Position numbers and translations under genes: made by a program. Positions 1 to 64,000 of a stretch of 64,000 nucleotides of DNA are shown one piece after another. The DNA is from Heterostelium album PN500. Lineage: Eukaryota > Evosea > Eumycetozoa > Acytosteliales > Acytosteliaceae. The notes below the pieces were generated by a model, which did not search any database, was not told where the DNA came from, and saw nothing but the letters and a program-made list of their open reading frames with translations. Each line of letters begins with the position of its first letter. The stretch's first letter is position 1. The stretch covers positions 1 through 64,000 of the forward strand of contig NW_008805089.1 of assembly GCF_000004825.1 (NCBI RefSeq), in the 5' to 3' direction.

Positions 1-54
1 ATTTATTCATTTATTTATATAATTCATTTAATCAATCATTCATTAGTTTCCCAT

Positions 55-1060
55 TCATAGACACATATTTATTTTTTTATCTATATCATAAGTCCTATAA
101 AATTTCAATAAATTAAATACTATACTATCATTTATTAATTTACTAATATTTTTAAACATTAATGATCTAAAATGGTAATCATACAAACAAATATTCAAGA
201 CATTTTGAATTCTTTTGGAAGGATCTTTGAATAAGACATCTGCTCCACTGACCACTTACTGTTCTTGAATAACATATTGGATCTGTTGTTGGCACGAATA
301 CAATATTTTTCTGGTCCAGAGATGACAGTTTGACGACAATTAATCAATTAAATCATTGTAGAAACTCTGGAAAGTGATGCTATTCCTCTACTATCTACTT
401 TTCAAACCTCAAATACAAAGCATTGAACCTCTTCTATTATTTGGTAAGTTTTGTTAAACTATTTATTTATTATAAATGAATAACTAACTAACCAACTATA
501 GTTAAAAAGAGAATTGTTGAACCCATGGTGAAAGAGAGAAAAAAACAGTCTATTGGTGAAATATCAATATTGCTCATATTAATATAGGACTGATAATGCA
601 CAAACGATTTAGATTTCAAGAAAGTTATGGTGGTGATGCACTATTTGAAGTAGATGATCATACATTTAATATTCTAAATCATTTAATCATTTAAAACCAT
701 CACAACACACCTATTCACTCAATCAACTAACATCGATTCATCTAATCTTTATGATTAATTCATTAATTTTTTAGATCAACTCAATTGGGGTGTCATATCA
801 ATTTGACAATGAAAGTGGTGATCACACCTATCGCAAACCAACCAGTATGATAAAAAATCGGCTAAGTAGACTTACAGATCATTAGAAAGATGAATCGGAT
901 CAACATATTAAGAATATACAATTTACAATTCAAACTTCATCCGATATTTTGAAGAACACACCAACCAATTTCACCTATCAAATTATTCATTAGTAATAAT
1001 AACAATGTAAACAACGAGAATTACAATTCAAATAAATAATTATAAATAAACTATCTAAAT
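55..1060. pseudogene. Degenerate coding remnants, family not recognised
   Basis: No intact gene is visible, but short coding-like pieces occur on both strands. On the minus strand 55-255 reads openly and contains LFKDPSKRIQNVLNICLYDY, and upstream of it 256-320 reads in a different frame. On the plus strand two intron-like junctions are seen: a GTAAGT donor at about 451 with an acceptor near 500, and an acceptor near 772 followed by about 100 bases that read INSIGVSYQFDNESGDHTYR before a stop. Stops and frame changes interrupt everything. The most economical reading is one or two decayed host genes. I cannot name the family, and some of the pieces could be chance open frames. Confidence 0.3.
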
Positions 1061-1289
1061 AAGTTTTGTTTTTTATTTGATAAAGTAGAGTTGTTGAACA
1101 TATGTTTATCTCGATAATTCAACATGTATGTTGTTTTGATAGTGATTGTCGATAAAGAGAACTTGAGTTGATGATGTTTTAGGGTATGATTTTAATTGTA
1201 GCAGCAGTTCCTTTAATGCCTGGTGTGTTAGTTGTGAATACTTTTGTATTGTATAAAGAAAAAAACAATTCTAATTCCAATTATTATAG

Positions 1290-1581
1290 GTTTAATATTA
1301 AGATACATCTATATCTATAGATAGTGATTTATCATTTTTTTTGAAAATATCATCAATATAGATACATAAATAATATTTGAGAAGAAAATGAATGATAGAA
1401 TAGGTTTCAACTAAAGATAAAATATCGTTTAATATATATTATTATTATTCTTTTAAATTGATTATTAAATTCTATAACTATTTTTATAAAAACTATAACA
1501 AATAAAAAGATTAAAACAAATTTTTTTTTAAGACTCCAATTTTAATATTAGTTTAATATTAAGATACATCTATATCTATAG
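1290..1581. repeat. 31-bp exact direct repeat flanking about 230 bp
   Basis: The same 31 bases, beginning GTTTAATATTAAGATACATC, occur at 1290-1320 and 1551-1581. The 230 bases between them are AT-rich with no open frame. The repeat is too long for a target-site duplication of the usual transposons and too short to be a recognisable long terminal repeat. It may be a remnant of a local duplication. Confidence 0.6.
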
Positions 1582-1669
1582 TATATTGATTGATCATTAA
1601 ATTTTGCAATGATAGTCACTTAAATTATTTATTTATTTCAACGAATTCCTATTTTGAATTTGTTCAATA

Positions 1670-3177
1670 TTAATTACGACTTTGTAATTGTGTGAAATTA
1701 TTCTTTAGAAATTCAACTATTTCCAATTTATCATGTGATTTTGCAATTTCATACAGTCGCTCAACGGCTTCTTCATCTTTGAGAAATGCGGTCTTCTCTG
1801 CGAGGTACTGAAACATTGGTAGATGACCATTTATGATTGCATTAGAAAGAGCATTGACACTACACCCTTCCGTACGATTTTCAATGAGAAATTGGACCAC
1901 ATGGAAATGACAGTTACCAGCTGCAAGATCTACGGCTGACTGTGAGCATCCTTTGTCCGATCGTTCGTGAAGCAGCTTCACAATATCCAAATGTCCATCC
2001 ATAGAACTCAGGTCCATTGCTTCCTGTGTGCATCCTTCACTTCTATTCTCCAAAAGGAAGTGAACCACTTGATAATGTCCATTGTAGGCAGCATAGTTGA
2101 TGGCGTTTGTAGTGCATTTCGCTTGTCTGCTATGAAGGAACCGTACAATTTCCATGTGTCCTCGCGTAGCTGCATTATCTAAAGCAACAGAAGTAGTGGG
2201 GAGATGGTTGAACTGATCTAGCGAGATCAGGATATCGAGATGTCCTTTGTCTGCAGCATACTCAGCTGCTAAATTTGGAATAACCTTCATTTCGAGGAGG
2301 AATTGAACCGTTTCCAATTTGCCATTGTTAGCGGCCGCATCTAAACCAAGATGATTACAAACGGTAGCTGTTGAATCGCGAGTCTGATACATCCATTTCA
2401 AGACTTGGAGATGACCATTGCTCGCAGCGCAATTCATCGATTTCGTAGTGATCTTTACATCATGATTTCCATAAGTTTCAATCAAGTATTTTAAGATATT
2501 TAAATATCCTTTGCCTGCAGCTTTGTTAAATATACTCTTTAAATACTTTTGTTCCAATTTTATAATGCTACATAGAAGTGGTTATTGTTATTATTTATTA
2601 CCATATCATTGTTATCATAATGTTACACTATGTGTTATTATAATTACCTTTTGGGAGTAATACTCTTTGTTTCTTCTGATTTTTGTTGTTTTGTTGTTGG
2701 TAATTCATAGAATTGTGAAAGTAAATAGATGATTAAATCCAAGTTACCATGAGTAGCACTCGTTTTTAATGCATACAATATGTAATAGATAACAAACTTT
2801 GGATTTCCATTTCTATTGTTGTTTTTATTGTTTTTATTGTTTTTTTTGTTATTATTGTTATTATTATTATTATTATTACTGTTTGATGATGGTGATGATT
2901 GTTCTATTTTAAAGAATTTTGTTTTATTTTTTTTCTTCTCGTTTAAAATTGTACATTGTAAAGTGTATCTATTTTCAATAAAATATTTGATTGTCGATTT
3001 CAATTGATCGACATAATTATATAGAACGAGTTGCTGTGGACAAAACGCTAAATCACTCCATTTATATATTTCCAATCCTCTGTCTCGATATTCACCTGAT
3101 AACCTATGAATTTGCTCAAAAATCAATTCTCTTAATACTTTTGATTTAAATAAACCTCTATATAACTGAATATGCAT
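1670..3177 (-). CDS. Ankyrin-repeat protein of the expanded dictyostelid type
   Basis: Two exons, complement(1670..2567, 2648..3177), are joined by an 80-nt GTAATT...TAG intron and give 475 residues in frame. The N-terminal 60 residues resemble the start of many dictyostelid ankyrin or F-box relatives (LYRGLFKSKVLRELIFEQIH). A run of Asn/Lys (about residues 103-122) follows, encoded by repeats of AAT/AAC. From about residue 150 to the end there are some ten ankyrin-type helical pairs of about 33 residues, with the recurrent pattern 'A-A-x-x-G-H-L-x-[IV]-[VL]-[KR]-x-L'. Such repeats bind partner proteins, so no enzymatic role is expected. The family is large and fast-evolving in these amoebae. 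The partner and pathway cannot be inferred. Confidence 0.85.
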
Positions 3178-3634
3178 ATTTACAATTATTATTATTATTA
3201 CAATAATTGTAATTAATTTTCAGATTCTTCAAACAAAAAAATCTCTTTGGATAATGGAAAAAAAATTTAAATTAAAATTTTTTTAAGAATAAGAATTAAA
3301 AATCTTCGCGCCTTTTTGATTGTAAATATCTTTATGATGTCGATTCCTTCTCAACTTTGATAATCAAATAATAATATTTTTGAATTATAATAAGTGTGAA
3401 TTAGAATAGTTAGTTATAAAGTTGTAGTAATACTTTTATCGTTAGTTCTTCTGATCTGTTTGGTTTCTATTATTTTCATTCATTTATTAATTTAAATTAT
3501 TGATTGGTTTGTTAGACTGTTTGAAGATATATGATTTTTGGAGTTGATAAGATTATAATAAATAATTCTTAAATGTTGTTGTTGTTGTTGATGTTGTTGT
3601 TTTGATAGTTATTATTTTTTTTTTAAAATATTTC
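3178..3634. other. Intergenic region between two minus-strand genes
   Basis: AT-rich spacer holding the 3' flank of the AP-3 mu gene and the upstream region of the ankyrin gene. It contains a (GTT)n run near 3574-3600 and several A/T homopolymers. I see no gene or convincing RNA in it. Confidence 0.6.
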
Positions 3635-4710
3635 TTAAGCACGAACTTGGAATTTTCCAGCACGAGTTACACTTCTTACACCCTTAAATGGTTTATATTT
3701 TTCACTACATGCAAGTGAGTCAACCTAAAGAAAACAAAGCAAATCAAGATGAATTAATAATTGTTATGAATGTACTTTGTTGTAAAAGTTATCAATATCT
3801 TACACCTAAACCAGAAATAGTAAACATTGCAATCTTAAATTGTACCATAATCGATGGGTTAGCCTCTGGCAATGGCTGACCTGCAGCTAGTACTACATTA
3901 CCAGAGAGCATCGGAGTTTTCTCTTTTGGAATCTTTCCGATGTTCCATTTACAAACTTTATCTTCTGTGAAGTGTCCACCTACGTTGGAAGTGAGGTTGA
4001 CGGCTGTCGTAGTCTTTGGGAATGGAATGGTAACAAATACATTTTCAACCGGTTTATTATTGGTGTTCTTTGAACCGACCAACACATTTACACGACCTCC
4101 ACCCTCACCAAAACTAATCTGTGGTTTTACATATATTGGTAGTTGATTTATACCTTTAATTCTATAATAATAACAAAAATAAATAAGTATCCAAAGCAAT
4201 AATCAATAATTATTATTATTATTACTGTTACTATCATTCATACCTATAATTCATTAATTTAAAAGATCCATCTGGTGGGATAAAACTTAATACACGGTCA
4301 TTCTCCCAACGTGAATATCTGACACATGGATGAAAACTGACATCGTCCAACATTCTTGGATTATTAAATGTAAGTGTTAAGTCTGGCATTCCACTAAGTT
4401 TACAGTTGACTTGAATCTCTCCATTGACTTCACATGATACAACAAATCCATTGCTTTAAATTTTAAAAATAGTATATATTAATATTAAAACAACAACAAC
4501 AAAACATCCAAATATCTATAACTATAGAAAACATACCTATCGATAATACAATCAATCTCTTCAATGATATCAAAGAATATTTCATTAGATGTATATTTAA
4601 TACCTGTTTTACGCCATTGAATTGCACCTAATGATCCATCTTTAATAAAATAAATAGAAGAAACAAAGAAAAATAAAGAGTTAGATTATAACATATGTTA
4701 GTAATGATTA

Positions 4711-4792
<82 letters not shown>

Positions 4793-5381
4793 TCATACTT
4801 GGTAGATTATCAGAGATGTTGGAAGTACCGGTAACACCTTGTAAGAGATTCGATACAACGTTGGGTGGTTTGATCATTTCCTTGAGGAAGTTTGGTTCGG
4901 TTGTGAACGGGAAACCATTGTCAGCCATCTCTTCGATCAGCTGATAGACGTGCACAAAGTTGTCTCTGATGATCGATTCATTCAGGTTCTGACCAAAGTA
5001 ATCGATAAACACATCGTAGATACGCTGTAGGAAATCGACTACCAACAACGGTGAACACTCATTCTGCAACACACCCAAAAAGTAAATCGTTGTTCTCTTT
5101 ATATTGACGAGATAGTATTTCGGTGTGGTTATGACCGGTGCTACACTGCTACCCTCGCTTTCCGCTGAAATCTTTTGATCCCAGAAATATTCACAAATCG
5201 ATCTATTAATGATACCTCTCCAGTGTTTTTCAATAATAATATCACTATGATGATCGATATCGATTATATGATTAGTTTCAAGTCAATTACTTTTGTTTTC
5301 TCGAAGATCTGTTGTGTTGCGTAAATAATAATAACTTAAAACATACCCTGTATCAGCTAAAATAAATAAACTACTCAACAT
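3635..5381 (-). CDS. apm3: AP-3 adaptor complex, medium (mu) subunit
   Basis: Six exons, complement(3635..3724, 3804..4161, 4244..4453, 4537..4639, 4799..5244, 5347..5381), splice in frame to 413 residues, close to the usual mu3 length of about 418. The N-terminal longin-like domain starts MLSSLFILADTGDIIIEKHW and contains the conserved LLEEM-like segment 'QLIEEMADNGFPFTTEPNFL' and 'LKEMIKPPNVV'. The mu homology domain follows, with LSGMPDLTLTF, SFHPCVRYSRWENDRVLSFI, PPDGSFKLMNY and the end YKPFKGVRSVTRAGKFQVRA. Mu3 recognises tyrosine-based YxxPhi sorting signals and works in the AP-3 heterotetramer on transport from endosomes or Golgi to lysosome-related compartments. The start was chosen because the short first exon encodes the conserved longin start. 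The second intron carries a long AAT tract. Confidence 0.95.
4711..4791. repeat. (AAT)n microsatellite inside an intron of the AP-3 mu gene
   Basis: About 27 uninterrupted AAT/ATT units fill most of the intron between the exons ending at 4799 and starting at 4639 on the minus strand. Read through, the repeat would encode only leucine, so its intronic position is supported by the splice sites (GTATGA donor, AAAG acceptor). Length variation between strains is likely. Confidence 0.9.
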
Positions 5382-5940
5382 TTTTCTATTCTATTCTATT
5401 GTTTTATTACTAGATCTGCACTGTTGGGATGATAAGTAAATGTCGATTAATCTATTATTCAATTGACTATTGATTCTTTTAAAAGTTTGGTTGGTGTAAG
5501 GTGGTGTGGTAACTTTTTGTTATTAAGAATAATAGTAAAGAGTGGTGGTTTGTTTATTTGTTTATCGAAAGTAATTACAATGTATGATATTGGTGAGTGT
5601 GATGTTCTTGTTTTGTTTTGTAAAAGAGGCAGATTATTATTGTTATTAATATTCTACTTTTAAATTCTTAATGCCTGACCTGTTTTTTTTTTTTTTTTTT
5701 TTGATTATTTCAAAAATGAATTTTTTTGTAATTTTTTTAGATATTTAAATTATTCATATGATTTTTCTGGAGTTAGTGGGAATAATTAAAAAAATTAATA
5801 TATACGAGTAATATGATAGTAAAAAGAGATAATAGTAATGGATATTTAGTTAGTTGTTTATTGTTGTATTTCTTTTAAATTAAAATTTTATTTATTTTTT
5901 TTGTTTTGGTTTTGCTTTGTTGGCAGATTGATTTGATAGT
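5382..5940. other. Intergenic region upstream of the AP-3 mu gene
   Basis: Spacer between the start of the AP-3 mu gene and the end of the macroglobulin-like gene. It carries an 18-20 nt T run near 5683-5702 and general AT-rich sequence. The plus-strand open frame at 5463-5663 has low-complexity composition and no recognisable features, so I do not treat it as a gene. Confidence 0.55.
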
Positions 5941-8900
5941 TTAGTTAGCGGGTGGCTTTGCTTCTTTGATTAATGCACCGAATTGATTGTGAAGAACGAG
6001 TATGGAGAATTTCGATACTTCGTTGATGTTGCCGGTGGATACACTGCTGTAGTCAAAGTAACCGGCGATATCAGAGTAACCGTCTTTCCAGAATTGAACA
6101 TTTCCAGATGACTTGTTCTTCTCGTAGACCTTGATGTAAGCCTTTGCAATTGGTTTCTTGGTTTGTCTTTCGATGACTCTGAGTTGTCCTGCCTTCTCTG
6201 TGATCTGAACTGCGATGTTGTTGGAGTATACTGTGAGATTGTGATGAATACCTGCCGAGTGACAATCAACTACGATATTTGAGTTCTTGAATTCCTCTGG
6301 GATGTTAATGACAAACGATCCGTTCTTCTCTTGCAATGGGAACGATTCCTTCTTGTTTGGTGAGATGTAGAGGAATTGTCCCATCTCTTGTTGCACGAAT
6401 GGGTTGGTTGAGAACAACAACTCGATATCCATGATGTAGTAGCTGACGCTGATGTCGCTGAGATTGCTGTAGTTGACAGAGATCGTTCTGTTGGCTTCGA
6501 GGTTGACGTCGAACGATGGTTCGGTACTGACGAGCTTGGCATGACGACGGTCACGGTCATTCTCGGATTCCACGACTTCCATGGCGTCGGTGGCATTGTC
6601 GTTGACCTGCTGGATCTTGTTGTAGAGGTCACGGAAGAGTGCATTCCAACGTTGGACAGGGAAGTTCTTGTATTTCTCTGCGATTTCTTTTGCTTTGGTT
6701 GGCGCTGCGTTGAAGAAATCGAGGTAGGAAATGAGGTAGTCGTATTGGACCTGGAGGTCTGGCAAGCAAGATGGTTCGTTAAACTCATGGACATCGATGC
6801 ATTCTGTGGATGAGGTTGCAGCGTCGTCGTCTGCTGTTGTCGAGAGGGAAATCGATACCGATGAAATACCATGAGCTACTTCTTGTGTTGGTGTCGATGG
6901 AGAAGCGTCGGTCTTTGACTTCTTGGCGAGTTTTCTTAACTTCTTTTCCTCGTCTTCCTTCTTCTTTCTCTCTTCTTTCTCACGCTTCTTGTCTTCCTTC
7001 TCCTTCTTCTTCTCCTCTTTGATTCTCTCCTTTTCACGCTTCTTTTCCTCCTTCTCCTGTTGCTTCTCCTCGGCAGACATCTTTCTCTTCTTATCATTGT
7101 CACCGAGTTTTGGTGGGAATTCCAATGCCTCGGAGATGGCTGGCGATGGAAGTGCCGGTGATAGTGGGATGGCGACTTCCGGTGAAGTGCCGACTCTCTT
7201 CATGATCTTGACGGTCTCTTCGTAACGATCCTGAGTGAGGAGATAGTAGACCAACGAGAGCAAGTCTCTATCCGATGGATTGACAGTGTAGGTCAAGAGT
7301 TTACAGAATTTCTTATACTGTTGACTGAGTTTGTCATTCAAAATGGTACGCTTCTCACCGAGTTGATGAGTTCTAGCGTTGACCAGAGGTGAGTATTCGA
7401 GGTAGGAGAAATCACCTCTCTCCAATGGGTGAGAGGTCAGCAATGGACTGACAATGACATCACCAACTGGAATGGAACCGAATGAATTATTCAAGAAATC
7501 CTGACAGTAGTGAGAGTCCTTGTGGAAGATGGTGAACGACCAAACAGTGTAGTCGAAATGTTTCTTAGATTTAAGAAGTTCAACTACTTGCTTCCAGAAT
7601 TCATAGTTGGTCAACTTTGGATAGAGATGATGGATTGAAATACGGTTGATGTTCTCCTTGTTGATGTATTCCAAGATCGCTTGGTTAGTACCGTGATTGG
7701 CAATGTACTCCCATGACAGTTGATTAACAATGGTTGGCGATGAGACAACATTGAAGGTGAATGGTTCTACCGATGAGATGATCTTGTCCTTCTCAGAGAT
7801 GTGTGCAGGGAAGTGAGGGAATTGACCGGTCTTTGGGAAGTAGAAGAAGTACTCAAAGCTATGAGTGGAATACGGTGAGAGCTCAATCGATTCGCCACGA
7901 GTGTAGAATGGATTTGGGCCGATTGGAACCGATCCCTTTGCAATTTGGAGAAGAACATCCAACTTCTTTTGTTTCGATGAAAGATTTGCGACAACAACCA
8001 AAGCACCATACACCTTGCTAGTGAGGAATTCTTGGCTGACGTAGATCTCGTTTTGCTCGTTAGATTCATATGAATAACGGTTGGCTGGATCAAAGAAATG
8101 TTGGCTAACCAAAACATTAGAATCGGCGTTCAAAGGAGCACGAACCAACTCTTGATGGAAAACAATAACGGAACTGGTTGGAGTGAAACTTACTTTACCA
8201 TCACGATTTCTAATGGAATCCTTATCTTTGGTTGAGAATGGAAGATCCAAAACAGAAAGAGCAAACAACGATGCTGTGAAACCAGTTGGTAGTGTAATGT
8301 ATCTACTCAAGAAAGGCTGTTGATTGTCATTCTCATTGTTATTGTTGTTGTGCTGGGCAACAATGTATTGAACGTAATCTCTCCAGAATTCATTGCTGGA
8401 TACTATTTGTGGATCGTTGTAATTGACTTTGTAGTAGTAGGTCTCTGCCCATTCTTCGGTCTTTTCGATCTCCTTGTAGATTGGAGCGGGTGCAACTCTT
8501 CTCTTTTCCATCATGGCACTCTCACCGTAACTTGGTGGCACTGGAGCGGGCGCTAATGAAGCGAATGACATCGCACCTGGAGGAGCAGCTGATCTCATGT
8601 AATTTGGTGTGCAATCGACTGATTCCGCAGCCATTGCCATCGGCATCATTCTATTTCTTGCGCCACCACCAACACCTCCTAGAACCATTTTCTTGGATTT
8701 CGATTTCTTGTGATCTGAAGAACTGAATCCTTCGCTTTCCTCAGCCATATACTCATCATTCTCCAAATCATCATCATCATCTTCTTCTTCTTTTTCATCT
8801 GATCCATACTCTCTAAGATCACTGATATCATCTTCATCCAATGCATCGAGTGACAATGCAATCTTGAACAACTTATCATAACGAATCGGTGCCAATGGGT

Positions 8901-11900
8901 TGTATTGCACTGCATCAACGATCGATGTTTCAATATTCTTGGCATGTTCAGGGAATACTTCGGCAAGCAAGATCTTCTCTACGACATTCAAACGATTGAA
9001 CTCGACGGAACTAGTAAGATATTTGACCAAACGTTCGTAGTCACCAGAGAGATAGTTGTCCATGAATGTCTTGTGCATCTTGGATGAAACGAATGGTTTG
9101 ACAACTTGCTCAAAGAACTTTTTATCCTTCTTGTAAATGAAAAAGGCGAGTTCATGACAGTAGAACTTGGAGAACTTTTCATTCTTTTGCTCCTGGCTTA
9201 GTGATTCCCAATCAACAACGAAAGAGAAATCTTGAAGTTGATCGGATGGCGCGATTGTCTTGACCAACGATAGGAACTTGGAGAGAGTATCATAGATTGT
9301 AAATTTGGCAGAGTCAGCATTGGAGATAGTGAATTCCTGACCGGCTGGAACAGTGGTGATCAACTTCTTCTCGGTGAAATGAGCTTGAGCATCGAGTGAA
9401 CGAATCAAACTGGTATCCTTAAACGATGCATCGGTATGGTCGATAACAACTTCACGTGAGACAACTTTTTCATTGTCGACTGCGGTAATCTGAACGAGTT
9501 GACCGGAGCCTGACAACTGAGAGAGTGGAACAACAATGTTACCCTTGGCATCGGGTACCAAATTCAAGATGACAGTGGATGGACTGTTAAGGAACTCCAA
9601 GTAGCTTGAATAGCTGTGTGTTTGACTGGTCATTCTAGCGATGGGAGCGGCATTCGATGCGAAACGTTGCATTGGAGCAACACTTCTGTAGTCGGCAGCT
9701 TCTTTTAGCGACTCTTTCTGTTGAGTTGTCTTTCCTACAGACCATGGCTGGAGCAGAAGCGATGGTTTCTTCAAAGAATTACCTGGTAGTGTATTCTTGG
9801 CAAGCTTTCTATTGAGAATATAAGTGATTTCATCACCAAGAGCACGACCACTAAAATAAGAGGAGTCAACTTTTGCAAAGTTTTGTTGGAGTGTCGGGGT
9901 GGCTCCACAAGATAACGAATCGGTGGTTGGCTTGGCAACGAAATAGCTAGAGATGACATGTACTCTTGTTGAAGGTGATGCGTTTCTCACAGAGATTTCC
10001 AAGTTCTTCTTATCGGCGGCGGTGCTCGCATTGACGTTCAATCCATGAACCAACGAAGAGTGGTATGAGAGTGCTCTTGAACTATTAACAATGAATCCTT
10101 CCTTGATATCACCATCACACACCTCGATTTGGATCAAACTGTATGGACCGTAGACAATCAGATAGTAGAGACCAGGCGCCAACTTTGAAATTTGTATCTC
10201 TTTGTTCTCCTTATCCAAATGCACCTGACTCAACAAGTCAGAGACAACATAGCCACGTCTAACTTCATACAAATTGAAAGCCGAACGAGTAACAGTCGAT
10301 TCATTTCCGAAATATGGAATAGTAATTGTATCCCCACTCTTTGAATAAATTGTTGATGGGTAACGATTTAACAAACGATTTCCAATAACAAAAGTGAATG
10401 ATGTTTCGGCATAAACGATAATTGATTCAACCTAATAACAATTTAAAAATATAAATGGTTAGTTATTAAAGTTTAAACTAATTAATTATTATTAACTTAC
10501 ATCATGTAATTGACCTAAATGAATAATACCATCTTTATCAGATTGTAACATTTCATTGATATCTTGTCTTGAGATGACATGGGTGATAGCGACTGATACT
10601 TGTTTGTTTGCAACACGTTCACCACCCTTACCAATGACATTCAATTTGTATCCATCTTTGGCGTAGCTCAGATGAATATTAGTGATTTGATCGGTTTCAT
10701 TGATAGAGTTGATTGGTGTTTCATTTTGGAATGATAAATCCTTGTAGTTTGCAGCACCACTCAAATCCTTTACTCTTGCTTGGAATTTAACAGCAACCTT
10801 TCCTACATTCTCTGGTACCTTGAACAAATAACTAGATTCCTCTTTATCTGACAATGGGAATGGCTTAACTTCTTTAGTTGTTACAATCTTTTGTTCAGAC
10901 TATTAAATTTATATAAAAAAAATTATATATATTAGTAAACGTTTGTCATATTTTGTTTGTTTTTTTTTTTAAAAACTTACACTATCAGTTGTTGTAATTG
11001 TTAAAATAGTATCTTCAAGGTTTGAAATTGATATTTGAGTACCATTAAGGTAAAGTTTTCCACGTACGACAATAGGTGCTTTCTCACCTTGAATGAATGT
11101 AGAGTTCTCCAAGTAGATTCCACCATCGAGTTTGTAGGTTTCACTCTTACGATTGAATGAATCAAAGGTTGAGAAATCATCGGCTGTTAAGATGATGTTG
11201 GTATGTCCGGCGTTGGCAGAGAATGGTACTGTGATGTCACCCTTCTCGTCACTCTTGTAGACGTTGCCATCGATGGTGACGCTACACTTGGTGATCTTTA
11301 CAGAGTCTTCATCCAACACATGAATCAACTGACCGTTCTGATTGACTGCCGACAAGTAGTTGTATCCACCCTTCTTGATGATGGCACGACTCGATTTACC
11401 ATTGCCAATGAACTCAATGACAAACAAACCACGTCTACCTTTGAGAGTTGGGAAGTCAAAGGAACGTTCCACCGATTGGATGGGTGGCTCGGTGTAAGCG
11501 AAAGTATACTCCTGATTGGCAACCAAACCATCGAGTTTAATAGCTGTATCCAACTGTTTCTGTTCCGCTTTGTAGTAGTTGTAAGTATTGATCTCGAATA
11601 CCTTGACTAAGAGATGTTGTACGTTCTTGATGGCGCATTTAATGATGACGGCGTCGTCCGGGTGGAAATAGGTTGGATTTGCTGGATCGAATAAGATGTC
11701 GACACGCTCCTTCAGTTCCTGGACTGCAGTGTGGTCGAGTAGCTGATACCATTTCTCGAGTTCACCTTGATTGGCAAGCAGCTTCACCTCGGCAAACAAC
11801 GGTTTCAAAAAGGTCGGACGGAAATACTTGAGGTAGTCATCGATCGATTTCTCAGTCTGGAAGATCTTTCTAAAGAATTTCTTGAGCAACTCTTCATCCT

Positions 11901-12939
11901 CGTCTCTGGTGATCGTTGGAATCGTTTCGTGTAGATAGTCCTTGCTGAATTGTGCCAAGTTTGCTGGTTGTGAGGTAGCAGTGGTTGTTTCGATGTAGTA
12001 CCAGGTGCTACGTGGCAACTGGCAGTACTGTTTGAACTTCTCCAAGTCATAGTGATTCTGTTGTTTGATTTGGAATTGAAGATAGTGATGGAGAACATTC
12101 ATTTTGGCGCTATTGAAAGTAGCCGGTAGTTTGTTGACGTAGGCATATACGGTTTTGAAAGTTTGCTCGCCGAGTGCACTCTCTGACTTCCAGTCGGAGA
12201 CGACCTCTTGTGATGGCAACAATTTGTTAATGTACAGGGTGATGAAACGTGCGTCAACCAAATCTGGCTTGGATGATGAAAGCTTATCGAGATGTGCCAA
12301 TGTCAGATTGTTAAAGAGACTGCTGTTGCTACGCAAATCGGACTGCAAGATGTACTCGACAATGTTATCATAGACTGGATATGAAACGAGACCGAGTGCA
12401 GCTTTGATCTGTTGTGCTGTCAACTTGTAGTTGTTAACAACGTAGGGAATAGCATTGCGTTCGAATCTCAGTTCATTTGGATATGTCTCCAACATATGTT
12501 TAACGATTGCTTTCTTGTCAACTTTTGATTCATCCAATTTCGATGGATATGTTGGTGCGTTGTTGTTACTATTTGAATCACCACCACCAGTGGTTGCAGA
12601 GGTTGGAGCATAGTGGAATTGCAATGACAATTGATTCTTTAGCGATTCAAACACTGCATTGGAATTGTCTTTGGTGTATCCAAGGAGGAGAGCACGATTA
12701 CTGATTTCATTGTGAAGACTGTAGTCGAATGCCGATGGATCGTTTGTCCAGTCTTTGAGAAGTTGATCGAAGCGTGATTTGTTCGATTTGTCAGCCAACG
12801 ATGGATCGACATTAAGTAAATGCAGACAATTATAATAGTAATAGTCAACACTTCCAGCAATCAAAGTATTCAAATGAGTTAATCTCTCATTATTATCACT
12901 TGATAAAACATAATTCTCTTCAAATTTAGAATTTGACAT
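5941..12939 (-). CDS. Giant macroglobulin-like beta-sandwich protein, function unknown
   Basis: Three exons, complement(5941..10431, 10501..10899, 10981..12939), with both introns in phase 0, encode 2282 residues. No signal peptide or membrane segment is seen, so a cytosolic or nuclear location is likely. Residues about 470-1000 read as successive beta-rich modules like the MG domains of alpha-2-macroglobulins (for example GEKAPIVVRGKLYLNG, SKLAPGLYYLIVYGPYS), and the C-terminus contains a carboxypeptidase-regulatory-like module (GQLRVIERQTKKPIAKAYIK). No thioester motif of the GCGEQ type is present. An acidic run (about 1325-1345), a Met/Pro/Ala-rich linker, and a Lys/Glu-rich charged helix with basic clusters (about 1900-1960) separate folded parts. 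I do not recognise a named orthologue. The domain assignment is inference from strand patterns and short motifs. Confidence 0.75.
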
Positions 12940-13760
12940 ATTTTAAAGTGTATCTGTAAAAAAAAGAAAAATATACAATAAACTTTTAACTTTTGTTATT
13001 ATTAATTACTAATATATATATTTGTTTGTTGGTTGTTTTATTTTAAGTTATTTGTTTAATTTGGTAAGTTCAAATTTGAATTATGATTCATTGTCCAAAC
13101 CACTCTTACCATCCTTTTATAGATTTTTTTTGTTGTTTTTTTTTTTGAAAAATTATTAAAAAAATAAAAAAAGACATAGGGTTATAATAAAACAAAAGAT
13201 ATTTTTAATAAAAATTAATGTTAATTTATTGTATTATATGAGGTGTCAGACCCTTGTTTTTTATTGATTTTTCTTCATTCATAATTTTTGATTTTTCAAA
13301 ATAAAAAAACACATTATCCAGGGCTCTTTAATTTGAAAATGATTCTAATAATAAGTGCTTATTTTCCAAGGAGAAATGTATTCTATTGGTAAAAACTCAA
13401 GAAAAACCTAGTTTTGACCTAGATCAAAGACAACAACGAAATCGATGGTTTCGCACTTTCACCACTTTATTATTTAATCATAAATATATAAGGTCGAAAA
13501 GTAAACAAACCAGATAAATGAAAAAAATATTTATTATTTTTGATTAAAGTTATTTTCAATAATATAATAATATACGAATAATAACTTTGAAATCATTTTT
13601 TGTGACTCGGAATTGGTTGTCTTGTTTGGGTGATTAAAAAAAAAATTTTAAAAAATAAAAAGAAATTTCATTTCAAAAAATTTTAATTATATGACATTAA
13701 GAATGATCATTTTGTTTAAATTCAGTGTGTGTTTTTATCTTTAAGAAAACCGATATAATA
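12940..13760. promoter_or_regulatory. Divergent promoter region between the macroglobulin-like gene and fumarase
   Basis: This 820-bp spacer lies between two start codons that point away from each other, so it must hold both promoters. It is rich in T and A runs, typical of dictyostelid core promoters. No specific factor site can be named with confidence. Confidence 0.6.
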
Positions 13761-15578
13761 ATGTTATCCTCATTCAAAAGTGCTACCAATCTCACTTTGG
13801 TAAGTCAACATATTAAAATAACAAAAAAAAAAAAAAACAGAATCATTAATTTATTATTATTATTGTTGCTTTTTTTTTTTTAATTGATCACATGAAATGT
13901 CATGGTCAATCATATGATTTAATTAAATGAAAAACAAACAATTATATATTTATTGTTTTCTATATAGAAATCCAATTTAAATCAAACATTTATTAGAGCA
14001 ATGACTACTTATAGATCGGAATTCGATACTTTTGGTGAGATCAAGGTTGACGATAGCAAGTACTGGGGTGCTCAAACTCAACGCTCATTGGAGAACTTTG
14101 ATATTGGTGGACCATCCGCAAAGATGCCAATCCCAGTTATCAGAGCTTTCGGTATCCTCAAAAAGTCTGCTGCCATCGTCAACAAGCAATTCGGACTTGA
14201 TTCAACCATCGCTGACAACATCGTCAAGGCTGCCGATGAAGTCATCTCTGGTAAACTAGATGATCAATTTCCATTGGTCGTTTACCAAACCGGTTCCGGT
14301 ACTCAAACCAACATGAATGTCAATGGTAACTAATCATATGAATAACAAATAATTATTGGTAAGCCAACAAATTAGACTAATCAAATAATTGATTTCAGAG
14401 GTTATTTCAAATAGAGCAATCGAATTGATGACTCACCAAAGAGATTTCTCAACTCAAAAGAAGGCCGTTCATCCAAATGATCATGTCAACAAATCACAAT
14501 CCTCAAATGATACGTAAGTATTATAAGTAAATGGATAGAAAGAAATAGAGATTAGATAGATTTCTAATTAAAAAAACAATAATAATAATAATAATATGTT
14601 AGTTTCCCAACTGCTATGCATATTGCCGCTGCTATGGAGATCAATCAACGTTTGTTGCCAGGTTTGAAGATGTTGTTGGCAGAGATGAGAAAGAAGGAAG
14701 AGAGTTTCAGACACATCATCAAGATCGGTAGAACTCATTTGCAAGACGCCACCCCATTGACTCTTGCCCAGGAGTTCTCTGGATATTGCACTCAAATCGA
14801 GTACGGTATTGCCCGTATCGAATCGACATTGCCACGTCTCTACCAATTGGCTCAGGGTGGTACTGCTGTCGGAACCGGTTTGAACACCCCAGTTGGATTC
14901 GATGTCGCCATCGCCGAGGAAGTCTCGCGTCTCACCAACATTCCATTCAAGACCGCACCAAACAAGTTTGAAGCTTTGGCTGCTCATGACGCCATCGTCG
15001 AGGTCAGTGGTGCCTGCAACACCGTCGCCGTCTCGCTCATGAAGATCGCCAACGATATCCGTTTGCTCGGATCCGGTCCACGTTGTGGATTGGGTGAGTT
15101 GCTACTCCCAGAGAACGAGCCAGGTAGCTCCATCATGCCAGGTAAGGTTAACCCAACTCAATGCGAAGCATTGACCATGGTCTGCGCACAAGTCATGGGT
15201 AACAACACCACCATCTCAATCGCTGGATCCAACGGACATTTCGAGTTGAACGTCTTCAAGCCAGTGATGATCTCCAACCTTTTGCAATCGATCCGTCTTT
15301 TGGGAGACGGTGCCGTTTCATTCACCAAGAATTGCGTCGTCGGAATCCAAGCTGACGAGAAGCGTATCTCACAATTGATGAACGAATCACTCATGTTGGT
15401 CACCGCACTCAACCCATACATCGGTTACGACAAGGCTGCCAAGGCCGCCAAGAAGGCACACGCCGAAAAGACCACCCTCAAAGAGGCATGTCTCACTCTT
15501 GGTTACGTATCAAGCGAGCAATTCGACCAATGGGTACGTCCAGAGGATATGATTGGTCCAATTAAGAAGAAGAACTAA
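13761..15578 (+). CDS. fumH: Fumarate hydratase, class II, mitochondrial
   Basis: Four exons (13761..13799, 13968..14325, 14399..14513, 14603..15578) join in frame to 495 residues. The enzyme interconverts fumarate and L-malate in the citric acid cycle. The first 25-30 residues ([13 protein letters not shown], then [11 protein letters not shown]) are Ser/Lys/Arg-rich and lack acidic residues, as expected of a mitochondrial targeting peptide. An internal Met follows it, so a cytosolic form starting there is conceivable. Family motifs are intact: [45 protein letters not shown] and the signature [16 protein letters not shown] with the catalytic Ser loop. The gene is GC-richer and more codon-biased than its neighbours, consistent with high expression. 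Confidence 0.97.
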
Positions 15579-16227
15579 ACACCACTAAACAACGACAACA
15601 AATCATACAAATAAATAACATTCATAACACAATAACATACTCTCTTAATGATCAATCAATCAATCAATTATTTATTTTTTTGATGGAATGAATTGTCAAT
15701 ACCAAAGAAGATCTTTTCAAGTATCATTGGCCTGGTAACTTGTGGTACTGATTTTTTTTGTGTATTTTTTTGATTTTTCATTTTTTACATATTTTTTTTT
15801 ATCGAATAATAATTCCGTTGAATTGTGCATGTAATTACAAAACACCCAAAAGTCAGATTTTTTTATAAATACACACCTATAATTTATATTAAAAAAAGGT
15901 GGTGGTTGAAAAAATAATAAAGTTAACCAATAAAAACAAAAAAGAATAGAAAGTTGTTTTTTTGTCTTTTTTTTTTTTAAAAATTATTATCAAATCAAAC
16001 ACATATAACATATATTTGGTTAAATTGAAATAGTACACTTATAATTAGTAATATTAGTATTAAATATATATAATCGAGTAAAAGTACAAAAATTTATATA
16101 AATATTCAAAAAAACAATAGAAAGCAGTAATATTACATTCTTTATTATAATAAAAACAAAAATAGATTTGTATCTAGATATCTTTAGATTTGAAATTGAA
16201 TAAACAACAGTATAAAAATATAATATA
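15579..16227. other. Spacer between fumarase and the TMEM144-type gene
   Basis: It holds the fumarase 3' flank (AATAAA-like signals, an ATCA repeat near 15649-15668) and the upstream region of the next gene, with long T and A runs. I see no other gene. Confidence 0.55.
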
Positions 16228-17354
16228 ATGGTCAGTCCACAAGTCGCCGGTTATATCGGTGCAATCATTGCCTCTGTTTTCTTTGGTTCCAATTATGGTT
16301 TGTATCAATATAGAATCTATGATATCATTACATCTTAATCTTCTTATCTTTTATTCTAACATTCACTATCGAATAACTATATTTAGTACCAGCAAAGAAC
16401 TTTCCAACTGGTAATGGATTCGCTTTCGCTTGGGTAATGTCAATGGGAACGTTGTGTACTGCTTACGTTGCAATGTTCATTTCAGGATCGTATATGTTTG
16501 ATCCTTGGGGATTGTTGGGTGGCTCTCTGTGGGCTATCGGTAATCTCTGTGTCATCCCCATCGTGAAATCGATTGGTTTGGGTTTGGGATTGTTATTGTG
16601 GTCTTGCTCCAGTTTGATCACTGGTTTCTTCACCGGAAAGTTTGGATGGTTCGGTCTACAGAAACAAGAGGTATCGCATCCCGTTATGAATTGGATCGGT
16701 TTCGGTTGTATTGTTTGTGCGATTCTCTTCTTCTTTTTCATTAAGCCAACGCTGGACAACGGCAACGACAAGAAGAAGAATCGTCGCTCCGAGTACGACT
16801 ACTCGGCTATAGTCGACGACTCCATTGCCATCAACAACTACAAGGCACCGGTTGAGGACGAAGAGGAGAAGATGATCTTTGAGAAAATACCACCTCCTTT
16901 CAACACGCTGGTCGGTGTCGGTCTCGCTATTGTCTCGGGTGTCTTGTACGGTGTCAACATGGTGCCAATGCAACTCTGGAAACAAGACAATCCACACGCC
17001 GATCCACTGTCATTCGTATTCTGTCACTTCTCTGGTATCTTCCTGTTCAACACACTCGTTTTCATCGTCTACAGTATTTTCAAACGACCACCACAAATCT
17101 ATCCACAAACCATTTTGCCATCGTTCATCTCTGGTGTGTTGTGGGGCATTGCTCAAGTCGGTCTAATGATCGCCACTCAAAATCTTGGTTACGTAATTGG
17201 TTTCCCAATTGGATCGTCCGGTCCAATGGTTGTTTCATCACTCTGGAGTGTACTTTTCTTCAAAGAGATTCAAGGAATGAAGAATCTATTGGTTCTCTTG
17301 ATTTCATTTATGTTTTTAGGTGCTGGTATTACAATTTTAACATTATCATCATAA
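16228..17354 (+). CDS. tmem144: TMEM144-family multipass membrane transporter
   Basis: Two exons (16228..16297, 16387..17354) with an 89-nt intron give 345 residues. The protein has about ten hydrophobic segments in the arrangement of the drug/metabolite transporter superfamily. TMEM144 hallmarks include an N-terminal FFGSNYGVPAKNFPTGNG, SYMFDPWGLLGGSLWAIGN, a charged central loop (NDKKKNRRSEYDY...VEDEEEK), GVLYGVNMVPMQLWKQD in the second half, and GIAQVGLMIATQNLGYVIGF followed by IGSSGPMVVSSLW. It probably exports or exchanges a small molecule such as a carbohydrate across a cell membrane, and the substrate is unknown. The start was chosen at the ATG giving the conserved first helix. Confidence 0.9.
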
Positions 17355-18090
17355 AAATACAAAAACAAAAACAAAACAACTCCTTTGAAATAATGAATGA
17401 ATGATTATTGTTGTTGTAATCATTTTTTTTAATATACACACACACTCACACTCACCACAAAATATAATATTATCATGGAGATAATAACTGATTTCGACAA
17501 TTAGAATAAATAAAATCTGAATCAACCAACGATTGCGTTTTTGGTTTAAATTAAATATTATTATCAGTTATCCTTTTTGTTTTCTTTTCTTTTTATTTAG
17601 AAAAAGAAATGAGATAAGCACGTTGTTTACTTATTTCAATTTATCCATATGTATCTTTTAAAAAATTGGAATGTTTTTAATTTAAATCATTCATCAACAC
17701 AGGTGTAGCCATCCTTTTTTTTAATAATCTTTATAACTGAAATCTTATCTTTAATGTTATGTATTCTTTCTATTTTCTTTATATCATTATTTAAAATAAC
17801 ATTAAAGATTTTACAATTAATATAAGTTTTATTATAGTCGTTTCTTTAGAGTGTTTAACATACTTTGATATAGATAGATACTACAACAAACCTTAATAAT
17901 GTTATTTTATATAAATAATCTATCGATTCCTATGCCAATTAAACCGAATAAATAATATTCCTTAAAGTTAAAAGTTTGATATAATTAAATATATATATAA
18001 ATAATAATTATTTTAATTTATTAATTTTGTATTAGAAATTATCTCTAAAAAAATTATCTTATTTTTTATATAAATAATCTTAAAAAAAAA
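17355..18090. other. Spacer upstream of kynurenine 3-monooxygenase
   Basis: AT-rich spacer of about 740 bp. The last 120 bases before the downstream ATG are almost pure A/T with a TATATATA stretch near 17990 and an A9 run directly before the start codon, the usual dictyostelid core promoter pattern. No other gene is seen. Confidence 0.55.
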
Positions 18091-19542
18091 ATGTTAGAAG
18101 TGGAAGATATTAATAATGAAACAATCTCAATTGCTGGTGGTGGCTTGGCAGGAAATGCTTTAGCTATTCTCTTGGGTAAATCTGGATATAGTAATATCAA
18201 TGTCTATGAGAAAAGACCAAGAATTCCAGTTGCTTCCGAGAAAGTATTCACCATGGCACTTTCATCCCGAGGTATAAAGACTTTGAAAGAGATTGGTTTA
18301 TTCGAAGAGATAAAAAACATATCTATTCCTATGAGAGGTCGTATGGTCCATCTAGTGAGTGGTGAAAGGCTCTATTTCCCATACTCTTTGAATTCCGACA
18401 ACTATCTGAGAAGCATTTCACGACAACAGCTGAATGAGTTATTTTATAGCTATGCAGAGAAAAACTTTGGTGAACAAGTGAATTTCCATTTCGAAACCAG
18501 ATGTCAAGATTTTGATATTAAAGAAAAGAGTTTTACAAAGATAAACAACAAGACAGGAAGATCAAAGAAAGTTGTAACAAACACTATTATTGGAGCGGAT
18601 GGTGCCTATTCCAGTGTTCGCAATCAAATGATTAGACTTCCACGTCAAGAATATTCACAATCGTTTATGTCGCATGCTTATAAGGAGATTTTCATTCCGG
18701 CTGGACCAAACGGTGAGTTTGCAATAGAAAAAGAATGTCTTCATATATGGCCTCGTGGCTCCTTTATGATGATTGCGCTGCCCAACTTGGATGGTAGTTT
18801 CACTCTAACGCTGTTCATGCCTTTCGAAGGAGAATCCAATAGCTTCAGCAGTCTAAGTAGTAATGAAAAAATAGATCAATTTTTCAAAGAAGTATTTCCA
18901 GATGTTCATCCATTACTCACCAATCTATACGAAGATTTCGAAACTAATCCAACCACTCCATTGGTAACAATTAAAACCTATCCATGGTCATACCAATCGA
19001 ATGTAGCCCTTATTGGAGATGCTGCGCATGCTATCGTTCCATTTTTCGGACAAGGAATGAATGCTGCATTAGAAGATGTACTCGACCTATATAATTGTTT
19101 AAAAGAGATGAATGAAAAACAACAACAAAAAACAAATGGAATAGTATATAGTAATACTTTTACAAATGGTATTACTTTTGATCGTAATGTATTTGAAAAG
19201 GCATACAAACAATACCAAGTGAATCGCAAGAGTAGCTCTGATGCAATTGCAGAGATGGTGATTGAAAACTTTGTAGAGATGAGTGATAAAGTCATGGATA
19301 AACTATTTCAACGCAAGAAAAAAGTAGAACATCTTTTAGAAGAGAAATTCCCACAACGTTACATCTCGAGATATGAGTTGATTTCATTCTCTACTACACC
19401 CTACATCGAAGCCCAAAGAGTTGGTGAGATCAACAAATCTATTCTTCATGAATTGACAAAAGATCAAGACACAGAATCAGACCCATCTAATGTTGATCTT
19501 GATAAAGCTGATGAACTAATTAAGAAATTATTATCTAAATAA
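18091..19542 (+). CDS. kmo: Kynurenine 3-monooxygenase (FAD-dependent)
   Basis: A single exon of 483 residues. The enzyme hydroxylates L-kynurenine to 3-hydroxykynurenine with NADPH and O2, in tryptophan degradation towards quinolinate/NAD. The group A flavin monooxygenase motifs are present in order: an N-terminal FAD-binding GGGLAGNALAILLGKSGY, the DG motif (GADGAYSSVRNQM), the KMO-characteristic MIALPNLDGSFTLTLFMPFE, and the GD motif (LIGDAAHAIVPFFGQGMNA) followed by LED. Length matches the family (about 480). The C-terminus lacks a clear membrane anchor, unlike the mitochondrial outer-membrane animal enzyme. The intronless structure is unusual beside its neighbours but common enough in these amoebae. 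UbiH/COQ6 hydroxylases are related but lack the PNLDGSFT segment. Confidence 0.93.
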   Translation: MLEVEDINNETISIAGGGLAGNALAILLGKSGYSNINVYEKRPRIPVASEKVFTMALSSRGIKTLKEIGLFEEIKNISIPMRGRMVHLVSGERLYFPYSLNSDNYLRSISRQQLNELFYSYAEKNFGEQVNFHFETRCQDFDIKEKSFTKINNKTGRSKKVVTNTIIGADGAYSSVRNQMIRLPRQEYSQSFMSHAYKEIFIPAGPNGEFAIEKECLHIWPRGSFMMIALPNLDGSFTLTLFMPFEGESNSFSSLSSNEKIDQFFKEVFPDVHPLLTNLYEDFETNPTTPLVTIKTYPWSYQSNVALIGDAAHAIVPFFGQGMNAALEDVLDLYNCLKEMNEKQQQKTNGIVYSNTFTNGITFDRNVFEKAYKQYQVNRKSSSDAIAEMVIENFVEMSDKVMDKLFQRKKKVEHLLEEKFPQRYISRYELISFSTTPYIEAQRVGEINKSILHELTKDQDTESDPSNVDLDKADELIKKLLSK

Positions 19543-19681
19543 ACCAAGACAATGTACACAAAACGTATTTATTTACAAATAAATGTTCATTATTATTTTA
19601 TTTTATTTTTTCTTTATTGCTTTTTTGTTTGTGAAGATCGTAATGAAAAGTCATTGAAAAACTGATGAAAAAATACAAACC

Positions 19682-19930
19682 ATGTGATCACATAATCGAT
19701 TAGCTATTATTGGGTCAGATAATGATGAAAGTTCTGGTTTCTTTCCTTTTTGAAACGACCCAGGAATTAAAGAACATCATCATTTATACTAAAATAAATA
19801 TATGTCATGTATAAAACAAATATGTTTAGCTTTTGCTTAAAGTTTGAACACTCCATTGCCAATTCCTCAGGAATTGACTTGAATGGTGGCTGGTGAATCA
19901 TCCAAACCTTGATGATTCAAAAAATCTCAT
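19682..19930. other. Cluster of inverted repeats, possible structured RNA
   Basis: Several stems occur close together: a perfect 12-bp palindrome ATGTGATCACAT (19682-19693), a long imperfect stem in which AATGATGAAAGTTCT (19721-19735) faces AGAACATCATCATT (19771-19784) around an inner GTTTC/GAAAC pair, a stem CAATTCCT/AGGAATTG near 19860-19876 inside CCATT/AATGG, and TGAATCATC/GATGATTCA near 19894-19920. No known RNA family could be assigned. Confidence 0.35.
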
Positions 19931-21994
19931 TTTTTTCACAAATTTTGTTGGTTTTTTTTTTTACCTGCTTTGTCATCTATGTTTTTATTGGTTTGCAAAA
20001 AAAAAAAAAAAAAAAAAAGTGTTAGAAAAAAATTAATGTTTATCAATATAATAACTAGTAATATTATTAATACTTTTTTTTCAAGAATATAATGTTTTTG
20101 TAATTAACTAACTAAAAAATAAACTAAAATAACAATTTTTATTTTGTTTACTTTTTAAGCAATTTAAAATTAGTAGTTAGTTATTTAATTTTTTTTTTTT
20201 AAGAGTTCAACATTCAATATTTATATATAAAAATAATCAAGTATAAATCAAATTAGAATTAGAAATAAAGATTGTATATAGGGACTTGTTTAAAAATTAC
20301 ATATTCATAGTATCATATCTATATCGTTTGGATTTCAATCAGAGAGTTATCTAATTGATTGAAGATTTTATTTTTTGGGTTTGCAGGATTTGTAACAAAA
20401 GTAAAAAAAAAGTAATTACCTTTTCCATTACCACATATGATTATTCAACCTCCTCTTTTTCAACTCCGAAAAGAGTGAAAACCTCGAAAAATCAAAATCA
20501 AAATTCATTAAATCAACATTATACCTAAGATTTTCAACAAAAAATCAAAAATCACCAAAACGAAGCTTAGGACAACAACTTCCTCCATAATTCTTCCATA
20601 TTTATCGAAATTTGATCCAACTTAAAAAATAATTCCCTCAAAAAAGCAAAAACAACACATAACATCGACAATAAAAAAAAAATTACAAATATCAAAAAAA
20701 AAATAAAAAAAAAATTAGAAGGAACAGGCTTTAGAAGAATTATATTGGATTTGATTTTTATGTTTTTTTTTTTTGTTTTCCTCATGTTTTTAATTATCAA
20801 CATCAACAACAAATTCATACAGAATCGAAAGAATAACTAACTAATTCAACCAACTTTAGCACTAAAAATAATAGTAATAATAAATAATAGATTTTAAACT
20901 TTACTTTTAAAACTGTGTCAAGTAAAGTTTGTTAAATAGGTATGTATTATAAATTAAATTAAAAGTTAAAAAATTAGATATAAATAGATATAAAATATGA
21001 ATTATAAAATGGTTTATCAAGAAATAAAGAAAGTTATGCTTCATTCAGCCTTTGTAGTTTAGCTTTTTATTTTATTTTATTTTAATTTTATTTGTTACTT
21101 TTGTAAAAATAACTTTATTCAAATCACATTATCATTCAATTATCAATCAATCAATAACATATAGCATATAGATAGTTAATAGTTTAAATAAATAAATAAA
21201 AATAGTTGGCTTAGTAGTAGTTAGATAAAACAAACAACAATAATAAAAAATAATAACAATAACAATAGTAAAAGTAGTGATGATAACATATATAAACAAA
21301 ATATAGATTAGATTAGATTTTAGTCATTATAATATTCAAATATTAGGTGTGGTCGTATATTTTATGAAATACTATTTTGGCTGGTCGTAGAGATATACAA
21401 TTTTTGTAGATGAATAGATAAAGTAATTGGGTTCAAAATATAAATCAAATAGATAAAGAACATACAGAAAGAAAGTCAACATCAACAATAATATAGATAG
21501 GATCGATCCTATTCTATCCATTTATCTTATCTTTGTTTTGTTCATGTTTTTATTTTTATCATTTTAGTAAAGTTATTTGAACTACTACTAAAGCTAGCTA
21601 CATTGCAATAATCAATATAATAATATATAACGATAACATAAAATAGTTAATAGTTAAACCCAATATATATTAAATAAAAAAAAAACATCCAACAAAATCA
21701 TATAACACAACACACTCCTTTAATGTCAATTTAATTCTTTTTTTGTTGTTGTATTTCAAAATAACTCTACAAAAGAGTTTCAACAAGATCATTCCACATC
21801 AATAATTATATTACTACCCTTATTAAAAAAAAAAAAACGGAGGTTATGATGGAGTCAACCCAACAACTCACAATTGCCATTTTTAACTTAGCCTGATCCT
21901 CATTATCGAATATATGAAAGTGTGTGTTTGAAGGAGAGATTCAAAAGGAGATTGTTGGGCAACATGCATAGCACTACTATAGTTTTCAAGTTTG

Positions 21995-22022
21995 TGTGGG
22001 TGTGGTTTGTTGTGGTGTGGTT
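21995..22022. promoter_or_regulatory. Tandem G-box / CA-rich elements (GBF-type sites)
   Basis: GTGTGGGTGTGGTT and, 8 bases further, GGTGTGGTT lie about 1.7 kb upstream of the bZIP start codon. Read on the other strand the first gives CCACACCCACAC, the CA-rich element known to be bound by G-box binding factor and needed for post-aggregative gene expression in Dictyostelium. A third, inverted copy (ACCACACC) lies at 22625-22632. Binding is inferred from the motif only. Confidence 0.5.
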
Positions 22023-23709
22023 ATTTTCCAATATAGTTGCACATTAAATGTGTGTTAGTGTGTTTATAGGTTGTTTAATATTGATTGCTTTGTTTGGTCA
22101 TAGTTTTTTCAAAATACGATTATTTATTTGTTGTGGAACACACCTTTAACAAATTAATAAACAAATGTGTTGACTGGCAGTAGACTTAACGGTTCCAATC
22201 ATATAAAATCGTGATTATATGGTTGTTACAAAATAAAAATATTTAACAACATCAACATCAACAATAACAACAAATATATTCAAAATACCTTTAGTGGAGC
22301 GCTCACAAAAAATAAAATAAAATAAACACACGAATGCAAATAATTTAATCAAACACTCAAAGAAAGCCAACAACAATAATTACAAACAAACTCAAAGTCA
22401 AATATTTCTAGAAATCCATCCACTCTTTATTTTATTTTATTTTTGTATTAATCAATCAAACAATCAATAGAATCAAAAGTGAATATTCTAATTCCATATC
22501 TTTTTTTTTGTTTTTGTTTTTAATATCCATATTGATATGTATCTTCACTCAGCCACTCATACCACATATGAGTAATTCATTCTCCATTATCTTATCTAAT
22601 CAATCTATTGCTATAACAAACACCACCACACCAATAACAACAACAATGGTGGTAATTAATTAATAGCCACCTACCCACTCGTGGTCAAAATAGCATGACA
22701 CACATTGAAATGAGTTGTTGAATCCACCACAGAGCTTTGAGTGGTTTTTTCATTTGAAACTATTTATTTTATTTAGCAATAGAAAAGAAACAAACATTTG
22801 AACCACTGTTATTTTGCATGCATCTGACCTATATTCAGAATCACATCACATCAACAACATCAACTACAAACAATAACAACACACATCACATTAATGAAAT
22901 TAAACATTGAACCAACTATAGTTTATTTTTAAAATTGGTTTTTTACTCTTTTTTTTTTTTGTTTTTTTTATTCTATTGCATATTATTAAAAAAAGCACCT
23001 GATGTTTGATATTAAGCGCTGCACTCTGATGCTTTTGTTGTTGCTGTTACTACTACTATGAAAGTAGAGAGTGCAATGTTCAAAAGTTCAAAAACCCAAC
23101 AAAAGGGCTATTTCTGCTTAAATAATCAAATTTTATAGTGTCACTTACACTACTACCATCAGAATAGTGTTGTTGCTGTTATTAAAATTTTAATTAATGA
23201 ATACTATCTTTTTTCATACATTTTGATTTAAATCAAAGGTTACTTGTTAATAACAACCCAATCCAATCCATTCATTGTATTGTAAACAGATAATAAAATA
23301 AAAGAATTTTTAAATTATTTGTTTATTTCACTTACTTTTATTCCGCCGCACTTATATCTTGTTGCCACACATTACATAATTGTAATATCCACAATTCATA
23401 AATAATCCATAAATAATATCCATATATCCAATTCCACATTATTATTAATCCCGCCAAGTTATATTACTCTTAGAGTTTTTCTTTTATAAAACCATTTTAA
23501 TATTCATTTAATATTATATATATTTATATCTATTAAAATATTATAAAAAATATAAAGTTATTTATATTTAACTAAATCAAACTAATCTTAACCTTTTTTT
23601 CCCAATTTTTTTAAAACAAAAATTAAATATATATAAATAATATATAGTCTATTTATTTATTATCATTCATTTTTTTTTAGACACAGAAAACAAAACACAT
23701 TCATAAACA

Positions 23710-25655
23710 ATGGATACAATCATAGATACTAACGCTGTTGATTTGGCTGTGATGGAACAGCATCAGCAGTGCGCTAGCAACAACAACAACAACAACAATA
23801 ACAATATGAACAGTTTGTTTGATGATGATTCACTCGTCAACTATTTCCTCTCGGAGGACATCAGTATGATTAGCAGTGGTGAATCACCCATTCACACAGG
23901 CGAGCACAATTTATTGTCATCGCCACACTCACATCCAAGCTCACCACTGGTCGTTCCAAATTCATCACCATTCGAATCACATCACTCAATGACCTCACCA
24001 GAGCACAGCCCAAACCATACCGATAACATCAACAACAACAACTGCTATATAGTAGATACCAACCAGTTTGACGCCTACTCATTTGCCACTGCCAACGATC
24101 ATATGATTTCACACCACCACAGCATGGATCCATCCAACGGACTTCCAGAATTCCCAGTGCAAATCGAAGACTTTAAGTTAATTACACCAGACAGCCACCT
24201 CACAATCAAAGAAGAAATCGACCAGAGCACAGGATACTTGTGTGATACCACCAACCAATTCATGTCGTCCAGTCCCATCGATGAACTCTCCTCGCCTGTC
24301 ACCGAAGAATCTATCAACTCATCGAGTGGAGAGCGTGAAGCTTCCTCACCAATCCAATCCAACAAACAAAAGAAGAGAGCAATTGAGAATAATAGCCGTG
24401 TTCAAAATCGTAAGTTGCAACTTTTTCAAACTAAAAAAGTTGGAAACTAATATACTTATTATTATTTTTAGTTGTCCACCCATTGACAAGAGAAGAACTA
24501 TTAAAATTAACTGGAAAGGAACCAGTTAGAATTGAAGATACACCAACAACTTGTTTGGCCGATGAGAGACAAGTCAAGAAACAACGTCGCCTCATAAAGA
24601 ATCGTGAGAGTGCACAACTCTCAAGAATGAGAAAGAAGATCTACATTGAGGATTTGGAGAAGAAGATTGGCGATCTCACAACTGAAAACGGATCGTTGCG
24701 TGATGAAGTCCTCTATTTGCAAGGTATCATCAAGCAATTCGCTTCGACCAACCCAGAAATTTCGAATCAACTACAACAACACGAGTCAATGAGAACCAAG
24801 AACGCCAAGGCCGCCGGTGTCTGCTTATTGATTATCATTTTCTCAATTGGAATCTTTTTGAATCCACAACAACAAAGCCAACCAACTTTTACCACCAATT
24901 CCAACTCACTTGTCAACACAAGAAGAGCACTCTCCAATAGCAACAACAACAACGCCAACTCTGATCTTTACCTCTCCATGACCAACGTAGACGACGACGA
25001 AGTAGTACCTAGCGACGACACACTGTTTATAACACCACCACAGTCTCCGACACCTTCCTCTGAATCCAGTCTGGTACTGTCGAGCGGCTCCGGTAACAAG
25101 AAGCGAAACCTAGAGTCACCGGCAACCATCGTCAACGACAACAATAGTCCTGCAACACACAACAAGAAACGAATCAGAATCATACCACTGGAAGAAGACC
25201 AGAGCGACACCGATCGACCATCGGATCCTCCCACCAGGCTCGTTGTCGACTCGCCACTGCGTGTGGTTCCATCGTCACCAAGAATCCTCTCTGGTGACAC
25301 CGAGTCTGATTTCAATTTGGTTGCATCGTCCGGACACTTGGTACAAGACGGTCCAATCCACTCGTCTTATATCGTCTGTTCCGACCAACCAAGAATCATC
25401 TCGAACAACCTCACCCAGACAACAGAGTCCATTTTGAATTCCAATCCATCGTCACCCCTAACCATTGGTTTGTTACTGCCATCAGAGTCGATCGGTAACA
25501 TATCTGGACTCTCCAATCTTCCACAAGAGAACTCAATTCTTGAGATAAGCTGCCAAGTTTCCAACATCAGAGTTTGGAATCCACAACACATCAGCACTCA
25601 ACAACACTCTCACTCATCATCCATCCAATCCAACCTCATCATTCCATCCTCATAA
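23710..25655 (+). CDS. ER-membrane-type bZIP transcription factor (ATF6/CREB3-like layout)
   Basis: Two exons (23710..24409, 24472..25655) give 627 residues. The N-terminal 230 residues are acidic, Ser/Pro/His-rich and look like an activation domain. A bZIP follows at about 255-330: basic region KKQRRLIKNRESAQLSRMRK with the invariant N and R, then heptad leucines (IEDLEKKIGDLTTENGSLRD). Immediately after it a single hydrophobic segment (GVCLLIIIFSIGIFL, about residues 347-362) would place the C-terminal 265 residues in the ER lumen. About 20 residues beyond it lies RRAL, a match to the site-1 protease pattern RxxL. The layout is that of ATF6/CREB3 factors, released by regulated proteolysis. 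The membrane segment is short, so a soluble factor is not excluded. The dictyostelid paralogue name is not assigned. Confidence 0.88.
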
Positions 25656-26904
25656 ACAAAACAAACAAAACAAAACACCTCCATTATACATAGTAAAAAA
25701 TCAAACTCCCTCCCTCCCCTTTTCCTTTTGTTTATCTTTTCAATATTTAACATTACGCCTTTAAAAAAATCAAACCATGTCAAAGCATAGTAACTCTACT
25801 CCATAACCTTTTTCTTTTAGTAATCAATAGCTAAATAAAAAAACTTGTAATAATAACTTTAAAAAAAAGAAATCATTAGCTTCTCGTAAGAATGGTCTTT
25901 TCTTCTTCAAATTATGTATATTAATTAATTAATTGATAAAAATATTATTTCATTGAAGAAATCGAAATTGCACACACCCATATGTATGATTTTTTTTGCC
26001 CCATCACCCAATGAAAATTCAAAGATCGATAATGTTGAATCATTACTGATCCCAAAACACCTAAAAATAAAAATGAAAAAATCATTTTGAAAATCTCAAC
26101 AGCTAAAAAAATTTAAATTTTGAAAAAATTAAAAAATAACCACCTCCAACAGGATTACAACAATTTCTTTTTAATTAATTTTCAAATCTAGATTTATATA
26201 AACAAGTGTTTATGTGTTGTTGTGTATGTGAATGTGTAAAATAATATAAACACATACACCCTCTCTCACCCAGGACAATCAACACCAAAAACATACACAA
26301 ACACAAAATAACAACAACATCAAAAACTCAACTAGCTATTCAAACCACATAACATACATACATAGACAAAAAAGAAAAAACAATAACAACAAATAAACAA
26401 CACACAATAAATTTTATATTTTTATTTATTTATCAATATTTAAATTTAAAATTAATTAAAAGTCGTTCAACAATAATATTATCAAAAACTTTTGTTTATA
26501 TGTGTAGTTAGTGTCAAGAATAGTATGAATAGGATAGCTATTAATATTTAGTCATTCATATTCATTTTTATAAGTCATTATCAATAAAAATAGCAACAAC
26601 AACAATTAATTAGCTAATATAGATTTTCAATAACAACCAAAAACTGAACATAGAAAACAAAGCAAAGCAAATCGAAGTACAAGATAGAGCAAAGAAGTAC
26701 AACTTGTTATTGTCATAGTTTGTTGTATTCAGATTTCAGATTCAAACAGTTACAAATTGATTATTAGTTTAACTAATAATAATTATATATTCATATATAT
26801 TTATATACATTTAAAGTTGATTTGATTTTGATCAAATAATAATAATAATAATCAAATCAATATAGTTATCCATTTAATATTATTATTATTATTATTATTG
26901 TCAA
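25656..26904. other. Spacer between the bZIP and kinase genes
   Basis: 1.25 kb of AT- and CA-rich sequence: 3' flank of the bZIP gene and a probable long 5' region of the kinase gene with an ATT repeat at 26880-26899. A stretch of GT-rich and CA-rich sequence at 26205-26300 may be regulatory. No coding feature is visible. Confidence 0.5.
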
Positions 26905-26986
26905 ATGTCTATGTTACAAAATAAAAAATGGAGGAAAGAGACTTTCGAGAACTATCGATTACTCAGAGATAAAATTTGACAATCAG

Positions 26987-29149
26987 GTGATGGGTTCAGG
27001 TGGATTTGGAAAGGTTTTCGTTGGATATCTAAATGGCAAGAAGATTGGCATAAAGAAAATGACAATCTATGAGAACGACCCCAATAAAGATACTCTCTTG
27101 AAATTCATAGAGAGAGAGATTGCCTCGCTCAAGATGATATCGCATCCCAATGTCATTCAATTCTATGGTATCGCTGAGAAGGAGCGATCGTTCTTCTTGT
27201 TGACAGAGTTGGTTGCTGGCGGCGATCTACATTGGTACATCAAGAATCTCGACATCAAAATGTCGTGGCGACTCGTATTGCTGATCGCCAAAGACATAGC
27301 TTCATCGATGGTATATCTACACAACAACAATGTGGTACATCGTGATTTGAAATCAACAAACTTGTTAGTCGCTGAGAATTGGGTGATCAAGGTGTGTGAC
27401 TTTGGACTGGCGCGAAAAGTCGACTTGTCTGCCAAGTCGCAGATGACCATCTGCGGAACCGACGATTGGATGGCGCCGGAAGTGTTACTCGGCGAATCGT
27501 ACGATAAATCATGTGATGTTTTCTCGTTTGGCATTGTGCTGATCGAGTTGGTCACCCGACTGCGACTGACGCCGCGCATCCGTAACGAGAATCTCGGAAT
27601 CGACCAGCCCTACGTGAAATCTCGCGCCAAAGAAGGATGCCCAAATGAAATACTCGAGTTGATATTCATGTGTTGTCGTGAGAAGCCACAGCTACGTCCA
27701 ACCTTTGAGAAGATTGAACAGGCGTTGATCTATTTGCTCGAAAATCTCAAAGATATCGGCCAGGACGTCGACTATCCACCACTGCGAACATTCCAGCCAC
27801 CAGAGTTGACAATGGCGCAGATCTCCAAAGATCAATCTTTCCCACGACCATTTGTACAACCCGTTGCTCCTTCAACTCTGAATGGATCCAACAAAGAACT
27901 TCCACTCTTTAAGACATCGCTAAACAACTCACTCAATTCTTTCCCAAGACCATATGTATCATCAGCATCATCCAATAACAACAACAACAATGAAACAACA
28001 ACAGTAATTTCATCATCACCATCCACTAAATTTACATTTCCTCGTCCGTATCAAGGTAGTCCAAGTTCATCTTTGGGATCATCAGCACCTATTTCAGCAC
28101 CACTTTCAACTTCACCCTCTGGCTTTTCATTCCCTCGTCCATATCAACCAACCGACGAAGAAATCGAAGAGGAATTACAGCTTCAGAAACAACTACAAGC
28201 AGATCGATACTTTGAACAGCAACAAATTGAAGAGGAAGAACAACTACTCTTACAACAACAACTAGAACAACAAGAACAAGAAATACAAGAACAATTACTT
28301 TTACAGCAACAACAACAACAACAGGAACAAGAAATACAAGAACAACAACAACCACAACAACAATATATATTTGCAGATAGTGTAGTATCATTTCATGATT
28401 CAGAATTACTATCATTTCCTCGACCTTATCAACCTGAAGAATATAAATCACCAACCAGTCCTTTACTCATACAAACCGACTATAGTTTTCCAAGACCTTG
28501 GAATCCAGAGTATGATAAAGAACCACCATTATCTACTTCAAAATCAATATCACAAACAGCAGCAGATGCAGCAACACAACAAACAACAACAACATCAACA
28601 ACATCAACAGCAAATCACAATACAATCGATAAAAATAGTTTAAGAATTAATATAACCAAAGAAAAGATAGACGATAATGTATCGGTGAATAACAGAACAC
28701 AACAAATCTCATCACCACATCTCATCACTGTTACATTGGCACCACCGACAAGCTCGAGTTTACCATCCTCACCGAAATCAATAACAACACCAGTATCCAA
28801 TCACTCGTCGACACAATCTACACCGACATGTACACCAAGTTCAACACCAACCAAAACACCATCGACATCACCTTTTGTAGCTACACCACCAAAGAAATCA
28901 CATTCACCACCGACCTCTTCGAGCTCTGCACCAACCTCACCACACAAATCACATGTTTCCATCCAAGACAGAATTAAAAACCTTCTCAAAGGCGGTGGAA
29001 GTACAAAGAATATCAATAATAGCCAGAATCAAAAACCAGAATCACCTTCATTCCTTAGAAAATCTGTAAATACCAAAGATATCATTCAAAAATACGAAGA
29101 GATCACTAAAAGAGTTCAAGCTGGTTCACACCGAACCTCCAATTCATAA
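26987..29149 (+). CDS. TKL-like protein kinase with repeated FPRP[YFW] motifs in its tail
   Basis: The open frame from the ATG at 26987 encodes 720 residues. The kinase domain occupies residues 1-265: glycine loop GSGGFGKVFVG, lysine in GIKKM, catalytic loop VVHRDLKSTNLL, DFGLARK, and GTDDWMAPEVL, all intact, so it should phosphorylate Ser/Thr or Tyr. The HRDLKSTN loop and DxxSFGI segment place it in the TKL-like group. The frame remains open upstream (YSEIKFDNQV), indicating the first beta strand lies before this ATG, and an ATG at 26928 leads into the same region in another frame. The tail (about 280-720) is Ser/Pro/Gln-rich with six copies of FPRP[YFW] at residues 285, 319, 351, 382, 477 and 501, and ends in a short basic helix. 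Substrates and pathway are unknown. Confidence 0.88.
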   Translation: MMGSGGFGKVFVGYLNGKKIGIKKMTIYENDPNKDTLLKFIEREIASLKMISHPNVIQFYGIAEKERSFFLLTELVAGGDLHWYIKNLDIKMSWRLVLLIAKDIASSMVYLHNNNVVHRDLKSTNLLVAENWVIKVCDFGLARKVDLSAKSQMTICGTDDWMAPEVLLGESYDKSCDVFSFGIVLIELVTRLRLTPRIRNENLGIDQPYVKSRAKEGCPNEILELIFMCCREKPQLRPTFEKIEQALIYLLENLKDIGQDVDYPPLRTFQPPELTMAQISKDQSFPRPFVQPVAPSTLNGSNKELPLFKTSLNNSLNSFPRPYVSSASSNNNNNNETTTVISSSPSTKFTFPRPYQGSPSSSLGSSAPISAPLSTSPSGFSFPRPYQPTDEEIEEELQLQKQLQADRYFEQQQIEEEEQLLLQQQLEQQEQEIQEQLLLQQQQQQQEQEIQEQQQPQQQYIFADSVVSFHDSELLSFPRPYQPEEYKSPTSPLLIQTDYSFPRPWNPEYDKEPPLSTSKSISQTAADAATQQTTTTSTTSTANHNTIDKNSLRINITKEKIDDNVSVNNRTQQISSPHLITVTLAPPTSSSLPSSPKSITTPVSNHSSTQSTPTCTPSSTPTKTPSTSPFVATPPKKSHSPPTSSSSAPTSPHKSHVSIQDRIKNLLKGGGSTKNINNSQNQKPESPSFLRKSVNTKDIIQKYEEITKRVQAGSHRTSNS

Positions 29150-29370
29150 TAAAAACTTATATATATATATATAATATTATATATTATTAATTTGTATTAC
29201 CATATATAAACAAATGAACAAACAATCTATATCTTTCAGATTATTCTTTCTTTCTTTCTTTCAAATTGGTTTATTTGTACAAATAAAAGGATTGGAAATA
29301 AAATAAAATAAGAAGTTACATTCTACTTTTACTTTTACTATTATATTGATATTTGATTGATGTTCTATTA

Positions 29371-30324
29371 TTACTTTCCAAGACGCTTTTCAATTCTACC
29401 ATATGATTTTAATATATTTAAATATTTATCTAAATACAATTGATTGAAATTATCTACTTTTCTATAATATTTTAAAAGAGTAACCATGGTTAGAACTAAA
29501 AACATATATATTATCAATCATTATAAAAGAGCATATAATACATACATAAATTCAGTAAGTTTAATATGCCATGGTAAAAAACCATTTAAAATATTTCTCT
29601 CTGTAAAATCCATTGCTATTTGTGGTTCGTTGTCGGCACCCCCGATGTGAATAGGCAGATTAGCTTGTATATAGTTTGAATCCAACTGTAATGATGAATT
29701 CGATTTACGATCGATCGTATATTTCTTGGTAATGTTTACCAATTCCATTTTACCATCTTCATTTGAAACAATCGATATTTCAAATGGTTTATTATTATCT
29801 GTTGTTTTAGTGTTACTATTATTATTGTTTGTTGTTGAAGTTAATTTATTTAACCAATGATATGTATATATTTCATTTTGTTGTTTAGTTGATGATGTTG
29901 TTGATTTTGATGTTAGTTTACGTTGCTCCAACATTGATTGTATGGTATCGATATGTTGTTTAAGTATACCTGTATTCTCAAAGATGGTGATTCTTTGGAT
30001 GCCAGCGATCACCGACCAAGCTAGGATGTCAACGATCTTTGAGAAATCCGCGTGGTTAATGTCGATGATCACCGCCAGATGATGAGGCACATCGAAACAC
30101 TCTGCCGACATTCTAGACAGTATGTGATCGCAAGAGAATCGATCTGAACTGACACCACCGAGCACTCCCATCAGCGTATAGACGAAACTATAGAGTAGGT
30201 AGATACAACGAGCACGTATCATCACCATCAGATCATACGATCTAAGAATCAGCGAGAATGTATTGAAAGCAATACAATATACACAATAGTATATACATTC
30301 ACTGAAAGATTCCATTTGTTTCAT
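29371..30324 (-). CDS. nus1: Dehydrodolichyl diphosphate synthase complex subunit NUS1 (NgBR)
   Basis: Two exons, complement(29371..29461, 29546..30324), give 289 residues. NUS1 is the non-catalytic partner of the cis-prenyltransferase DHDDS at the ER. Together they build the polyprenyl chain of dolichol for N-glycosylation. Visible are hydrophobic N-terminal helices, the divergent cis-prenyltransferase fold (PHHLAVIIDINH, ILAWSVIAGIQRITIFENTG), the segment QANLPIHIGGADNEPQIAMDF, LPWHIKLTEF and the C-terminal RLGK carrying the RxG motif needed for activity of the complex. The splice acceptor was placed at 29462 because only this one keeps frame to the RLGK end. An Asn/Thr-rich insert lies in the middle. 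The canonical catalytic aspartate motif of DHDDS is absent, as expected of NUS1. Confidence 0.9.
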
Positions 30325-31138
30325 CGTTTTTTCTTATTTTCTATGATTATCTATTCTATTCTTATTTACTTATTTTACTATATAAATAAACATAATATGA
30401 TAAATATTTAGAATGATAATGATGATTTATGTTTCTATAGATTATCGGAATTGATGAGTCAGAATAATGTGAGTCAATACTATCATTATAGGGGGATCGT
30501 TTGAAACTTCCCACCAAACTTTTAGCAAAAATTAAAAAAACTTGTTCGTTTGGATTCCACACAATTTTCTTGAAAATACGAAAATAGTAATGAAGTTGTT
30601 ATTACAATAACTAAAAAGGAGTTGTCATAGCAGCAATCACCAATAACTAATTAATGAAAGAAAATTGATCAATTTACTTGACTGGTGGGATATCAAGTTT
30701 TATATATCTTAATATTTGGCTCAAATATCAAAGTATAAGATCTCCAAACCAGACAGAGATCTAATCATTATATTTTTATTTGTTTATTAAGGGTTTGAAT
30801 CATTAATAATAATAATAATAATTAAAAATTTTTAAATAATTATGCATTTAAATTTATTTTGAAAAATAGTTTTTAAAAATTATTTAATTTTCGATTTAAA
30901 TTTGTAACGTTAAGTTCAACGGATAAATATAATTATTCATTCCTTTAATACGAATTGTTTAACTACTTTGTATTCAACATAATCAATTAATATTGTTAAA
31001 ATATCAATATCTTACTTTTGATATCATATCTATTTATTATATACTTTTTTATTTTTTTTTAATACCAAAACAGACAGAATCTATTCGTTTTTATCAATTT
31101 TATAACAATCTAGTCTATTATCATTATATAACAAAAAA
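30325..31138. promoter_or_regulatory. Divergent promoter region of NUS1 and RUVBL2
   Basis: An 810-bp spacer separates the two start codons and must contain both promoters. It is AT-rich with T runs near 31049-31060 before the RUVBL2 start. A minus-strand open frame at 30362-30562 is of low complexity and is not treated as a gene. Confidence 0.55.
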
Positions 31139-32586
<1,448 letters not shown>

Positions 32587-32794
32587 AATAATAATAATAA
32601 TAAAATAAATGTAATCATTAACATACTATAAAACAAATTTATATAAATCTATTATATTTTAGTATTATATTTTATTATATCAATAAATTTTGAGAGAATA
32701 GAGGAGAAGATGGTCGTTACTTTTTCTATATCTTTTATTTTAACACTACACCCTAAAGTGAATAATTTACAATTTTTGTAATTACAAAACTAAC

Positions 32795-33735
32795 ATGTCT
32801 TATCAAAGTAGTAGTAATAATAATAATGATAATAGAATACTAAAGTCAAAAATAATTCAAACTATTATCATTAGTTTTGATCTATTTCAACATTTATACG
32901 AACCTGTTCAATATATCCAATCAAATAATGCAATTGACATTGTATTGGTTTGTAAAGATTGGTTTGAAATTATATTGCGTTGTGTTGCCACCAATCTATT
33001 AAAGTTAATTGTAATATTACGAAATATGGAGATGAAAAGATAAAGCAATCGATTGTAAATCTTTCAAAACAGAAATCAATCTATAGATTTAACAATGTTA
33101 AGCAATTATATTTAAATGGATAATATATGTTTGAAAACGGTACCAATAAATATGACTTGGAGGTCTTGAAATTCATTTCAAAGTTTGGCAAGTCAGAAGT
33201 TCTTTTTCTCAGTACCGGTGGGATGAAACTAGTAAAAGACATCATCAAACAACTACCAACGATTAAGATCAGTTTGTGTGACAGCTTAAAGCATTTCAAA
33301 TATACTCAACTCTTTACGTTTGAATCACTCAGTCGAATTGAAATTGGTCACCTATCAGATTTCGTGGTATCAAATTGTTAAAGTCGATCCTCAAACAACA
33401 GAGAATTCAGTATTTCAAATGTGCAACTCCTCTTGGTTTGTTTGGATGTGAAACAATAGAAAAGATTGCTAGCAATCAAACATCTTAGATTCTATCAAAT
33501 TGGTAGCCAAGATTTACTTCCAATCACCCAAATGTTGGCGTCAAACAAAACATTTACAAAGCTAGACATTAGATACTGTTTTCCATATTTGAATGTTGAA
33601 GAAGAACATGAAGAATATTATGATGATACTGACAGTTGTAATAATGATGAATTAGTTCAAGAGTTTTTAATAACTATAAATCAACATCCAACACTCTGGT
33701 ATATTGTTCTTTTACTACCTCGAATATCTGTCTGA
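32795..33735 (+). pseudogene. Broken F-box/LRR-like host gene
   Basis: Coding-like sequence runs through several frames: MSYQSSSNNNNDNRILKSK... to about 33030 with an F-box-like helix 'NAIDIVLVCKDWFEIILRCV', then a frame change to KQSIVNLSKQKSIYRFNNVK, a stop near 33121, a further block 33127-33360 with leucine-rich character, a frame change to LLKSILKQQRIQYFKCATPL and a last block 33466-33735 (LRFYQIGSQDLLPITQML, KTFTKLDIRY). At least four breaks are needed to explain it. It resembles the F-box/LRR family represented intact at 45085-46989. The 3' limit is uncertain. One or two of the breaks could be unrecognised introns. Confidence 0.7.
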
Positions 33736-34249
33736 AGAACGATCTGACAACTTTGAATATCTCAAAGTTAGATTTTCACCAAACTTTAGAAAATGTACAT
33801 GATTTTTTTGTGGATCATTAAACCAAAAGAGGTAGTTTTTCATTTATTTTTCACCAAGTTTTCAATTTTTATTCACACAACTAAATTTTTTTAATAAACA
33901 ATGGTTGAAACTTTAATAACTTAAACCTTTAAGTTCATCAACAAGTTGGTTCGCAATGCATTGTTTATACCAATATAAATCTTTATTATAATGTTGTTGC
34001 TTATAAAAAGCATTTATCTTTGTTGTGTTAATACAAATAAAAAATATATCTTTTAATCATAATCATTTTTGTAAAATTATATAACTGTCAGTATGTATAT
34101 ATAAATATTATTTAATATTATCTATTTATTTAAGTTGTAAATTTAAATTTAATCAATCAAAATTGACTAACTTTATACCTAAATATTTAGAAATAGTTAA
34201 CTTCTTGGTATCTCTTAATTCTTTCTATATTGTATATTTCCAACGAGTT
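33736..34249. other. Spacer upstream of the RdRP fusion gene
   Basis: AT-rich sequence between the pseudogene and the RdRP start. The RdRP reading frame is open back to about 34163 but without an ATG before 34250. No other gene is seen. Confidence 0.55.
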
Positions 34250-37200
34250 ATGGATCAAGTATTAGATATTCTTGTTCAACAAGATTATCTATTTTGCAGA
34301 GGTAAGGATTGTGCAGAAGCAATACTTCCTTATTCAAGTTTGTATTTGTTTCAGGAAGGAAATGGTGGATATCATTTGGCTACATTTGAAACACCTGATG
34401 TTGCCACTTCATGGTATCTAGCACCAAGCCACAAACCAAACAAATTCTGTAAAAACAAGACGTTCTGTTCAAAGTGTAAGATGGCAATTGGTAATGAAAT
34501 ACTAGCAAAGAAACCGGATGGCAGTAATCTCTATAGTTTCGATCGTGAGTGTACTGCGCTGGGTAAGAGTCACTTGGACATCACCTATCCAAAGAAGAGA
34601 ACTTGGCAACTCATCGTTGAATCCGCAACCAATGGAAGTCTAATCAAGTCATACGATATGAATTCACCTGAATTTCAAGGTGATCAAATCGATTCGGATT
34701 CAGACGACGTCGATCAAGAGGATCTACCTAAACAACCGTTGACTTATCAACAAACAAGATATCCCGAGAGGATCAATGTAGATCAATTGAAGACACGTGG
34801 AATAAAACCGCGAGAATATCAAATAGAATCATTGGCACGAGCCATTAAGAAGAATACTCTATTGGTGATACCAACTGGACTTGGTAAAACATTGGTAGCT
34901 ATCATGTTGATTCAACAGATGGTTGCAGTGAATCAATGGACACCGGAACAACAAGCGGGGAATCATAAGAGAATGGTGTTGTTCACCGTAAATACCAATC
35001 CATTAGTTGAACAACAAGAGAAAGCAATCAAAAAACACAATTCAACATTGACTGTTTTAAAGTTGAATAGTGAGAACCGATTGTCTGACCGTAAGATCAA
35101 TTTTAAAGTGCAATCTAAACGACCCGATATCATTGTGGCAACATGTGATTCCATTATCAATTTGTTCAACACTCGTAAGCTATGTATCAGTGATTTCCAT
35201 ACGATTATATTTGATGAAGTTCATCATGCGACTGGCGATCATTCCTACACGAAAGTAATGACACACTACAAAGAAATGGAGGCCAAATTATACCCGAGAA
35301 TTCTTGGATTATCTGCAAGTCCATCCAGTGGTGAAGATAGGATAAAGATCACTGGGAATATCATGAAGATGGAGAAGGTGCTTGCATCTAGTGTATTCCG
35401 TCCGAATCTACCACCAACCATTAATTTGGAATCCAATCAACTGGTATTCACTCTGACGCAGGAGGAGAAGGATTGTTTCAAGGTGGTAAAAGAAAAGATC
35501 AATGAGAGGTTGAAGACAATCATGATGGAAAGCAATTACTTTTTGAAAGGAATGGAGTTGTCAGATAATAATCACCCATCGTTTAGAAGCAACCTAAAAC
35601 AATTCTATACTTGGACAGTCCATAATGATCTCAAAGTCTCCAATGAATTGGGTGATATTCTTAGAATCTTTGAATGGCTGATGGTCACCGGTGTCGAAGG
35701 ATTCAATCAATTCCTGAATTATCTCGAGAATGATCTGGCCAGTACTGCAATTCAAGAAGGTCGTTCAAGAGATTTCATTGAGGAGTTGCATAACCTTGTC
35801 GTTGAAAAGGGAGGAAAGCGAGTAGTGAATTCATCGAGATACCAAAGAGTTGTTGAGAAACTAACAGAGAAGCTCGACAGCGAAGAGAAAGTTATTAATT
35901 TTCGTGGTATTATCTTTGTGAAGAAGAGATCTACATCTCGTTCATTGGTTCATATGTTAAAGAAAGAACCAATCAATTCAAAAGTCAATGCGAAAATCAT
36001 TGTTGGACACAATGGTGAGGATGGAATGGACTCTGAGAAACAAGAGAGAATCATGGTGAAGTTTAGAGAAGGTCAATCAAAGCTACTGGTTGCAACCAGT
36101 GTGTTGGAGGAAGGAATCGATGTTAATACATGTAATTTCGTTCTCTGTTTTGACGATGATTTGGATATGAGATCAATGATCCAGCGAAGAGGACGTGCAA
36201 GAAACAAAGAAGAAGGAGAGTTTTGGTATGTTAAATCTCATGAGGAGGTCAACAAGATGGATATTTTGCGTAGATCGGAAGCACTACTCAACCAAGTCAT
36301 CACGGAAATCATGCATCAAGACAAGTCGTCGAATGAAGAGGTTACCTATTCGATGGTTGATGATTGGTCGCTTGTTGCCAACAGATTCCAACCACTTGGA
36401 AACCGACAGGAAGCATATCTCTCATTCTATAACTCACCTGTAGAGTTGGAGAAGCTGCTTAGGTTGTCTTTGAGATCCAATATCCTGGATGTTCGAAGGG
36501 AGAAAGCAGCTCAGGAATCTAGAAACTATCTGACCAACTATCTACTAGTTGGAATTGGATTCGAAGATGGTGGGGGTGGAACGGATGAAGAGAAAGCAGA
36601 GTTGGAAGCTAGCTTGAGTACATTGTTCAAAGCCATCTACAGTGTGAAAGGTTGGTGGGCTAAAGTTACACGTCCGGTGGTTCTTCAACTGCCCGTTCCA
36701 AAGAAAGATGAGAATCAACCTTGTTTCCGTACTCTGGCATCTTTTTCCGCTGGCAACTTTGTTGATCCGACCACCTACAAATCCGAGATACTATTCACAT
36801 GGGCAGTGATATTCTATGGCAATGAAAGACAGTTGGAAATCACTTTCTTCGAAGAGTCCAATCCATATTCATCGGGGCCAACTCTAATTTTCTTGAATGA
36901 AAATATCGAGAGTTTTGCACTCTACGATTGTGATCCAGACAAGAAACAGCAACGATCATTCTATCTTGTTGTGAGACGTCCACCCATTGCCGTCAATATT
37001 GATTTCGATGATAATGAAGACGAACGTATCGATATGAGATATAGTTCTTGTGCTTATCCATTCCTCAGTCGTTGTTTTGTCTATCGTATCAATCTTGAAC
37101 CACATCAACTTGATCAATTGATTACGTTAATGAATATACCATACTATTTGGCATCAATTAAAACGGCAACATCATCATCATCTCAACATTACAATAACAA

Positions 37201-40200
37201 ACAACCTAAATTAATAACTTCTGGCAATCTTAGTAGTAGCATTCCAACCAATCCGACAATCATATTAAAAGATTTTGAAATATCTTATTTATTTGCAGTA
37301 CTTAAAAGGTAAATACTAGTAATTATTCAAATCTATTTGTCTAAATTTTTTATTAATGTTTTTATTTTTGTTTAGCAATTCTAAAACAGGATTTGGAAAG
37401 AATAATGTTCCAAAAGAATTCTTTGAATATGTGACTAATTTAGTGGTTAAAGATAGGAGATTTGCTGCATTGTATATGATACAGAGAGCAATCGATTGTC
37501 AAGAGTTTGAAAACTATCAAAACCTTATCAAAATGGATATTTCCAGTTTAGAAGAGAATTTCGAGAATGAAATTCCAGAGCACCATTTCATGGTAAAGAG
37601 TGCCTACATTACACCGACAAGAGTGATTCTAAATCTTCCAAGAATTCAACTTGGAAACAGATGTATCCGTCAGTTTCCTTCGGAGCGATTCATGTCGGTT
37701 CAATTCACAGAGGAGGATCTACAAATCCGTATTGAATATCAAGATTTCCTACTGCCATTCTATAGCCATATTCTGCTGAATGGTATCAACGTTCCAGAGA
37801 TGGGAACATTCTATTTCTTGGGTTCGAGTTCATCACAAGTCAGAAATTATCAATCGTGGTTCTATTGTGTAGAGGAGGGAGTAAATAAAGAGAGTCGTCT
37901 AAAGGAGATTCGTGAAGCGATGATTGGTAAAACCGATAGCAGTTGGTCAGCAAGAAAAGCATTGCGTGCAATGTCTCTTGTTTTTCCATCTACCATTCCA
38001 ACCATTAGAATTCCTCCACATGAATATCATGAAGGTTTAGATGATATAGTTAGAAATGATCATAACTTTACTGAAGGATGTGTAAGTAGCTTACTATTTT
38101 GTTTATTAAAAAATAATAAAAACTCAATATTAATATTAAACTGATAATTAATTACATTAGGGATATGTTGGTATTGAAACAGCAAGAGAAATAGCGATTG
38201 CTGGTAATTTCCCTCAGGATACTTCTGCCTATCAAATTAGAATCGGCGGTAATAAGGGAGTAGTCTCAGTTCATCATTCTATTAGACGTGGTATATATCT
38301 TAGGAAATCGATGAGAAAGTTCAATACAACTGATGAGCACGCTTACAATAGAACTCTTGAGGTGATAAGTGTCAGTAGTAAGAAAGCATGTAATCTCAAT
38401 CGTCAGATCATCAATTTGTTGGTTGGTCTCGGTGTGCTGGATGGATTCTTCTTGTCGCTGCAACAAGCTGCTCTCGATAAACTTGCTCACATTTTCAATG
38501 ATGAATCGGTACGTCGACATATTATGCATGAACTATCGAGTATCGATGAAGCATTTGATGAACTCGATTTAGCTGCCAACGATCCATTGATTTGCTCATC
38601 TCTCCAATTGTGTTATCTAAAGAAACTCGATCAAATCAAAGATAAATGTATGATAGAAATCGATTCTGCTCGGACAGTTCTTGGCGTCTCAGATGAATCT
38701 GGAATTCTTGGTCCTGACGAAGTATTCCTACAAATCTCAATTGATGAGGAGGATGGTCATATCTCGAGAAAAGTAATTACAGGCCAAGTGTTTGTTTGTA
38801 AGAATCCTTGTTTGCATCCAGGTGATATCAGAGTGCTGACAGCTGTCGATGTACCAGAACTCAGAAATTGCTATGTTGATGTGATTGCATTCTCTCAGAA
38901 CGGTGAAGTCCCTAATTTCAAACAGTGCTCAGGTAGTGATTTGGACGGAGATCGTTACTTTGTTGGTTTTGACCAGACCATGGTTAAATTTATCACTCCC
39001 GAGCCACCTTTTCTCGGAGATGAGTCAGCCAATACCAAAGTGGAACCACCATACGATGGATCTCACAAACAGTTGGTTAAACAATACATTACCAATATTA
39101 CACGTGGTTCACTTGGAAAGATTGCACTCAGTCATCTGGCGATTTGTGACAAGTTCTCACCGACTCATCCACTAGCCATTGAGCTTGCCATCCAACATTT
39201 CATTGAGGTCGATGCATTCAAAACTGGAGTTAACGGTAAGGTACCAGATATAGTAAAGAAACATCTTAATTATTTCAAGTTGTATCCAAACTTTATGGAG
39301 AGTTCAATGCCAAAGAAAAACTATTGGGTCTCGCACAAAATCTTGGGAAAACTTTACCAAATCTCAGTACCACTTAAAGCCATTCCCAGATACATTCCTG
39401 ACACCTTTGTTGATGAAGGACTTCTTGTGGATGGATATCAAGAGTACTTGGCCGATGCCAAGAAAACTTATACTCGTTATAAGTTTGCAATCAATTCTCT
39501 GTTGACCAGATATGATATTGATCGTGAGGAGGATATCATTATTGAATTCATCAAAGAGACAATCAACTCGATGCGTTACACCAAGTTGATTATTGATGAA
39601 CTAAAGAAATCCTATCACGAAATTCAAGATTCATTTAGAGATGAATTCATTAGAGTATTTCCTGGAAAGGATGTTGACGAGAAGAAACGTTTCAATAGTG
39701 AAGCAATACAAAAAAAGGTGTCTGCATGGTACAAGGTAGCATATTCCGATGTTGAAAATGATAAAACTCTCACTTTCTATTGGATTGTCAAGCAATATCA
39801 ACCGAAACGTAGTATAAAGACTGGTCATGAACAGCCAGATCACCTATCGACATCGATCATCAAATATCTTGGTGATCACCAGACCGATTTACTAAAAGGT
39901 TATTCTGAGCGTATCATTATGGTGACGGATCTTCTCAAATTACTAAGCCAATCGAGTTTGTTTGAAAATGTCCAAATTCACTTGTTTGGATCGTCGTCCA
40001 TGTTGTTGTTTGATCCTTTGTTTTCAGATCTGGATCTCTACATTCAAGATACTATGGATCGATTCAAAGGTGATAGAGATGCGCTATTTCTTCACTTGGA
40101 AAGTGCCCTCAGAAAGCATGAATCAAACGCAGAGTCAATCGAATATATCTCTGACACTGCAGTACCAATTGTAAAGTTCCAACTCAACAAGATCGATTGT

Positions 40201-42348
40201 GATATTTCTGCGGATTTCAACGGAATCGCAAAGACAGCAATGGTTTGCAATCTCTATTCGAAGCATCCATACATTCTTCCGATCATGCATATTGTTGTCC
40301 GATGGGGTAGAGAAACAGGTATCATCACTCACCACATTCAGAAATCCAAAGCTAGAAACTTAAAGACATGGTCATTGATATGGATGGTAATTCACTATTT
40401 TAAATCAGAGAGGATCATTGATGAAATTCAAGTCAAGAACAAAATTGAGAACAAGAGCGTCGATTGGTTCTCCCAGATTCTTGTTGAGGCTTCAAAGACG
40501 CACAGCTGTTTCTTGGCACAATATTTGATTGGATTCTTCAAGTTTTATTCGAACCGACTTGCCCAGGCATTGAATAACAAAGAATCATTTGTACTGACAT
40601 GTCCACTCGATCTTCCAAATGTACCATCGTTTGTTTTCAATGACAGTCCTGATAGTTTCAACGATCAATATCTCTTTGATATTTTCAATGTTGGGTATCA
40701 CACTCTTAGCTCAAGTCCTGGTATTCCAGAGTTTTTGAAACGTTGTCAATATGACAGGAGTAAAGTTATCAATCTAGATAAAATCATGTCTCGACATGTT
40801 TCAGGAAGTGAAGAGTATCTCGAGAGTAAGATACAAGCGCTAACCAATGCTAAACTGGAAATTCAGCCGTCGAAAAGAGGATGCCTTCAAGTGAAAATCA
40901 ATGGTGAACCTCATGAAATTCATATGGCAATCGAAGAGCTCTATAGAACTTCTATGGATATCACTTCACTACCATTCCACAGTGGAAAGAATCATGTACC
41001 AGGTGGAGGCACTGTTCTTTTGTTCAAAGGATGTAACACCATTTCCGATCAAATCAAATTTGTGAAATTCCAGAAGGACAGATCATTTAATATCCAACAC
41101 TCAATGAGACATCCAAAGATGATGCCGTTACTCAAGCATTTGAATCTTTCCAATCAGTACAAAGGAGCCAAACTAGAGTTTACCAAAACCATCTTGAATC
41201 AACTGGATATTTGTCATAAATATGTAGACGAGCAACGCTTTGGTCAAAAGAAGGTATTTGTTCGTTTTGGAAATATCTATTTATTCAATTGTCCACACGA
41301 AGGTGCAGAGTTTACCATCACCGAACTCCAAAAAGCGATTTCCAAGACAAAGAAAAGGAATTTCCAGTTGAAGCAAAAAGAGATTAGAGAAAAGAGTAAA
41401 AAGAAAGAGAAGGAGGAGAAAGAACAGAAGGGAAATGATGATGAAAATCAAACTCAGGTTTTCAATAAGAAATACAAAACCACAAGAACAGTAGAGAAGC
41501 AAAACAAACCTAATAGCCATATTCCAAAGAGTGCCTTCTTTACCAATTGTTCTGGTAGAGATGACCAAACGATATGTGGAATCTTTGAGAGTATGGGATG
41601 GACAATCACTCAGCTGAGCGCTGAAGATCAATTTGATAGTGATACTTACACACTTTGCTGTAATATGAATTCACGAGAGATTCCAGAATTCAAAGTTGGT
41701 GTCAACTCGAATCTAGAACCACCAAACAATCTCAAAAATATTGGTTTGAATTGGTTCGTTTGTGATTTGACAGAGTCTGACCACTCAAACCCACATATGC
41801 TGGATATCCGATACTGTATTCAATCCAAAAAGCATTACCAACAAGAAGCTACCGTTGCAACTGACCAAGCATACTACGAGTACATCACTCGAAAGATTGT
41901 AAAACCGAGACCACCTTCAAACAGTAGTTCTTCCGATCATCAAATGGCACCAATCATCATTCTTGATGATTTCATTGGCAACGTTTACCTAATTAGACAT
42001 CACAAGAACATCAAGTGTTATGTTCCTCCTGCTGATCACCCACTCTCCAAATATAAATTGAATGCACAAATCCATGAAATCGTAGAGTATAGAAACAATG
42101 GTTCTTTTTATGGAACAAAGTATGAGTTGGAACTTTCATGTGAACTGCCATCTCCTTTAGATACATGTGAATTTACATCTATTTTTTGGTATATATAAAT
42201 ATATAACTCTATTTTATTTTTTTTATAGATTACAATATTAATATTTAAACACCAAATTTATAGGGAGAGTGGATTAAAAGTTTTACATCGATTAAATAAC
42301 ACAGAGATATTAGAAACTCTTACAAAGAAGAATATTATTGTATTATAA
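34250..42348 (+). CDS. Helicase - RNA-dependent RNA polymerase - nucleotidyltransferase fusion protein (RNA silencing)
   Basis: Four exons (34250..37308, 37376..38081, 38161..42188, 42264..42348) join in frame to 2625 residues. Order of parts: a Cys-rich module (C16, C21, C73, C76); a Dicer/RIG-I-class helicase with PTGLGKT (208-214), DEVH (322-325), LGLSASP, TSVLEEGIDV and QRRGRAR (645-651); a cellular RdRP with the catalytic DLDGD (1515-1519) in CSGSDLDGDRYFVGFD; and a Cid1-like nucleotidyltransferase with LFGSSSMLLFDPLFSDLDLY (D1878, D1880) and DCDISADF (D1936), followed by the helical PAP/TUTase core. About 600 further residues include a KH-like stretch and a Lys/Glu-rich helix. Such polymerases make double-stranded RNA from silenced transcripts. 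Dictyostelium Rrp proteins are known to carry the helicase, and the appended nucleotidyltransferase is the striking part. RdRP and nucleotidyltransferase share exon 3, so the fusion does not rest on predicted splicing. The ATG at 34250 is the first in frame. Confidence 0.93.
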
Positions 42349-42403
42349 ATAAAATACTTTTTTTTTTTAAATTTTATTGAGTTTTATTATATGTTATATA
42401 TTT

Positions 42404-44250
42404 CTAAGCATTTTCATTTAAATTTATTGTAATGTGTTCACCACCATCTTCGTCAGAACTACTGGCTTCGTCATCAATGACAAATTTCGAGAACTTTTGT
42501 GTCATCTCCACTTCTGATATAGATTGTACTCGTTCGTATTGATCTTCTTTGATCTTGAATCTCCATACCAAGAAACTTATAACAAATGACCAACAATCGA
42601 AACTCCAATTATTGGCATAAAGATCCAATTGGTTTTGTCTTTATCTTCCTCCGCTGGAACCACATTTTTTTCATCTTTTTGGAAAACAAACATTTCATTT
42701 GCTCCAAAGTCAATTGGGAATCCATTGATCTTGACCAAGAGTTCTCTTTGACCTTCTTCTGATTCTGGTTTAATGAATTTGATTAAAGTATCTGAATGGT
42801 AGGTAATATTACATGGTACATAATCAACTTTGATTTCTAAATTAGATTTAGAAACATCTCCAAAGTATGTTCCAAAGATGTCGACCTCTCCATTTCTTAA
42901 ATCGCTGATCGAAGTAATATTAGGTGAGTTGATTGTAATATTACCATATGAATAAAATGTTTCATATTCATTAATTTTGATAATAATTGAGGTGTTGATT
43001 AAACTATTAACTCCTGGTTGTTGATTTAAATAAAAAGGAGCTATATTTGCATAAAGTAAAGTACCATTATTTGACAATGTGGTATTTACAGTACAATTCA
43101 AATCTCCAAAAGTAATTGAAATGTTGGTGCTATTTTTAAGATATAAAAATAAACCATGGATTTCCATCAAACCACCATGAACACTATTATCTATATTCAC
43201 TTTAATATCTTTGAAAGTGGGAACTTTAAAATTTAAATATTAGAATTAATAAAAACAAAGAAAATACATTTAATTTTACAATATATATTTACCAATAGAT
43301 AAATTGTAAAGATTTGATTCAACATTATTAACTTTGAGTTTAACTGGGTGAATTCCATATTGAACAGAGGTCAGGAAATCTGAATCCACATTGGAAGTTA
43401 CTTGTACATGAATTTTATTTAATGAAATATTTTTCATCACAATATCTCCAATTTCAACTACAATCCATTCATCGTTGGCAGAAAAACTACTACCATCTAC
43501 AATTAAACTAGAGTTTTCGAAATATGCACCCGTAATATTGGGTTCTATTATTTTATTTATTAGTATCATACATTAAGATCTAATTTATTTATTTTTATTT
43601 TTTAACTTACCAAGAAAAGAATAATTAAAATGAAATTGTGAATCTCTAACTTTAAAAATTATATCCAAATCTCTATTTTGAATAATATCTGATGAATATG
43701 AATAATAAAAAATATTCCTTGTTGAATTATTATTTTGATCTTTAAATTTCTTATCTTCGGAAACTATTAATGAATTTGGTGAGTTATTAACAATCTGAAG
43801 GTACTCTCCAATGACTGTTATGGTTCCTCCTTCTGTTGGAACTCTTGAAATCGATGAAACAATCACTGGATTCCAAAAGAAATCCTGTGTGTCTTTTTTC
43901 TTTTTTCCAAAAACTCTAATCAATCCTCTAAACACTATATCATCTGTAATGGTAATGTTCAAACTATTATCCTCCATCACTTGATAGGCTATATTTTTAA
44001 ATTCACCCAAAGCCAACTTTCCCCAACTAGTCTCCAAAGCACTAACCTTCTGAACAGTATCAACCGTTACATTCGAAACAATCGCATATCCATCATAATA
44101 TTTTACAAAATTTTCATTTCCATTTTTTAATTCCACTAATAATTTTTTAAAAAGTATTAATATTTTTATTAAAACAACTAAATATTTACATTACTTACAA
44201 GAAAAAATAGAATTAAAACTTAGAAAAATAAATATTATCAATAAAAACAT
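42404..44250 (-). pseudogene. IPT/TIG-domain type I membrane protein with a single frame break
   Basis: Four exons, complement(42404..43223, 43293..43544, 43611..44135, 44199..44250), encode a signal peptide (MFLLIIFIFLSFNSIFS), an N-glycosylation-rich ectodomain with three IPT/TIG-like modules (PVIVSSISRVPTEGGTITVI, EPNITGAYFENSSLIVDGSS, SPNITSISDLRNGEVDIFGT), a transmembrane helix and an acidic Ser-rich tail of about 60 residues. The exons sum to 1649 nt, one base short of a multiple of three: the frame breaks inside the transmembrane segment near 42585, between IIGVSIVG and SFVISFLVWRF. Both sides are otherwise clean, so this is either a very recent inactivation or a base lost in the assembly. 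Intact it would be about 549 residues. IPT/TIG membrane proteins of dictyostelids include the Tgr allorecognition and adhesion proteins, but this protein is shorter and its role is unknown. Confidence 0.75.
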
Positions 44251-45084
44251 ATTACTAATAATTAATAAACATAAAATTAAAAATTTTAACAAAGATATAT
44301 AAAAGAATGGACACTGATATATATATTTAAAATTTTATTTGAAAGAGAAATTTAATAAATTAAATAATAATAACAATAATTTAATAAAAACTATGATAAA
44401 GTCTCCTAAAAATAAAAATAAAAATAAACTAATAAATTTAAAATAGTCCAAAATTCTTTTTCTCTAATATAAATATTAATTGAAAATCCTAACACACTAC
44501 AATCCACACCACAAATTCTCAAAACATCATCACACAATTTTAAGTGTGTGTGTGTGTTTTTCATGTTTTTTTGAGTGTCAATTTAAAATTACTAGTTTTT
44601 TAATATTGGTTGGTAGTTTAACACGTGTGTGTTGTAAGACAGAATAAATATTATCAAGCAAAGATTAGTTTTTTTTTTTTTTTAACATGTTAACTTTTTT
44701 GAGATTGTTGACTGGTTATAATTAAACCGGTTAATTGTGTGATTGATTGAAATGCTATTATAGGAAATAAACAAAAAAACTTAAATCAACCATTTGCTAA
44801 ATAAAATAATTAAATTTAATAAACGAATAAGTTAAAAATAGTTTTAAATTAATAACTTTGTAATCTAGCAAACCTTATATCAATCTAAATTTGTTGATAA
44901 TGATAAATATAATGAATGTTTTATTTTAGATAAAGAAAGAGTGTGCATGGTTTAAAGTGATTTAATCAGGTGATTTTAATCTAAGTTTTTTTTTTTTTGT
45001 TGTTAAAACCAGATGGGTTATTATAATGATGATTATAAAGATGATGATGTTGTTGTTGATGATGATGATGATGATGATGATGGT
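44251..45084. other. Spacer between the IPT/TIG and F-box/LRR genes
   Basis: Holds the promoter of the IPT/TIG gene and the 3' flank of the F-box/LRR gene. Noted elements are an inverted G-box-like CCACACCACA at about 44503-44512, a (GT)n run near 44545, a near-palindrome around AACCGGTTAA at about 44725-44734, and a (GAT)n run near 45041-45081. No gene is visible. Confidence 0.5.
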
Positions 45085-46989
45085 TTAAAAAACTCTGTAA
45101 AGTGTACGAACGAGATATTCAAGATTCTGTTTTACTTTTTTGGAAAGGATCAATTCGAATGACTTGGGAATTGTCATGTTGAAGAATCGTACTTGAATAA
45201 AGAGTAGTGTTTGATTGATCTCGAGTGCTGAGCTAAGCTTGTTGAATGCCTGGATGGAGAATTCATAGTCGCGGATTACAAGTAGTCTTAGCGACTGGTT
45301 GTTTTGAATCGCCGAGTAGAAAGGATCGAGCTGGAATTCAATCGGTTGTTTATTGGGATGTTGGTTGACCCAGTAGTTCAGTTTGAAACTGGTGAGTAGC
45401 TGTGTCTCGCCGATGTACTTTGAGAGCTCAGGCAGACAACCGGTGCCCAGCGAGTAAATCGAAATCGATGTCAAATGTGAAAACAGTCTCACGAAATTGA
45501 TGGTGTACTTTGGGTTGGTCTGGTGCAGTTTGAGATGTTGGAGAGTGCTGGGAAGTGCACCCTGTTGGTGGATGGACTCACCGATGTGGATGTTGGAGGT
45601 GCTATTGTTGTTGTTGATGGAGAGTGTCAGTTTGCGAATCAGTGGTTTCCTTCGAACGAGATCGATCCACTCATTGTGGTTGTTGGTCTGCTCCTGGATG
45701 GAGAGTTCAGTGATGTTTGGTGAGAGCTCGACAAAGCTGACCAGCGACAAGTGGTAACTACGCTGATGCTGAAGCTCTTGCTGCGTAGGTTTACAGCGAA
45801 CATTGAATTTGAAGTGAGTCAATCGCGGGAATGAGTTGGTCAGTCTCGAGAAATCAATGTACGATCGAGTGGAGATCTCCAGTCTCACCAAGGAGTGTGA
45901 GACAACCGTTGATAGCTGATGTAGGAATGGTTCAATTGTATTTTCATTCTCATTCATTTGGAAAGAAAGACTTTCAAGATTCGGTGCTCTTTCCTGGATG
46001 ATCTCAAGCAGTGAATTCAAATCGACACCATAACACTGTAGATTGAGTGTTTTGATTTGTTGTTGTTGTTGCTGTTGTAGCTGCTGTTGGGTGGATGGCG
46101 AGGATATCAAGCTGCCATTCAAAACTATTGGTTGTCTTAATGAATTAATTAAATCGGCACATGAAACATGGCTGTAAACACTTAGATTATTCAATGACGA
46201 GAAATATCTCCAATCGATCCGCAGTCGATCGAATAGAGCGCGATCGTACATACTGATCTTTATTGATTTCACTGTGGCATACAGTTGTTTCAGTTCCGTG
46301 TCATTTGGTAGAGAAACCTCAAGATGAAATCCTTTACCAACAACTACTCCTCCCACTCCTCCTTTCTTGCTATTATTAGTATTGTTATAATACAACTTTT
46401 TTAAAGATGATCCTGTTATTATTGTATTATTACCACTACTACTACCACTGCTAATGTTGTTGTTATATATTTGATTGTTATTAGTGTTGTTAGTGTTGTT
46501 GGTGGTGTTGGTGGTGGTACTTCCATCTGCAGAGGTGCAGAGTGATAATGTATCGAGAGTTGGCCATAGTGCGAATCTAGACTGACTTTGATCGAGCCAC
46601 TCTCTAATCGAATGAAGACTAATAGCTTTCAGTGAGAGCATTTGTGGAATCTCTTCTACGACCATACCGAACCAACGTCTACAAACAAGAGTCAATCTTA
46701 GTTTCCATACAATAGGTGTATATTTACGATCGAACAACACTGTCTTTACTATTTCCTTTTCAATATACAGTGGTAGAATATTGGAACTTGGTGAGCATCT
46801 ACCACTAACAACCCCATTTCTATTTTCTATACTATTATTATTACTATCAATACTAATAATGTTGTTGTTATTGGAGTTGGTGTTTGTTTTGACCAAAGGT
46901 ATTGGATGGTGATCATTTGCTATTGCAGCCGCAGTTACACCACTATTATTGAACATCCTACTATGACCTCTATCATCTACAGCCAACAT
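45085..46989 (-). CDS. F-box-like / leucine-rich repeat protein
   Basis: A single exon of 634 residues. After a disordered Asn-rich start, residues about 70-110 (ILPLYIEKEIVKTVLFDR, then LRLTLVCRRWFGMVVEEIPQ) match the helical F-box pattern that binds SKP1, so the protein may recruit substrates to an SCF ubiquitin ligase. The rest shows irregular leucine-rich repeats (LESLSFQMNENENT, LTHFKFNV, ITELSIQEQ, LQHLKLHQTN, LLVIRDYEFS) that would form the substrate-binding solenoid, interrupted by Thr/Asn and Gln runs. Related dictyostelid proteins form a large family. The pseudogene at 32795-33735 appears to belong to it. The substrate is unknown. Confidence 0.75.
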   Translation of the reverse strand: MLAVDDRGHSRMFNNSGVTAAAIANDHHPIPLVKTNTNSNNNNIISIDSNNNSIENRNGVVSGRCSPSSNILPLYIEKEIVKTVLFDRKYTPIVWKLRLTLVCRRWFGMVVEEIPQMLSLKAISLHSIREWLDQSQSRFALWPTLDTLSLCTSADGSTTTNTTNNTNNTNNNQIYNNNISSGSSSGNNTIITGSSLKKLYYNNTNNSKKGGVGGVVVGKGFHLEVSLPNDTELKQLYATVKSIKISMYDRALFDRLRIDWRYFSSLNNLSVYSHVSCADLINSLRQPIVLNGSLISSPSTQQQLQQQQQQQIKTLNLQCYGVDLNSLLEIIQERAPNLESLSFQMNENENTIEPFLHQLSTVVSHSLVRLEISTRSYIDFSRLTNSFPRLTHFKFNVRCKPTQQELQHQRSYHLSLVSFVELSPNITELSIQEQTNNHNEWIDLVRRKPLIRKLTLSINNNNSTSNIHIGESIHQQGALPSTLQHLKLHQTNPKYTINFVRLFSHLTSISIYSLGTGCLPELSKYIGETQLLTSFKLNYWVNQHPNKQPIEFQLDPFYSAIQNNQSLRLLVIRDYEFSIQAFNKLSSALEINQTLLFIQVRFFNMTIPKSFELILSKKVKQNLEYLVRTLYRVF

Positions 46990-47511
46990 CTATCTATCTT
47001 TTATCTTTTATAATATAACAAAAAAACAATTAAACAATTAAATATATATATATATATAAATATAATGATAAAGTTATTTATTTACAAATTTACAAAACTT
47101 AATTTAACTATATACAAACAATTAACAAAATATACAAAAAAAACAATATATATGATCTATAAAAATTTAAGTGTTCATTACAAAGAATAATATCTATGTT
47201 ATACAATTAATTCAATGTGATAAATAAAATGAAAATTAATTTTAATGAAAAATTTAATTTAATTTAAAAAAAGTGTTGATCTACCCAGTGACATGGGGGG
47301 GAAACAGCACAAATAAGTGTTTTTTTGATGATCATAGAAATTACTTGTCAAGTTATTTACTATTATACTTATACCAAACATAAAAGTTTATCAAAAATGA
47401 ACGAAATATATTTTTATTTGATCAAAAAATTAGTTTGTTAGGTTTAAATTAAAAAAAAAGGAATATATATATTTATGTATTTTTTTGTTTGTTTTTTTTT
47501 TATTTGATGGT
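46990..47511. other. Spacer between the F-box/LRR and Roco genes
   Basis: AT-rich sequence with a (TA)n tract at 47042-47058 and a G8-A3 run near 47295-47304 that stands out in this base composition. It combines the promoter of the F-box/LRR gene with the 3' flank of the Roco gene. No gene is seen. Confidence 0.5.
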
Positions 47512-50500
47512 TTAGAATATGTTACCAACTCTTGGTTTGGGAGAAGGAGGTGAAGTTTGCTTTTTGGTGGTATGCATACCACTTAGCAGTGAAGTGCTGG
47601 ATAATGAAGTACTACCTGATATCGTTGCATAGCCATTGCCAATGGGTGAGCTATCTTCGTTGGCTGCGGGTTGATCGGATTCGCAGATGCTGTAGACAGA
47701 GATTCGCTTGTCCCACGACGATGCCCAGAGCTCAGAGATTCCAAAGGTGTGAGTTCGTACGGCAACCACAAAACTGACGGGATCCGAGTGTTTCTTGTTG
47801 AGCTGTTGGATGCACTGGAAGCTCTCCTTGTCAAACACCAGTATCGATGTGTCCCAACACGATGCATAGACGTAGCGGTCGTGTGCAGTCAAACTGAGTA
47901 CCTTTGATGTGATATTGTCAATCTTTTTCTTGACATTCAATTGGTCATCGAAGACACATATCGTTTTCTCACTGGATGTCCAAATGTTTCGATCGATTCG
48001 CTTTATCGTGTGAACAGTACCGGAATGAGCATCGGAAATAGTAAAGTACGTCGAGAAACTTGGATGATCATATACATAGATAACACCTTTTTCAGTACCG
48101 ATCCAACATTTCGAATCATTTACACCTTTAATAAATGCCATCGTTGAGATATGACCTTCTCCGATCTTTAAATTTATCGTCTTTTTACATTTAAATTTCT
48201 GACGAGGAAAATAAAATATTAGAAATTTTAATAAAGTAATTAATTAATATAATTATAGCTTACAGTTTTACTATAGATTTTAATTGCTGTCATATTCTTT
48301 TCTTTACAATTGGTAACAACGGATTTACCGTCATCAAAGAGGTGAGAGATATAACTGGTTTTGATAATTCTGGTTGGTTTGTATGGAACTTTGGGATCGT
48401 AGATCAAAATACCATCGGAATAGTATGCCCATATTTGAATTTCTTCATCCAGTGGATTGACAATCTTTCCTTTCGATTTTCTTACTTGTGTTATACCGAT
48501 GATTCTTGTTGATTCAGGACTGCGGTAACTAGCCATGATCGATTTCGAATTGGTGTTGAAAACAGTTACTGAACCATCGCCACAACCACACCAAACTTGA
48601 GGTTCCTGTTTGTTGTGAACGTAGAGCATACAATGGATGGCAGAGGTGAGCATCGAAGAGATAAACTCACGGAAAACAATGGGTGGATCTTCCAAAACAA
48701 ACGAGGAGCTGTGTGGAATAAATTGGCTGACCGTTGACATGGTCGGTGTCGCAGAGACAACAGAGATACTATCATCGGAATCGGCGTTGGATCCGCCAAT
48801 GTCTGCGCCACCAATGTGCAGACGCGGTGAGTCAATTGGTTCCAGACCGGCTGGCGATGGCAAGTGTCTGTCAGCAAACACTCGGGTGGTGTTGGCACCA
48901 ACAATCATATCGCTATCGTTGATACGACCTGGAGTGTCGCATGGTGACACATCCAACTGGTTGATCATCGGTGAGTAGTCGACACTGGCTTCTACAGTGT
49001 GGTCGGCTGCACGCTTGAAATCCATTTTCGTTGCCAGTGGGAATGTCTGTTGCATGTGTTTCAACTTGACAATGATCTCTTCGAACGATGGACGTTTCTT
49101 GGGATCCTCATGCCAGCATTCTTTGATGAGCGATTGGTAACTCTCTGGACACTCAACGGGGATGGTCGGTCTCAGTCCACCGATGATCTTATCCTCGATG
49201 ACGCTATTCCACTTCAACTCTTCAAAGTACTCATCGAATGGAACGTCACGAGTAATCAACTCCCAAATAACCATACCATAGGAGTAGATATCGATCTTTT
49301 CGGTGTATTGTTGGTTTTTGATGATCTCTGGTGCTAGCCAACGCCAATTCCAAACTTTACGACCTTTAATCTCCTTATCAATGTTACGAATGGATAGACC
49401 GAAATCCGACACCTTGGCAATCAGAGTATCAATGGAAGTACCACCCAACAAGATATTGGCACTCTTCAAATCTCTGTGAATAACCATTGGCTTACAACTG
49501 TGTAGGAACGACATACCCTTGGCAATGTCCATCGACAATCTCAAGATTGTATTCCAACTGAAAGAATCTGTTGTATTTCTAAGGAATTTCGATAGATCAC
49601 CATATCTCAATAGCTCTGTAATAATACAGAATGGATTCATTGATACACCTTTCAATGATACAATATTTTCATGATGTAAATCACTGTACAATTATTATTG
49701 AATGAAAAATTAATAATCAAATTTGATTGTACCGAGTTACATATTACTTACCCACTAAGCATTGCTTCATGTCTAAACTCTCTGAATTTCTCAGTTGTAG
49801 TGTCATCTTCTTCGAGATTCAACTTTTTGATTGCAACTTCCGATTGATTCCAAAGACCACGATATACATTTGCAAATGAACCGGCTCCTAGTTGTGGACC
49901 AATCTTCAAGTCTTTGAATGGAATGATAGAGAACTTGTTGCTGTGTACTGTCACTTCGAATGCCAACTCGCTCAACTTGACTTGGTGCACACCACTACAC
50001 ATCACAAAGTCATTGCCGTGCGATGCTTCTTTCTCACAGAAATCGAGTGAGAAGATAGTTGCATTCTCCTTGCGACGCGATTCAATACAGTGTGTACATG
50101 TGACATAGGTGTTGGTCAAACGATCTGGGAAATACCACATGATGAACGATGAAATGATATCGACGAGATTCTTGAGTAACTGTCCACCTTTGATGTCACG
50201 AACGGTCATCTTCAATCGATACTGACCGGGATTGTATTCAATGAAGGCTTGGCCATGATCGTTCTTCGCTGCACCTGCCCAAACCTGACCAGCCGGCTGA
50301 ATAACCATTCCACCTTGCCAAATGCAGAGTGGATCAAAGTTTTGAAGCATCTTTACAGAGAGACGCGAGAAGAATCCCTTAGGAAGGAATTGGAATTGAT
50401 AGATACGTTCGTGTTGCTGACGGATATGGTCAAACTCTGGCCAGAGCATTGCCATTACCACTGGACGCTCCTCAGAGAATAACATTGGCACGATGATACT

Positions 50501-53500
50501 GTCACCGTTGTCTCCACCGGTGTTGCTATGCATAATTTCAAACTGCTCCAAGAGGTGAGTGAGAGAGGTGTGAATCGAACGTGGATACTTTTCGTCCCAG
50601 GCCTGGTTGATACCACCCATCAAGAGGTAACCGTTCTGATGCTTCAAGTTGGTGACGGTCGAGAGTACACGTGACAACCAGAGTGGCTCAAGGAAGACAA
50701 TGTCATTGAGCTCATTATCACCGTCGTCACGGTAGTAGAGGATATCACCACAGCGCAAGAGATACTTCATGGCGTCATCGATCTGACGTGATTCCAAATT
50801 GATGGATTTGGCAATGGAGCGAATCTTGGCTTGTGAAGTGGCGGGTATACGAGAGTGCCTCGAAGCATCTTTACAGGTCTCTATCAATTGATTACGAAGT
50901 AGTACGAATGGAATTGGAACCTTTTGACGGAATTGTTTTTGTTTGGCAATAGAGTGGATCGAATGGATAAGAGCTTTGACTTGCTTAAGATTCTTGATGT
51001 TGACTTGGAGGTAGTGGAGAATGTTTGTGTAACGAGACAACAGTGTCTGTGAGATATATTGTGTTTTCTTGGATGGATCCTCAGTACTTGTACCGACTAC
51101 TATGACAATGGATCCTGGTGATTTAGCCTGAATAATTTCCATCCAATATTCGATGGTCGATTCATTCAATGCTGTCGATGGATAGGTGACCACAAAGATC
51201 GATTCCGGTGTGACAAACAATGGATGAGTAGATTGGTGAACTTCGAGTCCACTGAAATAGAACATCTTGAATGCAACGATATAGTCTGGTGCTTCAGGTT
51301 GATTGTAGATCCAGTCGGATGTTTTGATTCCAGTGAGGTCTTGGTCGTCACGGTCGGCACCACCGTTGATCTGTCCGTTGAGACCTGGAGTTGTAGCTGG
51401 CGATGGTGTAGGTGGGGCGTTGTTGCTCAATCCTTCGCGACGAGTGACACCCGACTTTTTGAGAATGTTGAAAAGATTCAGTTTGTCTGGACTCTCGTCA
51501 CCAACAAAGCAGAGTTTAACATCGTTGTTGATACAGATATTCGATTTGGAACTGGCTACCAACGAAGGATCGAGAGTTAGCGTGTTTGTCAAAAAGATTG
51601 AAATTCTCTTTTCGAATGGCGCAATGTTGATTGAGGGTGGTGTGCCAGGTGACTGTGGATTGATCAGCGAGGTGTTCAGTGGTGGCACACCGAGTAGCAT
51701 GAGTGGTGACAGATTGATGTTGTACTCTTTCACCTCTTTCTTTGGACCGATCCAAGTTACTTTGAATCGATAGCGTGTCTGTGGTTGAGCTGGTGTCGAG
51801 ACGAGTGGTGTTGCAGAGGTATCGGGTTGTTTCATCTGCGAGGAAGATGGCGCAACATGTTGCTGGTCATCGTTAGAGCTAGAGAGATGCTTTTTCTTTT
51901 CGAATTTCTCAATGAGTGAGATCATCTGACGCGAAGTTATCAGTATTTCATCGCCAAGGTTCAGTGGATAGTCGCAGAGTCTGGTCCCTGCGTTGAGGAA
52001 CCCAGGCATTCGAGTGTTCTGTGAGACTATTGCTATGGCGAATTGATTTAGATCGGTACGTGGAGTGATTGTGTTGTTGTTCTTGTGGTTGAGTGATGCA
52101 TTGACAAGAGTCATCGTTGCTGTCTCTATCGAGGTGTCTTGTTCGATCAGCTTTGTAATATTGATGGCTTCGTTGATTGCAGTGAATTCGAATGCATATC
52201 TAAAGTTACACTCTAGAATATCCATGGTTCCAATCTTGTTGCCTGCCAAAACACGATCGCTTGGGATCTGGTACGGTAGCAATCCCTGGGCGTTCTCATC
52301 GAGATCATAAAGGAATAGACCAAGACGAGTTGGATCCAACTCGATAACATGTTTGAGCAGTGTTTCTTCGATGATTGCTTTGGGATTGAGTTGAAGACTG
52401 ACAAACATAATCACTGGATTCTTGTTGTTGCCGCTGTTGTTGTTGTTCGAGGGCAGTCCGCTTCGAGGTGACTCCATTGGGTTGTTGTTTGGCAACGATG
52501 GAAACAAACACTTTAAATAAATAGAGAATGGCTGTGAAGCTCGCTTCTTCTCTGGTCTGAAAATAATAGTACATTCATTGTCGACGTCATACATCCACAA
52601 TGGTAGGTCGGTATCGGTTAGAACTTCACGTGCTTCACTTGCGTTGTCGTTGCCATTGTTGTTCACACCCAGAATCACCAGTTGCTCACTGTATCGCACC
52701 ACCAGCTCATAGTCCTGAACATCTTTGTTGTAGCTGATATCGGACATCTCTTGGTCGTTGAGAAGTCGCGACATCAAAGCACGAATATTAACGGTGAGCG
52801 GCACACGTATATTCCTCACGGTCATATTGGTATCGGACGTATAAATATGGAAAGTAAGTATATCTTTTGATTTCGATTGTCTTTCCAACACTGCACATCG
52901 TCGCTTGTACGACTTTCCATTGTAGGTGGAACGCAAGTCGTCCGACGACCACTTCTTGAGCTCGATGTGTGAATCTTTCTTGGGTGCGAGTGACGGTGAG
53001 AATTGCGTGAGCGACGAAAGCTTGAGTTCCGCTTCGACAATGCCGGTGGTCGATCTGATTCTGCCGGTGGTGTGATGGTGGTGTTGGTGATGCTGCTGCG
53101 GTGAAGCGTGAATCGATGTTCGCGACGATGAACTAGTCAGACCGAGTCCACCCATCGATATCGCTTTCAAACCATTCAAAAGCTCCTTGAAGACACCGTA
53201 GAGATAGTAGTTTCGCTCGCCATTCGCAACTCCATTATCTTTTGCCTTTTTGAAAAATTCATCGAGCTGCAACGACTCTGTCTTTAGGTAGTGAATGAAA
53301 TATGCGTACGCTTCATCTTTGTTGACAGCTGACGGCTTCAAGGGTGGTGTGAACGATTGGCTACGTCGCAACTGACTGACTATCATATTAAAGAATTCAT
53401 TTAGCTGTTGCTGTATACCAAGTGATCCAATCTTTTGACCATTTGTTGATTTTGATAAAATATTATTGTTGATGTTGTTGTTGTTATTTAAACTGGTGAT

Positions 53501-54469
53501 ATTTGGAGTGCCACCTATCTCTGGTAGACTCTTTTCGAAAACAAGATCACTTACGATCTTTGATATCTCTACATACACCTTTTTGGTGAGTGCAGATGCA
53601 GATGCCGATGGTTTCATATTAGCAAGTGTTGGAACGATCAACTTGCCAAAGAAAATACGTTTTACCAACTCGATATTATAACGTGGTTGATCACCAGTGT
53701 TGGAGATTGAACTTGTCTCACTGTAGAGTAGATGCATTAGGTAATAGGTTTGTGGTGATAGTTTATCGTGTGATTTACAAATAAAGTTGATGATCGATAT
53801 TGCAAATTGAATGAGTGCTTCGTCGTTGTTTAGACTGCTACCATTACCACTATAGCTGCTATAGTTACTATAGTTACTGGTGTCACTGCCACAACTAAGA
53901 TCAAAGCTAGGTGTTAGTGATGCTGACAATGTTCCTGTTGCTGTTGAATTCTGTTGTGAAGAAGCACCACTATTATTTAAACAAAAATGTTGAATGTTGG
54001 CTGCCAACACTTGCATCTGACTAGCTAGCAACGCTTCAACCGTTGAACTCGAATGTATCTTTAAATATGCTGATGTCATTCTATTAACGACACTAAATAG
54101 TTATAATGTTTTGTTATGTGTTAATATATTATTATGAACTTTGAAATCGAGCCTCACTTCCTGTACTTACTTTTTATAACTAAAAAAAGAAGCATCATCG
54201 TTTGGACCGACGGTACTTTGTTGTTGTAAGTTGATTCTAATGTACACACGTAATAACTCGAGGAAATGGTCATCGAGTAGCGATATAAGTGAATTGAAGA
54301 TCTCGGTTGTCTTTTGTGCTGAAACACCTCTGCAAAAGTTGTCCATCAACGTAAAAGAGAACGTTGGATCGAGTGATATAAATATATTTCTGAAGAGCAT
54401 CGGTTTACCACCGTTGGCTCCACCACTACCAATACCACCACTACTTGGACTTGTTAAATGATTATCCAT
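47512..54469 (-). CDS. Roco-family protein kinase with RasGAP-like N-terminus, degenerate Roc, COR and WD40 domains
   Basis: Four exons, complement(47512..48198, 48264..49683, 49752..54092, 54171..54469), splice in frame to 2248 residues. In order: a RasGAP-like all-helical region (about 20-330, with RNIFISLDPTFSF, RMTSAYLKIHSS, IELVKRIFFGKLIVPTL); ubiquitin/FERM-like modules (about 420-950); a Roc region whose P-loop reads FVGDESPDKLNL and so lacks the GK[ST] core; COR (about 1130-1400, with FLEPLWLSRVLSTV); a TKL kinase (about 1500-1765, with GAGSFANVYRG, VIHRDLKSANILL, DFGLS); and WD40-type repeats to the end. This is the LRRK2-related architecture, but no leucine-rich repeats are apparent. 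The kinase should be active. GTP binding by Roc is doubtful. Paralogue assignment among the dictyostelid Roco proteins was not possible. The ATG at 54469 is the first in frame. Confidence 0.88.
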
Positions 54470-55649
54470 TGTTGTTTTTCGTTTTTCCAATCAATCAATC
54501 AATCAATGAAAACAAACACAAAACTTTTATTTTTTACTACTACTACTACTATTATCTATTCTATTACTATTATTACAACTCTATCTATTAATTATTATTA
54601 TACTAATAATATCTATAATTTTTTGAATTCAAAATATATATATAACTAACTTTACTAAATAAATATAATATGTATGGTTATTATTTTGATTAATATTATA
54701 TATATAAGGAAATTTAATTTAAACTAACTAAACAAGTTTTAAACATGTGATGTGATAAATTTAGATATAAAAATGAATTTAAATAGTTGAAAAATAAATA
54801 TATAAACAATTTTGATGTTGTATATCGACGTTGTTTATTGCTGCACAACAAAGAGGTGTTTGTTGAGTTGAATGGAATGTTGTTTAATTTTATATATAGA
54901 TAGTTAGTTTACTATTAATAAAAATAAAGAGATATTGTTTTTTTTTTTTTTTTTTTTTTGTGATTATTATTTTATTTTTGCTTGTTGTTAGTTATTGTTA
55001 TTATTGTTGTTGTTTATTTTAAATCTAAACTACGGTTGATTTTGATTGTGTATAAGATTAAAAAATATGATGTTCTCTCTATCTCTCTAATAAATATATA
55101 TATTATTGATGTGTTGTGGTTGTGTTGTGGTTGTGTTGTGTGAGTGTGAGTTGGTTGAATTGTTTTTACTTTGCTGTTGTTATTGTTGTCACTGCTGCTG
55201 CGTGTGTGAGTAATTTATTAAACTTCACTCTCTCTCTCACTTTTGAAGAACAAAAAAACAATGCATAATGAATGTTTACACCACAGTAATGTAACAAATA
55301 AATACAAATAAATAAATAAAACAAAGAATACAAAAAAAACAAAAAACAAAAATCAGTCTCTCTAAAAAATTTTCAAAAAAAACAGTTTTGATATTTTATT
55401 TTTTTTCAAAGTCTCTGACTAAATTTATCGTTCACAAAGATATTTTTATTTGGGTTTCCGCATGTCATGTGACAATGATCATAATTCACACTTCGATGGG
55501 TTTTGGTGTTAACACACACTCCACAACAGGTGATAAATTTAAAATATATTTTTTTTTTTTTAGTTTTTAAAAAAAGTGTTTAGTAATTAATTAAATAATA
55601 ATAACAATTTTATTTTATTATTTTACAATTCTTTATATTATTATTATTG
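54470..55649. promoter_or_regulatory. Upstream region of the Roco gene
   Basis: 1.2 kb containing (AATC)n near 54489-54506, a T22 run near 54939-54959, a repeated TTGTGTTGTGG motif at about 55110-55140 that resembles weak G-boxes, and a TCTC run near 55228. The short plus-strand open frame at 55388-55570 lacks coding character. I see nothing else that can be supported. Confidence 0.45.
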
Positions 55650-56663
55650 TTATATCTGGGGTCTGATAGTGGAATTTAGATTGGAAAGATGAAGGTTGAT
55701 ATGACCAAAGCTATTGGTATGCAATGAAAGGAGTGGTTCTAACAATTCATCTTTTTGCAAATTGATGTAGCTGTTGTTGTTCTTTTCCTTTTCCGTTCGA
55801 TTCGATTTCAGGATGTTTGGTGGTAATGGTGGCAATGATGACGTTCTAGTAGCACGACAATGTTTATTCTTTGATTGATCTTGAGCTGACTTTGCAAAGC
55901 TCGCTACTCTTGTAGTTGAATGAATAATGGGAGAATTACTATTTAAAGATTGAATAATATTTTGACTTAACAATTTATCAATTTCATCTTCTGATATTAT
56001 TTTAGTTTGTTGTGGTGAGAATGTTGTCTTTGAATCTATATTCGATATTTGTTGTTGTTGTTGTTGTATTAAACAATAGTAATCTATTTTGTTGGTATGA
56101 CTGTAGGTTTCTAAATCTAATGTAGTCTGGTTACCTATATAAAGTTTATCTATAAAACATTCTAATTGTTTAAGTTGTTTATCATCTAATAATGACATGT
56201 ATTGCATTAACAATTGAACATCACTATTATGATTATCGTTATTAATATTAGATTGAAGTTTAGACTGATTTTCTGTTGTTGGTTTTGGTGAATGATCTTT
56301 TAGAAATACAGGTGAATGTGGTGTAGTTTTTAAGATTGTTTTTTTTGATGGTTGATTAATATTATTTTTTGTTGTCAAGTTATCAGATTCTTTAGTATTG
56401 TTTTCATTAAGCATCTTCGAATAGAAATCATTGTTTGGTAAGGCTAATGGTGGTGATGACTGTAGAGTATCTTTTAAATTAACTCTGATGTTTGACTCGC
56501 TTAATAGGTCACGAATTAGGGGTGAAGAGTATCCTCTTCTTATAGGTTTTCTTTTTGATTTGTTGGGTTTACTTGTTGTTGTTTTATTTTGGATTTTGAT
56601 CGTTTTGTTTTCATCACAACCAAATTCCTCTACTATTGTCGAACTACTATCTTTACAAGACAT
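55650..56663 (-). CDS. Unrecognised Ser/Asn-rich protein
   Basis: A single exon of 337 residues that I do not recognise. The N-terminus (MSCKDSSSTIVEEFGCDENK) leads into a basic Lys-rich stretch (KPNKSKRKPIRRGYSSPLIR) that could serve as a nuclear localisation signal and contains an RRGYSSP phosphorylation-type site. Most of the rest is Asn/Thr/Ser-rich and disordered. A short helical block near 150-180 (LLMQYMSLLDDKQLKQLECF) could be a small interaction helix, and a Gln run follows. There is no signal peptide or membrane segment. Codon use and the clean frame support a real gene. Confidence 0.65.
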   Translation of the reverse strand: MSCKDSSSTIVEEFGCDENKTIKIQNKTTTSKPNKSKRKPIRRGYSSPLIRDLLSESNIRVNLKDTLQSSPPLALPNNDFYSKMLNENNTKESDNLTTKNNINQPSKKTILKTTPHSPVFLKDHSPKPTTENQSKLQSNINNDNHNSDVQLLMQYMSLLDDKQLKQLECFIDKLYIGNQTTLDLETYSHTNKIDYYCLIQQQQQQISNIDSKTTFSPQQTKIISEDEIDKLLSQNIIQSLNSNSPIIHSTTRVASFAKSAQDQSKNKHCRATRTSSLPPLPPNILKSNRTEKEKNNNSYINLQKDELLEPLLSLHTNSFGHINLHLSNLNSTIRPQI

Positions 56664-56894
56664 GTTTTATTGATATCAAACAAGAGGATTCTTGTCGTAA
56701 AGTATTACAAAAACAAAGAAGTAAAGTAAACTGTTGTACAATAAAACAATCATTTTTTTCTCTCTTATTGTTATTTTTAAATTAAAAAAAAATAAAAAAA
56801 GAATAGTAAGTTATTTCTGACATGTGTGGTGGTTTTATTTTTATCTCTACCAATAATCACTGATTGTGTGATTTTTTAAGTGAAGTTAATCAAC

Positions 56895-56925
<31 letters not shown>

Positions 56926-57178
56926 AAAAAACAAAAAACAAAAAAATATTCCCAAGCTATCAACAACACCAGCAACAACCACAACAAAAAATGTTTGGGT
57001 CGAAGCGAGTCAAACTGGCTCACATTAATTAATATGTGATTTGCAATACCCCGAAGGAATTAGTGTGGAGCTTCGCAAAAAAAAAAAAAAAAAAAACAAA
57101 AAAATTTTGGAGGCTCAAATATAAACTTTGATTCCTGAAAATGCTGTAGTCTATTTTTAATAAAGGAATAATCCAGAA
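56664..57178. promoter_or_regulatory. Divergent promoter region between the Ser/Asn-rich gene and the HAP2 gene
   Basis: About 515 bp separating two start codons that face away from each other. It contains A-runs at 56895-56920 and 57076-57096 and, between them, the non-AT-rich block described separately as a candidate structured RNA. Confidence 0.55.
56985..57076 (-). ncRNA. Candidate small structured RNA, possibly pol III transcribed
   Basis: A block of normal base composition lies between A-runs. On the minus strand it can fold as a three-way arrangement of about 75 nt: a closing stem CGAAGC (57075-57070) with GCTTCG (57006-57001), a small hairpin around TTCG (57060-57048), and a hairpin TCACAT/ATGTGA (57039-57020) with an 8-nt loop. 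The closing strand GCTTCGACCC resembles a tRNA-type B box, and a T6 run (56990-56985) follows 10 nt later, as at the end of pol III transcripts. No known family was recognised. Part of the 5' UTR of the neighbouring HAP2 gene is the alternative. Confidence 0.35.
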
Positions 57179-60100
57179 ATGAATAAATTTATAATATTTA
57201 TATTGTTATTCATTTATTTAATAACAATAGTAAAAGTTGAAACTAAAGATAATCTTTCAGATTATATAACAACAATAGACTTAGGATGTACCCAATATGT
57301 AGTCAGTCCAACATCATCTTATATTATACCAGATAGATTCAATTTTAGAATAAAAGTTATTTTTAATGGTGGTCCAATGTAATTAAATAATACAATAAAC
57401 TATATATCCTTGGATTAAAGATAAAGATTAAAACTAATAACTATTCTATATAGGTATCTTATTGATATTCCATTTTATGATCCTTCAATAGATACTACTT
57501 CAAAGATGGTTGATCTCATTAAACAAAAAACATTAGTTTACATGTATGACAATAATACAAAAATTAAATATGTCATCAATACTCTCATGATCCTTAGCGA
57601 TCGTGAACTGTACTTTTATTTTAAAGATCTTCCGATTTCAGGTCAACTTACATTTGTAACAGAAACCTGTTTTTCACAATCTGATAGATTATACATTGGG
57701 GTATGTAGAGATAGATAAAAATTCAATTTTAATAATATATATTTACATTTTTATTTTACTTAATATAGCCAAGATCGATTGCTACCTATTCAACAAATGG
57801 TACCGCACCATTGCCACCAAAGATAAATAGCTACACCTCTTATTGTCCTAGAGAACCCGTTAGCTCTAGTACCTGGATGACCTTGGCGCCGAGTGCATTG
57901 AGCATATCACCAATCGTTACGGTCAATCCAATTGTATGTTCTTCTTCCATCGATGTTTGCAGGAGCAATCCAGGTTTAGGCTATTATTTGAAGGTTGTAT
58001 TCGGTTTAAATATCGCTGATGGTCAAGCTAATATACAATTGGGTTTTAAACTTTCAAGTGAAATCTATTCTATTAAATCTCAAGTAAGTTCACTGTTAAA
58101 ATTATAAATGTAATAGATAAAGAATCTAGCTGTAGAATCTAAATAAACTTTTACTATTAATTTAATTAATTAGTTAAATGTTGTTGGTAACGATACTAGA
58201 GTTGAAACAGCTTTGTCAAGAGGTAACTCTTATTCAATTCCTGACGAAAGTTTAATTGAACCAAACTCTCTTATGCAATCTGTGACGAAATTCACCAGTA
58301 GATATCCTATCACCAACGTTGAGCTAGCTTCATATTTCCAACAATACAATAGTGGTGTTATACCGAAAGCAATCATGAGAAATTCAACTCATAAAGATAT
58401 ACCTCTAGAAGTAAGTTGTATAAAAACTTCTACTATTATCTATTCTTACTAAAAAGTAATTTTTTTTATGATTTAAACTATAGAAAAACTATAATTATAA
58501 TAAACTAATAGAAGATAGAGATAGTAATACATACTTTATATTTATCTACAGTGATAATTCAAATGTAACGATTACTACAAGTTTTGGGTATGGTGTTTTC
58601 TTTCAGTGGTACGAGACTGAAGGCATTAAATGTCCTGCTGGCTCTAATAGAAATCCTTTTACAAACGACGCACCATTTGATACGATTCACTATTGGGGTA
58701 CATCGGGAATACCTTACTTTTCATATCAAATCACTAGCTTTGCCAATACCAACGTAACCAGATCACTAAATCTAGGTTTTCAAAATCAAACCTTTGATTT
58801 TACTGACAATAATAACTACAGCTCTCCAAACATGACAATTAAACTCACTACAAAAAGTAATAGTGAATTTACAAATAAATTAAGTAAGTAATCATATGAT
58901 TGATCAATCACACACCACGACCAACAAAAAAAGATGAGTGATCAAAAAAAAAAAAAAAAAAAAAACAAATTTTTTAATTTTATTTTTTTATCGAATATTT
59001 TAGTTGATTTAAATGGTATTACAATTTTACAAACATCGGATCCATCGACAGATATAACAAGTGCATTGTTTATACCAACAAAAGATCTTGGACAACAGTG
59101 TGGTCAAAATGGAATGTTACCCAGCACTTTTTATGGACAACCTAATTTCTGTGATTTGCCATATGGTTCTTGTATCTATAGTCTTAGCAAGATCATTCAG
59201 AATGGTCAGAATACAGCTAATAAAATTCTACCGATTTGGGATTCGACTGGTGGTTATGCCAACGATGGAGTTACACCAAGAATCACTATCAATCTCAATA
59301 GCATGACAATGCTCAATCGATATGATAATGCCGTCCTCGAGATGCATATCAATCCTTTCTCATTGCCGTACTACGAGCCAAGAATAGTGGAGAGCGGTAT
59401 CTCTAACAATAGAACTACTGCCAGAGCGGACAATGGATGTGACGGAACATTCTCGGTGGATGTTTCGAACTCTGGCGATGCATCGGGAGTATTCAATATC
59501 GATTTGCAGTGTAACCAACCGACACCCATGAGAATACTAAGTCTCTTCCAAACACTGAAGCCAGGTCAAACTCTGCCTTTCTCTGTTCAAATATTGTTTG
59601 ATAGATTCTATAGACCTGCACTGGAATGTACAGTAACTATCAACATTAGATCTCAGACACTCTGGTCAACCGTTGACAAAGTCGCTTCGAAAACATTCGC
59701 TATTCCACAATACCCAGAATGCAATATTGTAGATCCATGCATTGGTGTCACCAGTGAACCGCAACTGGAAGTTTTGGGATTCAACCAAGATGCCAACTTC
59801 ACTAGAAATCGCGTATTCGTTTTTGATAGAGATATTGTTGTCACGGTCAAAAATAGCGGTAAGGTAACTGGAGAGTTCCAGACAACAGTGACATGCAGCA
59901 CATCAAATCAAACCAATTTCTTCTTTAAAGATGGTGATAGCTCCGTAGTTACAACTGTAAAACCAGGTCAAACTATTACCCAAACAATGGTTTTGATGGC
60001 AGAAGCCTATCCATATTCAAACGTAACCATCGATTGTAGTTTGAAGACTTCCATCTACAATGCAAGTATCTGTTGGCCGACTGCAAACAACCAGGTTGTG

Positions 60101-62377
60101 GTCACTCAATTCTCTCATAGATATCCAAATGATACTTGTGTTTCTCAAGATGTTGATCGTCCGCTGATTAGCCAACCATTGAAATTCTGGCTTGACAACT
60201 ATAACAACAACAACAGTCAACCTAATCTAGATATAGTTGTAAGCAACTCTGAATGGATCCCAGCTCTATACTATTCCTTACCTTCACAACACCCATTAGC
60301 AATACAACCAGACGCCAACAACCAAGGCCATATTTACTCAGACGCTACACAAACCAATACACTCTATGCCAGTATATTCACGATGCCACTCAACAATGTT
60401 GGTGCTTCCGGTGGAAGATTCTTGTTTAACTTTACATGTCCGAATCAGTTTATCGCTGATCCACAGTACCAAGTGATTCAACTTCAAGCACTGACCAACA
60501 CCACCTTACAATGGAATGTTTACAGTTATTCAACCAATTTGGATAATCCGTTGTATCTATGCAATCTCTCTATTGGTATCGATAATCCTAGTAAATGTTG
60601 GAATGGTATCGGTGTTAACTATACACAACAGATAGAAATCTATCCAAATTACAAGAAATGCTCTGGAAATTACTATTTGGCATCGCTCGGTCCCGATTAT
60701 AGATTGGTAGATAATATGTATTTCAGTAGTTGGACAATCAAAAATGGAATGACATGTATCGACTTATCGGTTTTAGTTGGAAATATTGAGATTGGTTCGG
60801 CAACCGTCTATTCCAATTTGATAGGATACACCGATGCCATTGAGAAAACATCTTGTTGGTTGAATTCTCAATCGAATTGTACTATTAGCTATACTATTTG
60901 TTCGAACACCTCTGCAACCATATCAACATCACTAACGCTGTCGATTGACAATGGTTGTCCAGGAGGTTACACCGATCAAAGCTATCAATTTACTTTATCG
61001 CCGCCAGCCATCGAATCATGTGTAACTGCACCATCGAACCCATCAACAACAGTCTCTTTAATATCCAATTACACAATCCAATATATTGATCGTAATCAAT
61101 GGTTGAAAAGAGATTTAGAATCAAAACATTTATCATTTCCAATCGTTTTAAATAATATTGGAGATGATATGCTACTGGTTGTTACAAGCAATTCAAATGT
61201 TTCCGGTCCAACTATTACTATTGACTATCAGAATTCAATACTAGAGTGTTTGGTTCATGGCAAATCACACTGTACAATGTGGATGACTGTCATTTACAAC
61301 AATACACTCATTGACTATCCAAATGCAATTATATCATTGGAGTTTGCAGCTACGGATCCGATTGATCTCAATAGTACATCTTGTCTTCGTCCTCCATCTA
61401 CCAGCAGAGCAAATATGACCATCAATATTGAACTACCAAAACCAATATGTAGCAACTCTCCAAGTCAAGCTTCATTCTTATTTACCACTGAGCAATTCAG
61501 AGATAATCCAAGCATTATATCCGTTACAAGCAATCCATTATCAATATATTTTGGTAAGTGGATTATAAATAACAACAACAACAACAACTGGACAGCTCCA
61601 TATGAAAATGTGATGTTTGGGCAACTACAGAATCGTGGTAATGGCTCAGGTATTATGATATTGAATATCGAGTGTTTCAACAATCCAACAACCCAATCGC
61701 TGCTTATTGATACCAATGGATTCACCAACCATAGCTATCTAATGTATCCCAACGAAATAATTCCATTCAAATTCAATCTCTATACTTTGAACGACAAACA
61801 AGTACTGCCTCTCAATTGTATTGTCAGAGCAAAATTCCAGACTGAACTGTGTTGGAGTGATTATGGAACTCAGTTGAGTCAAATCTTTCAGATTCCTTTC
61901 AACGCTGCACCAATCCCTCAGACCGATGACAACTACACATCCTCGATACTCAAGAAACTGCTTATGGGAATATTCATACCGTTGGCCGTATTATTAGCAT
62001 CGTTACTTTTGTTGGCAGTATACAGACAACAGCCATGGAAGAGTTTGAAACGATCATCGGTTGCACAAACAAAACCAGTAGCAACACCAACACCAGCACA
62101 AGTAGTTGCTACTCCAACAATACCAGTGAACTGTATTTGTGGAGATCCGATATTCTCTACATGCACAGAATGTCCGCCACCCGGTAATATATATTGTGCA
62201 AAAGAAACATGTCAGAACTACAATCTTTCTGGAACGATTCATCAGTTTACACATCAACATCCACATCCACTGGGTATTGATACTAAAGAAAATTACTTGA
62301 GCAGAAGTTATCAATTTGAAATCGATGATTATGCTGAATCAAGAAAACAACAATTGTTTGGTAGAAATACAGAGTAG
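57179..62377 (+). CDS. hap2: HAP2/GCS1 gamete fusogen with extended ectodomain
   Basis: Six exons (57179..57378, 57454..57700, 57769..58083, 58174..58410, 58484..58883, 59004..62377) splice in frame to 1590 residues. A signal peptide (MNKFIIFILLFIYLITIVKV) starts a heavily N-glycosylated, Cys-rich ectodomain. The HAP2 core is recognised by LFIPTKDLGQQCGQNGMLPS followed by FYGQPNFC and PYGSCI (domain II, compare the F-x-x-QP-x-x-C pattern of plant and algal HAP2), then CDGTFSVDVSNSGDASG with its C-terminal partner (domain III). Several further domain-III-like modules follow before one membrane helix (LLMGIFIPLAVLLASLLLLA, about 1455-1475) and a 110-residue cytoplasmic tail with Cys/His clusters. 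HAP2 merges gamete membranes. Dictyostelium has two such genes expressed according to mating type. Which paralogue this is cannot be said. Confidence 0.82.
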
Positions 62378-63106
62378 ACATACTGGTACACTAGTATGAA
62401 TTCATTTTTAACAAAATAAATATAACAGGGCAATAATCTTTCTTTTTTAATTTTAGAAAAAAAAATTTCAAAAAATATAACATTTGTAAAAGATAGTATA
62501 ATTTTAATTTGAAATTGAAACCTCATTTACCAAAACAGATAAAATGATAGAAAATAACTAGACGAGTTTATTGGTATCAAAATTGTCCAATAATAATAAC
62601 AATATCAATGTAATCATATGTTTTTATTTGTTTTTATTTATGTTTTTTGAAAAAAAAAAAAACATTGTAAAAGATAGTATAATTTTAATTTCTTTTTGAA
62701 ATCGATACCTCATGTAATAAAACCAAGATGTATTGATAGATAATCACTAGGCGACTCGATTTATCCAAAAATAAAAATGATTTCTATTAGAATCGAATTT
62801 TTAAATTTTTTTATGCTCTTAGAATCACAATTAATAAATAAATAATAAACTATTTGAAATCTAAATTTAAAGATTTAATAATAATATTAATAAGAATAAG
62901 AATAATAAAATATGTACAAAAATAATTACAAGATTCCCAAATTTCCCTCGCAAATTCAAATTTTTTTAATTTATTTTTGAAATGTAATTAACGGTAAGAT
63001 CAGGGGGGATTAGAATGAATATTCAATATATTTTTTTTTTAGGTGATTCAAAGTAAATAGTTATGTTAAATAATGATAAAAAGATCAAAAATAATTAAAA
63101 CAAAGA
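62378..63106. other. Spacer downstream of HAP2 with a duplicated segment
   Basis: AT-rich spacer between two plus-strand genes. It contains two diverged copies of a roughly 90-100 bp segment (see the repeat entry) and T/A runs before the next start codon. No coding sequence is seen. Confidence 0.55.
62479..62758. repeat. Diverged direct duplication of about 90-100 bp
   Basis: 62479-62566 and 62661-62758 share a core of GTAAAAGATAGTATAATTTT followed by AATTT, then a gapped match through CCTCAT and ACTAGRCGA-like ends. The copies are separated by about 95 bp of AT-rich DNA. No terminal repeats or target duplications identify a mobile element. Confidence 0.55.
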
Positions 63107-64000
63107 ATGAGTAATTCAAAGAATAGTAATAATAGCAATAATAATAATAAAAGTGGTAACTCACCTATATATAAATCGATATTCAAAAATACGTTAACGA
63201 ATGATGAAAATGACTCATCGACACTCAATCAAAATGAGAATTCAATGATGAGTAATAACAATAGCTTTAATATATCTTCATCGAATATCGATATGATGTC
63301 GAATAAATCCGATTCGATATCGTCCGATAGTTTCTCACCAACGGAATTCCCATTCTCCTATCAGTCGAGACGTAGACTTTCGTTCGTTCCGAAATCAACT
63401 ACACCACCAGAGGCAAGAACATCGCCACAAGTCACAACGGCACCACCCAGATCTTCGTCGATGTCGAAAATTCAAATAAGAGAACCGATTCTCTCGGTGG
63501 ACGCATCGATCATCCCAACCTACAAATCGAGCATTCTCGCTTCGTCAACACTCGAACAACACTCACTGGCAATCCCAACCAAACTACCACCCAGAGCCAA
63601 TAGTAACAATAAATTATTGGAACCCGTTTTATCTGATGTAATTATAACTTTTATAATAATTTAACATTATTGAATATTTCTCAGATATTAATAAATAACT
63701 TATTATTCTTTTTTTTTTCTAGGATGAAGAGGAAGATGATGAAGATGGAGATGGAGTAGTGAATCATGTTGATAATAGTGAGGAGGAAGAAGATAAAGAG
63801 AAAGAGGATGAAGTAGAAGAAGAAGAAGAAACCAAAGAGAATCAAACTGGGGATGAAACTCAAATTAATACAATTGATGGTCCAACTATCAATATTCAAC
63901 CAATAGTTGGAATAGTAACGGATAATAATGATGATAATAATATTAAAGAAAGCAATAATAATAGTGGTAATAGTAGTAGCAATAGTAATAATAGTAAAGA
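63107..64000 (+). CDS. Unrecognised low-complexity acidic protein, partial (runs off the window)
   Basis: Exon 1 (63107..63637) and the start of exon 2 (63723 to the window end) are joined by an 85-nt GTAATT...CTAG intron in phase 0. The visible 269 residues start with an Asn/Ser-rich stretch, then a segment with basophilic-kinase-type sites (SYQSRRRLSFVPKS) and Pro/Ser-rich sequence. Exon 2 opens with a long Glu/Asp-rich run (DEEEDDEDGDGVV and EEEEDKEKEDEVEEEEE) before returning to Asn/Ser repeats. There is no signal peptide. No family can be named from this part, and the conserved domain may lie beyond the window. Confidence 0.7.

Follow-up and report, generated by a model that had tools for sequence, protein, structure and literature searches.

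RdRP proteins and their partner enzymes

RrpA, RrpB and RrpC of Dictyostelium discoideum are large proteins that combine a helicase with an RNA-directed RNA polymerase (RdRP) domain (PMC3661229), and in this organism the helicase is absent from the Dicers and encoded in the RdRPs (PMC4894637; here and below, papers are cited from excerpts). In fission yeast, the RNA-directed RNA polymerase complex (RDRC) holds the RdRP Rdp1, the helicase Hrr1 and the non-canonical poly(A) polymerase Cid12 as a unit (PMC2965749), Hrr1 being the orthologue of the SF1 helicase ZNFX-1 (PMC9276528). RdRPs are also paired with nucleotidyltransferases (NTases) in the Rdr1 complexes of Tetrahymena and as RDR2/CID2 in Paramecium, and uridylation of templates aids their conversion to double-stranded RNA (dsRNA) in vitro in Tetrahymena (PMC4937312). 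In C. elegans, pUG tails placed by RDE-3 at the 3' ends of cleaved RNA recruit RdRP, and viral pUG RNAs are still formed in RdRP mutants (PMC12645942). An earlier note on the DNA analysed here had stated that Dictyostelium RrpA-type proteins carry the helicase, that RDRC consists of three separate proteins and that Tetrahymena Rdr1 associates with NTases; the excerpts (PMC3661229 and PMC4894637, PMC2965749, and PMC4937312, respectively) agree on each point.

Architecture of the predicted chain

The window is a stretch of 64,000 nucleotides from Heterostelium album PN500. Positions 34250-42348 of its forward strand encode a single predicted chain of 2625 residues with one terminal stop, read from four exons across three introns, all GT..AG, by predicted splicing. 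By Pfam, the domain order is an SF2 helicase, a cellular RdRP and an NTase palm of the Cid1/GLD-2 kind, and the 2625-residue model with all three sets of motifs, as described in the earlier note, was reproduced by exon joining and profile search. The features are as follows.

34250..37308, + strand: exon 1 (aa 1-1020), which encodes the SF2 helicase and, ahead of it, an N-terminal region with Cys residues (gene model, Pfam)
34286..34585, + strand: N-terminal Cys/His region, residues common to the C9 paralogue, candidate zinc module
34802..35326, + strand: helicase domain 1 (PF04851/PF00270), with PTGLGKT and DEVH
35867..36199, + strand: helicase domain 2 (PF00271), with QRRGRAR
37309..37375, + strand: intron 1, separating helicase from RdRP, position and phase as in the C9 paralogue
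37376..38081, + strand: exon 2, where the RdRP domain starts
37608..39360, + strand: RdRP domain PF05183 (aa 1098-1655; Pfam), with intron 2 inside
38082..38160, + strand: intron 2, splitting PF05183
38161..42188, + strand: exon 3, one open frame with RdRP core, NTase, KH-like fold and C-terminal module
39898..40248, + strand: NTase palm PF22600 (aa 1835-1951), with G1865, S1866, D1878, D1880 and D1936
40249..40716, + strand: NTase central/PAP-associated-like region (aa 1952-2107)
40759..40968, + strand: putative KH-like fold (aa about 2122-2191), without a GxxG loop, weakly indicated by every line of evidence
41533..42186, + strand: conserved C-terminal module (aa 2380-2597), no family match
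42189..42263, + strand: intron 3, position and phase as in the C9 paralogue
42264..42348, + strand: exon 4, including the stop codon

The motifs start at aa 208 (PTGLGKT), 322 (DEVH), 645 (QRRGRAR), 1515 (DLDGD), 1865 (GSS), 1877 (SDLDL) and 1934 (DCDIS). The chain is thus the known dictyostelid helicase-RdRP to which an NTase, a weakly indicated KH-like fold and a conserved C-terminus are joined; the last two are further parts absent from the earlier description.

The predicted helicase is of the Dicer/RIG-I type, SF2. Pfam places ResIII at aa 185-359, DEAD at aa 189-360 and Helicase_C at aa 540-650, and among the best 60 of 121 PDB matches the nearest chains are Dicer and RIG-I-like proteins, with no UPF1/Sen1/ZNFX1 chain. 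Upstream of it, C16, C21, H42, C67 and C76 are invariant in a two-sequence alignment with the paralogue, and this region is possibly a zinc module. Visual inspection had suggested a RIG-I-like zinc domain; PDB sequence searches with the N-terminal region gave no relative.

The RdRP carries the features of the eukaryotic cellular family. In the profile search that the earlier note had proposed, PF05183 matched (422.1 bits against a gathering cut-off of 23.8; E=5.3e-126), and the catalytic DLDGD lies at aa 1515-1519 (nt 38938-38952). The further claim that RdRP and NTase share one exon stands for the C-terminal part of the RdRP only, as the domain starts in exon 2 and exon 3 holds profile positions 167-580, with DLDGD; the nearest PDB entry to this exon-3 part is plant RDR2.

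The nucleotidyltransferase and the regions that follow it

A 1345-codon open frame is common to the RdRP catalytic core and the NTase. Of the profiles suggested earlier for the NTase, PF01909 and PF03828 found no match in the 2625-aa chain at E up to 1, while the newer palm model MTPAP-like_central (PF22600) scored 43.7 bits against a cut-off of 27. The GS motif, DxD and third Asp of Cid1/GLD-2-type palms are present and invariant in the C9 paralogue; the domain aligns to GLD-2, Tailor, Trf4 and CutA, with the GLD-2 alignment extending into the central/PAP-associated-like region, and profile comparison against NTases of the same genome gave a probability of 93.7 over aa 1854-2107. An AlphaFold model of the NTase-to-KH region from a two-sequence alignment failed (mean pLDDT 40.0), and Foldseek with this model returned no NTase among the best 50 of 934 rows; assignment of the NTase fold is therefore drawn from sequence. 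In the predicted protein the catalytic residues are intact, and the domain is probably active.

The KH-like stretch is the sole part of that model to reach a pLDDT of 62-75 per block. KH proteins occupy rows 1-35 of the Foldseek result (among the best 50 of 934), presumably including rows 17, 18 and 31; no match reached an E-value of 0.001 (best 0.028). KH_1 scored 12.5 bits, under its cut-off of 21.5, and no GxxG loop occurs in aa 2096-2200; the KH-like fold after the NTase is weakly indicated. The C-terminal module found no family match by profile and no PDB relative by sequence; its model from a two-sequence alignment had a mean pLDDT of 45.8, and Foldseek gave no match at E up to 0.001 and nothing coherent.

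A divergent paralogue and other loci of the genome

C9 holds a divergent paralogue, a predicted gene model of 3057 aa that is 34.7% identical and has the same domain order, with the whole RdRP and the NTase inside one 1977-codon frame. The predicted addition of an NTase is therefore not unique to the window gene, and an architecture seen twice at this identity, together with the 1345-codon frame, is beyond chance. Two introns are homologous in position and phase between the genes. The NTase palms are 28.6% identical (44/154), yet the catalytic G, S, D, D and D agree at 5/5 positions, for which the chance given palm identity is 0.0016. The two NTases score 294 bits to each other, and other PF22600 places, as single pieces, at most 33.5 bits. 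The shared architecture, homologous introns and identical catalytic residues indicate that the fusion is older than the duplication, and it looks to have been maintained since.

Both RdRP genes found in the genome carry the NTase. Piwi genes are present, and no Dicer-type helicase match lies near either of the two RNase III places. SF1 helicase-NTase fusions occur on C3 of the same genome; these resemble the window protein in joining a helicase to a Cid1-type NTase, but the helicase is of UPF1/Sen1 type, there is no RdRP and the NTase has a clear PAP_assoc domain.

Proposed function and alternatives

The protein is, on balance, somewhat likely to be an Rrp-type protein of dictyostelids that amplifies silencing and carries its own template-tailing enzyme. 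The Dicer-type helicase domain would bind and remodel structured or double-stranded target RNA, and the NTase, perhaps kept on the RNA by the KH-like fold, would extend the free 3' end that slicing or another cleavage has produced. This extension would then serve as an initiation or recognition site for the RdRP of the same chain, which would make the second strand for a Dicer without its own helicase. We infer that the NTase has template RNAs as its substrates and that its tailing is linked in cis to copying; the NTase-fed RdRPs found elsewhere (RDE-3, the Tetrahymena RDR complexes, Cid12) count in favour of template tailing. A fusion is unnecessary for such coupling, as RDE-3 and its RdRP are separate and viral pUG RNAs form in RdRP mutants. 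That both RdRP genes bring their own 3'-tailing enzyme, with template licensing and dsRNA conversion in cis, is put forward more tentatively.

The NTase may instead work on products, either small RNAs or RdRP transcripts, for their turnover or sorting. CDE-1/PUP-1 is linked to EGO-1. Product tailing fits the position of the NTase C-terminal to the RdRP equally well, and PUP enzymes of C. elegans tail small RNAs (PMC11457939); none of the results speaks directly against this role, which we regard as less likely than template tailing. A catalytically weak or dead NTase, serving as an RNA-binding or scaffolding module, would agree with the low palm identity, the unmatched PAP_assoc model and the failed fold model, but the retention of every catalytic-motif residue in both copies makes it decidedly unlikely. 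GLD-2 and Tailor, relatives of this NTase, act on mRNA and microRNA, and the domain could in principle tail another RNA class, mRNA or non-coding RNA, and belong to the chain for localisation only; maintenance of the RdRP fusion in both copies renders this highly improbable. A gene-model artefact, in which two genes were merged through wrong splicing or assembly, is strongly disfavoured and given almost no credence: the splicing is predicted and exon 1, if unspliced, stops at the splice site, but RdRP core and NTase share one frame, as do the whole RdRP and NTase on C9, and the intron between helicase and RdRP agrees in location and phase between the paralogues.

Template choice by the RdRP is a central question of RNA silencing; worms, yeast and ciliates involve an NTase that is a separate protein. 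That two paralogues have kept the fusion speaks for tailing and copying as parts of one reaction path, and in this single protein a two-residue change to the NTase would separate the two. The label 'helicase-RdRP' can miss a third enzyme in such proteins.

Comparison with known systems

A literature search over titles and abstract openings returned no description of a helicase-RdRP-NTase chain, and IMG/VR and GTDB genomes, which hold few or no eukaryotes and are uninformative on other amoebae, gave no confirmed relative. Fission yeast RDRC is like the window protein in bringing RdRP, helicase and NTase together, but does so in three proteins. The earlier note had proposed that the gene fuses this whole complex; the presence of the three activities on one predicted chain stands, whereas RDRC in one chain, taken literally, was rejected because the helicase, by the best 60 of 121 PDB matches, is Dicer/RIG-I-type SF2 and Hrr1, the orthologue of ZNFX-1, is SF1. 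The NTase-RdRP pairs of Tetrahymena and Paramecium are separate subunits, unlike the window protein, and RDE-3 and RRF-1/EGO-1 of C. elegans are likewise separate proteins. A Dicer-related helicase, DRH-3, serves RRF-1/EGO-1 too.

RrpA, RrpB and RrpC of D. discoideum also join helicase and RdRP in one large protein; the window protein shares the dictyostelid Rrp feature of a Dicer-type helicase N-terminal to the RdRP. In the excerpts of PMC3661229 and PMC4894637 these proteins are described as helicase and RdRP only, with no NTase mentioned. Ten printed D. discoideum primers (PMC4559204, PMC3661229) were translated and slid along the window and C9 proteins, and one of 64 comparisons was matched by at most 10 of 500 shuffles, about the chance expectation; this was 0035AB at aa 2417 of the window protein (7/500). 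Taken jointly, the rrpC pair, as short translated primers, was equalled by 124 of 200 shuffles on the window protein and, in a slide that overall is near chance, by 2 of 200 at the NTase of the C9 protein. The D. discoideum Rrp proteins may well carry the NTase too. The combination of helicase and RdRP is already known in dictyostelids and the NTase is the added element; if the D. discoideum proteins share it, an established RNAi model holds an unrecognised catalytic domain that is testable at once.

Gene model and domain content

Rebuilding the gene from the DNA reproduced the 2625-residue model that the earlier note had placed at 34250..42348, with all the motifs named there. The predicted product has a single stop, which is terminal, and is encoded by four exons (34250-37308, 37376-38081, 38161-42188 and 42264-42348) separated by three introns, each predicted to be spliced as GT..AG. 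SF2 helicase domains, the RNA-directed RNA polymerase (RdRP) family PF05183 (E=5.3e-126) and, for the palm of a nucleotidyltransferase (NTase), PF22600 (43.7 bits against a cut-off of 27; E=3.6e-11) were all matched by Pfam, confirming the three enzymes in one predicted chain; the NTase is recognized by PF22600 instead of the expected PF01909 or PF03828, neither of which matches the protein. The proposal that polymerase and NTase lie in one exon holds for the RdRP catalytic part, which shares a 1345-codon open frame with the NTase, but not for the whole RdRP domain, which starts in exon 2.

Other genes in the window:
31222-32586: gene for a TIP49/RuvB-like ATPase, lying upstream of the helicase-RdRP-NTase gene
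48240-54100, minus strand: Roc (just under cut-off)-COR and protein kinase domains in adjacent frames, which probably belong to a single Roco kinase gene
58904-62377: open frame that matches the gamete fusion factor HAP2-GCS1 at 33.2 bits, above the cut-off of 27.4

A paralogue and the origin of the fusion

Searching the 32.9 Mb genome (39 contigs) with PF05183 gave matches at two places: the window, as two exon pieces, and C9:165081-166745 on another contig, where the match spans the whole RdRP profile (1-582). A PF22600 match (C9:167283-167642) follows 0.5 kb downstream, and on translation the C9 RdRP and NTase fall within one frame of 1977 codons. The C9 gene model, with start codon and splice sites chosen by the analyst, has 3057 residues and aligns over its length with the window protein, 869 of 2504 aligned residues (34.7%) being identical.

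Identity of the C9 and window proteins by part
Helicase: 170/508
RdRP: 233/550
NTase palm: 44/154
Following region: 69/165

Two introns are homologous in position and phase, one separating helicase from RdRP (window aa 1020) and one preceding the final exon (window aa 2598). Window intron 2 has no counterpart in C9, and the window gene lacks the intron that interrupts the C9 helicase.

Searching the genome with PF22600 gave 10 hits, spread over 8 loci; the same search on control genomes gave matches in 4 of 14, above cut-off in 1. When the loci of this genome are compared among themselves, the NTase of the window and that of C9 match one another at 294 and 292 bits, and no single aligned piece from any other locus exceeds 33.5 bits with either, which argues from sequence for one fusion event, the NTase having joined the RdRP chain before the duplication.

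Nature of the NTase and flanking regions

In single-sequence searches the window NTase is nearest to GLD-2 (E=8.1e-6), with Tailor also matched, and a two-sequence profile matches Tailor (3.2e-8), Trf4 (1.6e-6; listed in the PDB as Poly(A) RNA polymerase protein 2) and CutA (1.7e-5). When compared as a profile with two further NTases from this genome, it aligns over aa 1854-2107 (probability 93.7, P=2e-7), so the similarity extends beyond the palm. These sequence matches speak for the assignment; the missing PF03828 and PF01909 matches speak against it, as does a structure model of too low confidence to show the fold (mean pLDDT 40.0), with no NTase among the 50 fold-search rows listed.

The stretch that follows the NTase (about aa 2122-2191) has the predicted order strand-helix-helix-strand-strand-helix (pLDDT blocks 56-75). 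KH proteins rank first in the fold search (rows 1-35, E 0.028 and higher) and a vigilin KH domain matches the two-sequence profile (E=0.0074); KH_1 scores 12.5 bits, below its cut-off of 21.5, and GxxG was not found in the region, which may thus be described as KH-like in predicted fold, with weak sequence support. A C-terminal module (aa 2380-2597; DNA 41533-42186) is conserved between the two proteins and has no known relative by sequence or fold search: the window copy has no family match, the window/C9 alignment has no PDB sequence match, and two sub-threshold family hits of the C9 copy are taken as chance. Between the KH-like part and this module the C9 paralogue carries a long Asn/Gln/Thr-rich insertion (L007:7620-8804, in the positions used for that gene), and the window protein only a short Lys/Glu-rich linker. 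Cys and His residues common to both proteins at 34286-34585 look like a putative N-terminal zinc module, by eye possibly similar to the RIG-I C-terminal domain; no relative was found by sequence in the PDB.

Proposed role of the NTase

NTases mark RNAs for RdRPs in other systems: C. elegans RDE-3 is described as adding pUG tails that recruit RdRP (PMC12645942), Tetrahymena RDR complexes include NTases, with uridylation aiding dsRNA conversion in vitro (as reported in PMC4937312), and Cid12 belongs to the fission yeast RDRC (PMC2965749). For this reason we lean towards template tailing, in which the NTase would tail template 3' ends beside the polymerase due to copy them. Tailing of the products instead is rather unlikely. 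An inactive NTase with an RNA-binding role is less likely still; G1865, S1866, D1878, D1880 and D1936 are the same in both proteins, the chance of five of five catalytic residues being identical, given 44/154 palm identities, being 0.0016. One observation speaks against fusion being necessary: pUG tails on viral RNA are reported to be added even in C. elegans RdRP mutants (PMC12645942).

Comparison with known systems

The Dicers of D. discoideum are described as having no helicase of their own; it is said to be 'encoded in D. discoideum RdRPs instead' (PMC4894637). The H. album genome agrees with this pattern: RNase III occurs at two places (C17 and C7:144 kb), and none of the 10 window-helicase matches in the genome is near either, the nearest one on C7 being about 1.5 Mb off. 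Piwi genes occur at two loci. A dictyostelid origin also fits the build of the gene, its runs rich in asparagine and glutamine, and introns that are AT-rich. The dictyostelid helicase-RdRP is already known and the NTase would be the new element on that chain, the D. discoideum proteins, which may carry it as well, being compared by description; no account of an RdRP-NTase chain was found in the literature searched, which covered few subscription papers, and automatic annotation may exist.

Against the PDB, the best 60 of 121 matches of the window helicase include AncD1D2 (E=1.2e-48), an ancestral construct that we take to be a reconstructed Dicer, Dicers (1.9e-35) and RIG-I (1.7e-31), and no UPF1, Sen1 or ZNFX1 chain. 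For the RdRP segment encoded in exon 3, plant RDR2 is the nearest chain (5.1e-49), with QDE-1 less near. Hrr1 is described as the S. pombe orthologue of the SF1 helicase ZNFX-1 (PMC9276528), whereas the window helicase is of SF2, Dicer/RIG-I-like type, so the claim that the whole RDRC is fused fails for the helicase. Two adjoining genes on another contig, C3 (L030:2175-4922, and L031:1285-3237 with 3289-4053), join a UPF1/Sen1-type SF1 helicase (AAA_11, AAA_12) to a Cid1-type NTase including PAP_assoc, in the first within one 915-codon frame; they resemble Hrr1 and Cid12 joined in one chain, without the RdRP.
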